A stretch of 64,000 nt of DNA from Acidobacteriota bacterium (GTDB taxonomy: Bacteria > Acidobacteriota > Thermoanaerobaculia > Multivoradales > Multivoraceae), in assembly GCA_028875725.1 (NCBI GenBank), contig JAPPCR010000006.1:689786-753785 (forward strand), written 5' to 3'. The translations under genes and the position numbers were made by a program. Under the pieces are notes generated by a model that did not search any database, was not told where the DNA came from, and saw only the letters and a list, made by a program, of their open reading frames with translations. Below are positions 1 to 64,000 of the stretch, one piece after another (the stretch's first letter is position 1; the number at the start of each line of letters is the position of its first letter).

Positions 1-1290
<1,290 letters not shown>

Positions 1291-1367
1291 GGAATCGGTT
1301 CTCGCTTGCTCTTTCAGGAGTCGGCCGTCAGCTCCAGGGCGCCCTGTGGGCGAGGCCGGCGTTATTC

Positions 1368-1384
1368 GTGACCATAATGGTCAC
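1368..1384. promoter_or_regulatory. 17-bp palindrome, candidate operator of the sulfite/nitrite reductase gene
   Basis: GTGACCATAATGGTCAC has two 8-bp arms that are exact reverse complements around one central base. A third, weaker half-site (TTGGTCAT) follows at 1386-1393. The palindrome lies 78 to 94 bp upstream of the reductase start codon, in a locally AT-richer stretch of an otherwise GC-rich region. It has the form of a dimeric-repressor site. The regulator is not in the window and I do not recognise the motif. Confidence 0.5.
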
Positions 1385-1467
1385 ATTGGTCATCATTCTA
1401 CGTGCATCCGCGCGGTTCGTTGCAACCGCGCTGGACGGGTGGAGGCGACGCCGGTGCGCCCGGCGGG

Positions 1468-2346
1468 CTACATCAGGTCGGAGAAGTGGACCGGCTTCGG
1501 GAAGTCGGCCGAAGCGGCGCGGATCCTCTCGCCGATCGCGGCCACGTCCCACGGTCCCTGGTCGTTCGGTCGGCTGGCGATCTCGAGCGACTGCCAGGCC
1601 AGCAGCGACACCTTGTTGCCGCCGACGGCGAAGATGCGGCCGGTGATGTCGGCGGCGTCGTCGCTGCAGAGCCAGACGACGGCCGGCGACACTTTCTCGG
1701 GCGCCAGCGGTTCGGCCGTCGTCTCCGGCATGATGTCTTCCGTCAGACGCGACCAGGCGGCGGGAGCGAGGAGGTTCACCGTCACGCCGTACTTCGCGCC
1801 TTCCAGCGCGAGGCAGCGCATGAAGCCGGCCATCCCGGCCTTCGCGGCGCCGTAGTTCGTCTGGCCGAAGTTGCCGAGCAGGCCGGAGGTCGAACTCGTC
1901 ATGATGATCCGGCCGCCGGACTCCTGCTCGATCATCCGGTCGTAGGCGGCCTTGGTCACGAGGTAGGTGCCGCGCAGGTGCACGTCGAGGACGATGTCCC
2001 ACAGCTCGTCCGTCATGTTCTTGAACGACTTGTCGCGCAGGATGCCGGCGTTGTTGATCGCGATGTCGAGCTTTCCGAACGCGTCCACGGCGCGCTGAAC
2101 CATCGCCCGGGCGGCGTCGCCGTCGGACACCGAGCCGTAGTCGGCGACCGCCTGTCCGCCGGCGTCGCGGATCTCCTGGGCTACCTGGTCGGCCATGGCG
2201 GTGCCCGCGCCGGTGCCGTCGCGCGCTCCGCCCAGGTCGTTGACCACGACCGCGGCGCCTTCCTGCGCCAGCAGTAACGCGTGAGTGCGGCCGAGGCCGC
2301 CCCCAGCGCCCGTAACGAGTGCAACCTTGCCGTCGAGCAGACCCAT
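1468..2346 (-). CDS. SDR family NAD(P)-dependent oxidoreductase
   Basis: A classical short-chain dehydrogenase of 292 residues. It has the Rossmann motif TGAGGGLG at 12-19, NNAG at 98-101, a TSSTSG serine block near 150-155 and the catalytic YGAAK (Tyr165, Lys169). The MGLLDGKVALVTGAGGGLGR start and the long C-terminal tail resemble the dehydrogenase domain of peroxisomal multifunctional enzyme type 2 and bacterial 3-hydroxyacyl-CoA dehydrogenases. Oxidation of a 3-hydroxyacyl-CoA or steroid-like alcohol is therefore likely, but the substrate is inferred. It is a single gene, not obviously in an operon, with about 177 bp to the reductase gene downstream. Confidence 0.85.
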   Translation of the reverse strand: MGLLDGKVALVTGAGGGLGRTHALLLAQEGAAVVVNDLGGARDGTGAGTAMADQVAQEIRDAGGQAVADYGSVSDGDAARAMVQRAVDAFGKLDIAINNAGILRDKSFKNMTDELWDIVLDVHLRGTYLVTKAAYDRMIEQESGGRIIMTSSTSGLLGNFGQTNYGAAKAGMAGFMRCLALEGAKYGVTVNLLAPAAWSRLTEDIMPETTAEPLAPEKVSPAVVWLCSDDAADITGRIFAVGGNKVSLLAWQSLEIASRPNDQGPWDVAAIGERIRAASADFPKPVHFSDLM

Positions 2347-2701
2347 GATGCGTATCCCTTCCTTCGTCTCTTCGTGTTTCGCTGTGCCGAAGCGCGCGAA
2401 GTGTACCCGGATTCGGCGTTGGCTACTGCCGCCTCCAGTGTCGTCGCGGAGGAGGGTCCCTGCGGCCGCTTGCGCTCTCTTGGTGGATGGGAAGTCAGCG
2501 CTCGCTTCGGTCGGCTGCGCTGCGTTGTGTTGTCGGTCAAGGTGACGATCTCGGGAGACGCTTGCCTCCAGCCCGGAGGGACCCTCCTCCGCGACGACAC
2601 TGGAGGCTGGACGTCGCCGGGTTTCCGGGCGGTCTTCCCTACTGGGCCCCGGATCGCGGGTTCGTCTGTTGGGCAGGACCTGGTCAGTAGAGTGCCGCAG
2701 A
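2347..2701. other. 355-bp intergenic region carrying a long inverted repeat
   Basis: No convincing coding sequence is seen here between the divergent SDR and TPR genes. The region is dominated by a 177-bp element bounded by 31-bp perfect inverted repeats, annotated separately. Promoters for both flanking genes must also lie here, but I cannot point to clear -35/-10 boxes. Confidence 0.6.
2431..2607. repeat. 177-bp element with 31-bp perfect inverted repeats
   Basis: Bases 2431-2461 (starting GCCTCCAGTGTCG) are the exact reverse complement of 2577-2607, with 115 bp between the arms. A smaller inner hairpin, CCTCC-AGCCC-GGAGG, sits next to the right arm. The size and termini resemble a MITE or other non-autonomous palindromic element. 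Alternatively it is a large hairpin in the transcript of the TPR gene. No target-site duplication was obvious, and I cannot count copies elsewhere in the genome. Confidence 0.6.
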
Positions 2702-3445
2702 GTGAGGGGTGCGAACCACAGGGGTTTTCTTCTTGCAACCAGCGGTCTGCTGACGTTTACGTTGGTGGGCGATGTCTCGACCCAGGAGCGCGACGAACTC
2801 AGCGCGGCGATGCTGCTCCGTCAGGCGAGCCTCCACGAGTCTCGTGGCGACTATGAGGCGGCGATCTCCGGCTATGACCGGGCGATCGAAGTCGAGCCGC
2901 GGAACTGGCAGCTGTACATGCTGCGGGGATCGGCGCGGTTCAAGGCCGGGCAGATCGAAGCCTCTATCGAGGACTTCGACCAGGTCGTGCTTCTGGAGCC
3001 CTCACAGGACCCGTACCTGTGGCAGCGCGGCATCTCGTACTACTACGCCGGGAGGTTCGCTGACTGCCGGGGCCAGTTCGAGCGTCACCGGCTGGTCAAT
3101 CCGAACGACGTGGAGAACGCGGTGTGGCACCTGCTCTGCGTCGCCGCCGAGGAAGGGCTGGAGGTGGCGCGGGAGATGATGCTGCCGGTCGGTCCGGATG
3201 CTCGCCGGCCGATGAAGGAGATCGACGCGCTGTTTCGAGGGGACGGCTCGGTCGAGGAGGTCGAAGCCGCGGTGGCGGCGGAAAGCCCCGGCGCGCGCTT
3301 CTACGCCGATCTGTACCTGGGCCTGTACTACGAGCTCATCGGCGAGATGGAGAGGGCAGCAGCGGCCATCGAGCGTGCGGCTTCGCTACCGAACCGCGGC
3401 TACATGGTCGAGGTGGCGCGGATTCACCGCGATCTGACTCCCTAA
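2702..3445 (+). CDS. secreted tetratricopeptide repeat protein
   Basis: A protein of about 247 residues if started at the GTG at 2702. That start gives a signal peptide (basic start, then FLLATSGLLTFTLVG) followed by VSTQE. An in-frame TTG at 2669 would add 11 residues with no signal-peptide benefit. Two or three TPR motifs cover the first half, for example SRGDYEAAISGYDRAIEVEP, then KAGQIEASIEDFDQVVLLEP, and then YYYAGRFADCRGQFERH. The C-terminal half is helical with another TPR-like pair near the end (YELIGEMERAAAAIERAA). The layout is like NlpI-type periplasmic TPR scaffolds. It probably acts as an envelope scaffold; the partner is unknown. The stop overlaps the convergent gene at 3442. 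Confidence 0.75.
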   Translation: MRGANHRGFLLATSGLLTFTLVGDVSTQERDELSAAMLLRQASLHESRGDYEAAISGYDRAIEVEPRNWQLYMLRGSARFKAGQIEASIEDFDQVVLLEPSQDPYLWQRGISYYYAGRFADCRGQFERHRLVNPNDVENAVWHLLCVAAEEGLEVAREMMLPVGPDARRPMKEIDALFRGDGSVEEVEAAVAAESPGARFYADLYLGLYYELIGEMERAAAAIERAASLPNRGYMVEVARIHRDLTP

Positions 3446-4770
3446 CCGGTTTCCTCACCTATCGCCCACAGGTGGCCGTCGGTGCGGATGTACCAGACGC
3501 CGCCGACGAGGGCGGGCGAGGCGATGGTTCGTTCGCCGATCCGGTTGACGTGGAGGAGCTCGAAGTCCGGCCCCTCCTTGATGACGAAGGTCTCGCCGTT
3601 GTCGTTGGTGAAGAAGATTCTGCCGTCGAAGGCGACCGGCGCGGCGGAGAAGCCTTCGCGCATCCGTTCGCCGAGGCGTTCCTGCCAGAGGACCTCGCCG
3701 GTCTTCGCTTCGTAGACGGTGATCACGCTCGCCATGTCGTTGACCATGTAGAGGTAATCGCCGACCAGCATCGGCGCGACGACGAAGGGCGAACCCTTCG
3801 CCGCGGTCCAGACGATGCGGCTGTCCGTCACGTCGCCGTCGCCGCCGGGGCGAATCGCCAGGGTCGGTCCCGCGCGGCCCGAGGTGCTGAACAGCAGGTC
3901 GTGGCCGACGACGGGGCTCGGGATGACCTCGAAGGTCGTGCCGCTGGCCCGCCACAGCTCCCGGCCGTCCTCGGGAGCGTAGGCGATCACGTGGTGCTGG
4001 CTGTTGACCACGATCTCGTCGCGTTCCTCGCCGTCGTCGGTGGTCACCGAGACGGCGGCCGGCGAGCTCCAGCCGACCTGGGTGTCCCGTTCCGTGCGCC
4101 ACAGTTCCTCGCCGGTATGGCGGTCGAACGCGGCGATGAAGGACGTGGAACGCTGCTGTTCCTGGACGATGATGAGGCGGTCTCCAAGCAGCAGCGGTGA
4201 CGAGGCCGTGCCGTGAAAGGCGTTCAACTCGCCGAACGACTTGTGCCAGACGATTTCGCCTTCCATGTCGAGCGCCATCAGGCCGTGGTTGCCGAGGTAG
4301 GCGTAGACGCGCTCCCCGTCAGTGGTAGGGGTCGAAGAGGCGTGGCCGTTCTTCGGGTAGGCGCGCTCCGGGTTCGCGGCGGGCGCGGCGGTGGTCCAGA
4401 GACGTTCTCCGGTCGCCCGGTCGAAGGCGAGCACGGAGCGCCTGGCGCCGGCCGCCTCGGCGGTAGTCAGGAACAGCGCATCGCCCCAGACGATCGGCGA
4501 GGAGTTGCCGTTGCCTGGGACAGCGACCTTCCAGCGCACGTTCTCCTCCGGGCCCCAACGGTCGACGTAGCCGCTGCCCGCAACTTCGCCCTGGCCGCTG
4601 GGACCGCGCCACTGCGGCCAGGTGGTGGCTGGGTCGGCGTCCGCCGGCGTCATCCGCGCCAGTTCATTGGCGGCGGCGGGGTCAGCGGCAAGTGCCGTGA
4701 GGAGGGAGGCGGCGGCGAACAGGTGCATCGGCGTCATGCGAAGCATGCTTGAAGAAGTCGTGTGGCTCAT
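3442..4770 (-). CDS. PQQ-binding-like beta-propeller repeat protein
   Basis: I chose the ATG at 4770 (MSHTTSSSMLRM...), which gives 442 residues; an ATG at 4746 (MLRMTPMHLF) gives a tighter signal peptide. A longer reading to 4833 would run over the divergent acuI start. After cleavage near PAAAN the protein has the entry motif WPQWRGPSGQG. Repeated beta-propeller blades of the form VLAFDRATGERLW, LMALDMEGEIVWHK, IAAFDRHTGEELWRT and VYEAKTGEVLWQE follow. This is the BamB/quinoprotein-like fold common in Acidobacteria and Planctomycetes. It lacks the catalytic motifs of true PQQ dehydrogenases, so it is more likely a periplasmic binding or scaffold protein than an enzyme. Confidence 0.82.
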   Translation of the reverse strand: MSHTTSSSMLRMTPMHLFAAASLLTALAADPAAANELARMTPADADPATTWPQWRGPSGQGEVAGSGYVDRWGPEENVRWKVAVPGNGNSSPIVWGDALFLTTAEAAGARRSVLAFDRATGERLWTTAAPAANPERAYPKNGHASSTPTTDGERVYAYLGNHGLMALDMEGEIVWHKSFGELNAFHGTASSPLLLGDRLIIVQEQQRSTSFIAAFDRHTGEELWRTERDTQVGWSSPAAVSVTTDDGEERDEIVVNSQHHVIAYAPEDGRELWRASGTTFEVIPSPVVGHDLLFSTSGRAGPTLAIRPGGDGDVTDSRIVWTAAKGSPFVVAPMLVGDYLYMVNDMASVITVYEAKTGEVLWQERLGERMREGFSAAPVAFDGRIFFTNDNGETFVIKEGPDFELLHVNRIGERTIASPALVGGVWYIRTDGHLWAIGEETG

Positions 4771-4816
4771 ACCGGAATGATAGAACCTGCCGCGAGTCGG
4801 AACCCACTGGAGCAGC

Positions 4817-5815
4817 ATGGAAATGAGCAACACCTTTCGAGCGGTCGTCGTCGACAGGGTCGACGATCAGCACACCGCCGGCCTGCGGGACCTGACGCTG
4901 GGCGATCTGCCCGAGCGCGACGTGCTGGTCGATGTCGAGTACTCCACCCTGAACTACAAGGACGGCCTGGCGATCACCGGCGCCGCGCCGATCTGCCGTT
5001 CGGTGCCGATGGTCTGCGGCGTCGATCTGGCCGGGACGGTGGCGGAATCCGGCTCCGATTCGTTCTCTCCGGGCGACCGCGTGCTGGTCAACGGTTACGG
5101 GCTGAGCGAGAGCCACTGGGGCGGCTACTCCCAGAAGGCGAGGTTGAAGTCCGACTGGCTTGTGCCGGTGCCGGAGGCCTTCACCAACCAGCAGGCGATG
5201 GCGATCGGCACCGCCGGCTACACGGCGATGCTGTGCGTGATGGCGCTGCAGGACCATGGTGTGACGCCGGAGAGCGGCGACGTCGTCGTGACCGGCGCGG
5301 CCGGTGGCGTGGGTTCGGTCGCGGTGGCACTGCTGGCGCGGGCCGGCTACCGGGTGATCGCCTCCACCGGGCGCGAGGCGGAGCATGGCTACCTGAGCAG
5401 TCTGGGCGCCGCCGACTTCATCGCCCGCGAAACGCTGTCGGCGAAGCCGCGGCCGATCGGCCGGGAGAGTTGGGCCGGTGCGGTCGACGTCGTCGGCTCG
5501 ACGACGCTGGCGAACCTGATCGCCCAGACGCGCTACGGCGGCTGCGTGGCCGCCTGCGGGCTGGCCGGCGGCATGGACCTGCCGTCGAGCGTGTACCCCT
5601 TCATTCTGCGCGGCGTGGTTCTGGCGGGCGTCGACTCCGTCATGGCGCCCATGGATCTGCGCCAGGAGGCCTGGCGCCGGCTGGCAGCCGAGCTTCCCGC
5701 CGACCTGCTGTCCGAGATGACGACGGTCGAGCCGATGAGCCGGATCGAGGAGCTGGCAGCGTCGATCCTGGCGGGCCAGACGCGCGGCAGGGTGGTCATC
5801 AACGTCAACGCCTGA
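4817..5815 (+). CDS. acuI: acrylyl-CoA reductase (AcuI/YhdH-type MDR)
   Basis: A zinc-free medium-chain reductase of 332 residues. Characteristic AcuI/YhdH features are STLNYKDGLAITG near residue 43-55, PMVCGVDLAGTV near 64-75, GDRVLVNGYGLSE, and WGGYSQKARL. The NADPH-binding motif VVTGAAGGVGSVAV is near 157-170 and the C-terminal end is GRVVINVNA. The family reduces acryloyl-CoA to propionyl-CoA with NADPH in the cytoplasm, removing toxic acryloyl-CoA made during 3-hydroxypropionate or DMSP catabolism. No DMSP lyase or acuK/acuN-type gene is nearby, so the source of acrylate is open. It is divergent from the beta-propeller gene and followed after 44 bp by a PQQ dehydrogenase gene. Confidence 0.85.
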   Translation: MEMSNTFRAVVVDRVDDQHTAGLRDLTLGDLPERDVLVDVEYSTLNYKDGLAITGAAPICRSVPMVCGVDLAGTVAESGSDSFSPGDRVLVNGYGLSESHWGGYSQKARLKSDWLVPVPEAFTNQQAMAIGTAGYTAMLCVMALQDHGVTPESGDVVVTGAAGGVGSVAVALLARAGYRVIASTGREAEHGYLSSLGAADFIARETLSAKPRPIGRESWAGAVDVVGSTTLANLIAQTRYGGCVAACGLAGGMDLPSSVYPFILRGVVLAGVDSVMAPMDLRQEAWRRLAAELPADLLSEMTTVEPMSRIEELAASILAGQTRGRVVINVNA

Positions 5816-5859
5816 GCAGGTCTACGTCAACGCGTGAGCGACCGGACGGGAGGAGTCGA

Positions 5860-7935
5860 ATGAACCCGGGAACGCAGCTGGGAGTCCTGGCGGCGACCCT
5901 CTGCCTCGTTGTCGCCCCCGTTTCGATCTCCGCTCAGGACAGCGAGTGGCCGGTGACCACCGGCGACAAGGGCGGTCAGCGCTACTCGCCGATCGACCAG
6001 ATCGATGCGGGCAACGTCGGCGAGCTCGAGATCGCCTGGCGCTGGTCGTCGCCGGACAACGATCGCGGCGCGGAGGATCGCCGGTTGCGCAGCCGCCGGA
6101 TGCAGCCCGGCGGCCACCAGGTGACGCCGATCAAGATCGGCGACCGCCTCTTCGCGACCACCGGCCTGAGCCAGATCGCCGCGCTCGATCCGGCGACCGG
6201 CGAGACGGAGTGGGTGTACGACCCGGAGGCCTATGACGCCGGGCGCCCCACGAACCTCGGTTTCGTCCACCGGGGCGCCAGCCACTGGCCCGGGAGGCCA
6301 GCCGGCGACGGGGCCGAGGCGGTGCCCGCACGGCTCTTCTACGGCACCGGCGACGCCCGGCTCCTGGCGGTCGACCCGTTCACCGGCGAACCGGTCGGCA
6401 GCTTCGGCGACGGCGGAGCGGTCGACCTGACCCAGGGTCTGCGCCGCGAGGTCCGGCGGCGCCGCGCCTACGCCGTCAGCTCGCCGGTCATGGTCTGCCG
6501 CGACACGGTGATCGTGGGCGCGTCGATATCGGATGCTCCGAACCACCCCGACGCACCGCCTGGAGACGTCCGCGGCTTCGATCCGGTGACCGGCGAGCTG
6601 CGCTGGACCTTCCACTCGATTCCGCAACCGGGGGAGGTCGGGCACGAGACCTGGGAGAACGACTCCTGGCAGTACACGGGCAACGCGAACGTCTGGACGC
6701 TGATCACCGCGGACGAGGAACTCGGGCTCGTCTACCTGCCCTTCGGCACGCCGACCAACGACTGGTATGGCGGCCACCGGCTGGGCGACAACCTGTTCGC
6801 GGAGAGTCTGGTGGCGCTCGACTGCGGGACCGGCGAGCGCAAGTGGCACTTCCAGGCGATCCGTCACGGCCTCTGGGACTACGACCTGGTGACACCGCCC
6901 ATCCTCGGCGAGATCGAGGTCGACGGCCGGGAACTCAAGGTCGCCGCGCAGCTCAGCAAGCAGGGCTTCGTCTACGTCTTCGATGCCGACAGCGGCAAGC
7001 CGGTGTGGCCGATCGAGCAAAGGCCGGTGCCGCGGAGCACCGTTCCGGGCGAGCGGTCGGCGCCGACCCAGCCGTTTCCGACCAAGCCGCCCGCGTACGA
7101 GCGCCAGGGCATGCACGAGGGCCAGTTGCTCGATCTCACGCCGGAGATCCTGGCGCGCGCGAAGGAGATCCTGGAGCAGTACGACTACGGTCCGCTCTAC
7201 ACGCCTCCCTCGCTGCGGGGTACCTGGCAGGTGCCCGGCTGGGGCGGGGGAGCGAGCTGGCCCGGCGGCGCCTTCGATCCGGAGACCGGCTGGCTCTATG
7301 TGCCGTCGTTCACCGTGCCGGTCGTGCTGACGATGAAGAAGCCGGACCCGAACCGGTCATCCTTCGACTACATCGGTTCGATCCAGACGCGCCCGCCGGG
7401 TCCCTTCGGCCTGCCCATCGTCAAGCCGCCGTACAGCCGGATGACGGCCTACGATCTGAACCGCGGTGAGATCGAGTGGGTGCGGCCGCTGGGACGGGGG
7501 CCGACCGGACATCCGGCAATCCGCGATCTGAAACTGGAGCCGATGGGCTCGGGCTCGCGCGCCCACGTGCTGCTGACGCCGGAGCTGCTGTTCGTGGGGT
7601 TGGAAGCGACCGTCCATCCGGACGCGGAAATGGAAGCCGAATCCATGGACCTCGAGTCGTCGGCGCTCGAGGAACTAGCCGTGGCGGACGAGGAGCAGGC
7701 GGCGATACTCGCCGAGATCGCGGCGAGCCGCGACTGGCGTTTCGAGCCGTCGACCTTCGCGGCCCTGGACAAGACGACCGGCGAGACGGTCTGGTCGGTG
7801 GAGATCGAAGCCGGCGTCGGCGGGTCGCCGATGACCTACCTGCACGGGGGCCGCCAGTACGTGGTTCTCGCCGTGGGCGGCAGCGGTGTGCCGTCGGAGT
7901 TGATCGCGTTTGCGCTGCCGGGAGAAACAGGCTGA
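5860..7935 (+). CDS. PQQ-dependent dehydrogenase, glucose-dehydrogenase-like
   Basis: The ATG at 5860 follows a good ribosome site (GGGAGGAG). It begins a signal peptide ending VSISAQ, giving 691 residues. The frame stays open far upstream, but that part only shadows acuI. Typical features are [54 protein letters not shown] and the catalytic-site segment [12 protein letters not shown]. Late propeller blades contain [21 protein letters not shown] and [10 protein letters not shown]. The family oxidises sugars or alcohols in the periplasm and passes electrons to a quinone or cytochrome. It has no fused cytochrome or membrane domain. No PQQ biosynthesis genes are in the window. The substrate is unknown. 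Confidence 0.85.
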
Positions 7936-7996
7936 GCTTCCGCGCGTACAATCCCTCGGGCACCTTTCCCGCACCGAGCAACGAAGGAGAACGAAG

Positions 7997-8968
7997 ATGT
8001 GGCGAGCTGGCGAACGGACGAACCGACGGCGTTTGGCGGCTGTTGCCGCCTCCGCTTTCCTGCTGGTATCGGTAGGGGGAGCGGCGATGGGCAGTGATCT
8101 GATGGATCGCGTGGAGCACGGCTACGCCGACTCGAACGGCGTCAAGATCCACTACGCCTCGATCGGCGAGGGTCCCCTGGTCGTGATGATCCACGGCTTC
8201 CCGGACTTCTGGTACTCGTGGCGGCACCAGATGGAGGTTCTGTCGAGCGACTTCCAGGTTGTCGCGATCGACCAGCGCGGCTACAACAAGAGCGACCAGC
8301 CCGACGGGGACGAGAACTACGACATGCGCTACCTGGTCGGCGACGTGGCGGCCGTGATCCGGCACCTCGGTCGGGACAAGGCGACGATCGTCGGGCACGA
8401 CTGGGGCGGCGCGGTCGCCTGGCAGTTCGCGTTCCATGTGCCTCAGATGACCGAGCGGCTGATCATCCTCAACCTGCCGCATCCGAACGGCATGGGCCGG
8501 GAACTGGCGAACAACGCCGAGCAGCAGCAGAACAGCGGCTACGCCCGCAAGTTCCAGGAAGGCAGCCCCAGCGACCCGGACATCTTCTTCGGCATGCCGA
8601 TGACGCCCCAGACGCTCTCCGGCTGGGTGCGGGATCCGGAGGCGAAGAAGCACTACGAGGCGGCGTTCGAACGCTCCGACTTCGACGCGATGCTGGCCTA
8701 CTACAAGCGGAACTACCCGCGCGAAGGCGGTGGCGGCATCGGCCAGGCGGAGGGCCAGGAAACGCCCCGCCTCGGCATGCCGGTGCTCCAGTTCCACGGC
8801 CTGGACGACACGGCGCTGCATTCGGACGGCCTGAACAACACGTGGGACTGGCTCGACAGCGACCTGACCCTCGTCACCGTGCCGGGCGCGAACCACTTCG
8901 TGCAGGAGGACGCGGCCGACCTCGTCTCGACGACGATGAAGTGGTGGCTGCTGTCGCGGGTGGAGTAG
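7997..8968 (+). CDS. secreted alpha/beta hydrolase, epoxide-hydrolase-like
   Basis: The ATG at 7997 has a strong ribosome site (AAGGAGAACGAAG), giving 323 residues. An N-terminal signal peptide (basic RTNRRR, then [18 protein letters not shown]) is followed by an alpha/beta-hydrolase core. The [11 protein letters not shown] oxyanion motif is near residue 66 and the nucleophile elbow GHDWGG has Asp135 as nucleophile. A Tyr-containing cap and a C-terminal GANHFVQED histidine complete the triad. An Asp nucleophile with HGFP and WGG is the signature of epoxide hydrolases and haloalkane dehalogenases. The WYSWR context favours an epoxide hydrolase. It lies 61 bp after the PQQ dehydrogenase and may be co-transcribed with it. 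Confidence 0.85.
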
Positions 8969-8989
8969 GGCTGCCGGCAGGCGCCGGAC

Positions 8990-10003
8990 CTACCAGCGCG
9001 GGCGCGTGCTGACGTAGGCCGGGTCGTCCGTCAGTTGGACGACCTGGCCGGTCTCGATGTCGATCTTCCAGATCTCCCAGTTGCCGGAACGGTCCGACTC
9101 GAAGACGATCCAGCGGCCGTCGCGGGAGAACCAGGGGTGGCCGTCGTTGGCGTCGGACTGGGTGAGACGGCGCTGGTTGGAGCCGTCGATCTCGGCGAGG
9201 AAAATGTCGTCCGTCGGTCCGGTCTGGTTCGTCTGCCAGGCGATGGTCTGGCCGTCGGGGGAGACGGCCGGGCGGCGGTGGCGGTGTTCGCGGTCGGTGA
9301 GCGCGGTGTAGGTGCCCTGGCCGTAGCCGTCGAAGCGGATGATCGCGATCTCCATCCGCCGTTCGCCGTTCTCGGGCTCGTCTTCGGCCTGGAACAGGAC
9401 GGCCCGTCCGAGGCCAACACCGTTGCCAACCGCGAGCGTCGTCGTGTTCGAGGCGTCGATCTGGCGGCGGTCGTTCAGCTCGAGGATCAGTCCCTTGTTG
9501 AAGCCATCGCCCTCAGGACAGTTCCGGGCGTAGACGAGCTGCCGGGTGATCGGCGAGATGCTGGCGTGGTGGACGGCGCAGCTCTCGACCTCGCGCAGCA
9601 CTTCCCGCTCGCCGGTCGCAAGATCCTCGCGGAAGATGCGGGCGCCGGCCGTAACACCTGCTTCGGCGTCGGTGAACTCGGCGTAGACGACGTTCTTGAG
9701 GTCGGAGGTGAGGGAGGGATGATCCAGGTGCTGGGGAACACCCTTCCGCACCAGACGCACGCTGCTGCCGTCGCCCTCCATGATCCAGATGTCGGCCCCG
9801 CCGTAGAAGCCGGGGATGGTCGGCGTGGCGCCGGTGTTTTCGAAACGCTGGAAGACGATCGGCGCCGTGAACTCGGGCTCCGTCGCCGGCGGCGAAGCGG
9901 CGGCAGCTTCACCCGATGGCGACTCCCCGTTGGCGCCGCAGCCGAGCGCCGTCGCCGCGAGAGTGAGAAGCGCGACGATGGCGGCCGGCGAGCGGTGAGT
10001 CCG
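8990..10003 (-). CDS. PD40/TolB-like propeller lipoprotein with unresolved start
   Basis: TolB-type beta-propeller repeats are clear: RRPAVSPDGQTIAW, IFLAEIDGSNQRRLT, GHPWFSRDGRWIVFESDRSG and NWEIWKIDIETG. The first ATG in frame is at 9781 (MEGDGSSVRL), but homologous reading continues well upstream. At 9938-9981 it includes a lipoprotein signal, AAIVALLTLAATALGC, followed by GANGESPSG. No ATG, GTG or TTG occurs in this frame ahead of the signal. A GTG at 10068 overlaps the stop of the upstream gene as GTGA, but lies in another frame. A one-base change between about 10068 and 9985 would join the two. The coordinates given cover the supported reading only. It is probably an outer-membrane-anchored lipoprotein. 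Confidence 0.7.
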   Translation of the reverse strand, partial: RTHRSPAAIVALLTLAATALGCGANGESPSGEAAAASPPATEPEFTAPIVFQRFENTGATPTIPGFYGGADIWIMEGDGSSVRLVRKGVPQHLDHPSLTSDLKNVVYAEFTDAEAGVTAGARIFREDLATGEREVLREVESCAVHHASISPITRQLVYARNCPEGDGFNKGLILELNDRRQIDASNTTTLAVGNGVGLGRAVLFQAEDEPENGERRMEIAIIRFDGYGQGTYTALTDREHRHRRPAVSPDGQTIAWQTNQTGPTDDIFLAEIDGSNQRRLTQSDANDGHPWFSRDGRWIVFESDRSGNWEIWKIDIETGQVVQLTDDPAYVSTRPRW

Positions 10004-10064
10004 ACCGCCCGCGGACGGGCGCTTGGACCGTGACGCTGGTGACGGGCGGACGCGGCACCAGGGT

Positions 10065-11300
10065 TCACTGGCCGGCGGGACCCGCCGGGGTCGCGGCCTT
10101 CGCGGCGGCGCTGTCGGCGGCGACGTAGTCGATGAAGCCGATCAGCATTTCGTCGGTCGACTCGGCGCCCCAGGTCACGTCGACCGTCGGGTCCGGGTTG
10201 TGCGGATTGTCGGCCGAGTTGTCGAAGGAGGCCGAGACCTCGATCCGGGTACCGGCCGGTAAGCGGAGCGGCTCGGCCAGGTCGTAGGACATCTGCCAGT
10301 TGAAGTCGTAGCGGCTGACGCTCAGCAACTCCCTCTGCTCGCCGTTGGGCAGGAAGGCGGTGTAGGTCATCGACTTGCCGCGGTAGTGCATGTGAGGGAT
10401 CAACGAGCGGACCACGACGTCCTCGTTGAAGACGTGGGTCGCCTCGGCGCGATAGTCCGCTTCACCGGCGGGGATGTGGAACGTGGTGTTCACGATCCAG
10501 AGGTTGACCAGCTCCTTCTCGACTTCCTCCGGCTTCGCGAACCAGAGGCCGACACGGGTCCTGTCGGTCGCCGCCGTGCCGGTCGGGTGATAGTGGAAGT
10601 CGCCGATCAGATCGCGGCCCTTCGGCAGCAGGCGGCCGGTGCCGGGCGGAAAGTGCTGGGGCGCGAAGCCGGCGGCCCAGGCGCCGACCCAGCCTTCCTG
10701 GACCCGGCTGTTCTCGCTTGCCCGCCAGAGGATGAAGTGGTGAAGCACCGTGCGGTCGCCGGCCTGGACCTCGACCGCGCGAATCCAGCGATCCTCCTCG
10801 AAGCCGGTCTTGATCGGTATGTCGAGGAACTCGTCCGGTCCGTCGGCGGCGACCTCGTGGGGATCGAACTCGAACACCCAGTCCGGCTCGCCGAACGTCC
10901 ACTCGCTGGCCTTCTCCGGCTTCTCGTAGACAGGCTCGTCACCGTCGCCCCGGGGCGCGCCGTTCGCGGCCCACCGGGTGATCGCCGCGATCTCGTCGTC
11001 GCTCAGGCTGATGTCGTTGGCCCAGGGGCCGTAGCCGGGGTCGGCGTCCCAGGGCGGCATGTCCTTGTTCTCCACCGCCCTCGCGATCGAGCGCGCCCAG
11101 GGCCGGACCTCGCGGTACGTGCGCAGCGACATTGGCGCGATCTCCTCCGGCTGGTGGCAGGAGGCGCAGTTCTCATGGAGGATCGGCGCGATGTCGTCGA
11201 CGAAGGTGGGCTGGTCGACGTTCCCGCCGGCGGCGATGGCCGGCGCCAGCAGGAGCGTCGAGGCGGCTACGAGGCAAGTCAGGCGGGAGGCTCGGTTCAT
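10065..11300 (-). CDS. secreted cytochrome c / copper type II monooxygenase-like protein (copy 1)
   Basis: A 411-residue protein with a signal peptide (LVAASTLLLAPAIAAGG). A c-type haem site ENCASCHQPEEIAPM follows, with MPPWDADPGYG providing the likely distal Met. After about residue 130 comes a two-domain beta region with histidine pairs LHHFILWR, GDFHYHPTG and PHMHYRGK. These are placed like the copper ligands of peptidylglycine monooxygenase and dopamine hydroxylase. Known family members are annotated as ascorbate-dependent copper monooxygenase-like proteins of Acidobacteria and Planctomycetes. The haem could replace ascorbate as electron donor, which is my inference. It is a tandem duplicate of the next gene, 73 bp away. 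Confidence 0.75.
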   Translation of the reverse strand: MNRASRLTCLVAASTLLLAPAIAAGGNVDQPTFVDDIAPILHENCASCHQPEEIAPMSLRTYREVRPWARSIARAVENKDMPPWDADPGYGPWANDISLSDDEIAAITRWAANGAPRGDGDEPVYEKPEKASEWTFGEPDWVFEFDPHEVAADGPDEFLDIPIKTGFEEDRWIRAVEVQAGDRTVLHHFILWRASENSRVQEGWVGAWAAGFAPQHFPPGTGRLLPKGRDLIGDFHYHPTGTAATDRTRVGLWFAKPEEVEKELVNLWIVNTTFHIPAGEADYRAEATHVFNEDVVVRSLIPHMHYRGKSMTYTAFLPNGEQRELLSVSRYDFNWQMSYDLAEPLRLPAGTRIEVSASFDNSADNPHNPDPTVDVTWGAESTDEMLIGFIDYVAADSAAAKAATPAGPAGQ

Positions 11301-11373
11301 CGGGTGCTCTCCGGAGCTGTTCGAAGTGTGGCCCGGATTGTAGCCGGGACGCCCCCGCCCTGTTCCTGGCTGT

Positions 11374-12951
11374 TCAGCCGGTCGGCAAAGTGGCCGGGGT
11401 CTCGTTCTCGGCCGGCGTGCCGACCATCTCGCCGGGACCCATGTCCATCCGCAGCGTGCCGTCGTCCTGGATGGAACCCTTGAGCTGCATCGTGTTGCCG
11501 GGCGTCTCCGCGGTGGCGGTCACGTTGTTGCCGTCCCAGACAATGTCGACGATCGGCGCCGGTAGCACGAGGGTGCCGAACTGGACGAACCAGCCGCCCG
11601 GGACGCCGCCGCGGGGAAGGAGCATGGCGGTCGGCTCGGGACCCTTGCCGGGCTCGCGCTGGACGTCGAAGCGCCACGCCTGGCCGGGATGGGTCTGGGC
11701 CAGTTCCGCCAGCTTGGCGATGACGGGGCTTGCCGGCTTCGGACTGACGCCCTCTGCGGCCACGAAGTCGACGAAGCCGATCAGCATCTCGTCGGTCGAG
11801 TCGGTGCCCCAGGTGACGTCGATCGTCGGATCGGGGTTGTGGGGGTTGTCGGCCGAGTTGTCCCAGTGGGCGGTGACCTCGACCCGCGTGCCGGCCGGCA
11901 GGGCGACCGGCTCGACGAAGTTGTAGCCGGTCTGCCAGTTGAAGTCGTAGCGGCTGACGCTGAGCAAATCCAGCTCGTCGCCGTTGGGCAGGAACGCGGT
12001 GTACTTCATGTCCTTGCCGCGGTAGTGCATATGCGGTGCAAGCGAGCGGATGACGACGTCCTCGGCGAACACGTGGTTCGCGCGGGCCTCGTGGTTCGGG
12101 TCGCCGGCGGGGATCTTGAACGTGGAGTTCATGACCCAGAGGTTGATCAGTTCCTTCTCGACCTCGTCCGGCTCGGCGAACCAGATGCCGATGCGCGTCT
12201 TGTCGGTCGAGGCCGTGCCGTTCGGGTGGTAGTGGAAGTCGCCGAGCAGGTTCTGGCCTGCAGGCAACAGGCGGGCGGTTCCGGGCGGGAACTCGTTGGG
12301 CCTGGCGCCGGCAGCCCAGGCGTCGATCCAGGCGTCCTGGACCTCGCTGTCCGGGGCCGCGCGCCAGAGGATGAAGTGGTGGACGACCTCCCGGTCGCCG
12401 GGCTGAACCTCGACGGCCCGGATCCAGCGATCTTCCTTGAAGCCGGTCTCGACCGGAAACACGGCGAACTCGTCGGGCCCGTCCGCCGCGACCTCGAACG
12501 GATCGAACTCGTAGACCCAGTCCGGTTCGCCGAAGGCCCACTCACCGGCGCTTGCCGGAGGCTCGTAGACGGGTTCGTCTCCGTCGCCGCGAGGAGCGCC
12601 GCTGCCGGCCCAGCGGGTGATCGCCTCGATCTCCGCGTCGCTCAGGGAGATGTCGTTCGAGAAGGGCCCGAAGCCCGGGTCGGCGTCCCAAGGCGGCATG
12701 TCGCGGTTCTCGACCGCCCGGGCGATCGAGCGCGCCCACGGGCGCACCTCGCGGTAGGTGCGGAGCGCCATTGGCGCGATCTCGTCCGGCTGATGGCAGG
12801 AAGCGCAATTCTCGTGGAGGATCGGCGCGATGTCGTCGACGAACGTGGGCTGGTCCAGGTTCAGGGCCTGGCTCGCCGCGGGAGCGGCGAGCAACGCGAC
12901 GGCGGTGACCATGGCTGCGCTGCGGAGCGGGGGGATCCGGTTCATATCCAA
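11374..12951 (-). CDS. secreted cytochrome c / copper type II monooxygenase-like protein (copy 2)
   Basis: A 525-residue paralogue of the downstream neighbour at 10065-11300. Long stretches are identical, for example around ENCASCHQPDEIAPM, the VVHHFILWR and GDFHYHPNG histidine pairs, and PHMHYRGKDM. It differs by about 115 extra C-terminal residues after the duplicated region, containing AWRFDVQREPGKGPEP and DIVWDGNNVTATAETPG. This looks like a beta-sandwich added to the catalytic core. The signal peptide ends near PAASQA. Both copies probably oxidise a C-H bond of a secreted or imported substrate in the periplasm. The duplication suggests divergent substrates or dosage. Confidence 0.75.
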   Translation of the reverse strand: MDMNRIPPLRSAAMVTAVALLAAPAASQALNLDQPTFVDDIAPILHENCASCHQPDEIAPMALRTYREVRPWARSIARAVENRDMPPWDADPGFGPFSNDISLSDAEIEAITRWAGSGAPRGDGDEPVYEPPASAGEWAFGEPDWVYEFDPFEVAADGPDEFAVFPVETGFKEDRWIRAVEVQPGDREVVHHFILWRAAPDSEVQDAWIDAWAAGARPNEFPPGTARLLPAGQNLLGDFHYHPNGTASTDKTRIGIWFAEPDEVEKELINLWVMNSTFKIPAGDPNHEARANHVFAEDVVIRSLAPHMHYRGKDMKYTAFLPNGDELDLLSVSRYDFNWQTGYNFVEPVALPAGTRVEVTAHWDNSADNPHNPDPTIDVTWGTDSTDEMLIGFVDFVAAEGVSPKPASPVIAKLAELAQTHPGQAWRFDVQREPGKGPEPTAMLLPRGGVPGGWFVQFGTLVLPAPIVDIVWDGNNVTATAETPGNTMQLKGSIQDDGTLRMDMGPGEMVGTPAENETPATLPTG

Positions 12952-13124
12952 GTCCTTGAGAGCGGGTTGAAGCGTGTTCGTGGAAACACGGCGGCCACCG
13001 GATGCGTTTACAACTGAGGGCGTTGCACTCGGTGACCGTGACGGTTTCGACAGTACCCGACTATACGGCTGCCGGGGCCTCGGGTTTCGGCCTCCGGGCA
13101 GAGCGGAGTGTTACGCTCGATGGC

Positions 13125-13955
13125 ATGTTTCCGGTCGAATCGACACGCAGACAGGGCTTCCTTCCGGCGGCGCTTCTCCTGGCCTCGAGCCTCTTGTGGG
13201 CCGACGGCCTGGCCGCCCAGAACGTGCTCTCGAAGGCGCTCCAGGACCGTGTCCAGGAGAATCCCCACACCACCGAGGCCGACGTCGAGGCCGGCGCCAA
13301 GGTGTTCCGCCGCAGTTGCTCCCTCTGCCATGGCGCCGACGGCACCGGCGGCGACGGTCCCGACCTGACCCGCGGCGTGTTCCGTCACGGCAGCAGCGAT
13401 GCCGCGCTGTTCCGGAACGTCCTGACCGGCATCCCGAACAGCGGTATGGGCGGTATCTACCAGCCGGACAAGTCGATCTGGCAGGTCGTGTCCTATGTGC
13501 GCTCGCTCAGCCGGGGCGGCGGCGAGGAAGAGGTGCCGGGCGACCCGAGACGTGGCCGGCTGCTGTACATGAGCCGCGGCTCCTGCTCCGATTGCCACCG
13601 GCTGAACGGCTCGGGCGGCCGCATCGGCCCCGATCTGAGCGATCTGGGCTGGCGGCGCGCGCCAGCTCACATCCGTGCCTCGATCACGGATCCCGCGGAA
13701 TCGGTGGCGGCTGACTACCGCACCGTCGAAGTCAGGACGAACGACGGGGGCGTCGTCCGGGGCGTGCTGCGCAACGAGGACCGCTACTCGATCCAGCTCT
13801 TCGACGAGTTCGAGAACCTCCGGTCCTTCCGGAAGACGGACCTCGCGGTGATCGACAAGCCGGAGGAGTCTCTGATGCCTCCGCTGAGCAGTTTCTTCCG
13901 TGGCCGCGATTTGGACGATCTCGTGGCCTATCTCTACTCGCTGCGACCGGAGTGA
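13125..13955 (+). CDS. dihaem c-type cytochrome with PVC-type haem-binding domain
   Basis: The ATG at 13125 gives MFPVESTRRQ and a signal peptide ending DGLAAQ (276 residues). An upstream in-frame start at 13002 would add a non-signal leader and is less likely. Two CxxCH haem sites are visible, CSLCH near residue 65 in a cytochrome c class I setting and CSDCH near 157. The C-terminal part (RASITDPAES, YRTVEVRTNDGGVVRG, LRNEDRYSIQLFD) is the domain seen in Planctomycete and Acidobacteria haem proteins. It ends 3 bp before the PQQ alcohol dehydrogenase start. It is therefore the probable electron acceptor for that enzyme in the periplasm. Confidence 0.85.
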   Translation: MFPVESTRRQGFLPAALLLASSLLWADGLAAQNVLSKALQDRVQENPHTTEADVEAGAKVFRRSCSLCHGADGTGGDGPDLTRGVFRHGSSDAALFRNVLTGIPNSGMGGIYQPDKSIWQVVSYVRSLSRGGGEEEVPGDPRRGRLLYMSRGSCSDCHRLNGSGGRIGPDLSDLGWRRAPAHIRASITDPAESVAADYRTVEVRTNDGGVVRGVLRNEDRYSIQLFDEFENLRSFRKTDLAVIDKPEESLMPPLSSFFRGRDLDDLVAYLYSLRPE

Positions 13956-13957
13956 AG

Positions 13958-15631
13958 ATGACAAACACTGGGTGCGCCGGCACCCCCGCCGGCATCCGGC
14001 GCGAAGCGCCGGCTCCGAAGAGGCGGCTCGGCGCTGTCGGTCTTGGGGCTTTCCTGCTCGCGGCCGCGGGCGTCTCCGCCCAGGGCGTCGTGTCCTACGA
14101 ACGGCTCGAGGCGGCGGCGGACGAGCCGGCTAACTGGCTCATGTACTCGGGCGAGTTCAACAGCCAGCGCTTCAGCCGCCTCGACGAGATCGATCGCTCG
14201 AACGCGGCGGATCTGCAACTCCGCTGGGTTCGTCAGATGCCAACACTCGGTCGCCTGGAAACGACACCCCTGGTGATCGACGAGGTGATGTACGCGACGA
14301 CGCCGGACAACGTGGTGATCGCGCTCGATGCGCGCACCGGCCAGCAGTACTGGTCCTACGCTCAAGAACTGCCGGATCAGCTCGCACTCTGCTGCGGAAA
14401 GCAGAACCGGGGCGTGGCCGTTCGGGGCGATCGCCTCTACATGGGCACGATCGACGCGCACCTGGTCTCCCTGGACGCCAAGACCGGCGCGGTGATCTGG
14501 GACACGGAGGTGGGCAACCCGCGCACGGGGCAGTCGATCACGGCGGCGCCCATGGTCATCCGCGACCTGGTGATCACCGGGATCGGCGGCGGCGAGTACG
14601 GCATCCGCGGCTTCCTCGACGCCTACGACGCGGACACCGGCGAACTTCGCTGGCGCAGCTACACGATTCCGGGACCGGGCGAACCAGGCAACGAGACCTG
14701 GGAGGGCGACTCCTGGAAGACGGGCGGCGCGCCGACCTGGATGACGGGCTCCTACGACCCCGAGCTCGATCTCCTCTACTGGGGAACCGGCAATCCGGGG
14801 CCGGACTGGAACGGTGAGGTCCGGGAGGGCGACAACCTGCACTCGGATTCCGTTCTGGCGATCCGGCCGGAAACGGGCGAGATCGTCTGGACCTTCCAGT
14901 TCACGCCCCACGACGTCCACGACTGGGACGCGTGCCAGGTGCCGATTCTGTTCGACGCCGAGTACCAGGGCGAGCAGCGCAAGCTGATGGCCTTCGCCAA
15001 CCGGAACGCCTTCTTCTACCTGCTGGACCGCGAGACCGGGGAGTTCCTGTTCGCGCGCGAGTTCGCGCGCCAGACCTGGGCCGAGGGGATCGACCAGGAG
15101 ACCGGCCGGCCGATCCGGGTGCCGAACATGTTCCCCAGCGAGGAAGGAACCCTGGTCGCGCCAACGATCGGCGGGGCGGCCAACTGGTTCTCGCCCACCT
15201 ACAGCCCCGACACCGGCCTCTTCTACATCCAGGCCTACGACGCGGAGATGCTCTACTACATGGCCGAGGCCGAGTACGAGGAGGGCGAACTCTTCGTCGG
15301 CGGCTACGGCAAGCCGGCCGGGCCCGGCGACCAGTACGTCAGCGCCGTGCGGGCGCTCGATCCGCTGACCGGGGACCGCGTGTGGGAGTACCAGGTGCAG
15401 CCCCGGTCCACCTCGGGCCTGCTCGCCACGAGAGGCGGCCTGGTGTTCGGCGGCAGCGTGGCGGGCATCTTCTACGCCCTCGACGCCGAAAGCGGCGAGG
15501 AGCTCTGGCACCGCCGCTTGGGCGGCAACGTCTTTGCGGCGCCGATCAGCTACGAGGCGGGCGGGCAGCAGCACGTGACGATCGCGGCGGGGCGGGCGCT
15601 GTTCACGTTCGCGTTGCCGGAGCCGGAGTAG
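13958..15631 (+). CDS. PQQ-dependent alcohol dehydrogenase with lanthanide-type Asp motif
   Basis: 557 residues from the ATG at 13958; a GTG two codons upstream is possible. An unusual GC-rich leader precedes the signal peptide (LGAVGLGAFLLAAAGVSAQ). PQQ-ADH features are SQRFSRLDEIDRSN, the adjacent cysteine pair in LALCCGKQNRG, the TWEGDSWKTGGAPTW ligand region, YWGTGNPGPDWNGEVREGDN, and HDVHDWDACQ at the catalytic Asp. A second Asp lies two residues after the catalytic one (DWD), as in XoxF-type lanthanide enzymes; calcium MxaF enzymes have Ala there. It oxidises alcohols in the periplasm. The upstream dihaem cytochrome is the likely acceptor. The metal assignment rests on this one motif. 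Confidence 0.82.
   Translation: MTNTGCAGTPAGIRREAPAPKRRLGAVGLGAFLLAAAGVSAQGVVSYERLEAAADEPANWLMYSGEFNSQRFSRLDEIDRSNAADLQLRWVRQMPTLGRLETTPLVIDEVMYATTPDNVVIALDARTGQQYWSYAQELPDQLALCCGKQNRGVAVRGDRLYMGTIDAHLVSLDAKTGAVIWDTEVGNPRTGQSITAAPMVIRDLVITGIGGGEYGIRGFLDAYDADTGELRWRSYTIPGPGEPGNETWEGDSWKTGGAPTWMTGSYDPELDLLYWGTGNPGPDWNGEVREGDNLHSDSVLAIRPETGEIVWTFQFTPHDVHDWDACQVPILFDAEYQGEQRKLMAFANRNAFFYLLDRETGEFLFAREFARQTWAEGIDQETGRPIRVPNMFPSEEGTLVAPTIGGAANWFSPTYSPDTGLFYIQAYDAEMLYYMAEAEYEEGELFVGGYGKPAGPGDQYVSAVRALDPLTGDRVWEYQVQPRSTSGLLATRGGLVFGGSVAGIFYALDAESGEELWHRRLGGNVFAAPISYEAGGQQHVTIAAGRALFTFALPEPE
13971..14012. repeat. GC-rich double-hairpin motif inside the 5' end of the PQQ-ADH gene
   Basis: Two hairpins sit side by side: GGTGC-GCCG-GCACC at 13971-13984 and CCGGCGC-GAA-GCGCCGG at 13996-14012, with GCCGGC between them. 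The bases encode the residues just before the signal peptide, which are not expected in this family. The motif looks like a short palindromic repeat that entered the start of the gene. Alternatively, it is an RNA fold over the ribosome-binding region that limits translation. Confidence 0.4.
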
Positions 15632-15685
15632 AAACCGGCCGCCGGGTGTTCTGCCGGGAGAACCCAGGTCCACCGAGAATCGGCG

Positions 15686-17071
15686 ATGAGCATCTTCCCG
15701 GAACTGTCGATCGAACAACTTCGAGGCGATATCGAGCCGGCGCTGCTGGGCCGGCGGGCCGGCGAACAGGGCATGCCGCCGCTCGAAGCGGCCGAGGATC
15801 CGTCTCAGGCGGAGATCGAGGAGTTCATCGAGGCGAAGAAGAACGACGCGGTGAGGATCCGCGATGCGCAGCTCGAGCAGGTGGATAGTCATCTGGATCA
15901 GCTCGATCAGGCCGTTCTCGCGGGAGACCTGGAGTCATCGGCACGCAAGGCGGCGACCGAGTTTCGGGAGGTCGAGCAGAGCGAACTGCAGGCGCTCAAG
16001 GCGAGCCTGCACGAGTTCGAACGCAAACGCCGCGACTTCTTCGACTTCAAGCACCGCAACGGACTGGACCGCGAGCCGGACTATGTGAGTCCGCGCACGA
16101 CGGCGATCCTGATCGGACTCGTGGTTCTCCTGTTCGTGATCGAGAGCGGTCTGAACGGCGCCTTTCTGGCCGTCGGCAGCGAGGGCGGGCTGGTCGGCGG
16201 CTGGGGTCTGGCGCTCGGTTTCAGCGTCGTGAACCTCGTGTTGCCGGCGCTCTTCTTCGGCCCCGTCAGCCGCTACGTGAGCCACATCGGCCTGCTGTTG
16301 AAGGCTGTGGGCGTGCTCGCGATCCTCGGCTGGCTCTGCACTGCGCTCGTGCTCAACCTCGGACTCGCACACTTCCGCGATGCTTCAGCCGATCTGAGCG
16401 AGAACATCGGCGCCGAAGCGCTGAGTCGTTTCCAGGCTTCGCCATTGGGACTGCAGGACGCGGAGTCGTGGCTGCTGTTCGTGCTCGGCTTCTTCTTCTC
16501 GGGCGTCGCGTTCTTCGACGGCCGCAAGCTCTTCGGCGACTCCTATCCGGGGTACTCCCGCAAGCACCGCAAGATGGAGGAGGCGCGAGCCGACTACGAC
16601 GATCACTGGCAGGACGTCGTCGAGCAGTTACGCACGATCCGCGAGGACGGCCTGGACGCGATCGGCCGCACCGCGCACCAGGCGAAGAGCCAGCCCGTCG
16701 AACGGCGCCGCGCGGTCGAGAGCGAAGCAAAGCTCCTGGCCGCGTTCGACTCCCACGTCGAGCAGTTGCAGCGCTTCGGGACGATGCTGATCGAGGAGTA
16801 CCGCGAGGCGAACCGCTCGGTGCGCTTCGATCGCGGCGCCCCACAGGCGTACAACAGGCCCTGGACGATGGACGCGCCGGCGCCGCACCGGCGGCGCCGC
16901 GAGCCGGGCGCGGTCGAGGATGTGGACCTGGACGGGTTGAACGACCAGTACGAGTCGGCGCTGCTCCGCGTACACGCGGAGTGGGAACAGACCCAGGTGC
17001 GCCTGGACCTCGAGGGCTCGGCGTCTCGCGGTAGCCCGGCGGAAGCCGTTCCCGCAGATGGCGCCTCGTAG
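15686..17071 (+). CDS. integral membrane protein with N-terminal coiled coil (first gene of TolQ/R-like operon)
   Basis: 461 residues and no family that I recognise. Residues 1-130 are highly charged and helical (EEFIEAKKNDAVRIRDAQ, ASLHEFERKRRDFFDFKHR). Four hydrophobic segments lie between about 135 and 285: TAILIGLVVLLFVIESGL, GLALGFSVVNLVLPALFFG, LLKAVGVLAILGWLCTALVL and WLLFVLGFFFSGVAFF. The C-terminal 170 residues are again helical and charged. It overlaps the next gene by 14 bp, so it belongs to the same translational unit. With the TolQ/TolR-like genes downstream it is probably an accessory subunit of one inner-membrane complex. Confidence 0.7.
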   Translation: MSIFPELSIEQLRGDIEPALLGRRAGEQGMPPLEAAEDPSQAEIEEFIEAKKNDAVRIRDAQLEQVDSHLDQLDQAVLAGDLESSARKAATEFREVEQSELQALKASLHEFERKRRDFFDFKHRNGLDREPDYVSPRTTAILIGLVVLLFVIESGLNGAFLAVGSEGGLVGGWGLALGFSVVNLVLPALFFGPVSRYVSHIGLLLKAVGVLAILGWLCTALVLNLGLAHFRDASADLSENIGAEALSRFQASPLGLQDAESWLLFVLGFFFSGVAFFDGRKLFGDSYPGYSRKHRKMEEARADYDDHWQDVVEQLRTIREDGLDAIGRTAHQAKSQPVERRRAVESEAKLLAAFDSHVEQLQRFGTMLIEEYREANRSVRFDRGAPQAYNRPWTMDAPAPHRRRREPGAVEDVDLDGLNDQYESALLRVHAEWEQTQVRLDLEGSASRGSPAEAVPADGAS

Positions 17072-17897
17072 ACGGCGCCGCCGTTCGCGCCGGGGCGACC
17101 TCTCGCCTCGGGATGTGGCCGTCGGCGGGGGCATCGCGGTCGTCGCGCTCCTGCTGCTGGTCGTGGGCGCCCGCTTCACGATCTTCGCTCCGGGTCCGCC
17201 GGACCGCGACTCCGAAACGGGTTGTCCGGAGGCCGGCCCCGCGGCCCTGACCGCGATCCTGATCGATGTCACGGACCAGGTCGGCGCGATCAGCCGCGCC
17301 GACGTGCTCGCGCACCTCGACGAGTACGTCGCCGACAGCCGGAAAGACGAGATGGTCCTGGCCTACGAGGCGAAGCCGGTGGGGAACGAGATCGGCAGTC
17401 CGCTGCTTTCGGTCTGCCATCCCGGCGATCCGGACGAGGCCAGCGAGTGGACGGAGAACCCGCGGTTGATCCGGCGACGCCTGGAAGAACGGTTCGAGCG
17501 GCCGCTCGAGGAGCTCTTCGCCGAGCTGCTCGGCCGGGAGCCGGCGTCGACTTCGCCGCTGATGGAGAGCGTTCAGAGCGTGGCGGTCTCCGTTCTCGGC
17601 CGGCACGAGTACGCGGGTCTTCCGAAGCGTCTGATCCTGGTCTCCGACCTGATGCAGAACACGCGCAACCTCTCCTTCTTCCGCCAGGCCGTCGACTACG
17701 AGGCCTTCGCCGCGACGGCCGGCGCCGACGCGCTGGGCACCGACCTTCGCGGCACCGCGGTCGAGGTCCTGTTCGTGCAGCGCACCGCCCACCGGCGCCT
17801 CGACGGCACGCGCGGCCTGATCGACTTCTGGCAGCGGTGGATCGAAGAGCAGGGTGGCACCCTGAATCGGGTTGCGCGGATCGACGGCGTCAACTGA
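17058..17897 (+). CDS. membrane-anchored vWA-like protein
   Basis: 279 residues with an Arg-rich cytoplasmic start (RRRRRRSRRGD). One membrane anchor (AVGGGIAVVALLLLVVGARF) then places the rest in the periplasm. The body has the alternating pattern of a von Willebrand A fold: TAILIDVTDQVG near residue 68-79 at the MIDAS position, SPLMESVQSVA at the helix after strand 3, and KRLILVSDLMQNT near 195-207. The MIDAS is degenerate (DxTD instead of DxSxS), so metal binding is uncertain. It shares a TGATG overlap with the TolQ-like gene. It could be the effector or ligand-sensing arm of the complex. Confidence 0.65.
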   Translation: MAPRRRRRRSRRGDLSPRDVAVGGGIAVVALLLLVVGARFTIFAPGPPDRDSETGCPEAGPAALTAILIDVTDQVGAISRADVLAHLDEYVADSRKDEMVLAYEAKPVGNEIGSPLLSVCHPGDPDEASEWTENPRLIRRRLEERFERPLEELFAELLGREPASTSPLMESVQSVAVSVLGRHEYAGLPKRLILVSDLMQNTRNLSFFRQAVDYEAFAATAGADALGTDLRGTAVEVLFVQRTAHRRLDGTRGLIDFWQRWIEEQGGTLNRVARIDGVN

Positions 17898-19105
17898 TGC
17901 CCGCCGTGTCGCGGCGGCGGTCGAGGGTTGCCGAGCCGCGGAGCGGCCGCGGGCTGTTTCTGGCGTTCTTCGTCGGCGGGGCCTTTCTCATCCTGCTGAT
18001 GAAGTCGCTGACGGCGAGCGCGCTGTTCGCCGTGGTGTTGCCCGTCGTTCTGATGGGGAGCTACGCGGTGCTGCTGGTGGATTGGCCCGACCTGCGTCCG
18101 AGGTACGACTTCGCGGGCGACAACTTCTACTACCTGGGCTTTCTCTACACCCTGATCTCGCTTGCCATCTCGCTGTACCAGTTCAACACCGAGGGGGCGA
18201 CGAACTCCATCATCACGAACTTCGGTCTGGCGCTGACCAGCACGATCCTCGGCCTCGCCGGACGCATTCTCCTGAACCAGCCGCAGGACGAGGACGAGGC
18301 GGAAGCGAGGGCGCGCGAGGACCTGGCCCGGGCGAACCGCCGTCTGCGGGCGGAGATGGAGTACTCGATAGACGAGTTCCAGCAGTTCCGCGTGGAGGCC
18401 AGGCGGGTGTTCGAGCAGCTCGATCGGGGTGTGGCCGCCGCGGGCGCCGCGCTGGAACGGCAACTCGAACACCTGGAGGGCGGTGCCGCCCGGTTCGGGG
18501 CGCTCGGGCAACGGGTCGGCGAGGTCGACCGAGCCGCGGCCGAGGCGTTCCGCGACATCCAGGCTCAGCGGGAACGCTTCGTCTCCGAGTCGCGGGATGT
18601 GAGCGACTCTCTTCAGGAACTGCTCGCGAACTTCCGCTCCGTCGACTTCCGGCGGGAGTTCATCGAGGAGTTGATCGAGCCGACGTCGGAGCGGTTCCGG
18701 GGACTGGCCCGCGAGTTCCTTTCGGTCGCGGAGGGGCTCCGTCGGCTAGAAGCCGGCCAGCTACGGGTCATGGAGCAGAACCAGGGCGCCGTGGCCCGGC
18801 TGGCCGAGATCCTGGAAGAGAACCGCCGCTTCTCGCAGGCGAACGCGCGGGCGGAGAACGGCTTTCGTAGCGCCACGGAGGCGCTCGTGTCGCTGCGGGC
18901 GGACATCGACCGGTACAGCGAGGGAACGCGGGCGGTGGCAGGCGAACTCGAGACGGCACGGCGGCAACTGCACGACGCGCCGGAACGGATCGAGGCGATG
19001 AACCGGTCGTTGCTGCACATGGCCGGGAAGCTGGACGAGGTGGCGGAGGAGAGCGACCGGAGACGCGCCGTCGAGCGAAGACAGCAGGGCTGGAGTCCCT
19101 GGTGA
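17897..19105 (+). CDS. TolQ/ExbB/MotA-like proton-channel subunit with long coiled-coil tail
   Basis: 402 residues from the ATG that overlaps the previous stop. Two N-terminal membrane helices (LFLAFFVGGAFLILLM, ALFAVVLPVVLMGSYAVLL) are followed by YYLGFLYTLISLAISLYQ and IITNFGLALTSTILGLAGRI. The last two match the third and fourth helices of MotA/TolQ/ExbB stators, including the small-residue/Thr-rich ALTSTILGL stretch that lines the proton path. From residue 140 the rest is a 260-residue charged coiled coil directed to the cytoplasm. This is the architecture of ZorA in Zorya phage defence and of other 5:2 ion-driven motors. The assignment is from pattern, not from a profile search. Confidence 0.62.
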   Translation: MPAVSRRRSRVAEPRSGRGLFLAFFVGGAFLILLMKSLTASALFAVVLPVVLMGSYAVLLVDWPDLRPRYDFAGDNFYYLGFLYTLISLAISLYQFNTEGATNSIITNFGLALTSTILGLAGRILLNQPQDEDEAEARAREDLARANRRLRAEMEYSIDEFQQFRVEARRVFEQLDRGVAAAGAALERQLEHLEGGAARFGALGQRVGEVDRAAAEAFRDIQAQRERFVSESRDVSDSLQELLANFRSVDFRREFIEELIEPTSERFRGLAREFLSVAEGLRRLEAGQLRVMEQNQGAVARLAEILEENRRFSQANARAENGFRSATEALVSLRADIDRYSEGTRAVAGELETARRQLHDAPERIEAMNRSLLHMAGKLDEVAEESDRRRAVERRQQGWSPW

Positions 19106-19869
19106 CGGACCGCGGGCGTACGTTCCCGCGCGGCCTCGTCCTCGGTCTGACGATGGCCGAGATCGCCATCCTGATCATCTTCGTGCTGCTGCTCGCCCTG
19201 GCCGCGCTGCTGGCGCGCGAGGCGGACAGGCGGCAGGCCGCTGAACGGAAAGTGGCCGACTACGAACAGATCGAAATCCTGTTCGAGGACGAGGCTCTCC
19301 CCAAGGACCCGGTGGCGCTCAGGGCGGTCTTGCGCGAGCGGGTGGATGAGCACCGGGATGCCGACAACTGGCGTGAACTCGTGCGCGAGATGGACACGAC
19401 CGATGTGGAACCGGCCGTGCTTGCCGAGCAACTCACTCGGGCCCGGGAGCGGATCGAGAGACTGGAGGCCCAGGCGGCGGCACGGGGAGGCGGAGGACTG
19501 GACCATCCGAGTTGCTGGTACGACCGCGACGGCACGGTCGCCTACCTCTTTGATGTGGCGCTGGCACCGGACGGCTTCGTCGTGGCGCTGGCGCGTGCTC
19601 CCGAGCACGAGGCCGAGCGGCAGCTGCTGCCTGTGGAGTCGGTCCGGACGAGTCGCCTACTCACGGAATCCCAGTTTCTGCGGCAGACCCGATCCGTTTA
19701 CGAGTGGAGCGTCGAGAGGGGGTGCCGCTTTTTCGTCCGAGCGTTCGACCTTGTTGCCGCTGATCGGAAGGACCTCTACAAGCGCCGGATGCGCGTGCTC
19801 GAGTCGCGCTTCTACAAGAACGCGAACCCGACCGGTGGCCTGCCGGCGGGTCTTCGCTCCGCCCGCTGA
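19102..19869 (+). CDS. TolR/MotB-like single-pass protein with unknown C-terminal domain
   Basis: 255 residues from a GTG that overlaps the previous stop (GTGA). One N-terminal membrane helix (LTMAEIAILIIFVLLLALAALL) carries a Glu early in the helix and a Phe. This is the place where TolR, ExbD and MotB have their proton-accepting Asp and Phe. A coiled coil (residues 40-125) follows. The final domain has CWYDRDGTVAYLFDVAL, VERGCRFFVRAFD and KRRMRVLESRFYKN. I do not recognise it as OmpA/peptidoglycan-binding. It is the expected partner of the TolQ-like subunit just upstream. The stop sits right at the end of the convergent nuclease gene. Confidence 0.62.
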   Translation: MTDRGRTFPRGLVLGLTMAEIAILIIFVLLLALAALLAREADRRQAAERKVADYEQIEILFEDEALPKDPVALRAVLRERVDEHRDADNWRELVREMDTTDVEPAVLAEQLTRARERIERLEAQAAARGGGGLDHPSCWYDRDGTVAYLFDVALAPDGFVVALARAPEHEAERQLLPVESVRTSRLLTESQFLRQTRSVYEWSVERGCRFFVRAFDLVAADRKDLYKRRMRVLESRFYKNANPTGGLPAGLRSAR

Positions 19870-20376
19870 TCAGTCCGGTGGGTTCGAGCCGCCGACGGCG
19901 GTGCCCCACAGGCCTCTCCGGTTGTCCCGGGCCTCTCGCTCGAACTGCCGGAACGCTTCCATGTGCCGGAAGGGGAACCGCGTGTAGGCGTGGCCGTAGC
20001 CGAGCCGGATGATCTCGGCGTTCACGAACGTCCCGTCGTCCAGGTAGACGTAGGCCAGGGTGCGGCCGTAGCGATCCTGCCGTCCCTGGTCGTACTCGAG
20101 CCGCACCCGCTTCCCCTCAAGCAGTCGCTTCGTGAAGGCGCTTGCCTCCTTGCCGAAGAACTCGACCGGCCGGTTCGGGTGGACGGTCTCCGGTGTGTCC
20201 ACGCCGATCAGGCGGACGCGACCCACTCCCTCGACGATGATCGTGTCGCCGTCGACGACGCGCTCCACCAACTGGCCCGGCGCCGCGGCGGCGGCCAGGA
20301 CGCCGAACAGGAACGCAAAGCCGCAGCGGACGGTGAACGGATGGCGGAGCAGGGGGCGCACTTCGCGAGAGCGCAC
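19870..20376 (-). CDS. thermonuclease (SNase-like) family protein
   Basis: 168 residues from a GTG start. A signal peptide or anchor (FAFLFGVLAAAAAPGQ) precedes a staphylococcal-nuclease domain: ERVVDGDTIIVEG, VRLIGVDTPETVHP with the catalytic Arg, Asp-Thr and Glu, and GRTLAYVYLDDG carrying the second catalytic Arg. It ends with the usual helix and RRGLW. It is a calcium-dependent extracellular or periplasmic nuclease cutting DNA and RNA. It converges on the TolQ/R-like operon with no gap. A functional link to it is possible but not shown by the sequence. Confidence 0.85.
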   Translation of the reverse strand: MRSREVRPLLRHPFTVRCGFAFLFGVLAAAAAPGQLVERVVDGDTIIVEGVGRVRLIGVDTPETVHPNRPVEFFGKEASAFTKRLLEGKRVRLEYDQGRQDRYGRTLAYVYLDDGTFVNAEIIRLGYGHAYTRFPFRHMEAFRQFEREARDNRRGLWGTAVGGSNPPD

Positions 20377-20874
20377 CGGCGGCGTCCATGAGGAGTGGCG
20401 CCACCGACGAGCCCGAAGTCAAGGACGTTTGACGCTTGAGCCGGTGCATTCTGAAAGCCGGCAAGGTGCTTTGTCCAGGTGGCGGGCTCGCCGCTGCCAG
20501 CCGGCGTCGCGGCTTTCCGTCCATGTCAGAACGGGGACGGTGCGCCGTGGCCGGTCAAGGGCGGCGCTACCAGATACGGGTAGGCGCTACTCGGGGTACT
20601 CGGCGAAGGAGGGGTTGCTCTCTTCGAGAGCGCTCCACGGTGCCTTGGAGCCCCGCGGTCTGTTCTCGGTCAACAGACTGTGGAGGTGGGAGTACGCCTC
20701 GTCGCGAAGTCGGGGTCGGAGCCTGCGAGCGTGCTCCGTTCACCGTCGCGGTGACCCGACTTCGCTACCAAGGCAGTGGCGCACCTTCCCCGGGCAGATT
20801 ACGAGAGCTGCCCGCAAGGGGCATATGGAAGCTGCGCCGTCCAGGAAGTTAGCACGCTACGGTAGGTTCACTCC
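20377..20874. other. 498-bp intergenic region, highly structured in its second half
   Basis: No coding sequence is convincing between the divergent nuclease and solute-binding protein genes. The first 160 bp show nothing clear. The rest (20539-20821) is a chain of perfect hairpins annotated separately. The last 50 bp must carry the ribosome site of the binding protein, but it is not a strong one. Confidence 0.6.
20539..20821. ncRNA. candidate structured RNA or palindromic element with a perfect three-way junction
   Basis: Successive perfect stems are: 20617-20622 with 20626-20631 (GCTCTC/GAGAGC, 3-nt loop); 20658-20664 with 20672-20678 (GTCTGTT/AACAGAC); and an 11-bp stem 20704-20714 with 20755-20765 (GCGAAGTCGGG). 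The 11-bp stem encloses two further hairpins, GGAGC/GCTCC (20718-20737) and TCACCG/CGGTGA (20740-20754), making a three-way junction. Another stem is 20791-20797 with 20808-20814 (CGGGCAG). GGTGCGCC at 20539-20546 pairs with GGCGCACC at 20778-20785 and brackets most of it. I recognise no Rfam-type signature. It may be a leader of the ABC importer transcript, a separate small RNA, or a mobile palindromic element. Confidence 0.45.
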
Positions 20875-22443
20875 ATGCGGCGTGGAGTTGTAGCGGCGGC
20901 GTGCCTGTGCAGTGCCTGCCTGCTGCCGCTACCGGTCGTGGCCGGCGACGACGCGCACGTCGTCGTCGCCTTTGCCGCGGAACCGACGCAGATCGACCCG
21001 ACGCGGACCTCGGCCGGCGTCGACCAGTACTTCATGGCGCTGTTCTACGAGCAGTTGCTCGCGGCGGGGCCGGACCTCAGGCAGCGGAACTGGCTGGCCG
21101 AGTCCTGGCGGTTGTTCGAGCGCGACGGGGTCTGGCTGATCGGCATCGAGTTGCGGCGCGGCGTCCGGTTCCACAACGGCGACGAACTGACGGCGCACGA
21201 CCTGCGGTACTGCTATCTCCGCCAGCGGGATCCGGGCCTGTCGCGGCAGGCCGGGCGCTGGCGGCACGTCGCCGACGTGCGCGTGCTCGGCGACTACGAG
21301 CTGGAGATCGTCTTCAAGGGTCTGCCGGACTCGGCGCTGTTGCCGCTCAACCTGGACCTCTGGGCCATCCCGCGCCGCTACTACGAGGAGGTCGGGAACG
21401 AGGGCGTGCAGGCTCATCCGATCGGGACCGGGCCCTGGAAGTTCGTGTCGCGCAGCGTGCGCGAGGAGATCGTGGTGGAGCGGTTCGACGACTACTGGGA
21501 TCCCGACGCGCTGCCGGGCATCCGCCGTCTCACGATCAAGATCATCCCCGAGGACACGACCCGGGTCGCCGCCTTCAAGACCGGCGCGGTCGACTGGATC
21601 GACGCGGTGCCTCCCGCCCAGGTCGCCGACTTCGAGCGCACTCCCGGCGTGAAGGTCGCGTCGCTGCCGACGAGCAACAACCTGTTCCTCGCGTTGAACG
21701 CTCTCGATCCGAGAAGTCCCTTGGGAGACGTCCGGGTGCGACGGGCGGTGGCGCACGCGATCGACTTCGACGCGATCATCCGGTACATCCTCCACGGGCA
21801 GGGCATCCGGACGGTCCAGGTGACGCCGGGGGCGCCGGGCCATGACCCCGCGCTGAAGCCGTACGCTTTCGATCCGGACCGCTCACGCGAACTGCTGCGG
21901 CAGGCCGGCTTCGCCCGCGGCATCAACGTGAACTGCTACAACCTGACGACGCCGCGCGAGCCGTACCTCAAGGAAGTGGGCGAGGCGATGTTCGCCTACC
22001 TGACCGCCGCGGGCATCCGCTGCCGGATTGTCCAGCTCGAGTACGGCGCCTGGATCAACCTCGGCCGACGGGACGCCCGCCCCGAGATGGACGGCATCGC
22101 GAGTTGGATGTGGGGCCACGGCGCTCTCGGCGATCCGACCGACCCCTGGGGTGGCCACCTCCATTCCTATGGTGACGGTTGGGGCTGGTACTCGTACCAC
22201 GACGACCCGGAACTGGATGAGATGGTCGAGACGCTGCGCGTGACGGTCGACCCGGAGGCGAAGGAGGCGCTGATCCGGGAGCTCGCCCGGCTCAAGCACG
22301 AACGCGTGGCCGGCGGCGTGCCGACCTACCGGCCGCTCGTGACGTTGGCCTGGCGTGACACGCTTCGTTTCGAGCCGTGGCCTCAGGCCAACTGGCGGAT
22401 GATGCGGGACATCGGCTTGGCGGACCGATCGCCCGGTCGGTGA
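20875..22443 (+). CDS. ABC transporter substrate-binding protein, peptide/nickel family 5
   Basis: 522 residues with a signal peptide (AAACLCSACLLPLPVVAG). The family-5 fold is clear: EPTQIDPTRTS, the LRRGVRFHNGDELTAHDLRY motif diagnostic of DppA/OppA-type proteins, GTGPWKFVS, RFDDYWDPDALPGI, and DVRVRRAVAHAIDFDAI. It captures oligopeptides or similar solutes in the periplasm for the two permeases encoded next. The start is 8 codons ahead of the hydrophobic core, which fits a Sec signal. A strongly structured region lies within 60-260 bp upstream and could regulate it. Confidence 0.88.
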   Translation: MRRGVVAAACLCSACLLPLPVVAGDDAHVVVAFAAEPTQIDPTRTSAGVDQYFMALFYEQLLAAGPDLRQRNWLAESWRLFERDGVWLIGIELRRGVRFHNGDELTAHDLRYCYLRQRDPGLSRQAGRWRHVADVRVLGDYELEIVFKGLPDSALLPLNLDLWAIPRRYYEEVGNEGVQAHPIGTGPWKFVSRSVREEIVVERFDDYWDPDALPGIRRLTIKIIPEDTTRVAAFKTGAVDWIDAVPPAQVADFERTPGVKVASLPTSNNLFLALNALDPRSPLGDVRVRRAVAHAIDFDAIIRYILHGQGIRTVQVTPGAPGHDPALKPYAFDPDRSRELLRQAGFARGINVNCYNLTTPREPYLKEVGEAMFAYLTAAGIRCRIVQLEYGAWINLGRRDARPEMDGIASWMWGHGALGDPTDPWGGHLHSYGDGWGWYSYHDDPELDEMVETLRVTVDPEAKEALIRELARLKHERVAGGVPTYRPLVTLAWRDTLRFEPWPQANWRMMRDIGLADRSPGR

Positions 22444-22456
22444 ACTCGACGATTTG

Positions 22457-23374
22457 ATGCGCGCCTACCTGATCCGCCGTCTCTGGCAGGGCGCGGTGGC
22501 GGTCCTCGGCGCGCTCCTGATCGTCTTCGTGGCACAGCGCCTGGCCGGCGATCCGGTCGCCCTGCTGCTGCCGATGGACGCCTCGGAGGAGGACTTCGCA
22601 GCGATGCGGGAGGCCCTGGGGCTCGACCGGCCGTTGCCGGTCCAGTTCGTCGTCTTCCTGCGCGACGCGTTCACCGGCGACTTCGGCGAGTCCTATCAGT
22701 GGCAGGCGCCGGCGATGCCGCTGCTGCTCGAGCGGCTGCCGGCGACGCTCGAGCTGGCGTTGGCCGGGCTCGTCTTCGCGCTTCTCCTGGCCGTGCCCCT
22801 GGGTGTGTTGTCGGCGGTCTACCGAGGCCGCTGGGTAGACCGTCTGGCGAAGGTGCTGGCCCTGCTCGGCCAGGCGATGCCGGGCTTCTGGGTCGGCCTC
22901 CTGCTCATCCTGTACCTGGCGGTCCGGCTTCAGTGGCTGCCGGCCTTCGGCCGCGAGGGTCCGCTTCACCTCGTCCTGCCGGCGATCGCCCTCGGCTGGT
23001 ACCCGGTGGCGGCGATGACGCGCACGCTGCGCTCGTCGATGCTCGACATCCTGGACAGCGACTACATCCGCACCGGCCGGGTGATGGGTCTGCCGGAACG
23101 GACCGTCATCTGGCGCTACGCGTTGCGCAACGCCGCCGTACCCCTGGCGACGATGATCGGCGTCTACTTCGCGAACATGCTCGGCGGCGCCTTCGTCATC
23201 GAGGTCGTGTTCGCCTGGCCGGGGGTCGGGCGGGCAGTGGTCGACGCCGTCTTCGCGCGCGACTTTCCGGTCGTGCAGGCCGGGGTCGTGCTGTCGGCGG
23301 TCATCTTCGTCGTCGTGAACCTCCTCGTCGACCTGAGCTACGGGCTGATCGATCCCAGGATCCGGCATGGCTGA
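22457..23374 (+). CDS. ABC transporter permease, DppB/OppB type
   Basis: 305 residues from the ATG at 22457, 13 bp after the binding protein. It has six membrane helices. The family features are YLIRRLWQGAVAVLGALLIV, REALGLDRPLPVQF, the GDFGESYQW loop, and the EAA cytoplasmic loop YIRTGRVMGLPERTVIWRYA that docks the ATPase. It forms half of the inner-membrane channel with the DppC-like protein encoded next. The stop overlaps that gene by 8 bp. Confidence 0.9.
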   Translation: MRAYLIRRLWQGAVAVLGALLIVFVAQRLAGDPVALLLPMDASEEDFAAMREALGLDRPLPVQFVVFLRDAFTGDFGESYQWQAPAMPLLLERLPATLELALAGLVFALLLAVPLGVLSAVYRGRWVDRLAKVLALLGQAMPGFWVGLLLILYLAVRLQWLPAFGREGPLHLVLPAIALGWYPVAAMTRTLRSSMLDILDSDYIRTGRVMGLPERTVIWRYALRNAAVPLATMIGVYFANMLGGAFVIEVVFAWPGVGRAVVDAVFARDFPVVQAGVVLSAVIFVVVNLLVDLSYGLIDPRIRHG

Positions 23375-24197
23375 GCGGCGGGTGCCCGTTGTCTCCTGCC
23401 TGGTCCTCGGCCTCGTCCTGCTGTGCGCGGTGGCGGGACCGTGGTTTGCGCCCCACGAGGCCTCCGAGATCGCGCTCGCTCAGTCGATGACACCGCCGTT
23501 CTGGCGGTCCGGCGGCAGCCTCGACCATCCGCTCGGAACGGACATGCTGGGCCGCGACATCCTGAGCCGGATCATCGCCGGCGCCCGCGTTTCGGTGACG
23601 GTGGCGATCTACGCCATCGCCCTCTCCGGCGGCATCGGCGCCGCGCTCGGGATCTCGGCGGGTTACTTCGGCGGGATCGTCGACGCCGTGATCTCGCGGC
23701 TGATCGACATCCAGATGGCGATCCCGGCGATTCCGCTCGCCATGCTGTTCGCGGCCGTATTGCCGCCCGGCGAGGGCATGGTGATCACGATCATCGTCCT
23801 GACCTACTGGACCTGGTATGCGCGAATCGTCCGCGGCGAGGTGCTCAGCCTGCGCGAACGGGACTTCATCACCGTGGCCAGGGTCGCGGGTGTCTCGAGC
23901 CCGATGATCCTGATCCGCCACCTGACCCCGAACGTCCTGAACACGCTGCTCGTGCTGGCGACGCTCCAGTTCGGCAGCGTGATCGTCTTCGAAGCGGGCT
24001 TGAGCTTCCTGGGGCTCGGCATTCAGCCGCCCCAGGTGTCGTGGGGCGGCATGCTGGCGGACGGTCGCAACTTCATCGAGGTCGCCTGGTGGCTGATCAC
24101 GATGCCGGGGATTGCGATCATGGCTTCGTGTCTGGCGTCCAACCTGCTCGGCGACTGGCTGCGCGACACGTTCGATCCGAAGAGGCGGATCACGTAG
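23367..24197 (+). CDS. ABC transporter permease, DppC/OppC type
   Basis: 276 residues with a first helix (VVSCLVLGLVLLCAVAGPWF), the DppC hallmark HPLGTDMLGRDILSRIIAGARVS split across residues 57-79, and the EAA loop RDFITVARVAGVSSPMILIR. The C-terminal LSFLGLGIQPPQVSWGGML is near-universal in this family. It pairs with the preceding permease. No DppD/DppF ATPase genes follow, because the next gene is rsgA. The importer must use ATPases encoded elsewhere. Confidence 0.9.
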   Translation: MAERRVPVVSCLVLGLVLLCAVAGPWFAPHEASEIALAQSMTPPFWRSGGSLDHPLGTDMLGRDILSRIIAGARVSVTVAIYAIALSGGIGAALGISAGYFGGIVDAVISRLIDIQMAIPAIPLAMLFAAVLPPGEGMVITIIVLTYWTWYARIVRGEVLSLRERDFITVARVAGVSSPMILIRHLTPNVLNTLLVLATLQFGSVIVFEAGLSFLGLGIQPPQVSWGGMLADGRNFIEVAWWLITMPGIAIMASCLASNLLGDWLRDTFDPKRRIT

Positions 24198-24255
24198 TGG
24201 GGTTCGCCGGTAAGGTGACCAGCCTGTCCGTATGCGGACCTGTGGAACTCGATCC

Positions 24256-25347
24256 ATGAGCGAGGCGGTTCTCGACGCGTGGGGTTGGAGGTCCGACTTC
24301 GCCGACTCCTGCCGGCGCTTCGTCGAGCGGACGGCGTCGCCGGGCCGGTTGGTCCCGGCGCGCGTCGTTTCGATAGCGCGTGGCGTCTACCGGGTCGTCG
24401 CCGAGGAGGGCGAGCTGTCGGCCCGGCTGTTGAAGCGCGCGCGCCGCGCCGTTGCGGGCGGCCCTGCGGTGGGCGACTGGGTCGTCGTGGAGATGTCGCC
24501 CGTTCCAGGCGTCGACCCGCGGATCGTCCATGTGCTCGACCGGCGCAGCCGGCTCTCGCGGAAGGCGGCCGGCGCCCGCACCGAGGAGCAGGTCGTCGCC
24601 GCGAACGTCGACACGGTCTTCCTGGTGATGGGCATGGACGGCGACTTCAATGTTCGTCGCCTGGAGCGCTTCGTCGCCATGGTCACGGAGAGTGGCGCCG
24701 CACCGGTGGTCGTGCTGACGAAGGCGGACCTCGCCGCCGATCCGGACGCGATGCGGGCGCGGGCAGCGGAAGCGTCGCCGGGAGCGACCGTCGTCGCGGT
24801 CAGTGCGCTGGCGAAGCAGGATCTGGAACCGCTCGCGCTCCACCTTGCCCCGGGCCGTACCGTGGCCATGCTCGGCTCCTCGGGCGCGGGCAAGTCGACC
24901 CTGCTCAACGGTCTCAGCGGCGAGGAGGTGATGCGCACTGCACCGGTGCGCGAGGGTGACGACCGCGGCCGCCACACGACGACGCACCGGCGCCTCGTCC
25001 AGTTGCCCGGCGGCGGGCTTCTGATCGACAACCCGGGAATCCGCGAACTCCAGCTTTGGGCCGACGACGAGAGCAGCCTGGAGGAGACCTTCGACGACAT
25101 CGAGGAAGTCGCTCTTGAATGCCGCTTCCGGGACTGCGGCCATGGACAGGAGCCCGGCTGCGCCGTTCGGGCGGCGATCCGGGACGGCTCGCTGGACCCG
25201 GCGCGGCTACGCAACTACCACGACCTGCGCGAAGAACTGCGCCGGCTCGAGCAGCGCCGCGACGAAGCGTCCCGCCGTGCCGAGGACCGCCGGCTGGGCG
25301 CGTTCTACAAGTCGGTCCAGCAGGCGAAGAAGAACCGGCGGCGGTAG
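24256..25347 (+). CDS. rsgA: ribosome small-subunit-dependent GTPase A
   Basis: 363 residues from the ATG at 24256. An OB-fold comes first (GVYRVVAEEGELSARLLK, GDWVVVE). A circularly permuted GTPase domain follows: G4 TKAD at 155-158, G5 SALAKQ near 183, P-loop GSSGAGKST at 207-215, HTTTHRR switch and G3 DNPG near 255. A zinc-binding tail has CRFRDCGHGQEPGC. G3 has Asn where Thr is usual (DTPG), a tolerated change. RsgA checks late 30S subunit maturation in the cytoplasm. It stands alone behind the ABC permease gene (58 bp gap). Confidence 0.93.
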   Translation: MSEAVLDAWGWRSDFADSCRRFVERTASPGRLVPARVVSIARGVYRVVAEEGELSARLLKRARRAVAGGPAVGDWVVVEMSPVPGVDPRIVHVLDRRSRLSRKAAGARTEEQVVAANVDTVFLVMGMDGDFNVRRLERFVAMVTESGAAPVVVLTKADLAADPDAMRARAAEASPGATVVAVSALAKQDLEPLALHLAPGRTVAMLGSSGAGKSTLLNGLSGEEVMRTAPVREGDDRGRHTTTHRRLVQLPGGGLLIDNPGIRELQLWADDESSLEETFDDIEEVALECRFRDCGHGQEPGCAVRAAIRDGSLDPARLRNYHDLREELRRLEQRRDEASRRAEDRRLGAFYKSVQQAKKNRRR

Positions 25348-25421
25348 GGCGCGGTTCGCCGGGTGTGCCGGAAGTGCCAGGTCCCCGGCTGTTACAGACT
25401 GGCCTTCACGACCGGCTCCTG

Positions 25422-26159
25422 TCACCAGGACGCGAAGCGCCGGTGGACGAAGGGAGCGGTGAGTGCCGAGAGGGACTCCCGCTGCGCCCCGGCGGCGTCG
25501 AAGTTACCCGGGGAGAGCCATCGTTTGTAGCGGGCGTTGAGCTGTTCCCAGTCCCGGTCGACGATCGCGAACCACGCTGTGTCGCGGTTCAGTCCCCGGA
25601 ATATCGTGGCTTGCCGGAACACGCCTTCAAAGGTGAAGCCGAGGCGCTCGGCGGCGGCGATGGAAGGTGCGTTCAAGCGGTCGCACTTCCATTCGTAGCG
25701 CCGGTAGCCGAGCTGGAAGACGTAGCGCATCATCAAGACCATCGCCTCCGTGGCCGCCGTGGTCCGTTGGAGACGGGGCGGGTAGCAGATGCTGCCGACT
25801 TCGATCGAACCCACGGCGGGCGCGATCCGCAGATACGACGCAACGCCGGCCGCTCGTCCGTCCGCTTCGTCCACGATGGCGAAGAAGAGTGGATCTTCGC
25901 TTGCTGCCGCGGCTTCGGCCCATGACCGGAGTTCGTTGGATGAGCCGAACGGACCGTAGTTGAGGTAGGTCCAGATGCGGCCCTCAGTGTCGGCCGCGGT
26001 GGCTTCGTACAGGTCTCCGGTGTGGCGAGCGGGATCGAGGGGCTCAACGCGACAATGGCGTCCAACCAGCGAAGTGCGGGAGGGAGACGGCGGGGCGCTC
26101 CAGTCGTCGAGCGCGCGCCCGACGGGCTGGCCGAGAGAATTGAGGGTCGACTGGCTCAT
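25422..26159 (-). CDS. GNAT family N-acetyltransferase, RimJ/RimL type
   Basis: 245 residues. The N-terminal segment (PSRTSLVGRHCRVEPLDPAR) and the core (IWTYLNYGPFGS, LFFAIVDEADGRAAGVASYL, IEVGSICYPPRLQRTTAATE, YRRYEWKCDRLNAPSIAAAE, RLGFTFEGVFRQA) are typical of Acetyltransferase_3 proteins. These transfer acetyl from acetyl-CoA to an amine of a protein N-terminus, a metabolite or an antibiotic. The acceptor here is unknown. It is convergent with rsgA (74 bp between stops) and 74 bp ahead of the symporter stop on the same strand. Confidence 0.85.
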   Translation of the reverse strand: MSQSTLNSLGQPVGRALDDWSAPPSPSRTSLVGRHCRVEPLDPARHTGDLYEATAADTEGRIWTYLNYGPFGSSNELRSWAEAAAASEDPLFFAIVDEADGRAAGVASYLRIAPAVGSIEVGSICYPPRLQRTTAATEAMVLMMRYVFQLGYRRYEWKCDRLNAPSIAAAERLGFTFEGVFRQATIFRGLNRDTAWFAIVDRDWEQLNARYKRWLSPGNFDAAGAQRESLSALTAPFVHRRFASW

Positions 26160-26233
26160 CGGAGGATCGGATCGGCGCGGGCTGACGGACGGCGAGCTTG
26201 AGTCCGAGTCCTGTCAGAGGCCCTCCTCGCTCT

Positions 26234-27667
26234 TTACCCGAACAACCCCTTCGCCGCCTTCGCCTCCGGCGCCAGCCAGGCCGCGATGCAGTAGGCGGCA
26301 AACGAGATCGCCATCGCCGGGAACACCGCGTGCATGCCCTGGATGTCGAGCAGCATCCACAGGCCCAGCGTCATTCCGCCTGCGGCGAACGACCAGAGCG
26401 CCGCCGCGCCGTTGCCGCGGCGCCAGGTCAGGCCCAGGGCCAGGGAGGGCAGGAAGCAGGCGGCGTAGAGGGCGCCGGAGAAGGACGTCAGCTCGACGAT
26501 GCCGCCGGGCGGGTCGATGGCGAGAATCGCGGTGATCGCGGCGAACAGCACGACGCAGACACGCGTGTTGCGGACGGCGTGACGGTCGTCGGCCGGAACC
26601 AGCAGGCCGAGCAGGTCGCGCTGGAAGGTCGACGCCATGACGAGGAGCACGCTGTCGAGCGAGGACATGGCGGCGGAGACCAGGGCGAGGAACAGCAGCG
26701 CCTGCACGACCGGCGGGAAGATGGCCGGGTCGCTGAGCATCATCGGGATGACCTGGTCGGTGTCGGCGATGCCCTGGCCGACGACGAAGTGGGCGTAGAG
26801 CCCGAGGGGCGCCAGCAGACTGAAGACGATCAGGAAGCTCAGCGTCGACACGACCAGACCGCTCCGGGCGGCGCCCTCGGTCTCGAGGGCGTAGAAGCGC
26901 GAGAGTTGCCGCGGTTCGACGATCAGCTTGACGGTGGAAGCGAAGACGACGCCGATCAGCATGCCGAGCGGCTGCGCCGTATCCCAGCGGGCGAGCGAGC
27001 CGTCGCCGATCTGCGCCAGGTCGGCGAGGCGGCCGATGCCGCCGGCGGCGCGGGTGATGAGGAAGAACATCAGCAACGCGGCCATCGTCATCAGCATGCC
27101 CTGGACGAAGTCGGTGCGCGCGACGGAGTGGAAGCCGCCAATCATCGTGTAGAGGCAGACGATCAGGACGACGACGAAGAGCGACAGGCCGTAGCTCAGG
27201 TCGAGGAGTTCGACCAGCAGTGAGCCGATGCCCTTGAACACCGCGGTCATGTACAGGAAGCTGGAGAAGATGACGATGACGGCGGCGGCGAAACGGGCGG
27301 GCCGGCTGTTGAAGCGGAAGCCGATGTAGTCGGGGATCGTCACCGATCCCAGCGTTTCGGTCACGCCGCGCAGGCGGGGCGCCAGCCACGCCCAGGCGAC
27401 GAAGGACAGGACGACGGCCGTCGGGATGATCAGCAGCCAGGCGATGCCCGAGGCGTAGGCCCTGCCGGCGAAGCCGATGAAGCTGTTCGTGCTGGCGTAG
27501 GTGGCGAAGAAGGAGACGCCGAGGATGATGCCGCCGAGCGATCGGCCGCCAACCAGGAAGTCGGCGAGATCGCGTGTCCGCCGCTGGCCGATCAGGGCGT
27601 GGTGGACCAGAACGCCTGTGTACAGGGCGAACAGGACGAGGATCAGGGCGTGTTCACGGAGCCACAT
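26234..27667 (-). CDS. sodium:solute symporter (SSS family)
   Basis: 477 residues with about 13 hydrophobic helices. SSS hallmarks are DFLVGGRSLGGIILGVSFFA near residue 36-55, YASTNSFIGFAGRAYASG, IPDYIGFRFNSRPARF near 110, IGGFHSVARTDFVQGMLM near 177, and AAMSSLDSVLLVMASTFQRD in helix 8, which provides sodium-site Ser residues. It imports an organic solute with Na+. It lies 59 bp after the Rieske oxygenase gene on the same strand, which suggests that the two share a substrate, perhaps a methylated amine or carboxylate. Confidence 0.88.
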   Translation of the reverse strand: MWLREHALILVLFALYTGVLVHHALIGQRRTRDLADFLVGGRSLGGIILGVSFFATYASTNSFIGFAGRAYASGIAWLLIIPTAVVLSFVAWAWLAPRLRGVTETLGSVTIPDYIGFRFNSRPARFAAAVIVIFSSFLYMTAVFKGIGSLLVELLDLSYGLSLFVVVLIVCLYTMIGGFHSVARTDFVQGMLMTMAALLMFFLITRAAGGIGRLADLAQIGDGSLARWDTAQPLGMLIGVVFASTVKLIVEPRQLSRFYALETEGAARSGLVVSTLSFLIVFSLLAPLGLYAHFVVGQGIADTDQVIPMMLSDPAIFPPVVQALLFLALVSAAMSSLDSVLLVMASTFQRDLLGLLVPADDRHAVRNTRVCVVLFAAITAILAIDPPGGIVELTSFSGALYAACFLPSLALGLTWRRGNGAAALWSFAAGGMTLGLWMLLDIQGMHAVFPAMAISFAAYCIAAWLAPEAKAAKGLFG

Positions 27668-27726
27668 GAACGGTCCTCAGGGTCGATGCTCGGGTGACGC
27701 GGTGCTCGGCAGTCGGGAGCGCCGGC

Positions 27727-28860
27727 TCACAGGCCCATCTGGTCCAGATACCAGCCATCGAAGACCTGGATGCAGGCTTCGCTCTCTTCGAAGGCGGTGG
27801 GGCGGTAGCCGCGGGACGCGACGCCCAACTGCGTGCGGGCGCAGATCTCCCAGTCCTGGCTGTTGACGAGGTGCCAGAAGTCCACGGCGTCGCTGGGGTC
27901 GAAACCGGGGGCCGCGACCGCGTCGGGGTCGAATAGCCACTCGCAGACCACTCGCGTGCGATCGGCGGCAATCGGCCAGAGCGTGTGGGTCACGACGTAG
28001 TCCCGGTGCAGGCTGATCAGCAGGTTGGGGTACACGTTGTAGTACTGAACCGAGGTCCGGTCGGCGACTTCGATCGCGGGAAGGTCGGGCCGGTCGCTGC
28101 GCCCTGTTGCCGTCATCGAGTTGCAGCCGTCGTTGAGCGTCATCGGGCCGCCGACGAAGAAACGGCCGGTCTCCAGGTTGCCGCCGTTGCGGTAGTCGGA
28201 CACCCGGTTCAACTCCGGGTGGACGACGGCGCAGTGGTAGCACTCGTTGTAGTTCTCGCAGAGGATTTTCCAGTTCGCCTGCGCTTCGTACTCGTGGCGG
28301 TCGCCCCGGACCAACCGGTCCAGGGTGAACCGGGACAGGTCCGGCAGGTCGGCGGCGACCTCCGCAAGCGGCGGCCCGTCGGCCGCGAGCGACAGGTAGA
28401 AGAAGCCGTCCATCGCGCCGATCCGCACCGGCACCAGGCCGGCGTCCCCGGCGTCGAAGTCGTCTGCCATGTGCGGCGCGCCGACCAGCCGACCGTCGAG
28501 ACCGTAGGTCCAGGCGTGGTAGGGGCACTGGAAGACCCTGGCGGTGCCCGCGCAGTCGTCAACGACGCGCGATCCTCGATGACGGCAGACGTTGAAGAAG
28601 CCGGCCAGGCCGTGTCCCGCCTCGGCTCCCGCACCGTTGCCATTCGATCCGGCGGCGTTACCGGCCGCTGCCGTCCGAACGGCGATCACGGATTCGCCGC
28701 CGATCTCTCGGGTCACGAATCGCCCCGGTTCGTCCAGTTCCTCGAGCCGTCCTCCGCACACCCACATACGCGAGAAGATGCGCTCCATCTCTTCGGTGAA
28801 GATGGTCGGGTCGGTGTAGAGGCGGCCGTCCAGGGGCCGGGGGGCCATACGCGGGATCAT
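27727..28860 (-). CDS. Rieske non-haem iron oxygenase, alpha subunit
   Basis: 377 residues. The Rieske cluster is CRHRG (Cys92, His94) and CPYHAW (Cys112, His115). The mononuclear iron site is in LCENYNECYHCAVVHPEL around 197-214, completed by an Asp in DFWHLVNSQDW. The overall sequence is closest in style to the carnitine, choline and glycine-betaine monooxygenase group (CntA/GbcA) rather than to aromatic-ring dioxygenases. Removal or hydroxylation of an N-methyl compound is therefore plausible. It would need a reductase subunit, not seen here. It is divergent from the TonB receptor with only 21 bp between start codons. It carries a low-complexity Ala/Gly insertion near 65-83. Confidence 0.85.
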   Translation of the reverse strand: MIPRMAPRPLDGRLYTDPTIFTEEMERIFSRMWVCGGRLEELDEPGRFVTREIGGESVIAVRTAAAGNAAGSNGNGAGAEAGHGLAGFFNVCRHRGSRVVDDCAGTARVFQCPYHAWTYGLDGRLVGAPHMADDFDAGDAGLVPVRIGAMDGFFYLSLAADGPPLAEVAADLPDLSRFTLDRLVRGDRHEYEAQANWKILCENYNECYHCAVVHPELNRVSDYRNGGNLETGRFFVGGPMTLNDGCNSMTATGRSDRPDLPAIEVADRTSVQYYNVYPNLLISLHRDYVVTHTLWPIAADRTRVVCEWLFDPDAVAAPGFDPSDAVDFWHLVNSQDWEICARTQLGVASRGYRPTAFEESEACIQVFDGWYLDQMGL

Positions 28861-28881
28861 GGACAGATCCTAGCGCTGTTG

Positions 28882-31491
28882 ATGTGCCATCATCCCGCCG
28901 TGCCGCGCGTGCTCATCTCGTTGTTGGTCGCGCTTTCCGTGCCAGGGGCCGTTCCGGCCCAGGAAGCCGGCACTGAAGGCGCCGCCTCCGCCGACGGCGC
29001 CACTGTGGAAGCGGTGAGCACGGAAAGCGAAGTGGTCGCGGAGTTCGATGACGAGTTGGTGGTGGTCGGCAGCCGCGCGCGTCCGCGGTCGGTGACCGAG
29101 TCCTCCGTGCCTATCGACGCCATCCCGGTGGAGGATGTCGTCAGCCAGGGCGCCAGCACGCTGGACTACCAGTTGCGGAACCTCGTGCCCTCGTTCAATG
29201 TCGCGACCCATCCGATCAGCGGCGCCGCGTCGCTGGTGCGGCCGGCCAGTCTGCGTAATCTGGCCCACGACCACACGCTCGTTCTCGTCAACGGCAAGCG
29301 GAGGCACCGCTCGGCGATCCTGGTCTGGTTCGGGGGCGTGACCGACGGCACGCAGGGCCCTGACATCTCGACCATCCCGGCGACGGCGCTGCGCCAGGTG
29401 GAGGTGCTTCGCGACGGCGCCTCGGCGCAGTACGGCTCCGACGCGATCGCCGGCGTCATGAACTTCCTGCTCAAGGACTCGCCCTCGGGCGGGAGCCTTG
29501 AGGTGAAGAGCGGCGTTTACGGCGCGGGCGACGGTCAGGCGTACGCGATCGCCGGCGACGTCGGACTGCCGCTGGGGGAGAACGGCTTCGCCCATCTGAG
29601 CATGGAGTACGGCAACGCCGACCCGACCAGCCGCAGCGTGCAGCGCGCCGACGCGGCGGCGCTGATCGCCGCCGGCAACACCCACGTCCGCGACCCGGCG
29701 CAGATCTGGGGCGACTCGGAGTACGAGGACGACCTGAAGCTGTTCGGCAACTTCGGCAAGCTGCTGGGGAACGGCGCGCAGGTCTACGGCCACGCCAACT
29801 ACGCAGAGAAGACGGCGACGCAGGGCTTCTACTACCGGAATCCCAACACGCGCGCGAACATCTTCAGCCTGGACGGCGGACGCACGCTGCTCATCGGCGA
29901 CGTGCTCGACGCGCAGGACGGCGTCCGGGACGGATCGGCGGGTTGCCCGACCGTCACGATCACCGACAACCGGCCGGACCAGGCCGCGGTGGCCCAGGTG
30001 CTCGCCGACCCGAACTGCTTCTCCTTCCAGGAGATCGCTCCGGGCGGCTTCACCCCGTACTTCAGCGGCGTGATGACCGACATGTCGGCCGTGGCCGGGG
30101 TGCGCCGGACCACGAAGAGCGGCTTCACCTGGGATGCCAGCGCCAGCTACGGCTCTCACGAAGCGGACTTCTTCCTCTTCAACACGGTGAACGCCTCGCT
30201 GGGTCCGGAGAGTCCGCGCGACTTCGATCCGGGCGTCTACCGGCAGGCCGAACTCAACCTGAACTTCGACGTCTCCTACGCGATCTCCGAACTCGTTCAC
30301 GTGGCAGGCGGCGCCGAGTGGCGTGACGAGCGCTTCACGATCCGTTCCGGGGAGCTGCCGTCGTGGCAGGTCGGACCGTACGCCGCGCAGGGTTTTGTTT
30401 CCGGCTCCAACGGCTTTCCGGGGTTCCCCGACTACACGGCCGGCACCTGGAGCCGCGCCAACACGGCCGTGTACGGCGACCTGGAGCTGCGGGACCCGGA
30501 CGGCCGATGGACGCTCGGCGGAGCGCTGCGATTCGAGCACTTCGACGTCTTCGGCGACACGACGAACGGGAAGCTCTCGGCCCGCTACGCCCTGACGGAC
30601 GCGGTCTCCGTGCGCGGCGGCGTCAGCACCGGTTTCCGGGCCCCGACGCCCGGTCAGCAGAACGTGTTCAACGTGCAGTCGACGATCAACCCGGAGACGC
30701 TCGATCTCGTCGACAGCGCCACGGTGCCGTCTACCTTCCGCGCCGCGCAGTTCCGGGGCGGTCAGCCCCTCGAGCCCGAGACCTCGACCAACGTGACGGC
30801 GGGGCTCGTGGTCGACACCGGGCCGTTCACGCTGACGGCGGACACCTACCACATCGACGTCGACCGGCGGCTCGCCCTGTCGCAGTTCTTCACGCTGGCC
30901 GAAGAAGAGCGCGCTCTGCTGCTTTCGGAAGGCATCACGTCGGCGCGCACGCTCTCCTCGTTCCGCTTCTTCATCAACGACTTCTCGTCGCGGACCCAGG
31001 GGATCGACATCGTCTCGACCTGGGCGCCGCCGGCCCTGGGCGGCAGGACGGTGTTCAGCCTCGCACTGAACCACACGGAGACGGAGATCACGAAGGACTC
31101 CGAGCTGCTCGGTCCCGGCGACGTGCTCGCGCTGGAACGGGGCGTTCCGGAGACACGGTGGAACCTGGCCGTCAACCAGGACATCGGGCGGGTCGGCCTG
31201 CTCGGACGCCTCCACTACTTCGGATCCTGGGTGGACCACATCGACGCCCGCTCCGTGCGCCGGGCCGACGCCCCGGTCCTGGGCGGCCGCTACATCCTCG
31301 ACCTGGAAGTCAGCGTCCCGCTGGTGTCCGACACCACGCTCTCGATCGGCGGCCAGAACGTCTTCGACACGTTCTCGGATCGGATGGACCTGTTCGCCGC
31401 GCAGTTCGGTCTGCCCTACAGTCAGTTCACGCCCTGGGGCCTGGGCGGCGGTTACTACTACGCGCGCCTCAACTACCGCTGGGGCGGATAG
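28882..31491 (+). CDS. TonB-dependent outer-membrane receptor
   Basis: 869 residues from the ATG at 28882 (or a GTG six codons on). The frame is open farther upstream only as an antisense shadow of the Rieske gene. A signal peptide (LISLLVALSVPGAVPAQ) precedes an extended linker with the TonB box-like DDELVVVGSRAR. A plug domain follows (LRNLVPSFNVATHPISG, LVLVNGKRRHRSA, ALRQVEVLRDGASAQYGSDA, IAGVMNFLLKD). A 22-strand barrel ends in LNYRWGG. Ligand specificity cannot be read from sequence. The position between a catabolic oxygenase and an aminomethyltransferase suggests uptake of a substrate for that pathway. Confidence 0.9.
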   Translation: MCHHPAVPRVLISLLVALSVPGAVPAQEAGTEGAASADGATVEAVSTESEVVAEFDDELVVVGSRARPRSVTESSVPIDAIPVEDVVSQGASTLDYQLRNLVPSFNVATHPISGAASLVRPASLRNLAHDHTLVLVNGKRRHRSAILVWFGGVTDGTQGPDISTIPATALRQVEVLRDGASAQYGSDAIAGVMNFLLKDSPSGGSLEVKSGVYGAGDGQAYAIAGDVGLPLGENGFAHLSMEYGNADPTSRSVQRADAAALIAAGNTHVRDPAQIWGDSEYEDDLKLFGNFGKLLGNGAQVYGHANYAEKTATQGFYYRNPNTRANIFSLDGGRTLLIGDVLDAQDGVRDGSAGCPTVTITDNRPDQAAVAQVLADPNCFSFQEIAPGGFTPYFSGVMTDMSAVAGVRRTTKSGFTWDASASYGSHEADFFLFNTVNASLGPESPRDFDPGVYRQAELNLNFDVSYAISELVHVAGGAEWRDERFTIRSGELPSWQVGPYAAQGFVSGSNGFPGFPDYTAGTWSRANTAVYGDLELRDPDGRWTLGGALRFEHFDVFGDTTNGKLSARYALTDAVSVRGGVSTGFRAPTPGQQNVFNVQSTINPETLDLVDSATVPSTFRAAQFRGGQPLEPETSTNVTAGLVVDTGPFTLTADTYHIDVDRRLALSQFFTLAEEERALLLSEGITSARTLSSFRFFINDFSSRTQGIDIVSTWAPPALGGRTVFSLALNHTETEITKDSELLGPGDVLALERGVPETRWNLAVNQDIGRVGLLGRLHYFGSWVDHIDARSVRRADAPVLGGRYILDLEVSVPLVSDTTLSIGGQNVFDTFSDRMDLFAAQFGLPYSQFTPWGLGGGYYYARLNYRWGG

Positions 31492-31503
31492 GAGCGGCGG
31501 TCC

Positions 31504-33015
31504 GTGCCGCGCCGGGCTCCGCAGGGAACGCAGGCCGTCCAGCGGGCGCTGGCCCTGCTGAGATCGTTCACGCCGGAGGCGCCGGAGCACCGCCTGTCGG
31601 ACCTGGCGGCGTCGCACGGGCTTCATCCGTCGACGGCGCATCGCCTGCTCGGTGTCCTCGAGGCGGAGGGGCTGATCGGCCGCAGTCCGGAGAGCCAGGC
31701 CTACGGGTGGCTGCCGGGTGCGCCCGGCACGGGAGATGCCGGGTCGTCACCGCGCCACAACGGCCTGCGGCCGCTCGAACCCTTGCGGACGCCGTTCCAC
31801 CGGCGGACGGCGGCGCTGTGCGAGAGCGGAGCGTGGCGTGACTGGTCGGGCTACACGTGCGTCGAAACCTACGAGCCGACGCCCGAACGCGAGTACTGGG
31901 CGGTTCGCAACGGGGCCGCGCTCATCGACGTGTCGCCGTTGTTCAAGTACGAGATCACCGGCGCCGGCGCCGAGTCTCTGCTGGATCGGGTCATGACGCG
32001 CGATTTCACGAAGAGCCGCACGGGCCGGGTGATGTACACGTCCTGGTGCAACGAGGAGGGTCATCTGCTGCAGGACGGCAACGTGCAGCGCCTCGAGCGC
32101 GAGCGTTTCCTGGTCAGCGCCGCCGAGCCCTGCCTGCGCTGGTTCCAGGACTCTGGCTGGGGCATGGACGTCGACGTGCGGGACGTCTCGGAGGAGATCG
32201 GCGTGCTCGCGCTCCAGGGACCGCGGGCGAGGGCGATCGCCGAGACGGCCACGACGGGCATCGACTTCGGCGCAATGCGCTACTTCGATCTCGCGGCCGG
32301 CGAGGTCGGCCCGGGCGCCGGAGGCGGCCCGGTGACGGTGACCCGCACCGGTTACACGGGCGACCTGGGCTACGAGTTCTGGGTGGCCGCGGAGCACGCG
32401 GAGGCGCTGTGGGATGCTCTCGTCGAGGCGGGCCGGGACCACGGCCTGCTGCCCGCGGGTCTCCTGGCGCTCGACATGGTGCGGGCCGAGGCCGGCCTGG
32501 TTCTGATCGATGTCGACTACGTGTCCGCGGTGCACGCGGAGATCGAGGTGCTGAAGGTCACGCCGGTCGAGGCGGGCCTCGGGTTCACCGTGAAGCTCGA
32601 CAAGCAGGCCGACTTCGTGGGTCGCCGGGCGCTCGAACTGGAACGCGCCCGCGGGCCGGCGTGGGCAATGGTCGGCCTCGAGGTCGACTGGTTCGAGCTG
32701 GAGCGGCTGTGGTCCGAGATCGACCTTCGGCCGCAGGTCGTGGGCCAGCCGGCATCCCGGGAGCCAACGCCGGTGTTCGCCCCCGGCGGATGGCAGGTCG
32801 GTCAGTGCACGACCCGGTTCTTCTCGCCTCTGCTCAAGAAGTACATCGGCCTCGCCACGGTGCGCGGCGAGGCGGCCGACTCCGGCACCGAACTCGATGT
32901 CGAGGTCGCGGTCGGCTACGGTCGACGCCGGGCGAGGGCCCGGGTCGTGGAGCGGCCGTTCTTCAATCCGCCACGCAAGACGGCGGTCGATCCGATGCCC
33001 GGAGTCAGGGGATGA
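31504..33015 (+). CDS. IclR-type HTH fused to GcvT/aminomethyltransferase-family protein
   Basis: 503 residues from a GTG with a ribosome site (GGATAGGAG). Residues 7-70 are an IclR winged helix: VQRALALLRSF, LSDLAASHGLHPSTAHRLLG, LEAEGLIGRS. The IclR effector domain is absent. From about residue 95 (TPFHRRTAALCESGAWRDW) a full GcvT-like protein runs to the end, with EREYWAVRNGAALIDVSPL, WCNEEGHLLQDGNV, GYTGDLGYEFWV and the C-terminal barrel IGLATVRGEA. An in-frame TTG at 31783 could start the enzyme part alone but has no ribosome site. The enzyme part should use tetrahydrofolate to take a methyl or aminomethyl group. It overlaps the next gene by ATGA. Confidence 0.8.
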   Translation: MPRRAPQGTQAVQRALALLRSFTPEAPEHRLSDLAASHGLHPSTAHRLLGVLEAEGLIGRSPESQAYGWLPGAPGTGDAGSSPRHNGLRPLEPLRTPFHRRTAALCESGAWRDWSGYTCVETYEPTPEREYWAVRNGAALIDVSPLFKYEITGAGAESLLDRVMTRDFTKSRTGRVMYTSWCNEEGHLLQDGNVQRLERERFLVSAAEPCLRWFQDSGWGMDVDVRDVSEEIGVLALQGPRARAIAETATTGIDFGAMRYFDLAAGEVGPGAGGGPVTVTRTGYTGDLGYEFWVAAEHAEALWDALVEAGRDHGLLPAGLLALDMVRAEAGLVLIDVDYVSAVHAEIEVLKVTPVEAGLGFTVKLDKQADFVGRRALELERARGPAWAMVGLEVDWFELERLWSEIDLRPQVVGQPASREPTPVFAPGGWQVGQCTTRFFSPLLKKYIGLATVRGEAADSGTELDVEVAVGYGRRRARARVVERPFFNPPRKTAVDPMPGVRG

Positions 33016-34736
33016 CGGTGGAGCTGACGGAAGCCGCCGGCACCGGCGGCGGCACGCCGCCGGGCGGCGGCGGTCGCTTCGATGCGATCGTGGTCGGGGC
33101 CGGCCACAACGGCCTGGTTGCCGCGGCCTACCTCGCCCGCGCCGGCCTCGACGTCGTGGTGCTGGAATCCTCTCCGGAGATCGGCGGCGCTACCCGCAGC
33201 GAGGAGGCCTTCCCGGGCTTCCGGTTCAGCGTGTTCTCCTACCTCGTTTCGCTGTTGCGGCCGGAGGTCATCCACGAACTCGACCTCGTGCGCCACGGCC
33301 TGTTCCTGGTCCCCACCGCGAGCACCCTGAACCCCTTACCCGGTGGCGACTGCCTGTTCCGCGAGGCGGATCCGCAGCGGACCTACCGTCACATCGCCCG
33401 CCACTCCCGGCGCGATGCCGAGGCGCTGTTCGAGTACAAGCTCGAGATGCGCCGCATGGGCCACCTGATGTACCGGCTGCAGCGGGCGGCGCCCGACGAA
33501 CTGGCCGCGGCAATCGGCGACCGCGTCGCGGAGAGTCCGGAGCACCTGGATGTCGAGGTGTCGGCGGAGGTCGCCGACATCGCGCGCTACTTCCTCGACC
33601 TGCCGGCGGCCCGTTTGCGCAGCTTCGTGCAGATGCTGACGATGAGTTCCGCCGACTTCCTGGGCCAGTGGTTCGAGTCCGACGTGCTGAAGGCCGCGCT
33701 CTCGAGTTCGAGCATCATCGGCTCCATGCTGTCTCCCCGCACGCCGGGCTCGGCATACGTGCTGCTGCACCACTACATGGGGGAGGTCGACGGGGTCTAC
33801 CGGGAGTGGGGCTTCCAGAAGGGCGGCACCGGCGCGGTGGCGGCGACGATCGCCAAAGCGGCACGAAGCCACGGCGCCGAGATCCGGACGGACAGCCCCG
33901 TCGCGCGCGTGCTGGCGCGCGGCGGCCGGGTGACCGGCGTGGTGCTGGCGAACGGCGACGAGCTCCGTGCCGGCGTCGTCCTGTCGTCGGCGGCGCCGCA
34001 GATCAGCCTCGGCCGTCTGCTCGATCCGGAGGACGTCCCGGGCGATGTCGGTGCCGGACTGGTCGAACGGGCGGCGCGGTGGCAGAGCGGCGGCTGCGCC
34101 GCCAAGGTGAACCTCGCCATCTCCGGCCTGCCGCGGTTCGAATGCATGCCGGAGCCCGGACCCCATCTCTCGGGCGGGATCACGATCGCCCCGGGTCTCG
34201 ACTACGTCGACCGCGCCTACGACGACGCGAAGTACGGCGGTTTCTCGGAGCGACCGTTCATTGACATGATCATCCCGTCCGTCCTCGATCCGGACATGGC
34301 GCCGCCCGGCAAGCATGTCCTGTCGTGCTTCGTGCAGTACGCGCCGTACGAACTGGCGGCCGGCGACTGGAATGGCGGAAAGAGGGAGGCGTTCGGCGAT
34401 GCCGTCGTGCGCACCCTCGCCGAGTACGCGCCCGGCATCGAGGACCAGATCCTGCACCGGCAGGTCCTCGTGCCGCCGGACATCGAGGCGATCGCCGGCA
34501 TCCCGGGCGGCAACATCTTCCACGGCGAGTTGCGGCTGTCGCAGTTGTTCCTGCTGCGCCCCGACCCGGCCGCGGCGGCCTTCCGGACGCCGTTGCCCGG
34601 CTACTACCTCTGCGGTTCGTCGACGCAGTTCGGAGGCGGCATCTCCGGCGGTCCGGCGCGGCTGGCCGCGCTCCGGGTTCTGGACGATCTGCGTGGCGTC
34701 GGCTCGGCCGCCGGCGGTGGCGGGGAGACGCCTTGA
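33012..34736 (+). CDS. FAD-dependent oxidoreductase, phytoene-desaturase-like (1)
   Basis: 574 residues from an ATG that overlaps the previous stop. The dinucleotide-binding motif FDAIVVGAGHNGLVAAAYLA is near residue 23-42, followed by VVVLESSPEIGGATRSEEAF. The C-terminal FAD-binding loop is YYLCGSSTQFGGGISGGPAR. This set defines the large phytoene dehydrogenase/amine-oxidase-like superfamily. Members desaturate or oxidise varied substrates in the cytoplasm. A Gly-rich N-terminal tail (GTGGGTPPGGGG) is unusual. Placed between a GcvT-type protein and a second FAD oxidoreductase, it likely works in the same catabolic or modification step; no carotenoid genes are nearby. Confidence 0.8.
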   Translation: MTVELTEAAGTGGGTPPGGGGRFDAIVVGAGHNGLVAAAYLARAGLDVVVLESSPEIGGATRSEEAFPGFRFSVFSYLVSLLRPEVIHELDLVRHGLFLVPTASTLNPLPGGDCLFREADPQRTYRHIARHSRRDAEALFEYKLEMRRMGHLMYRLQRAAPDELAAAIGDRVAESPEHLDVEVSAEVADIARYFLDLPAARLRSFVQMLTMSSADFLGQWFESDVLKAALSSSSIIGSMLSPRTPGSAYVLLHHYMGEVDGVYREWGFQKGGTGAVAATIAKAARSHGAEIRTDSPVARVLARGGRVTGVVLANGDELRAGVVLSSAAPQISLGRLLDPEDVPGDVGAGLVERAARWQSGGCAAKVNLAISGLPRFECMPEPGPHLSGGITIAPGLDYVDRAYDDAKYGGFSERPFIDMIIPSVLDPDMAPPGKHVLSCFVQYAPYELAAGDWNGGKREAFGDAVVRTLAEYAPGIEDQILHRQVLVPPDIEAIAGIPGGNIFHGELRLSQLFLLRPDPAAAAFRTPLPGYYLCGSSTQFGGGISGGPARLAALRVLDDLRGVGSAAGGGGETP

Positions 34737-36247
34737 GCGATCGCGTAGCCATCGTCGGCGGCGGCCATAACGGACTGGTCGCCGCGGCGCTCCTGGCGCG
34801 TTCGGGGCGCCCCGTTGTCCTGCTCGAGGCGCGTCCGGAACTCGGCGGGTTGGCGGCGACGCGGGAGCTCATCCCCGGTCATCGGGTCGATGCGGGCAGC
34901 AACGACCTGGGGATGTTCCGCCGTTCCGTCATGGAGGAGCTGGAGCTTGGCGGGCACGGGTTGGAGTTGATCGAAGCGCCGGCGGTAGCCGCGGTTCCGG
35001 CGACCGCCGATTCGAGCGCCGTCGTGCTCTGGCCTGAAGTGGCGCGTACCGTGGAGGGGCTGGGCCAGGTGAGCCGTCGGGACGCGGCTGCCTGGCCCGG
35101 CTTCGTGTTCGAGCTGGCCGAGCGCGCGGCGGCGCTTGAGCCGCTCCTTTCCAGGCCGTTAGAACTCGCCGACATGGGGCGCCTTCTCATCGCGCCGGAA
35201 CTCCTGCGGGCGCTGTCCTCGCCGCTCGAGGAGGCGCTGCGCGAGCGGTTCGAGAACCCGTCGCTGCTGGCCGCGCTTTGCGGAGTGGCGCTCCCTGCGA
35301 CCGGCCAGGGGCCTCGGGCGAACGGGACCGGCTGGCCGTTGCTCTTCCACTGCGCGCTGGGCGGTTCCGATCGGTTGGCGCCGGTGGTGCGCGCTCGGGG
35401 CGGCGCCGGGGCCCTGGCTTCCGCCCTGGCCGCTTCGGCCGCGGCGTCGGGCGCCGAGATCCGGACCGGTGCCGTCGTCTCCCGGATTCTCGTGGATTCG
35501 GGCCGCGTTGCCGGCGTGCGGCTGGCGGATGGCGAACGGATCGAAGCCGGGGCCGTCATCTCGACCGCGACGCTCTCCATCACCTTCCTCGATCTGATCG
35601 GCGCGCCGCTCCTCGAACCTCGCTTCGTGCGGCGCCTGCTCAACGTGAAGTACCGGGGCGCTGCCGCGAGACTGGCCCTGTCGCTGGACGGGCTGCCGGC
35701 GTTCCGCGGCCTGGAGCGGCCGGCGCTGACCGGCCGGATCGTACTGGCGGAGCGACCGGACGACATCGAGCGGGCGGCCGACGCCGGGAAGTACCGTCGT
35801 CTGCCGGCGCGGCCGTGGATCGAGGCGGCGCTGCCCACGGCGCTCGATCCGACGCTGGCGCCCGCGGGGCGGCACGTGTTGCTGGCGACGGTTCACCACC
35901 TGCCGTTCGACCTGGAGGGCGGCTGGGCCGCGGGCGGCCCGGAGCTGCTGGCCCGGGTGGCGGCCGAACTCGAGCGGTGGGCGCCCGGCATCGGCGGCCT
36001 GGTCCGGGAGCACGCGGTTCTGCTTCCCACGGACTACGAGGCGGACTACGGCGCAACGGCCGGCGGGCTCCATCACGGCGAGATGAACCCGTCCCAGAGC
36101 CTGTGGCTCCGACCGACGGCGTCGGCCTGGGCGGGCGAGCCGCTGCCGGTCGACGGCCTGTGGCTGGGCGGCGCCGGCTGCCATCCCGGCGGAGGCCTGA
36201 CCGGCTTGCCGGGAATGATCGCTGCGGTATCCCTGCTCAGGGGTTGA
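34733..36247 (+). CDS. FAD-dependent oxidoreductase, phytoene-desaturase-like (2)
   Basis: 504 residues from a TTG that overlaps the previous stop (TTGA). It has the dinucleotide motif VAIVGGGHNGLVAAALLARS at residues 4-23, LLEARPELGGLAATRE, a central LVDSGRVAGVRLADGERIEAG, and the C-terminal LWLGGAGCHPGGGLTGLPG. It is a distant paralogue of the preceding gene. The two are probably subunits or sequential enzymes. There are no other starts near the motif, so the TTG is well supported. The substrate is unknown. Confidence 0.8.
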   Translation: MSDRVAIVGGGHNGLVAAALLARSGRPVVLLEARPELGGLAATRELIPGHRVDAGSNDLGMFRRSVMEELELGGHGLELIEAPAVAAVPATADSSAVVLWPEVARTVEGLGQVSRRDAAAWPGFVFELAERAAALEPLLSRPLELADMGRLLIAPELLRALSSPLEEALRERFENPSLLAALCGVALPATGQGPRANGTGWPLLFHCALGGSDRLAPVVRARGGAGALASALAASAAASGAEIRTGAVVSRILVDSGRVAGVRLADGERIEAGAVISTATLSITFLDLIGAPLLEPRFVRRLLNVKYRGAAARLALSLDGLPAFRGLERPALTGRIVLAERPDDIERAADAGKYRRLPARPWIEAALPTALDPTLAPAGRHVLLATVHHLPFDLEGGWAAGGPELLARVAAELERWAPGIGGLVREHAVLLPTDYEADYGATAGGLHHGEMNPSQSLWLRPTASAWAGEPLPVDGLWLGGAGCHPGGGLTGLPGMIAAVSLLRG

Positions 36248-36408
36248 ACAGCCCGCGGCGACAGTCGCGCTGCATTCGAGCGGCGATGCATCCCGCCCAG
36301 CATCGTTGCTCCTCGGTCGAACATAGCCCGATGTGCTCCCTCGTCGCGCCTTGCTGGACGGGCGCCTAGCCGCTCTCGGTGCGACGCGCACTGCCACCGC
36401 GGGCTGTT
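36247..36408. repeat. 162-bp element with 12-bp perfect inverted ends
   Basis: AACAGCCCGCGG at 36247-36258 is the exact reverse complement of 36397-36408, and partial pairing continues inward for about 25 more bases on each side. The left arm begins in the stop codon of the FAD oxidoreductase. The element fills most of the 193-bp gap before the next gene. It could act as a long terminator-like hairpin or be a small palindromic mobile element. No T tract follows. Confidence 0.45.
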
Positions 36409-36440
36409 AGCCTCGCGCGACCTGAACCTGGAGATCATCG

Positions 36441-36977
36441 ATGAAGAACTTCCTTCCCTTCGTGTTCGCGCTCGGCACGGCCCTCTGCTGGGGCCTCTAC
36501 GGCCCGGTCCTCGGCAGGGCTCGCCTGGTGGACGAGTCCATGTCGCCGTTCAAGCCCTATGTCGGCATCGGCATCGCCTATCTCGTCATCGCGATCGTCG
36601 GCGGCCTGATTGGGATGAGGGTGATGGGCGACAGCTTCGAGCCGACCGGACCGTCGGGCATCTGGGGTCTCTACGCCGGCACCCTCGGCGCCCTGGGAGC
36701 ACTCTCGCTGACGCTCGCCATGTTCAGCGGCGGCGCGCGGATTCCCTACGCCGTCATGCCGGTCGTTTTCGGCGGCGCGGTCACGGTCACGGCGCTCTAC
36801 ACGCTGTACCGCGGCCGAGGCCAGCTCGAGGTGAGTCCCCTGCTCTGGGTCGGCATCGCGGGCATGCTGATCTCGGTTGTGTTGATCACGACGAACACGC
36901 CGCATCCCGGGCCGCCGGGCGGGGGGCACGGCGAGCAGGCATCGGTGAGTGAGGGGGAAGGCGAGACGGGACCGTGA
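36441..36977 (+). CDS. EamA/DMT-like integral membrane protein
   Basis: 178 residues with five hydrophobic segments: FLPFVFALGTALCWGLYGPV, YVGIGIAYLVIAIVGGLIG, GIWGLYAGTLGALGALSLTL, YAVMPVVFGGAVTVTALYTL and WVGIAGMLISVVLITT. The TALCWGLYGP opening resembles half of a drug/metabolite-transporter (EamA) unit, so it may work as a dimer. The C-terminus is Gly/Pro/Glu-rich and disordered. The substrate is unknown. It overlaps the next gene by GTGA. Confidence 0.65.
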   Translation: MKNFLPFVFALGTALCWGLYGPVLGRARLVDESMSPFKPYVGIGIAYLVIAIVGGLIGMRVMGDSFEPTGPSGIWGLYAGTLGALGALSLTLAMFSGGARIPYAVMPVVFGGAVTVTALYTLYRGRGQLEVSPLLWVGIAGMLISVVLITTNTPHPGPPGGGHGEQASVSEGEGETGP

Positions 36978-37915
36978 GACGAGGGCAGGGATGCGCCTGG
37001 GCGCGGTTCGCGGCACTTTCAGTCGCTTGCGTCTTCGCAGCAGGAGGCGCCGCGGCGGAGGAGCGGAGGGGCTTCTACCTGAGCAGCGGCATGGGAATCC
37101 ACGCCGCGCCAGGGGTCTTTCTCGTCGGCCACAGTGACGATCGAGCGAGCCGCTGCGACGAGTTCATCAATCCGCGCTACGCCGAGGTGGAAGGATGCAC
37201 GACGCCCGATCGCGGCTCCGGCGCGGGTTGGCGGACGTCGTTCGACAGCGCCCGCGGTCTGTTCGCGGGCGCCGCCCTGGGCTATGACTTCCGCGGCCGG
37301 CTGCGCCTGGAAGCGGAGTACTTCCGCCGCGATTCGAAGGTCGACCAGTCCGCGCCGGTCGCCAGCGCCACCGGCGCCACGTTCGCCAAGCTGGGCGGCG
37401 AGATCCAGGTTGCGGAAGAACGGATCAACAGCGTCACGTCGGACAGCGTCTTCGCGAATCTCTACGTCGATTTCGGCGGCGGCGGGCGGTGGAGTCCCTA
37501 CGTCGGCGTCGGCTTCGGACTCGGCGCAACCGAGATCGACTACGGCACCCTGTGGGCGCGGAACACGGACCCCGACTCGATCACGACCGCGGCCGGTTTG
37601 CCCAATGAAGAGGAAGTGCGCCGAAACCTCGCCGGCACGGTCACCAGCGAGACGACGACGCTCGACGACGAACTCACGGGTTACCAGGTCATCGCGGGCC
37701 TGAACTACGCGCTCGGCGATCGCGTCAGCCTCGACTTCGAGGCGCGCTGGACCGACTTCGACGGCTTCTACTCGCTCGACGAGGACGGCTGGCGCCGCCT
37801 CCGCAGCCATCCGTCCCAGCTCCGGCTTGACGGCAGCGAGCCCGTGTCCTACTGGATGGAGACCGAGGACACGGACATACGGGTCGTGAGCGTCAGCCTG
37901 CGTTACGACTTCTAG
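36974..37915 (+). CDS. outer-membrane beta-barrel protein
   Basis: 313 residues from a GTG overlapping the previous stop. The signal peptide is ALSVACVFAAGGAAAEE. Alternating amphipathic strands follow: GFYLSSGMGIHAAPGVFLV, LFAGAALGYDFRGRLRLEAEY, SVFANLYVDFGGGGRWSPYVGVGFGLG and VSLDFEARWTDFDGF. The C-terminal strand VSVSLRYDF ends in Phe, the barrel-assembly signal. It resembles 8-stranded OmpA/OmpW-type or P44-like surface barrels. The function is unknown. The last 23 bp overlap the convergent gene. Confidence 0.78.
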   Translation: MRRGQGCAWARFAALSVACVFAAGGAAAEERRGFYLSSGMGIHAAPGVFLVGHSDDRASRCDEFINPRYAEVEGCTTPDRGSGAGWRTSFDSARGLFAGAALGYDFRGRLRLEAEYFRRDSKVDQSAPVASATGATFAKLGGEIQVAEERINSVTSDSVFANLYVDFGGGGRWSPYVGVGFGLGATEIDYGTLWARNTDPDSITTAAGLPNEEEVRRNLAGTVTSETTTLDDELTGYQVIAGLNYALGDRVSLDFEARWTDFDGFYSLDEDGWRRLRSHPSQLRLDGSEPVSYWMETEDTDIRVVSVSLRYDF

Positions 37916-38366
37916 CCAGGAGCTTGGCGCAAGCAGTATGGCCGAGCGCGGCCCGGAGCGGTTTCACCATGTGGGCGCCGTAGCCGACGAGAAACAGCGC
38001 TGACGCAACCAGGTGCAGTGCAATCCAGGTTTGCCGCCAGAGGTCGCCGACGGCGGTCTGGATCAGGTAGCCGGAGACGATCATCGGGGCGCAGCCCAGC
38101 AGCAGGGACAGGCCGCTCCGGCGGCGGTCGCGTACGCGGCGCCGGTAGTGCCGCCAGATGTGGTCGTGCCAGATCAGGCCGATGCCGAAGACGAGCAGCG
38201 GCGCCGTCCACAGGTGGAGGTGCTGGACGTGCGGCTGCCACGGATGGCCGACGATCGCGAACTCGTCGGCCGGCGCGGTGAAGTAGCGCATCCAGGCGTA
38301 CACGAGGCCGGTGCCGCCGACCAGCAGGGTCGACGTGTGGAGGCTCCAGGCGGTGACGCGGTTCAT
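37893..38366 (-). CDS. four-helix membrane protein, cytochrome b561-like
   Basis: 157 residues with four membrane helices: WSLHTSTLLVGGTGLVYAWM, HLHLWTAPLLVFGIGLIW, GLSLLLGCAPMIVSGYLIQT and TWIALHLVASALFLVGYGAHM. Histidines occur within or at the edges of the helices (LHTS, HLHLW, IALHLV, GAHM). The pattern suits bis-haem b ligation as in b561/DUF4405 proteins, but this is an inference. It overlaps the FMN-binding gene by ATGA and is the last gene of the operon that begins with the porin. It could carry electrons across the membrane to the flavoprotein. Confidence 0.6.
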   Translation of the reverse strand: MNRVTAWSLHTSTLLVGGTGLVYAWMRYFTAPADEFAIVGHPWQPHVQHLHLWTAPLLVFGIGLIWHDHIWRHYRRRVRDRRRSGLSLLLGCAPMIVSGYLIQTAVGDLWRQTWIALHLVASALFLVGYGAHMVKPLRAALGHTACAKLLARSRNAG

Positions 38367-38941
38367 GGCACGAGTTCGCCGTCTCGTAACACGTTCTTCC
38401 TGAGGACCTGATCGAGCGCCAGGATTCTCCGCACCGCGTCCGTCGTGGCGCGGGCGGTCAGGGTGGCGCCAGTCACCGCGTGGATCGACCGTTTCAGGCG
38501 CAGTCTCGAATCGAGCCTCAGCCTCAGGAACTGGTCATACCAGCTCCGGCGGGGGATGTACTCCTCCGGTTCGAGGAAGGACATGACCTCCAGGCGTACG
38601 ACCCGACCTTCGGCGTCGACCACGACCATCACCGTCTCGGCCAGGGTGCGGACCCGGTGGACGTCGAAGTAGGCGACGCCTCCGCAATCGGAGCGGTAGC
38701 GCACGACGAGCCGTGAGTCGATCCTGGCTCCGGCCAGGTCGGCGGCGTGTCGTCGCTCGTCCTGGGTCAGGTAGAGGGTCTCGCGATCGACCCCGCAGTC
38801 CGGGAAGGCGAGTTCCAGTGCTTCGTCGCGGGTCATGAACACCCCGCCGGCTGCCGGCCGCGGTGCCCACAGCGACAGCACGAGGCAGCCGGCCGCCGCG
38901 GCCGCGAGCGCTGCGCGGCGGCTGTTCGCGTCGAAACTCAC
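38363..38941 (-). CDS. extracytoplasmic FMN-binding domain protein
   Basis: 192 residues from a GTG. After a signal peptide (AAAAAGCLVLSLWAPRPAAGG) it has a small FMN-binding domain. The covalent flavinylation motif is in AVTGATLTARATTDAVR near residue 160, where Thr would receive FMN from an ApbE transferase, as in RnfG and NqrC. An N-terminal region (TRDEALELAFPDCGVDRETL) resembles other FMN-binding proteins of porin-linked operons. It probably passes electrons in the periplasm between the cytochrome b-like partner and an unknown acceptor. No ApbE gene is in the window. Confidence 0.78.
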   Translation of the reverse strand: MSFDANSRRAALAAAAAGCLVLSLWAPRPAAGGVFMTRDEALELAFPDCGVDRETLYLTQDERRHAADLAGARIDSRLVVRYRSDCGGVAYFDVHRVRTLAETVMVVVDAEGRVVRLEVMSFLEPEEYIPRRSWYDQFLRLRLDSRLRLKRSIHAVTGATLTARATTDAVRRILALDQVLRKNVLRDGELVP

Positions 38942-38968
38942 GACGGTGCGTTTCTGCCGCGCAGACTC

Positions 38969-40360
38969 CTAGAAGAGGTAGCCCATGGCCAGGTTCCACT
39001 CGTCGAAGCCGGTGCCGCCTGGGTTGGTCCAGTCCTGGTAGCCGACCTTGAAGACGAGCCGGTCGATGGGTTGCCAGGCGGCGCCCCAGGTCAGGATCTC
39101 GCGATCGAAGATCGGGTCGCTCTCGAATCCGGCCGGCACGCGGACCTGAGTGTCGATCGACTCGATCCGAACGAAGGGCGACAGCGAAGCGCGCCCGCCA
39201 CGGTGGGCAAGCACGTCGTAGGCCAGCTCGAGGTAGTGCCCCTCCAGACGCTGGCCGATCGAGTCACTGCCGGTGATGCCCAGCGCTGCGTTCAGGCGGG
39301 CCGCGTCGCCGACGTCGCCCTGGGCCCACAGTCCGCGCAGGCGGAAACCCCGGTGACTCCAGTCGAAGTGGAAGTCGAGGATCTCGGTGCGGGCGTCGAT
39401 CGTGGCGCCGGCGGGGTCGCGGAGTCCCTGGCCGGAGTTCCCGACGTAGGCGGAGACACCGACGATCAGCCCGGGCGTCGCGGTGTAGTCCAGTCGCCCG
39501 GTCCAGGCGAAGTCCTCCGCCTGCGCCCTGGCGCCCTTCTGGCGGCCGCCGCGAAGGCCGTTGGAGCTGAAGCCGGCGCCCTTCAGGCCGTTTACAACGT
39601 AGCTCCGGTAGGAGAAGGGACCCACGTCGCCGAAGACGCCGGCCCCATTCTCGCGCCAGGTACTGGGGATGAGGACCTGCTCCATGTAGGGGCGCTCGGC
39701 GCTCGGGAAGAGCGTGGGCTCGTGCAGTTCGTTGAGCCAGCCCATGGGGAGCAGCAGGATTCCCGTGCGGAAGTTCAACTGCGGCTTCCACAGGTAGTCG
39801 ACGTACGCGAACTCGACGGAGGCGCTGCCGGACTTGGATGTCGAGGCGTGCTCGAACTCGATCTCCGAGTTGAACACCCATCTGTCGTCGAACTTGTAGC
39901 CGACGTAGACGATGGCGCGCAGGAAGTCGATGGTGTCGCCGAAGCCGGTCGGTTCGCCGCCTTCGCGCTTGCTGGCGTAGCTCTCGAAGACCATCTCGCC
40001 GTAGCCGCCGATCGACAGGCCTTCCTCCACGCGATAGACCTTCGAGGCGGCGATGCCCATGCCGTAGAGGCCCTCGGTGGCTTCAGCTCCCTCGGCCGCC
40101 GCGGCGCCGAGGTTGAGCTTCTCGATCTCCTCGGCGAGGACCTCGATTTGCCGTTCCAGTTCGGCCACTCCTTCGTCGGGGCCCCGGGCAGCCAGTTCGG
40201 CGATGGCCCGGCGCAGCGTCTCGATCTGCTCCTCCAGCGTCGCGATGCGCTCTTCGGTCGCGTCCTGCGCGGCGGCTGGGGCGGCCGACGGGACGAGCGC
40301 CACCAGTGCCAGGAGCAGCACCAGTAGTCCCGTTCCGGCCTTTCGAGAGTTGGTCTTCAT
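38969..40360 (-). CDS. porin-like outer-membrane protein with N-terminal coiled coil
   Basis: 463 residues with a signal peptide (LLVLLLALVALVPSAAPAAAQ). A coiled coil follows (ERIATLEEQIETLRRAIAEL and ELERQIEVLAEEIEKLN), as found in OprP/OprO-like and trimeric porins. A beta-barrel then begins at GLSIGGYGEMVFESY and ends in WNLAMGYLF. Loops such as FRTGILLLPMGWLNELHEP are typical of phosphate-selective porin O/P-like or cation-related porins. It is the first gene of a three-gene operon with the FMN-binding and b561-like genes. The gene is preceded by a perfect dyad with an embedded -35-like box. Confidence 0.82.
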   Translation of the reverse strand: MKTNSRKAGTGLLVLLLALVALVPSAAPAAAQDATEERIATLEEQIETLRRAIAELAARGPDEGVAELERQIEVLAEEIEKLNLGAAAAEGAEATEGLYGMGIAASKVYRVEEGLSIGGYGEMVFESYASKREGGEPTGFGDTIDFLRAIVYVGYKFDDRWVFNSEIEFEHASTSKSGSASVEFAYVDYLWKPQLNFRTGILLLPMGWLNELHEPTLFPSAERPYMEQVLIPSTWRENGAGVFGDVGPFSYRSYVVNGLKGAGFSSNGLRGGRQKGARAQAEDFAWTGRLDYTATPGLIVGVSAYVGNSGQGLRDPAGATIDARTEILDFHFDWSHRGFRLRGLWAQGDVGDAARLNAALGITGSDSIGQRLEGHYLELAYDVLAHRGGRASLSPFVRIESIDTQVRVPAGFESDPIFDREILTWGAAWQPIDRLVFKVGYQDWTNPGGTGFDEWNLAMGYLF

Positions 40361-40430
40361 CCGGTTCGCCTGCCCTCCAGTTCGCCGGGCAACGAGGCTG
40401 GCCTTCGGCGAGTCCGGAGATAGTGGATTG

Positions 40431-40458
40431 GCTTGGTCCTATTTGTCAAGGACCAAGC
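40431..40458 (-). promoter_or_regulatory. perfect 10-bp dyad over a -35-like box, upstream of the porin operon
   Basis: GCTTGGTCCT (40431-40440) and AGGACCAAGC (40449-40458) are exact reverse complements with an 8-bp centre. Read toward the porin gene, the centre spells TTGACA, the -35 consensus. An AT-rich CACTATCT lies about 18 bp on, 71-98 bp before the start codon. A repressor bound here would block the promoter. It could instead be a terminator of the lipoprotein gene upstream, but it lacks a T run. Confidence 0.55.
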
Positions 40459-40512
40459 AGGCGGCCGGCGGGATCACCGGCCGGCTGCGCGGTGCCGGCT
40501 TGGGCGGAAGAG

Positions 40513-40917
40513 CTACTCGACGACGCGGGTCGCGTTCGCTTCCATGTCGCCGAAGTCGCTGGCGAAGCTGCCGGTGAGGGAGTCGCCGTCGACCATGCCG
40601 GAGAACGTCAGGCTGAGCGACTGGCCGCCGGCCTCGATGTCCATGATAAAGCCGAGAGTGCCGTCGTCGTTCCAGGTTACGTCGGCGAGCTCGACGTCAC
40701 CCTGGGGCGAACTCATCGTTCCCATCAGGCCGCTGGCGTCGCCGGACACGATCAGGGTGGGTTCCTGGGTGCCGAGCGGAGTCTCGATCGTCATGTTCCA
40801 CGAGCCGACGGCGGCGGGCAGGGCCGGGGCGCCGTAGCCGCTGCAGGCGAACGTGAGCAGGGCGGCGACGAGGGCCAGAAGCAGGGTGTTGCGGAGGTTC
40901 CCGGTTGTGGGGGTCAT
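40513..40917 (-). CDS. small secreted lipoprotein
   Basis: 134 residues. The signal peptide ends in a lipobox (LLALVAALLTFACSG), so it is probably lipid-anchored. The mature part is a small beta-rich domain: VGSWNMTIETPLGTQEPTL, SGLMGTMSSPQGDVELADVT, LTFSGMVDGDSLTGSFASD. This pattern occurs in acidobacterial hypothetical proteins that look like lipocalin-type binding domains. The function is unknown. Confidence 0.7.
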   Translation of the reverse strand: MTPTTGNLRNTLLLALVAALLTFACSGYGAPALPAAVGSWNMTIETPLGTQEPTLIVSGDASGLMGTMSSPQGDVELADVTWNDDGTLGFIMDIEAGGQSLSLTFSGMVDGDSLTGSFASDFGDMEANATRVVE

Positions 40918-41043
40918 GGTGGCCTTTCCGGTCCCCGTCGGGACCCGTGTCGTTCGAAGCGTTGCCTGGAGCGTTCGATCGCTCCGTAGTCAGGATCGCG
41001 TAGGCGGCGAATGATAGCCGAGGAACGAGTTTGGCGGCGCGCC

Positions 41044-41946
41044 CTACTCGTTCTCCAGGCGGCGGCGCATATCGTCGAACATGGCCAGATCGGCCAGCGA
41101 TGGTTCCGGGTTGTGCAGGTCGAGGCTGGCGAGCGTGTCGCGCACGATGTCGGCGACTGCCCAGCGCATGTACGGCTTGCTGTCGGCGGGAATGGCGTAC
41201 CACGGCGCGTGGCTCCTGGTGGTGGACCTGATCGCCTCGCCGTAGGCGCTCATGTACTCGTTCCAGAAGCCGCGTTCGCGGACATCGCTGATGGCGAACT
41301 TCCAGTGCTTGTCGGGGCGGTCGAGACGGCGCAGGAAGCGCGCCTTCTGCTCGTCGCGGGAGATGTTCAGGAAGAACTTGAGAATCACCGTGCCGTTGCG
41401 CGCCAGGTGCCGCTCGTGCTCGACGATCGACTCCATGCGCTGCTGCCACAGGCCGTTCGGGTCCAGATGGGGGAGGTTCTGCTTTTCCAGTATCTCCGGA
41501 TGAACCCGGACCACGAGGACCTCCTCGTAGTAGCTGCGGTTGAAGACGCCGATGCGGCCGCGCTCGGGCAGGCTGCGGGCGGTCCGCCAGAGGAAGTCGT
41601 GATCCAGCTCCTCGCTTGAAGGCTGCTTGAAGTTGAAGACCTGGCAGCCCGCGGGATTGACGCCGGTAAGCAGGGCGTTGATCGTGCTGTCCTTGCCGGC
41701 GGCGTCCATGGCCTGGAAGATCAGCAGCAGCGCGTACCGGTTCTCGGCGTAGAGCAACCTCTGCTGACGGCTGATGTCGCGTACAGCCCGCCGCCGCAGT
41801 TTGCGGAGCTCGTTGTGGCGCGGGGCATCCGCCGGAGGCGCCGTCCTCCACTGCCGCGGGTCGAAACGCTTCGTACCCTCGGGCACCAGGTAGCGTTGCG
41901 CCGGCTTCGCGGCCTCGCGGGCGCCCTCGGGGCCGGTTTGAGACAT
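41044..41946 (-). CDS. ppk2: polyphosphate kinase 2 (PPK2) family protein
   Basis: 300 residues. PPK2 features are the Walker A QAMDAAGKDS at 78-87, the lid-region VNPAGCQVFNFKQPSSEEL, the Walker B-like IGVFNRSYYEEVLVVRVHP, and a C-terminal APWYAIPADSKPYMRWAVAD. It transfers phosphate from polyphosphate to nucleoside mono- or diphosphates in the cytoplasm. The single PPK2 domain and its length suggest a class I or III enzyme. It is divergent from a sulfatase gene with 50 bp between starts. Confidence 0.9.
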   Translation of the reverse strand: MSQTGPEGAREAAKPAQRYLVPEGTKRFDPRQWRTAPPADAPRHNELRKLRRRAVRDISRQQRLLYAENRYALLLIFQAMDAAGKDSTINALLTGVNPAGCQVFNFKQPSSEELDHDFLWRTARSLPERGRIGVFNRSYYEEVLVVRVHPEILEKQNLPHLDPNGLWQQRMESIVEHERHLARNGTVILKFFLNISRDEQKARFLRRLDRPDKHWKFAISDVRERGFWNEYMSAYGEAIRSTTRSHAPWYAIPADSKPYMRWAVADIVRDTLASLDLHNPEPSLADLAMFDDMRRRLENE

Positions 41947-41996
41947 GAACGCCTAGGATACTCGCTACGGATGCACCGGGTCAGGAGACGATCGCG

Positions 41997-43550
41997 ATGA
42001 AGCGAACCCATCGACGCGAGTTCCTCAGGACCGTGGGGGCGGCGACGGCAGGCGTGGCCGTTGCGTGCAGCCTGCGTTCAGAGCGGGACCTGGATCGCAT
42101 GCCCAATGTCGTCTTCATCCTGGCCGACGACATGGGTTACGGCGACATCACCGGGTTGAACCGCGACTCGCAGATCCCGACAGCGAACGTCGACCGCCTG
42201 ATCCGCGAAGGCCGCTACTTCACCGACGCCCATTCGCCTTCGGCCCTGTGCACGCCGACCCGTTACGGCGTGCTCACCGGCCGCTACTGCTTCCGCACGC
42301 GGGTCAAGCGCAGCGTGCTCTGGGGCTACAGCCGCCACCTGATCGAGCCCGAGCGCACGACGGTCGCGTCGCTCCTCAGGGACAGCGGCTATCGAACCCA
42401 TTGCATCGGCAAGTGGCACCTGGGCATGGACATGCCGGCGCGGGGCCGCGACGGTTTCCCCGAGGGCGACGAGGTCGTCGATCAGCGGGCTTACACGGGC
42501 GATGTCGACTGGGCGGGCCGGATCGAGAACGGGCCGGTCGCCAACGGCTTCGACACGTTCTACGGCATCTCGGCTTCGCTCGACATGCACCCCTACATCT
42601 ACATCGAGGACGACCGCTTCCTCGGCGAGTGCACGGTCGAGAATGACCTGCTCTTCATCACCGAGGACACCAGGGAAGAGCGCTACGGCGACAACCTTGG
42701 CCCGGCCCATGCCGACTTCCGCGCCGACGAGGTGATGCCGAAGCTGACCCGACGGACCGTGGAGACGATCGAAGCCCAGAGCGCTGGCGAGCCGTTCTTC
42801 GTCTTTCTCGGGCTGACGGCTCCCCACATCCCGATCGTCCCCTCGGAGAAGTTCCGCGGACTGAGCGAGATCGGGCCCTACGGGGACTTCTGCCTCGAGG
42901 TTGATGACACGGTGGGGCAGGTGCTCGACGCCCTCGATCGCAAGGGGCTGACCGACGACACGCTGGTCATCTTCACCGCGGACAACGGCTGCGCGCCCTA
43001 CATCGGAGTCGAGGAGATGAACGAGCGGGGGCATTACCCCAGCTACGTCTACCGGGGCTACAAGTCGGACATCTACGAGGGGGGCCACCGCATTCCGTTC
43101 GCCGCCCGCTGGCCGCGGCGCATCCCCGCGGGAACCCGCTCGGACGAGACGATCTGCCTGACGGACCTCCTGGCGACTTGCGCCGGCATCACCGGCACGA
43201 AGCTCCCGGAAGACGCCGGCGAGGACAGCTACGACATTCTCCCGGCGCTCCTCGGCGAGCCGCTGTCCGCGCCGATCCGGGAGGCGACCGTGTATCAGGC
43301 GGGCGACGGCTCGTACGCGATCCGGCAGGGGCGCTGGAAGCTGGAGGACACGCCGAGTTCGGGCGGCTACTACCGCGTGTCCCGCGAAGAGGCGCGCGAA
43401 ACCGGCCTGCCGGAGATCCAGCTCTACGACCTGTCGGCGGACGTCGGCGAACGGAGGAACGTGTACGCGGAGCACCCCGACGTGGTGGAACACCTGATGG
43501 CCCTGCTCGAGATGTACAAGCGCGAACCGCGCAGCGCACCCGTGCTCTAG
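41997..43550 (+). CDS. sulfatase, arylsulfatase type (Cys-type), Tat-exported
   Basis: 517 residues. A Tat-like signal (THRREFLRTVGAATAGVAVA) may also be a lipobox at Cys24. NVVFILADDMGYGDITG gives the metal-binding Asp pair. The sulfatase signature is LCTPTRYGVLTGR with Cys85, which is converted to formylglycine. GKWHLGMD, DNGCAPY and FAARWPRRIP are also present. It hydrolyses sulfate esters of a sulfated glycan or aryl sulfate outside the cytoplasm. The maturation enzyme is not in the window. It is the first of three sulfatases in 4.5 kb. Confidence 0.9.
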   Translation: MKRTHRREFLRTVGAATAGVAVACSLRSERDLDRMPNVVFILADDMGYGDITGLNRDSQIPTANVDRLIREGRYFTDAHSPSALCTPTRYGVLTGRYCFRTRVKRSVLWGYSRHLIEPERTTVASLLRDSGYRTHCIGKWHLGMDMPARGRDGFPEGDEVVDQRAYTGDVDWAGRIENGPVANGFDTFYGISASLDMHPYIYIEDDRFLGECTVENDLLFITEDTREERYGDNLGPAHADFRADEVMPKLTRRTVETIEAQSAGEPFFVFLGLTAPHIPIVPSEKFRGLSEIGPYGDFCLEVDDTVGQVLDALDRKGLTDDTLVIFTADNGCAPYIGVEEMNERGHYPSYVYRGYKSDIYEGGHRIPFAARWPRRIPAGTRSDETICLTDLLATCAGITGTKLPEDAGEDSYDILPALLGEPLSAPIREATVYQAGDGSYAIRQGRWKLEDTPSSGGYYRVSREEARETGLPEIQLYDLSADVGERRNVYAEHPDVVEHLMALLEMYKREPRSAPVL

Positions 43551-43561
43551 CAGTCCGGCGG

Positions 43562-44965
43562 CTACTTCGCGTTCGTCCCGGGAAGGAACCCGCCGAGCTC
43601 TTCGACGACGGAGGCGTACTCCGGCAGGGAAGCCAGGTTGGTCCACTCGTTCGAGTCGGCGTTGTGGTCGTAGAGCTCCCTGCCGCCGTCGTGGTACTCG
43701 ATGTAGCGCCAGCGCTCGGTACGGACGGAGTGGTTTCGGTAGCCGTACGTCGTCAGCACGGGCCGCGGCCACTCCGACTCCGGGTTCTCGAGCAGGGGCA
43801 CGAGGCTCTGGCCGTCCAGTCCGCGTCGACCGGGGACGCCGGCAAGCTCGACCAGGGTGGGGTACAGATCGATCAGGCTGACCGGGCGTGGACTCGTGGC
43901 GCCGCGCCGGGTTTCCGCCGGCAAGGAGATGATCAGTGTCGTGCGGGTTGCTACTTCCCAGAGTGCGTGCTTCCGCCAGTGCTGCTTCTGGCCTAGATGC
44001 CAGCCATGGTCGCCCCAGAGCACGACGATCGTGTTGCCGGCGTGCTCGCTCTCGTCCAGGGCGTCGAGTAGCCGGCCGACGTGCGCGTCGACGAAGCTGA
44101 TCGTTGCCAGGTAGCTCTGCACGGCGCGGTGCCACTGGTCGTGCTTCAGCACCATCGCGTGGTCCTCGCCGTGCCGGCTGAAGTTGCGGGAGTCCGAGAC
44201 CGCGTACACCTCCGCCGCGAGTTTCTTTCCGAACGCCGGAAGGTCGTCGCGGTCGCTGTCCAGGGTCGCCGGCAGTTCGACGCCCTCGAGTGGGTGCATG
44301 TCGAAGTACTTTCTGGGCACGTACCAGGGCAGGTGGGGCTTGGTGAAGCCGCACGCCAGGAAGAATGGCTTCTCGTGCGCCTTGTTCAGCTCGCCGATCG
44401 TCCAGTCCACGATCTTGACGTCGAACATCTCGGAGTCGTCCATGTCGAGCGGTCCCCAGGGTGCCCACGCGGACTCCGGGACATGCTCCTGCCGTTCCCC
44501 GATGTGCCGGGCGCCCCTCGGCCGCGCCGGCGTGTAGTACTCGTCCCAGGAGTCCGGATCGCCGGCGCGCGTTCCATGGAAGATCTTGCCGCCGCCCCGC
44601 GTGGAGTAGCCGTGCGCTTTCAGGTGCTGCATCAGGGTCACGGCGTCGGGCAGCTTCTCGCGAAACCGCTCGCCGTTGCCGTAGACGCCGGACTTCGAGG
44701 GCAGGACGCCCGACAACAGACTGACCCGGGAGGGGTTGCAGAGAGGCGCCGGCGCGTAGGCCCTGGTGAAGGACACGCCGCGGCGCGCCAGGCGATCGAT
44801 GTTCGGCGTGCTCGCCTGTGGGTGACCGGCCAGGTGGCCGACCCAGTCGTTCAGGTCGTCGACGGCGATGAAGAGAATGTTCGGAGGCCGGTCCTGCGCA
44901 GGCGCGGGTGTAGCGACGAGCACGGACAAAGCGATGAGCGATGCAGGGAATAGGAACCTGAGCAT
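43562..44965 (-). CDS. sulfatase, iduronate-2-sulfatase-like (Cys-type)
   Basis: 467 residues from the ATG at 44965. The frame is open farther upstream but that part is antisense to the next sulfatase. The signal peptide is FPASLIALSVLVATPAPAQ. Features are PPNILFIAVDDLNDWVGHL, the CNPSR active site with Cys76, GKIFHGTRAGDPDSWDEYY, and HLPWYVPRKYF. The DDLNDW and KPHLPWYVP forms are typical of iduronate-2-sulfatases. These remove 2-O-sulfate from glycosaminoglycan-like polymers. It faces the first sulfatase tail to tail with an 11-bp gap. Confidence 0.9.
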   Translation of the reverse strand: MLRFLFPASLIALSVLVATPAPAQDRPPNILFIAVDDLNDWVGHLAGHPQASTPNIDRLARRGVSFTRAYAPAPLCNPSRVSLLSGVLPSKSGVYGNGERFREKLPDAVTLMQHLKAHGYSTRGGGKIFHGTRAGDPDSWDEYYTPARPRGARHIGERQEHVPESAWAPWGPLDMDDSEMFDVKIVDWTIGELNKAHEKPFFLACGFTKPHLPWYVPRKYFDMHPLEGVELPATLDSDRDDLPAFGKKLAAEVYAVSDSRNFSRHGEDHAMVLKHDQWHRAVQSYLATISFVDAHVGRLLDALDESEHAGNTIVVLWGDHGWHLGQKQHWRKHALWEVATRTTLIISLPAETRRGATSPRPVSLIDLYPTLVELAGVPGRRGLDGQSLVPLLENPESEWPRPVLTTYGYRNHSVRTERWRYIEYHDGGRELYDHNADSNEWTNLASLPEYASVVEELGGFLPGTNAK

Positions 44966-45030
44966 GCTGCCTCCCGACCTTCGTTGACCCGCTCTACTAT
45001 AGGGCTGGATCGAGCCGCTAGAGTCGTCGT

Positions 45031-46509
45031 GTGAAGCAGACCCGCCGAACCTTCCTGGCTTCCTCCGCCGCGATGCTGAGCGCGGCGGCGTTGCGCGCCA
45101 GGCGACCGCAGGCGGGCAGAGCGCCGAACATCCTCCTGTGCATCTCCGACGACCAGTCCTGGTTGCACACCGGGGCCGGAGGCGATCCGATCGTCCGGAC
45201 ACCGGGCTTCGACCGGGTGGCGGAGGAGGGCGTGTTCTTCCCGCACGCCTTCTGCGACGCGCCGACCTGCGGACCTTCGCGCAGCGCGCTCGTGACCGGT
45301 CAGCCGATCTGGCGACTCGAGGAAGCGGGGAACATCCACAGCACCCTGCCGGCGAAGTTCGCCACCTATACCGAACTGCTGGAGCAGGTGGGCTATGCCA
45401 TCGGGCACACGCGGAAGGGCTGGGGTCCGGGGCGGTTGCCGCCGGGAGGCCGCACGCGCAACCCGGCGGGCGACAAGTTCGAGAGCTTCGAGGCCTTTCT
45501 TCAGACCCGCGGCGAGGACCAGCCGTTCTGCTTCTGGCTCGGCAGCTACGACCCGCACCGGCCCTACACGGCGGGATCGGGGCAGGAATCGGGCAAGGAT
45601 TCGGCGAAGGTCGAGGTTCCTCCGCACCTGCCCGATCACCCGATCGTCCGCGACGACATTCTCGACTACTACGTCGAGGTGGAGCGGTTCGATGGAAGGG
45701 TGAACGCCGCCCTCGAGCTCCTCGAACAGGCGGGGGAGCTCGAGAACACGCTCGTCGTCGTCACCAGCGATCATGGCATGCCGTTCCCGCGGGCCAAGGC
45801 CAGCCTGTACGACTACGGCAGCCGGGTGCCGCTGGCGGTTCGCTGGGGCGAGAAGATTCCCGGCGGTCGGGTCGTCGACGACTTCGTCAGCCTGAGCGAC
45901 CTGGCTCCGACGTTTCTCGAAGCGGCGGGACTGGAGCCCGCGGAGGGGATGACGGCGCGGAGCCTGTTACCGCTGCTCGCCTCTTCGGCCGGCGGCCGCG
46001 TGGAGCCGGACCGCGACGCGGCCTTCATCGCGATGGAGAGGCACGATGGCTGCCGTCGCGGCGGCAAGGGCTATCCCTGCCGGGCGATCCGGACGGTGAG
46101 CCACCTCTACATCCGGAACTTCGAGCCGACGCGTTGGCCGTCCGGTTCGCCGAACGCGAAGGACTGCGCCCGCGGCATCCCCTACGGCGAGATCGACTCG
46201 TCGCCGACGAAGACCCTGATGATGGAATCGCGTGGCGAACCGGGGATCGACCGTCTGGCCGAGCTCTCCTTCGGGACCCGGCCGGAGAACGAGCTCTACG
46301 ATCTACGGAGCGATCCGGGCCAGTTGAACAACCTGGCGGGGCAGCCCTCCGCGCAGCCGCTTGTCGGGCAGCTTCGCGATCGGCTGATGGACCACCTGGC
46401 GGCCACCGGCGATCCTCGGGCCCTGGGCCTCCCCGCACCTTGGGACTATTACCCCTACTACGGCCGGCGGGTCAACGAGGACTGGGAAGTCGATCCGCCG
46501 CCGGGCTAG
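45031..46509 (+). CDS. sulfatase (Cys-type), Tat-exported
   Basis: 492 residues from a GTG start. The Tat signal is KQTRRTFLASSAAML. Features are PNILLCISDDQSW, the active site FCDAPTCGPSRSALVTG with Cys80 for formylglycine, TSDHGMPFPRAK, and ENELYDLRSDPGQLNNLAG. This is the heparan N-sulfatase-like group. It is divergent from the iduronate-2-sulfatase-like gene (65 bp between starts). The three sulfatases probably attack one sulfated polysaccharide from different bonds. Confidence 0.9.
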   Translation: MKQTRRTFLASSAAMLSAAALRARRPQAGRAPNILLCISDDQSWLHTGAGGDPIVRTPGFDRVAEEGVFFPHAFCDAPTCGPSRSALVTGQPIWRLEEAGNIHSTLPAKFATYTELLEQVGYAIGHTRKGWGPGRLPPGGRTRNPAGDKFESFEAFLQTRGEDQPFCFWLGSYDPHRPYTAGSGQESGKDSAKVEVPPHLPDHPIVRDDILDYYVEVERFDGRVNAALELLEQAGELENTLVVVTSDHGMPFPRAKASLYDYGSRVPLAVRWGEKIPGGRVVDDFVSLSDLAPTFLEAAGLEPAEGMTARSLLPLLASSAGGRVEPDRDAAFIAMERHDGCRRGGKGYPCRAIRTVSHLYIRNFEPTRWPSGSPNAKDCARGIPYGEIDSSPTKTLMMESRGEPGIDRLAELSFGTRPENELYDLRSDPGQLNNLAGQPSAQPLVGQLRDRLMDHLAATGDPRALGLPAPWDYYPYYGRRVNEDWEVDPPPG

Positions 46510-46543
46510 AGTTGCCTCAACCCCCCTCTGGAAGGAGAAACGC

Positions 46544-46873
46544 ATGAACAGAGTCGACTGGTACTACCACCGCAACGGCTGAACGAGCTGCAAGAGAGCG
46601 TCCAAGTTGATGGACGCACGCGGCGCGGAGATTGCGGACAGGACCCCGGCGAGCCGCAAGTTGGGCCGGGCGCATGCGGAGGCGCTGCTCGCCGACGCGG
46701 AGACCCTCTATGTCGCCAAGGGGCGAAAGCAGGCGGAACTGCAGGCGTCGGATCCCGGCGCGGCCGACCTGATGCTGGGCCCGACGGGCAACCTGCGAGC
46801 GCCTGTGGTCAGGGTGGGCCGCACGCTGATCGTGGGCTACCACGAAGAGGCTCTTGCCCAGGCCCTCGACTGA
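46544..46873 (+). CDS. ArsC/Spx-like (seleno)protein with in-frame UGA at the first redox Cys
   Basis: The ATG at 46544 has a strong ribosome site (GAAGGAG). It reads MNRVDWYYHRNG, then TGA at 46580-46582, then TSCKRASKLMDARGAE and on to a normal stop (109 residues if TGA is read as selenocysteine). The TGA sits exactly where ArsC/Spx proteins have the first Cys of a CxxC pair, giving UTSC. The remainder has the family's RKQAELQ-like middle and LRAPVVRVGRTLIVGYHEEAL end. A 7-bp hairpin follows 14 nt after the TGA, as a bacterial SECIS would. A thiol/selenol redox role in the cytoplasm is likely. Without readthrough only 12 residues are made, and no good restart exists. Confidence 0.8.
46598..46617 (+). 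promoter_or_regulatory. candidate bacterial SECIS hairpin
   Basis: GCGTCCA at 46598-46604 pairs perfectly with TGGACGC at 46611-46617 around the loop AGTTGA. The stem begins 15 nt past the TGA and the loop begins about 22 nt past it. The second loop base is G. Spacing, a small loop and a G among its first two bases fit the known bacterial SECIS form that binds SelB. It lies inside the coding sequence, as usual for bacteria. Confidence 0.65.
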
Positions 46874-46880
46874 GGGGGTC

Positions 46881-49544
<2,664 letters not shown>

Positions 49545-49656
49545 GAGTCGAGTGCCTCGCGGTTCGGGGCGGTTGTCGTTCTTTCTGTCCGCCGGAACGG
49601 AGCTGGCGCAGGATCTTATTCCATTTCGCTTAGGTTGTACATATCTTAGTGCTATC
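49545..49656 (-). promoter_or_regulatory. AT-rich promoter region of lon
   Basis: The 112 bp upstream of lon include the most AT-rich run nearby, about 49615-49670, reading toward lon as TTTATGAGATAGCACTAAG and then ATATGTACAACC. This is where a promoter should lie. I cannot assign a heat-shock (sigma-32) or CIRCE element: a TAGCACT half-site is present but has no matching second arm. Confidence 0.35.
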
Positions 49657-50532
49657 TCATAAAGATCGATCCAGCGACTCCTCCTTGCGTCGCCAGCGGT
49701 CGTTCAGCCAGTTCGCTGCTTCGTCCGGCTTCACTGTAGCTATCGGAATCGCCTCCCAGGCCACTTCCACCGAGCCCGCGGCGCCGCCGAGGAACTCCCA
49801 GAACGTGGAGGGCCGGGGGTAGGCAAGCGTCAGGTCGACGATCGAGCCGCCGCCCGGGGCGAGCGCTTCGATCATGGCGGCGAGGCCGCCGGCTCGGGGC
49901 GGCAGCAGGTGCTCGTACTGCGGAGCCATGCCGGTGGTTGGCGCTCCCTGCCCGTCGCGGGCAGCACGCCTGTTCGCGTCCCGCTTGGCGGCCGTGAAGC
50001 GCGTGCCCTCGGCGAACGAGAGAATGGCGGCTGGGGAGCCGAGCAGGGCGGCCGCGGCCTCGGCCACGCGGCGGCGGTCGTCGTCGCGGCGGCCCGCGGG
50101 ATTGGCCCCGCGCCGGGTGCGACGCCGCAGCACTGGGAAGTCGAAGGCGAGGATGATCAGGCCGAAGATCGGCACATAGAGGAGTTCGCGCTTGCACAGG
50201 AACGTGACGATGGGGCCGCGGGTGGCGATGAGACTCTGGACCAGGAAGATGTCGGCCCAGGAACGGTGATTCGAAAGGACGATGTGAGGCCGCGTCGGGT
50301 CGAGGCTCAGTTCGCGGACCCGCCAGGCGGCACGGGAGACGCGCCGAAGCAGCACGTTGTCGACGCGCACGGCGGCGCGGTAGATGCGGGCGGCGACTCG
50401 CCGGAACCAGGGTCGCGTCCGCGGCGCCGCCTTGGCGGGCAGCAGGACAAGAAGCAGCAGCGCCCAGAAGGTCAGGTTCAGCGTGATGGCGGCGAGGCAG
50501 ATCGCCGCCTTCAGGTGCTGCCGCGCCGTCAA
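49657..50532 (-). CDS. 1-acyl-sn-glycerol-3-phosphate acyltransferase-like (PlsC family)
   Basis: 291 residues from a TTG that overlaps the upstream stop as TTGA. The frame is open farther up only over the neighbouring gene. An N-terminal membrane helix is CLAAITLNLTFWALLLLVLL. The acyltransferase motifs are IVLSNHRSWADIF (NHxxxxD), a REL/FPV block, ILSFAEGTRFT (motif III, with Ala for Pro in FPEGTR) and LLPPRAGG. This arrangement resembles the YihG-type acyltransferases. It adds a fatty acyl chain to lysophosphatidate or a related lipid at the inner membrane. It is cotranscribed with the DUF1295 gene. Confidence 0.85.
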   Translation of the reverse strand: MTARQHLKAAICLAAITLNLTFWALLLLVLLPAKAAPRTRPWFRRVAARIYRAAVRVDNVLLRRVSRAAWRVRELSLDPTRPHIVLSNHRSWADIFLVQSLIATRGPIVTFLCKRELLYVPIFGLIILAFDFPVLRRRTRRGANPAGRRDDDRRRVAEAAAALLGSPAAILSFAEGTRFTAAKRDANRRAARDGQGAPTTGMAPQYEHLLPPRAGGLAAMIEALAPGGGSIVDLTLAYPRPSTFWEFLGGAAGSVEVAWEAIPIATVKPDEAANWLNDRWRRKEESLDRSL

Positions 50533-51401
50533 GTCCTGCGGGGCGGGAGCGGCAACAGCATGTTCGTGCGGCGGATGTAGTCCCTGTAGCCGGGATCGTT
50601 GCGCCACTTGCGGTTGGCCCGCGCTTCGAGCATCCGTACGCCGCTGATCCTGGTCAGGAGCAGCCAGACGAAGACCGGCGACACCAGCGTGGCCAGTTGC
50701 CAGGCCTCGAGCGTCGGCGCCGCGATCACCGCGATGCCGACCCACAGGACGATCTCGCCGAAGTAGTTCGGGTGGCGCGACCAGGCCCAGAGTCCCGACG
50801 TGATGTATCGGTCCCGGTTCTCGGGCACGGCGCGGAAGCGGGTCTTCTGGGCGTCGGCGGTCACTTCGAGCAGGAAGCCGAGCGTCCACAGGGCCAGGCC
50901 GGCAGCGAGGGTCCAGTCCGGCGGCGTGCTTTCGCTCGCCAGCAGTGCGGCCAGTGCGGGGGCGGCGGTCAAGGACACCCACAGGCCCTGGAGCGTCCAG
51001 GTCATCAGGAAGACGGGGAAGTCCGGCTTGATCTGCCGGAAGCGTCGGTCCTCGCCGTCCCGGCGGACGCGCAGGAAGAGGAACGGACCCAGCCGCAGCG
51101 CCCACACCGCGATGGCCGCGGCGATGACGAGCGATCGCGGGTCGAAGCCGCCGCGGATCAGCAGGGCGCCCGCGGTCAGGACCAGGAAGGTGATGCTGCC
51201 GGTCAGGTCGAAGAAGCGCTCCGTCTGGCGGAACCAGGCCGGGATGAACGCGATCCACTGGACCGCGAAGGCCGCGGCCACGACGACCGCGAAGGCCGGC
51301 AGGCCCAGGACCTCCACGCCGCGGCTGCCGCCGGCGGCCGCCATCAGCGTACCGGCAATGAGCGCCCCGGCGATCCCCAGGTAGGGAAGAGACTTCGGCA
51401 T
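50529..51401 (-). CDS. DUF1295 family membrane protein (steroid 5-alpha reductase-like)
   Basis: 290 residues with about seven membrane helices. The family features are WIAFIPAWFRQTERFFDLTG, RDGEDRRFRQIKPDFPVFLM, WTLGFLLEVTADAQKTRFRA, and SGLWAWSRHPNYFGEIVLWVG. The C-terminal motif of 5-alpha-reductase/methyltransferase proteins (ERKWxxxPxYxxY-like) reads NRKWRNDPGYRDYIRR. It may reduce or methylate a lipid. The substrate is unknown. It is upstream of, and coupled to, the acyltransferase gene. Confidence 0.85.
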   Translation of the reverse strand: MPKSLPYLGIAGALIAGTLMAAAGGSRGVEVLGLPAFAVVVAAAFAVQWIAFIPAWFRQTERFFDLTGSITFLVLTAGALLIRGGFDPRSLVIAAAIAVWALRLGPFLFLRVRRDGEDRRFRQIKPDFPVFLMTWTLQGLWVSLTAAPALAALLASESTPPDWTLAAGLALWTLGFLLEVTADAQKTRFRAVPENRDRYITSGLWAWSRHPNYFGEIVLWVGIAVIAAPTLEAWQLATLVSPVFVWLLLTRISGVRMLEARANRKWRNDPGYRDYIRRTNMLLPLPPRRT

Positions 51402-51429
51402 GGGCGGAACCTAGCAGCCGGCGTCCGCC

Positions 51430-51795
51430 CTAGTACGGCATGTCGTCGTCGCCCAGACCGAAGTGGTGTCCGAGCTCGTGCACAAGGGTGTCGCGCACCT
51501 CCCGCACCACGTCCGCCTCGGTGTTACAGATCCACAGGATCGGCAGCCGGTAGATCACGACCCGGTCTGGTAGCGAGCTGTAACCGTGGCCGCGTTCGTC
51601 GAGCGGTACGCCGTGGTAGAGCCCGAGGAGGTCGTCCTCCTCCGGATCGAGTCCGACCAGGCGGAGGTCCTCCTCGCTCGGTTCCTCCTCGACGACGACG
51701 GCGACGTTGTCGATGAGATCCGCGAACGCCGGGGGCAGCGTGTCCAGGGCACGGGACAGCAGGTACTCGAAGCGCGGAAGGTCGACCTCGATCAT
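51430..51795 (-). CDS. zincin-like metallopeptidase, type 2
   Basis: 121 residues from the ATG at 51795. The zinc site HELGHHFGLGDDDMPY is at the C-terminus. The body has DLPRFEYLLSRALDTLPPAF, VAVVVEEEPSEEDL, LLGLYHGVPL, and LPDRVVIYRLPI. This matches the compact zincin-like metallopeptidase family often annotated near cytoplasmic quality-control genes. The HExxH histidines and the downstream Asp provide zinc ligands. The substrate is unknown. Confidence 0.88.
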   Translation of the reverse strand: MIEVDLPRFEYLLSRALDTLPPAFADLIDNVAVVVEEEPSEEDLRLVGLDPEEDDLLGLYHGVPLDERGHGYSSLPDRVVIYRLPILWICNTEADVVREVRDTLVHELGHHFGLGDDDMPY

Positions 51796-51863
51796 CGGCC
51801 GCAAGCCTGTCAGGCGCCGTCCGGGACTGCTAGGGTCCCGCCCGGACCAGACCGAGCGCCTCC

Positions 51864-53012
51864 ATGACCGATCCCAGACGACGCCCCAACATGGCTTCCG
51901 ACCCGTTGGCGCCGGGAGAAGCGGCGCGGAACGCGCTGACGCTGCACGAACTCGTCGTCGCCGCGCGCCGGAACCTGGGCGGGAACGTCTGGGACTACCT
52001 GGTCGGAGGCGCCGAGACCGAGACGAGCGTGAAGCGCAACCGGCAGGCGCTGGACTCCGTGGCCTTCCGGCCGCGCGTGCTGACCGACGTCTCGGAAGTC
52101 CGGGCCGGTGGATCCCTGCTCGGTCACGACCTCCGCATCCCAGTCATCCTGGCGCCGATCGGCTCGCTGCAACTGTTCGAGGAGGGCGGCGGCGCCACCG
52201 CGGGCAAGGCGGCCGAGGACTTCGGGATCATGAACTTCGTCAGCTCCGTGTGCCTGCCCGGACTCGAGGGCACGGCCGAAGCGTCCGACTCGGCCAAGGT
52301 GTACCAGCTCTACCTGGCCGACGACGAGGACTGGATGCGGTCATTGATTCGCCGGGCGATGGCCGCGGGCTACAACGGCTTCTGCCTGACCGTCGACACC
52401 CAGGTCTACAGCCGCCGGGAGCGGGACCTGCTGAAGCGCTGGCGTCCGCCGTCGGTCGGCGAGGCGACCACCCGCGTGGCGCCGCTCAACTACCAGGCGC
52501 GCATGACCTGGAACCTGGTCAAGCGGATCAAGGACGAGTTCGACATCCCGTTGATCCTCAAGGGCATCGCCACGGCCGAGGACGCGGGGCTCGCCTGCGA
52601 GCACGGCGTCGACGTGGTCTACGTCTCGAACCACGGCGGCCGCCAGCTCGACCACACCCGCGGCACCCTCGACACGCTGCCGGAGGTCGTGAAGGAGGTC
52701 GACGGCCGTGCCGAGGTCGTCGTCGACGGCGGCTTCATGCGCGGTACGGACGTGGTCAAGGCAATGGTCCTGGGCGCCGACGCGGTCGGCGTCGGCCGGC
52801 TCGAGGCCATCGCCATGGCAGCCGGAGGCCGCGAAGGCGTCGTCCGGATGCTCAGGATCCTCGAGCACGAGATCGTCACGTGCCTCGGCCTGCTCGGCGT
52901 CACCGGCTGGGACGAACTCGACGCCTCCTACCTCCACCGCGCTTTGCCGGTCGACCCTCCGGCCGTCCTCGGCGCCTTTCCGTTCCTGGACCTGGACTAC
53001 CCGTATCCCTGA
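51864..53012 (+). CDS. FMN-dependent alpha-hydroxy acid oxidase/dehydrogenase
   Basis: 382 residues. Features of the FMN-dependent (LldD/glycolate oxidase) family are WDYLVGGAETETSVKRNRQA near residue 43, ILAPIGSLQLF, LTVDTQVYSRRERD, PLILKGIATAEDA, the active-site SNHGGRQLDHT, and VDGGFMRGTDVVKAM with ADAVGVGR. It oxidises an L-2-hydroxy acid such as lactate or glycolate, passing electrons to oxygen or the respiratory chain. It ends 13 bp before the kinase-like gene and may be cotranscribed with it. Confidence 0.88.
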   Translation: MTDPRRRPNMASDPLAPGEAARNALTLHELVVAARRNLGGNVWDYLVGGAETETSVKRNRQALDSVAFRPRVLTDVSEVRAGGSLLGHDLRIPVILAPIGSLQLFEEGGGATAGKAAEDFGIMNFVSSVCLPGLEGTAEASDSAKVYQLYLADDEDWMRSLIRRAMAAGYNGFCLTVDTQVYSRRERDLLKRWRPPSVGEATTRVAPLNYQARMTWNLVKRIKDEFDIPLILKGIATAEDAGLACEHGVDVVYVSNHGGRQLDHTRGTLDTLPEVVKEVDGRAEVVVDGGFMRGTDVVKAMVLGADAVGVGRLEAIAMAAGGREGVVRMLRILEHEIVTCLGLLGVTGWDELDASYLHRALPVDPPAVLGAFPFLDLDYPYP

Positions 53013-53025
53013 TCCCGCGAGGCGC

Positions 53026-53892
53026 ATGGAAGAAGCCCTGCTCCTGCGGCGGATACGGGAGGAGTTTCCCGACGTCACGTGGACGTCGCACCGGTACCTG
53101 ACGCACGGCTGGGACCATGCGGTCCTGATCCTCGACGAGGCGCTCGTCTTCCGGGCTCCCAAGGCCCAAGCGAGCCGGGATGCGCTGGCGAACGAAGCCA
53201 GGCTGCTTCGCTACCTCCAGCCGAGGGTCGACGTCGGCATTCCCGACTACGTCTACAAGGCCGCCGACGGCTCGTTCGCCGGCTACAGGCTTCTCGCCGG
53301 TCGGGAGCTGGACGCCGCCACGTTCGGCCGGCTCTCCGATGCGGCAAGGGAACGGATAGCGGAACAGCTCGCCACGTTCCTCGCCGCGGTCCACGAGACC
53401 CCGAAGTCGGTCGCTCGCGAGTGCGGCGTGTCCGAGCAGGACCCGCGGAAGGACCACGAGGACCTCGTTCGTGACGTCGAAACGCTCGTGCTACCGCGCC
53501 TCGAGTCGCACGAAGTCGAGGTCATCCGTTCCTTTCTGACCGAGCTGGCCGCCGAAGTGAAACCGACCCGCCCGACGACGCTCGTCCACGGCGATCTGGC
53601 CGGCGAGCACATTCTCTGGGACGCGGGCCGGCAACGGATCAACATCATCGACTTCAGCGACCGCTCCATCGGAGACCCCGCCCTCGACTTCGCCGGACTG
53701 CTCGCCAACGGGCAGCAGTTCGCCCGGCGCGTCGTGGACCAGTACCGCGGACCGAAGGATGAGAGGAGGCTGTGGCGGGCGCGGTTGTACTTCCGCCGGA
53801 TGGCCCTGGAGGCGATGGTGTACGCGCTGCAGGGCTACCCGTGCACCTTCGAGGAAGGCCACGCGGAGTTCAGGGCGCGGTTCCAGGTGTAA
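53026..53892 (+). CDS. aminoglycoside phosphotransferase-family kinase
   Basis: 288 residues from the ATG at 53026. The kinase features are YLTHGWDHAVLILDEALVFRAPK near 25-45 (Lys), LVHGDLAGEHILWD near 188 (the Brenner loop, with His in place of the usual Asn) and IIDFSDRSIGDPALDFAGLL near 208 (DFG-like Asp). This is the APH(2'')/choline-kinase-like fold. It phosphorylates a small molecule in the cytoplasm; resistance activity cannot be told from the sequence. Its 3' end overlaps the convergent HEPN gene by 23 bp. Confidence 0.85.
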   Translation: MEEALLLRRIREEFPDVTWTSHRYLTHGWDHAVLILDEALVFRAPKAQASRDALANEARLLRYLQPRVDVGIPDYVYKAADGSFAGYRLLAGRELDAATFGRLSDAARERIAEQLATFLAAVHETPKSVARECGVSEQDPRKDHEDLVRDVETLVLPRLESHEVEVIRSFLTELAAEVKPTRPTTLVHGDLAGEHILWDAGRQRINIIDFSDRSIGDPALDFAGLLANGQQFARRVVDQYRGPKDERRLWRARLYFRRMALEAMVYALQGYPCTFEEGHAEFRARFQV

Positions 53893-54307
53893 GCGTCGTG
53901 CCCGGCACGCATGGCACGACCGTCTCCACGACGAGGCGGGCGGCTGCCCGTGCCTCCGAGGCGTCGGACTTGCGGTAGAAATCGGAAGGCGTCAGGTCCT
54001 CCGCGCCGTAGAACGCGAGTTCCCGATCGCGCCTCAGGCTGCGGGATGCTCGTGAGAGATCGTCCAGGCGTTCCAGGACCGGCGCCGGCAGCCGAGTCCT
54101 CTCCGCTTCCAGCACGTCGGCGACGTCGTGGAGGCGGGGCGGGTCCACGCCGACCGAGCGAAGCAGACCCTTGAGCCCGAGTTCAACGATCTCCTGCGAT
54201 TCGCGGACGACGTCGGCCCAACTCTGAGCCTCGTACAGTACATCGAGGGTGGGGAGGCGGGCCCGCGCCCGACGGACGTAGTCTGCCGCCAGAGCCCGAT
54301 TGCGCAT
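53870..54307 (-). CDS. HEPN domain toxin-like protein
   Basis: 145 residues from the ATG at 54307 that overlaps the nucleotidyltransferase stop (ATGA). The HEPN pattern is RALAADYVRRARARLPTL, YEAQSWADVVRESQEIVEL, LGLKGLLRSVGVDPPRLHDV, and SRSLRRDRELAFYGAEDLTP. The last is the short RxxxxxYG form of HEPN, which lacks the RX4-6H ribonuclease motif of HepT. It probably pairs with the MNT-type antitoxin encoded just upstream, acting as an RNase or as the substrate of AMP transfer. Activity is uncertain because the canonical His is missing. Confidence 0.78.
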   Translation of the reverse strand: MRNRALAADYVRRARARLPTLDVLYEAQSWADVVRESQEIVELGLKGLLRSVGVDPPRLHDVADVLEAERTRLPAPVLERLDDLSRASRSLRRDRELAFYGAEDLTPSDFYRKSDASEARAAARLVVETVVPCVPGTTLTPGTAP

Positions 54308-54885
54308 CAGGCGGCCGTCCAGTAGGGCTGTCCGTGGACCACGCGCCGGCAAAGCCGCCCTTCGGCAATCTCGCGGCGCGTGCGGGCGAGGTGGGCGGAC
54401 GTTTCGCCGTCCAGGTCGAACAGCACCTCGCCGGCGACTGCCGCCTCCGCCCAGAGTCCGCTCATGCTGTCTTCGTCGGGGGAATGGACGAAGTGGGCGT
54501 CGACCGGTCGTTGATCGGCCGGTGCCGGGGACTCGGCGTCCCAGGCTTTGTAGAGGCCGCGGTCCAGTCGGACGCCGCGGTCGACGACGACAAGGACATC
54601 GAGGTCTGAGCCCGCGGCCGCCTCGCCCCGGACCACGGAGCCGTGGAGCACGACCGCGCGGAGGTGGTCGCCAGCGACCGCGACGGCCCGGGTTGCGAGC
54701 GCGGCTGCTTCAGGATGGCGGCTGCCCCCCGACGCGAGCCGGCGGACGCAGTATTCGTTCAGCGACAGGCCCGCGGACCGGGCCGCCCCATGGAGCGCGG
54801 CATGGAGCGCTGCCGGCATCCGAAGCAGGAATCGGCCCGACTTCGCGGGCTGTGGCGATTGCGAGTTCGACGGCGTGGGTACCAC
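54307..54885 (-). CDS. RHH (HicB-like) - nucleotidyltransferase fusion, MNT-type antitoxin
   Basis: 192 residues from a GTG at 54885; no ATG is closer than residue 24. The N-terminal 50 residues are a ribbon-helix-helix segment (GRFLLRMPAALHAALHGAAR then SLNEYCVRRLA), as in HicB/CopG antitoxins. A minimal nucleotidyltransferase domain follows: [20 protein letters not shown] with LDVLVVVDRG (GSxxRG and DxD metal ligands). The C-terminal part (GEVLFDLDGETSAHLARTRR) is typical of MNT. The RHH part may bind the operon DNA. MNT antitoxins silence HEPN partners by AMPylation. The HEPN gene is directly downstream. Confidence 0.82.
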   Translation of the reverse strand: MVPTPSNSQSPQPAKSGRFLLRMPAALHAALHGAARSAGLSLNEYCVRRLASGGSRHPEAAALATRAVAVAGDHLRAVVLHGSVVRGEAAAGSDLDVLVVVDRGVRLDRGLYKAWDAESPAPADQRPVDAHFVHSPDEDSMSGLWAEAAVAGEVLFDLDGETSAHLARTRREIAEGRLCRRVVHGQPYWTAA

Positions 54886-54986
54886 GTCACGGATGGTATC
54901 ACCGATGGCTTGTCTTTGGTATCGAGCTTGGACACCGGCCTGTTCGTCGAATGGCGGGTCGACTCTTCCGCTCCCGCAGGACGGAG

Positions 54987-56003
54987 CTACGCCGTCGGGT
55001 CGTCGCTGATCTGGACCACCATCTTGCCGGTGTTCTCGCCGCGGAAGAGGCCCATGAACGCCTCCGGGGCGTTCTCGAGGCCGGCGACGATCGTCTCGCG
55101 GTAGACGACCTTGCCCTCGGCGATCCAGCCGGCGACGTCGCGGACGAAGTCGGCGCGGCGGTCCATGTGGTCGGAGACGATGAAGCCCTGCATCCTGAGG
55201 CGCTTCGGAATGATCGAGATGAGGGTCCGCGGTCCCGGACGCGGCTCCTCGTCGTTGTAGTGGGCGATCATTCCGCACACCGGAATCCGGCCGAACATGT
55301 TCATGTGCAGGAGGACGGCCTCGAGCATCGGTCCGCCGACGTTCTCGAAGTAGACGTCGATGCCGTCGGGGCAGGTCTCGCCGAGACAGTGGTTCAGGTC
55401 GTCGTGGTAGTCGAAGGCGGCGTCGTAACCGAGGTCGGAGACCAGGTGGTCGACCTTGTCCTGCGACCCGGCACTACCCACGGCGCGGCAGCCCTTGATC
55501 CTGGCGATCTGGCCGACCAGGCTGCCGACCGCGCCGGCGGCGGCCGACACGAACACGGTCTCGCCCTCCTTCGGTTCGCCGAGGTCCAGCAGGCCGACAT
55601 AGGCGGTCATCCCTGGCATGCCGAGCACGCCCAGGAAGGCCGACAGCGGTGCGCCGTGGGTATCGAGCTTCTGGAGCTCGGTCGCGTGGGCGGCGAAGTG
55701 GCTGCGCCAGCCGAAGCGGCTCGAGACGAGATCGCCGGGCGAGAAGGCGTCCGTGTTCGACTCCTCGACGATGCCAACAGCGCCGCCGTCGAGCGCCTTG
55801 CCGATCGCGAACGGCGGCGTGTAGGACTTGATGTCCCGCATGCGGCCTCGCATGTACGGGTCGACCGACATGTAGACGTTGCGCACCAGCGCCTGACCGG
55901 GGCCCGCGGTCGGCATCCCGGCCTCGGCAAGTTCGAAGTTCGCCGCCTCTGGTTCGCCGGCGGGGCGCGAAGCGAGGCGGATTTCCAGGCTGCGGTCGGA
56001 CAT
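54987..56003 (-). CDS. NADP-dependent oxidoreductase, MDR (prostaglandin reductase/CurA-like)
   Basis: 338 residues from the ATG at 56003 (MSDRSLEIRL); longer in-frame reading is unsupported. The family motifs are NVYMSVDPYMRGRM near 45, FSPGDLVSSRFGWRSHF, MPGMTAYVGLLDLGEPKEG, and the NADPH-binding VSAAAGAVGSLVGQIAR near 153. VYFENVGGPMLEAVL and RMQGFIVSDH follow. These zinc-free enzymes reduce the alpha,beta double bond of enals and enones in the cytoplasm. It is 22 bp downstream of the serine hydrolase gene on the same strand. Confidence 0.88.
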   Translation of the reverse strand: MSDRSLEIRLASRPAGEPEAANFELAEAGMPTAGPGQALVRNVYMSVDPYMRGRMRDIKSYTPPFAIGKALDGGAVGIVEESNTDAFSPGDLVSSRFGWRSHFAAHATELQKLDTHGAPLSAFLGVLGMPGMTAYVGLLDLGEPKEGETVFVSAAAGAVGSLVGQIARIKGCRAVGSAGSQDKVDHLVSDLGYDAAFDYHDDLNHCLGETCPDGIDVYFENVGGPMLEAVLLHMNMFGRIPVCGMIAHYNDEEPRPGPRTLISIIPKRLRMQGFIVSDHMDRRADFVRDVAGWIAEGKVVYRETIVAGLENAPEAFMGLFRGENTGKMVVQISDDPTA

Positions 56004-56025
56004 CGTTCGTCGTGCTCCGGAAGGG

Positions 56026-57339
56026 TCAGTCGATGATCGCCTGGTAGGCGAGGTTGCGGAACTCCGTGCCATAGGTCAGGCCACCGTGGGGGAGGATCTG
56101 GATCATGAACACCGCGACCATCTCCTCGTCGGGGTCGATCCAGAAGCGGGTGCCCGCGGCGCCGCCCCAACTGTAGTCACCCGGCGAGCCGAGGGCACCG
56201 TTGTGGCCGGGGTGCTCGTTGACGCGGAAGGTAAGGCCGAAGCCGTCGCCCGGTCCCAGGAGCTGGCCGGCGCGCGGCATGTCGCCGATGTGGTCGCTGC
56301 TCAGCAGCTTGACCGACTTCGGGCTCAGCATCTGGCCGCCGTCGTAGCGGCCGCCGTCGAGCAGCATCTGGATCATCCGGTAGTAGTCGGTGGTCGTCGA
56401 AACGAGTCCGGCGCCACCGTAGAAGATCTTCGGCTTCTTGAGGTAGGAGTCCTGGGGGGGCGCCGTGGAGCGCTTGACCGTGCCGTCGCCGGCCTCGCGG
56501 TCCGGCGTGTAGAGCACCGCCAGCCGGTCCTCCGTGCCCGGGCGGACGTAGAACGCGGTGTCCTTCATCCCGAGCGGCTTGAAGATCTCGTCCTCCAGGA
56601 ACACGTCGAAGGTCTTGCCCGAGATGACCTCGACCAGGCGTCCCAGCACGTCCATGCCGTAGCCGTAGCGCCACACGGTGCCGGGATGGTCGTGCAGCGG
56701 CGCCTGGCCCAGCTTGTCGACGAACTCCTCGAGAGTCTGGTCGCGGCTGCCGACCCCGAGTTCGGCGTAGTACATGCCGCCGCCCGCGTTGCGCGGACCG
56801 CCGTAGCTGATTCCCTCGGTATGGGTCAGCAGGTCCTGGACGGTCATGTCGCGGTTCGCGGGAACGAGTTCCATGCGCGGATCGCCGGTACCCGGATCGA
56901 CGCTCCATTCGGTGACCTCCAGGTCGCCGAGGGCCGGAATCCAGCGCGAGGCGGGCGTTCGCAGGGGGAAGCCGTACTTCTCGTGGAGGATCATCACGGC
57001 GACGCCGGTCACCGCCTTGGACATCGAGTAGATGCGGAAGAGCGCGTCCTTTGGCATCGGATCCTTCGTCTCGAGGTCGCGATAGCCGTAGGTGTTGAAG
57101 TACGCGATCTCTCCGCGGCGGGCGATCAGACCGGTGGCGCCGGCGATCCTGCCCGCCTCGACGTAGCCGTTCATCGCTGCGTCGATGCGGGCGAGCCGCT
57201 CGGTCGAGAGGCCGACCTGCTCCGGCTTCGAGACGGTGACCTCCGGGTCGGCGGCGCCCAGCGGCGCCGCGGCTGCCAGGATCAGGGCGAGCAGCGCTGC
57301 GATCGCAGGCCGCCAGGGTGAGAGCATCCGTCGCTTCAT
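56026..57339 (-). CDS. serine hydrolase, beta-lactamase/esterase (class C-like) family
   Basis: 437 residues with a signal peptide (PAIAALLALILAAAAPLGAA). The active-site SxxK is in YSMSKAV with Ser105 and Lys108. A YGYGMD tyrosine motif replaces YxN, and WGGAAGTRFW stands for the KTG box. The core also has DLLTHTEGISYGG and FKPLGMKDTAFYV. This is the EstB/beta-lactamase-related esterase group rather than a true AmpC. It acts in the periplasm or outside the cell on an ester or peptide. It is divergent from the Nramp-like gene. Confidence 0.88.
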   Translation of the reverse strand: MKRRMLSPWRPAIAALLALILAAAAPLGAADPEVTVSKPEQVGLSTERLARIDAAMNGYVEAGRIAGATGLIARRGEIAYFNTYGYRDLETKDPMPKDALFRIYSMSKAVTGVAVMILHEKYGFPLRTPASRWIPALGDLEVTEWSVDPGTGDPRMELVPANRDMTVQDLLTHTEGISYGGPRNAGGGMYYAELGVGSRDQTLEEFVDKLGQAPLHDHPGTVWRYGYGMDVLGRLVEVISGKTFDVFLEDEIFKPLGMKDTAFYVRPGTEDRLAVLYTPDREAGDGTVKRSTAPPQDSYLKKPKIFYGGAGLVSTTTDYYRMIQMLLDGGRYDGGQMLSPKSVKLLSSDHIGDMPRAGQLLGPGDGFGLTFRVNEHPGHNGALGSPGDYSWGGAAGTRFWIDPDEEMVAVFMIQILPHGGLTYGTEFRNLAYQAIID

Positions 57340-57509
57340 CGTCTTCTCCTCGTACGTTGGTCTTGAGGTGGGGCCGATCGTAGCGTCCGGCGGGCCGCCG
57401 TGCGAGCCGGAGCCTGCGTTCGCGCTGCTACAGTGCCCTCGACTCCGTCATTCCGTAGAACCGCAAGAGCTGGTGGGCGGCTCGGCCCGTGCCGGCTGGA
57501 GGGCACCAC

Positions 57510-58925
57510 ATGCCGGTACCGATCCCACCCCTGCGCGAGGAAAACCTGCCCGAGCGCAAGCTGTCTTTCTGGCAACTTGCCGGGCCGGGCGCGATCATGA
57601 TCGGCCTCGCGATCGGTGCCGGGGAACTGGCCGTGTGGCCCTGGGTGACGGCCAAGTTCGGCGCGGTGATGATCTGGGCGGCGGCGCTTGGCGTCTTCCT
57701 GCAGCTCTGGATCAACATCGAGATCGGCCGCTGGGCGGTGGTCACCGGCGAACACCCGTACACCTCCTACGCGCGGATGTCGATGGGAGTCATCTACGCC
57801 TTCCTGTCGCTCGGTTTCGTGGGACTGTTCCTGCCGGGTTGGGCGCGGATGTCGGGCGCGGCGCTCAAGGCGCTCTTCTTCGGGCCGGACGGACCGGGTC
57901 CGGAGTGGTTCTGGACCGCCGTCACGTTCGGCCTCATCGCACTGATCCTGTTCGGCCCCAAGCAGATGTACAAGGCGGTCGAACGGGCGATCGGGATCAT
58001 GGTGCTGGTCATCACGATCGGGCTGATCTACGTCGCGTTCTCCGTCGGCACCTGGGATGCGATCAAGGAGATGGGGCGGGGACTCGTCAACTTCGGCCAC
58101 ATCGAACTCGACGACCAGTTCACCTTTGCCCGCTTCTTCGGCGCGGTCGTGTTTGCCGGCATCGGCGGCGCCGGCAACCTCTGGTACGCCTTCTACCTGC
58201 GGGACAAGAACATCGGCATGGGCGGCCGCATCCCGGTGCTGGCGAACCCGCTGCGTGTGCACGAGACGGCCGAGGTCCAGACGGGCTTCCGCTACCACGA
58301 GACGCCGGAGAACGCGAGCCGGTTCAGGCGCTGGATGCGCTACGTCATCCAGGACCAGGTCATCTTCTTCTGGCTGGGCAACACCTTCACGATGTTCCTC
58401 TTCATGTTCGGGGCGCTGACCGTCCTCCGCCCCGCGGGCATCGTTCCCGAGGAGGGCCAGATCGTCTGGGACATGTCGGTCATTCTGGAGACGAGCCTCG
58501 GCACGCCCGGCCGCTACGTGTTCCTGCTGATCGGCATGGCCGCGCTGTTCAGCTCCCAGCTCGGCGCCGTCGACGGCGGCGCCCGCACCTGGTCCTACCT
58601 GCTCGGCTCCATGTTCAAGTTCGGCCAGAAGCGGACCCAGAGCCAGTGGTACCTGACCTTCGCGATCATGTTCATGGTCGCCGGCACCGTCTCGACCGCC
58701 TTCTTCGAACTCTCGGGCGTCTCGGCGCTCGGCTTCATCTTCAACTCCGCCCTGCTGGGCGGCTTCGCGATGGCGATCTACGTCCCGCTGACGCTCTACG
58801 TCAACCTGACGAAGCTGCCGAAGTCCGCCCGGCCGAAGGCGCTCAACATCGTGATGATGCTGATCGCTTCCGCGGTCTACGTGTCCTTCACCCTGTTCAC
58901 GATCTGGGGTCTGATCTTCGGGTGA
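57510..58925 (+). CDS. Nramp-related divalent-metal transporter-like protein
   Basis: 471 residues from the ATG at 57510, which has a GGAGGG ribosome site; a GTG at 57489 is possible. About 11 membrane helices. The first helix reads GPGAIMIGLAIGAGELAVWP. It has the Nramp position and helix break but lacks the DPGN metal motif. The later MPH site is also not seen. Other segments, WINIEIGRWAVVTGEHPYTS and LIGMAALFSSQLGAVDGGAR, match distant Nramp homologues common in Planctomycetes and Acidobacteria. The transported ion or solute is uncertain for this reason. Confidence 0.78.
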   Translation: MPVPIPPLREENLPERKLSFWQLAGPGAIMIGLAIGAGELAVWPWVTAKFGAVMIWAAALGVFLQLWINIEIGRWAVVTGEHPYTSYARMSMGVIYAFLSLGFVGLFLPGWARMSGAALKALFFGPDGPGPEWFWTAVTFGLIALILFGPKQMYKAVERAIGIMVLVITIGLIYVAFSVGTWDAIKEMGRGLVNFGHIELDDQFTFARFFGAVVFAGIGGAGNLWYAFYLRDKNIGMGGRIPVLANPLRVHETAEVQTGFRYHETPENASRFRRWMRYVIQDQVIFFWLGNTFTMFLFMFGALTVLRPAGIVPEEGQIVWDMSVILETSLGTPGRYVFLLIGMAALFSSQLGAVDGGARTWSYLLGSMFKFGQKRTQSQWYLTFAIMFMVAGTVSTAFFELSGVSALGFIFNSALLGGFAMAIYVPLTLYVNLTKLPKSARPKALNIVMMLIASAVYVSFTLFTIWGLIFG

Positions 58926-58951
58926 TGTGAGCCCGGTGTTCCCGGGAACCC

Positions 58952-59947
58952 TCAGCCGGTGAACCGGAGCAGGGCCGCGCCCCAGTGGAAGCCGGCGCCG
59001 AAGGAGGTCAGCAGTACCAGGTCGCCCGGCGAGATGCGGCCCTTGCTGTGCGCTTCCCACAGCGCCAGGGGAACCGATGCCGAGCCCGTGTTCCCGTACT
59101 CCTGGAGGTTCGTGTACACCTTCTCCATTGGCACGGACAGGTTCTTCGCGACCGCCTGGACGATGCGCAGGTTCGCCTGGTGGGGCACGATCATTGCCAC
59201 GTCCTCGAGCTTCGCGCCCACGGCTTCCAGCACGTCGAGGCCAACCTCCGACATGCGATGGACGGCGTGACGGAACACCGCCCTGCCTTCCATGATGAGC
59301 TTCAGATGCTCTTCCTTCTGTGCGTACTCGAGGCTGAACGGCTTGCGGGTGCCACCGATCTCCAGAGTCAGAATGCTCCACTGGCTGCCGTCGGTGCCGG
59401 TTTTGGCGCCGAGGATCTCGGCCATCTGCGGTCCGCGCTCGACGATCACACCGGCCGCGGCGTCGCCGAACAGTACGCACGTCTCGCGGATCTTCCAGCT
59501 CACCAGGCGCGTGATCAGCTCGACCCCGATGACGAGCACCCGGCGGGTGCCGGTCAGCACCCGCGAACGCGCGACGTCCATTGCCTGCACGAAGCCGGCG
59601 CAGCCGCTGCCCCCCAGATCGTAGGAAGGCACCTGGCGAGCCCCGAGCTTGCGCTGGACGAAGGAGGCTGTATCCGGCGTGTAGACCTCAGGAGTATCCG
59701 TGGCGACGATGATCTCGTCGATCTCTTCCGGGCCGATCCCGCGGCTTTCGAGGGCCGATCTGGCGGCGGCCGTTGCCATGTCGGCGGTGGATTCGTCCTC
59801 GGCGGCTACGCGACGGCGGTGGATGCCGGTGCGTTCCACGATCCACTCATCGGAAGTGTCTACGTACCGGGTCCAGTCCTCGTTCGTCATCACGTGCTCC
59901 GGCACGTAGCCGCCGAAGCCGCTGATTCCTACGGCCGTGTTTGTCAA
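58952..59947 (-). CDS. fabH: 3-oxoacyl-ACP synthase III (KAS III) family protein
   Basis: 331 residues from a TTG at 59947, which has an AGGAG ribosome site six bases upstream; a GTG farther up would add 17 non-homologous residues. KAS III features are GGYVPEHVMTNED, DEWIVERTGIHRRR, the catalytic Cys116 in DLGGSGCAGFVQA, His in MIVPHQANLRI and Asn in LQEYGNTGSASVP. It condenses an acyl-CoA with malonyl-ACP in the cytoplasm, starting fatty-acid or polyketide chains. The lone setting without other fab genes leaves a special-metabolite role open, so the fabH name is approximate. Confidence 0.88.
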   Translation of the reverse strand: MTNTAVGISGFGGYVPEHVMTNEDWTRYVDTSDEWIVERTGIHRRRVAAEDESTADMATAAARSALESRGIGPEEIDEIIVATDTPEVYTPDTASFVQRKLGARQVPSYDLGGSGCAGFVQAMDVARSRVLTGTRRVLVIGVELITRLVSWKIRETCVLFGDAAAGVIVERGPQMAEILGAKTGTDGSQWSILTLEIGGTRKPFSLEYAQKEEHLKLIMEGRAVFRHAVHRMSEVGLDVLEAVGAKLEDVAMIVPHQANLRIVQAVAKNLSVPMEKVYTNLQEYGNTGSASVPLALWEAHSKGRISPGDLVLLTSFGAGFHWGAALLRFTG

Positions 59948-60038
59948 GTGGTCTCCTAGGGGCGTGGGATCGCCGGGGTGGTGTTTCCACCGTACCACCG
60001 CTTGACCACCGGGTCGCAGGCGTCCGGTGGAATCGGCG

Positions 60039-61217
60039 TCAGTCCTCGTCCCCCAGGAGTTCCGCGATCACCTCGTCCGTGTCGGCGCCGCAGACAGGTG
60101 GGGACCGCCGGTAGCTCACCGGCGTCTCGGACATTCTGATCGGGTTGGCGACCAGCCGGACGCTGCCGCTGCCCGCCAGCGGATGCGGCACGTCGATCGT
60201 CATGCCGCGGGCCTCCGCCTGGTCCGAGGCCAGCGCCTCCTCGAGGTCGTGGATCGGGCCGCCCGGGACGCCGCGGGCTTCCAGGCCGGCCAGCACCTCG
60301 GCGCTGGTCAGCTTGCGCACTAGGCCCGACAGCCGGGCTACCAGTTCGTCCCGGTGGGCGAGCCGGCCGGCGTTCGTCCGGTAGCGGTCGTCCGACGCCA
60401 GTTCCGGGGCGCCGAGGAGTTCGCAGAATCGCTCGTACTGGGCGTCGTTGCCGACCGCGACGATCACGTGGCCGTCCGCGGTCTCGAACACGCCGTAGGG
60501 AACGATGTTCGGGTGCTCGTTGCCGCGCCGCTCCGGCACCTCGCCGGAGATCAGGTAGTTCGATCCCTCGTTGACCAGCCAGGCCAACTGGGCATCGACC
60601 AGGGCGACGTCGATGTGCTGGCCCCGACCGGTCCGGTCTCGGTGCCGCAGGGCCGCCAGGATCGCGGTCGCCGCGTACATTCCGCACATGATGTCGGCGA
60701 TGCCGACGCCGACCTTCATCGGTTCGCCGTCCGGCGCGCCGGTGAGGCTCATGATGCCGCCGTAGCCCTGTGCCAGCAGGTCGTAGCCGGCGCGGTGCGC
60801 GTTCGGTCCGGTCTGGCCGAAGCCGGTGATCGAGCAGTAGACGAGTCCCGGCAGCTCGTCCTTGAGGTCGTCGTAGCCGAGGCCGTAGCGGCTGAGCGCG
60901 CCGACCTTGAAGTTCTCGATCAGGACATCGCAGCGAGCGGCAATGCGTCGCGCGAGGCCGGTGCCCTCGGCGGTCGCGAGATCGATCGCCACCGAGCGCT
61001 TGTTCCGGTTGGCGCAGAGGTAGTAGGCGCTCTCGCTCGTGTCCTCGCCGTTCGCGTCCTTCACGAAGGGCGGACCCCAGGACCGCGTGTCGTCGCCGCG
61101 CCCCGGCCGTTCGATCTTGATCACGTCCGCGCCGAGGTCGCCGAGCAGTTGGGTACAGGTCGGCCCGGCCAGAATACGGGTCAGGTCGAGGATCCGGAGT
61201 CCGTCGAGGGCGGGCAT
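60039..61217 (-). CDS. CaiB/BaiF family CoA-transferase (class III)
   Basis: 392 residues from the ATG at 61217 (MPALDGLRILDLTRILAGP). Class III CoA-transferase features are LGDLGADVIKIERPGRGDDT near 25, NRNKRSVAIDLATAEG, IENFKVGALSRYGLGYDDL, YCSITGFGQTGPNAHRAGYD with the catalytic Asp, and GRGQHIDVALVDAQ. It moves CoA between carboxylic acids in the cytoplasm. The donor and acceptor are unknown. It is divergent from the monooxygenase gene with 65 bp between starts. Confidence 0.92.
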   Translation of the reverse strand: MPALDGLRILDLTRILAGPTCTQLLGDLGADVIKIERPGRGDDTRSWGPPFVKDANGEDTSESAYYLCANRNKRSVAIDLATAEGTGLARRIAARCDVLIENFKVGALSRYGLGYDDLKDELPGLVYCSITGFGQTGPNAHRAGYDLLAQGYGGIMSLTGAPDGEPMKVGVGIADIMCGMYAATAILAALRHRDRTGRGQHIDVALVDAQLAWLVNEGSNYLISGEVPERRGNEHPNIVPYGVFETADGHVIVAVGNDAQYERFCELLGAPELASDDRYRTNAGRLAHRDELVARLSGLVRKLTSAEVLAGLEARGVPGGPIHDLEEALASDQAEARGMTIDVPHPLAGSGSVRLVANPIRMSETPVSYRRSPPVCGADTDEVIAELLGDED

Positions 61218-61282
61218 GGCTACGGCGCGTCCGCCGGTCGGCGCCGGACGCGGACGGCTCCGTAGCATACGATCCTCTCTCC

Positions 61283-62941
61283 ATGCGGAAGTTCGATGTC
61301 GTCGTCGTGGGGGCCGGTTTCGCGGGCCTCTACATGATTCATCGCCTGCGGTCGCTCGGCTTCACCGTGCTGGCGTTCGAGGCCGGCGACGGGGTGGGCG
61401 GCACCTGGCACTGGAACCGCTATCCGGGCGCCCGCTGCGATGTCGAGAGCCTGGAGTACTCGTACCAGTTCTCGGAAGAACTCCAGCAGGAGTGGTCGTG
61501 GGCCGAACGTTACGCCGGCCAGCCCGAGATCCTGCGCTACGTCAACCACGTGGCGGACCGCTTCGACCTGCGACGCGAAATCGAGTTCAACCGCCGGGTC
61601 GTCTCCGCCCGCTTCGAGGAGGAGGACTCCCGCTGGCGGATCGAGGTCGCGCCGCCGGACGAAGCGGTGGCCGGGCCCTTCGACGGCGACGGTGCCGGCC
61701 GGAGCAGCGGCAAGGGCGCCGGGAACGAGACGGTCTTCGCCCGCTTCGTCGTGATGGCCACGGGTTGCCTGTCGGCGGCGAACCTGCCCGACTTCGACGG
61801 CATCGAGGACTTCGCGGGCGAGAAGTACCACACCGGCGCCTGGCCCCACGAAGGCGTCGACTTCACCGGCCTCAGGGTAGGCGTCGTCGGTACGGGATCG
61901 TCGGCGATCCAGGCGATTCCCGTGATCGCCGGCGAGGCGGCCCACCTCACCGTCTTTCAGCGCACGCCGAACTACTCGATTCCGGCGCACAACGGCGTGA
62001 TGGACCGGGAACGCGAGGCGGAGGTCAAGGCCGAGTATCCTGCTTTCCGGGCACGCAACAGGCAGATGCCGGCCGGGCTCGGCGCCGACATGAACCTGAT
62101 GCACGACGAGTTCGCGGAGGTATCCCCGGAGGAACGGCGGCGGCGCCTGGAAGAGCGCTGGGAGTACGGCGGCTTCTCGTTCATGGGCTCCTTCGCCGAC
62201 ATGCTGATGAGCCAGGAGGCGAACGACGCCGCCGCCGCGTTCGTGCGCGAGAAGATCCGGGGCATCGTCGACGATCCCGGGGTTGCCGATCTGCTGAGCC
62301 CGGACAACGTGATCGGCTGCAAGCGGATCTGCCTCGACAGCGGCTACTTCGAGACGTTCAACCGGCCCAACGTCACCCTGGTCGACGTCAGCTCCGCGCC
62401 GATCGAGAAGATCACGAAGACGGGGCTCCGCACCGGCGGCCGGGACGTCGAGCTGGACGCGATTGTCTTCGCGACCGGCTTCGACGCGATGACCGGTGCG
62501 CTCGCCCGCATCGACATCCGCGGCCGCGGCGGCCGGACCCTGCGCTCGAAGTGGGAAGACGGCCCCCGCGCCTACCTCGGTCTTGGCGTGGCGGGATTCC
62601 CTAACCTGTTCGTGATCACTGGCCCCGGGAGCCCTTCCGTGCTCTCCAACATGCTGCCGTCGATCGAGCAGCACGTGGACTGGATCGCCGACTGCGTGGC
62701 CTGGATGCGGGATCGCGGACACGCGGCGATCGAAGCGACGCCGGAGGCCGAGGACGAGTGGGTCGCTCACGTCGGCGAGGTCGCCGCCGCGACTCTCTAT
62801 CCCACCTGCAACTCCTGGTATCTGGGGGCCAACGTGCCGGGCAAGCCGCGAGTATTCATGCCCTACCTGGGCTTTCCTCCCTACGTGGAGAAGTGCGACG
62901 CCGTCGCAGCCAACGACTATGAGGGGTTCGAATTGTCATGA
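61283..62941 (+). CDS. Baeyer-Villiger-type flavin monooxygenase
   Basis: 552 residues. The FAD site is VVVVGAGFAGLYMIHRL at 6-22, and the NADPH site is RVGVVGTGSSAIQAIP near 198. The Baeyer-Villiger fingerprint FAGEKYHTGAWP at 177-188 fits FxGxxxHxxxWP. GGTWHWNRYPGARCD near 39-53 and the C-terminal TCNSWYLGANVPGKPR are typical of cyclohexanone/phenylacetone monooxygenases. It inserts oxygen next to a ketone to give an ester or lactone in the cytoplasm. The stop overlaps the next gene by ATGA. Confidence 0.92.
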   Translation: MRKFDVVVVGAGFAGLYMIHRLRSLGFTVLAFEAGDGVGGTWHWNRYPGARCDVESLEYSYQFSEELQQEWSWAERYAGQPEILRYVNHVADRFDLRREIEFNRRVVSARFEEEDSRWRIEVAPPDEAVAGPFDGDGAGRSSGKGAGNETVFARFVVMATGCLSAANLPDFDGIEDFAGEKYHTGAWPHEGVDFTGLRVGVVGTGSSAIQAIPVIAGEAAHLTVFQRTPNYSIPAHNGVMDREREAEVKAEYPAFRARNRQMPAGLGADMNLMHDEFAEVSPEERRRRLEERWEYGGFSFMGSFADMLMSQEANDAAAAFVREKIRGIVDDPGVADLLSPDNVIGCKRICLDSGYFETFNRPNVTLVDVSSAPIEKITKTGLRTGGRDVELDAIVFATGFDAMTGALARIDIRGRGGRTLRSKWEDGPRAYLGLGVAGFPNLFVITGPGSPSVLSNMLPSIEQHVDWIADCVAWMRDRGHAAIEATPEAEDEWVAHVGEVAAATLYPTCNSWYLGANVPGKPRVFMPYLGFPPYVEKCDAVAANDYEGFELS

Positions 62942-64000
62942 AGTGCAGAACCTGCCTCGTTCCTGTTTCCGTGCTGGCACTCCTGGTCGCGGTGCCGGCC
63001 GTCACCGCCCAGCAACAGACTGAGCCCACAGCCGGCGCCATCCAGGAGACCGTCGACGTCGAGATCGTGAACATCGACGTCCACGTCACCGATCGGCGGG
63101 GCGCGCCGGTCACCGGCCTCGAACTCTCCAACTTCCAGGTGTTCGAGAACGGCGAACGGGTCCAGCCCGTCAACTTCTACGAGGTCGTCCGCGAAGACCC
63201 GGACGCCGACGCGCCGATCTGGCTCGTCCTCTACTTCGATCAGCACAACATGCTGTCCCCGAACCGCGACCGGGCGCTGACGGAGCTGGAGGTCGACCTG
63301 CCGACCGTGCTGGAGGATCGCCGCGTACGGATCATGATCGCCGCGCACGATCAGGAGCCGCGGGTAGTCCAGGGCTTCACCCGGAACTGGGGGGCGATCC
63401 GGACCGCCCTTAACGGTCTGAAGGGTCAGCAGACGGTCGGAGACCAGAGGGACGGCCTCCGGCAGAGCGCTCAGCTCTCCGTCACGGACATCTTCCACCG
63501 GATGCGCAGCCGAGATCGGCTCGACCGCCAGAACGCGGGCCTCGCGATCGACGCCCTGCTGGGCGAGATGAGGACGTACGCCCGCGAGGTCTACAACGAC
63601 TCCGAGGCCAGCTTCGAAGCGCTCGGGAACTTCGTGCGCACGCTGGCCTGGCTCGAGGGCCGCAAGGCGCTCGTCTTCGTCTCCGACGGCGTGGCCGAGC
63701 GACCCCTGGGCACGCTGATGGAGCACATCCAGGACCTGCTCACCGGTGGCGCCAGCGATGCCGGCGCGCTGGTCGAGAGGGCGGGCGGCGGCCAGGCCGG
63801 CGGTGCGCCGGGCACGGGCGGCCCGTTCGACCGCGATGCGAGCATGGAGGTGGGCCGCCTGCAGCAGGAGGTGGAGCAGTTCCGGGCGACCGCGACGATT
63901 CAGGCCATCGTCGCCGAGGCGAACACTTACGGTGTCACGCTGTTCGCGGCGAAGCCGCCGCCGGGCGACGCCGCGACGAGCGCCAGGCGCTCCAAGGGCC
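62938..64000 (+). CDS. VWFA-related acidobacterial domain protein (3' end off window)
   Basis: 354 residues are visible from an ATG that overlaps the previous stop. The signal peptide is [19 protein letters not shown]. After [19 protein letters not shown] and [18 protein letters not shown] comes a vWA fold: [13 protein letters not shown] at the first strand (Asp at the MIDAS position) and [18 protein letters not shown] at a later strand. This is the VWFA-related domain (TIGR03436 type) found mainly in Acidobacteria. It is secreted or periplasmic; the binding partner is unknown. The gene continues past the right edge. Confidence 0.88.

Follow-up and report, generated by a model that had tools for sequence, protein, structure and literature searches.

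Arsenate reductase-like selenoproteins with a UxxC motif have been described before, and the statements that follow are drawn from the available parts of the sources named. "Arsenate reductase 2" (UxxC; cd03032) comes from ocean reads of the Global Ocean Sampling selenoproteome (PMC2398784), the paper cited for the UxxC arsenate reductase-like protein both by PMC9312934, where it is listed under COG1393, and by PMC13188914, where "Arsenate reductase-like protein, UxxC" is listed as NF041106. ArsC-like selenoproteins are also listed in PMC1794560. The available text of the literature on the ArsC-like UxxC family gives no function for it, and a term search of the available main text of PMC12013277 returned no mention of ArsC or arsenate reductase. 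Here, we report a gene that is a member of this already described family, in Acidobacteriota. A sequence-only reading of the same DNA had proposed a probable selenoprotein at this place; the finding itself stands, and its novelty was overrated, the family having its own NCBIfam model and a UxxC listing in reviews (in their available parts).

The window, meaning the whole stretch of DNA that was analyzed, is 64,000 nucleotides long. On its forward strand, positions 46544 to 46873 form one frame, which starts with ATG at 46544 and runs through 12 codons, a TGA (46580 to 46582), and 96 further codons to a stop; the joined protein has 109 residues, with the predicted selenocysteine (Sec) at residue 13. 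When the first TGA is read as Sec, residues 13 to 16 are U-T-S-C, a UxxC motif at the N terminus, of which the TGA is the first position and TGC (46589 to 46591) encodes Cys16, the predicted resolving cysteine. The terminal TGA (46871 to 46873) is read as stop, and the homologues with Cys have their C termini at the same point or nearby. A ribosome-binding-site-like AAGGAG (46532 to 46537) lies 6 nucleotides 5' of the ATG. The single TGA at the first Cys of a CxxC site, the 96 following codons with a normal stop, and the ribosome site had all been claimed in the sequence-only reading and were found where it put them. A codon-usage scan of the window placed 4 of 264 TGA-joined frames over the thresholds on both sides, with the frame at 46544 ranked second; the top frame, 48294 (+), is antisense to lon, 24023 (−) has an ATG directly after its TGA, and 26580 (+) is the remaining one. 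The frame at 46544 to 46873 is more than chance.

The joined protein matched NCBIfam NF041106, "ArsC family (seleno)protein" (ArsC_rel_Se_1), with 97.6 bits over residues 4 to 103 (cut-off, 85) and Pfam ArsC (PF03960) with 27.8 bits (cut-off, 24). The query used in the Pfam, NCBIfam, GTDB, homologue, and PDB searches and within the alignment described below (P0001) is one residue too long, its 110th deriving from the terminal TGA; the NF041106 and ArsC matches end earlier (residues 103 and 105, respectively), and fold prediction used 109 residues. Ten full-length homologues, 38 to 53% identical, have Cys in place of the Sec, and only these joined the query in alignment A4 (11 sequences), in which W6, Y8, R10, C13 (the Sec column), C16, K59, G60, and GPTGNLRAP are among the invariant positions. 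This last motif (46778 to 46804; residues 79 to 87; all nine invariant) ends in Pro87, the predicted cis-Pro by analogy with the fold class. Searched alone against the PDB, the protein sequence had no hit under an E value of 0.1, and a profile search with A4 gave Spx chains as the best match (E = 7e-9). Foldseek searches of the predicted structure likewise returned Spx as the best fold matches (the best at no more than E = 8.3e-4 and a TM score of 0.58), so that the predicted fold is Spx/ArsC-like, as the proposal of an ArsC/Spx-like protein had it. A search of the genome returned no second ArsC-family gene, although it is blind to UGA-split genes and could miss another.

Compared with the described systems, the protein scores over the NF041106 cut-off, has the UxxC of that family, and shows no difference in architecture from it; what differs is the setting, here in Acidobacteriota. 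"Arsenate reductase 2" shares the UxxC (according to the available part of PMC2398784) but was found in ocean reads, the likeness being drawn from its description. With Spx (1z3e, 3ihq, and 6ghb), the fold and the position of the CxxC are held in common, whereas the present protein falls below the Spx model cut-offs, is predicted to have Sec for Cys, and is shorter. The Pfam ArsC superfamily is what it shares with the E. coli type of ArsC and the UxxS selenoprotein arsenate reductase.

The window's genome (4.54 Mb; 97.96% complete) holds the Sec gene set that the sequence-only reading had expected, namely, selA (350.1 bits), selB (TIGR00475; 350.5 bits over two stretches of one frame), selC (tRNA-Sec, 74.1 bits; called by ARAGORN as tRNA-SeC with anticodon UCA [tca]), and selD (252.9 bits). 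A genome search for Pfam SelB-wing_2 (PF09106) gave no match, though the TIGR00475 model does match. SelA was over the cut-off in 137 of 147 relatives, the window's own genome included, namely, in 64 of the 67 genomes with a family match (not in G012, G058, and G070) and in 73 of the 80 without; as it is about as common with as without a match, Sec use is general among these genomes, and the presence of SelA does not on its own mark the gene. Two oddities were seen among the sel genes. SelA of one relative is split between two adjacent matches (G013:C189:9129-10138), likely by a frameshift or an assembly fault. At L017:1393-3627 (minus strand), selD is fused behind an apparent FAD/NAD-type oxidoreductase domain, named from inspection of the sequence; the fusion has 744 residues, and its FCGGC motif places Cys, not Sec, at the usual site.

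NF041106 matches at E values up to 0.001 were present in 67 of the 147 related genomes (own included), 29 of them over the cut-off. Of these 67 matches, 66 contain exactly one TGA, placed in a UxxC motif, and every one of the 29 over the cut-off belongs to the 66. Such conservation argues against faulty assembly or gene decay. The sole exception is a weak match (G129; L103) that reads CTTC (Cys). Three loci (L101, L102, and L104) form a distant ArsC-like branch within the same class and also have UGA in UTSC, with Cys in L103. Within the genus, 20 of 21 genomes carry the TGA-bearing gene. The one without it (G016) also lacks the window's lon copy (best Lon match, 57% identity), and its locus may therefore be missing from the assembly or lost. 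Across the phylum, 396 genomes (overlapping in part with the 147) gave 83 matches in 82 genomes, of which 45 have one TGA, 37 have no stop, and 1 has TAG; a single TGA is present in every match that scores at least 53.7 bits (36 in number), and the weak ones are probably other ArsC/Spx relatives. In GTDB records, 18 loci at 89 to 94% identity are labeled Acidobacteria/Acidobacteriota, Holophagales, Thermoanaerobaculia, Vicinamibacteraceae, and Candidatus Multivorans thiocomprendens. Pooling the 67 matches with 16 from the phylum-wide set (two of them repeats) gave 83 loci, and the UGA site was located in 81, L103 being the Cys form and L115 not recovered. For codons 27 to 108, differences per codon and pair were 0.079 at the nonsynonymous and 0.261 at the synonymous level.

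Database copies give a different picture of the N terminus. Among 120 homologues listed of 639, the closest proteins (P0002 to P0039 except P0012) have 81 to 88 residues and about 72 to 79% query coverage; their length and coverage point to a start downstream of the UGA and to loss of the active-site Sec, as had been anticipated for a gene that most gene callers would truncate. The window's own 88-residue frame from 46607 likewise starts after the UGA, and the two named proteins among the closest copies are called "hypothetical protein." Standard gene calling thus seems to lose the active site in the gene at 46544 to 46873. In 18 longer homologues from the same 120, the Sec column holds Cys in 10, Trp in 4 (P0041, P0043, P0045, and P0089, all metagenome proteins), and Arg in 1 (P0012), and the remaining 3 start after it; the Trp residues perhaps reflect gene prediction in which UGA was translated as Trp. 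The alignment check suggested with the sequence-only reading yielded TGA or Cys at this column in relatives, apart from these few database proteins with Trp or Arg.

A perfect 7-bp hairpin follows the UGA at 46598 to 46617 (stem GCGTCCA/TGGACGC; loop AGTTGA; G at 46606), confirming the claimed hairpin with a G in its loop at SECIS distance, and is the predicted bacterial SECIS element. According to the available part of PMC13188914, the bacterial SECIS model calls for a small apical loop, 16 to 37 nucleotides from the UGA, in which G occupies one of the first two places, often with G or U next. The hairpin fits these constraints, with its loop (A-G-U) starting 22 nucleotides after the UGA and GU at loop positions 2 and 3. 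A similar hairpin (7 bp; loop of 4 to 8 with G in the first two places; stem start 9 to 29 nucleotides on) follows 21 of the 1,198 TGA triplets of the window (both strands, any frame) and forms in 8,086 of 100,000 synonymous recodings of the same peptide (8.1%), and the hairpin by itself is for that reason weak evidence. An Rfam scan of 46000 to 47200 at E values up to 1 returned no family.

Comparison among relatives supports the hairpin through low synonymous change and through covarying pairs, which are clearest in the wider set. Among 20 sequences from the genus, of which 19 are distinct, synonymous change amounted to 0.030 differences per codon and pair in codons 14 to 26 and 0.261 in codons 27 to 108, about ninefold lower in the SECIS region than downstream; codons 1 to 12 are equally low (0.032), so part of the signal could be a 5'-end effect. 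Variant grouping and the three structures below were drawn by eye from the same sequences, and the pair counts lean towards them. For the window's variant (24 of 28 sequences, 16 distinct; the other 4 are identical over 54 bases to ones used), 99.1% of cells pair, five of the seven pairs never vary, and one pair covaries (G-C, A-U, and C-G; 2 cells); 4 of 500 shuffles reached its covariation score and 58 of 500 its number of compensated pairs. The second variant, from other Acidobacteriota (35 sequences; two repeat fetches left out), has a 5-bp GCACC/GGTGC stem and a C-G-U/G-G-A/C loop 18 nucleotides after the UGA; 100% of cells pair, with one compensated pair that 16 of 500 shuffles and one slid control also reached. 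The third (13 sequences) has 8 bp and a GUU loop; 93.3% of cells pair, the outermost pair fails in 6 of 13, and three pairs are compensated in 7 cells, a cell count and a covariation score reached by 0 of 500 shuffles each and a pair number reached by 11 of 500. G stands at loop position 1 or 2 in 72 of 72 aligned sequences; L101, L102, and L104 lie outside all SECIS alignments. The available text of the literature on ArsC-like selenoproteins does not describe these three variants. A deep relative set with nearly all UGA, together with three hairpin variants, is useful for SECIS models and also for experiments on why selenium is retained in an ArsC/Spx-type redox protein.

The frame, a UGA conserved at one codon across the lineage, selA, selB, selC, and selD in the same genome, and a hairpin that follows SECIS rules are all observed and, with the NF041106 match, support the probable selenoprotein of the sequence-only reading. 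Our explanation, which we hold with high confidence, is that the UGA is read as Sec to give a 109-residue NF041106 protein of ArsC/Spx-like fold, likely a selenol-thiol redox enzyme; our confidence is tempered by the closeness of the fold matches to Spx and to putative arsenate reductases. SelB with Sec-tRNA is predicted to bind the hairpin, whose loop starts 22 nucleotides after the UGA, and to insert Sec as residue 13, immediately ahead of helix 1. Going by fold and motif, the protein would likely shuttle electrons as a selenol-thiol (UxxC) oxidoreductase. The Sec13 selenolate would attack a disulfide or an oxidized or S-thiolated substrate, Cys16 would resolve the selenenylsulfide, and Pro87, predicted to be in cis, may shape the active site; thioredoxin or glutathione would recycle the enzyme. 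The genome has genes for a thioredoxin reductase and a glutathione synthetase.

Two other functions for a selenoprotein were weighed. Instead of being an enzyme, it might bind RNA polymerase and serve as a redox switch of the Spx kind, a reading for which the Spx chains found by PDB profile and by fold speak, as does the N-terminal CxxC that Spx also shows in alignment. We think it improbable: the protein scores far below the cut-offs of the Spx/MgsR model TIGR01617 (20.9 against 75.05 bits) and of PRK01655 (11.6 against 123 bits), it is shorter than Spx (109 against 131 to 132 residues), and near-universal Sec in the lineage would suggest catalysis. We give little credence to a bolder form of the same idea, by which the lineage's sole ArsC/Spx-type cell protein would be a selenium-based, Spx-like redox sensor or switch whose SECIS was remodeled into three interchangeable shapes as the protein changed. 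That the gene encodes a selenium-using arsenate reductase is very unlikely. The arsenate reductase model TIGR00014, which the available part of PMC13188914 pairs with the UxxS arsenate reductase, was absent among the NCBIfam matches up to an E value of 1 (HMMER filters can drop weak matches), and no ars genes occur among the six neighbors scanned (sulfatases, lon, an acyltransferase, and a DUF1295 protein).

Readings without selenium fare worse still. It is extremely improbable that the UGA arose as a fault of assembly or that the gene is a decaying pseudogene: all that speaks for this is the interruption of the frame by a TGA, but the same TGA recurs in 66 of the 67 matched genomes, and amino acid change after it is low by the differences given above. 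We put next to no weight on a reading of the UGA as Trp, Gly, or Cys by a changed code or a suppressor tRNA. The four Trp and one Arg at the column among the 18 longer database relatives would fit it, although the Trp may stem from gene calling as noted; against it stand the use of TGA as the stop codon of this very gene, the presence of the Sec gene set in the genome, and Cys in 10 of the same 18 relatives.

The predicted selenoprotein gene lies between a sulfatase gene (45031 to 46509) upstream and a convergent lon gene (46881 to 49544) downstream. A tblastn search of the window's neighbors against 18 genus loci found lon in 18 and the upstream sulfatase in 15 (missing from L055, L057, and L067); neither was found within about 1.5 kb of flank in five loci of other genera. 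An operon link to the upstream sulfatase was rejected, given its absence from 3 of the 18 genus loci. Pfam searches of 10 hand-picked neighbor frames from nine wider loci gave differing proteins, two without a match; a single domain occurred more than once, that of the FtsX permease, in one FtsX-type and one MacB-type protein (2 of 10). With no partner gene recurring among these 10 frames, the gene looks free-standing. Upstream of it, positions 41997 to 46509 hold three sulfatase genes in a row (two on the plus strand and one on the minus strand), all matching Pfam PF00884.
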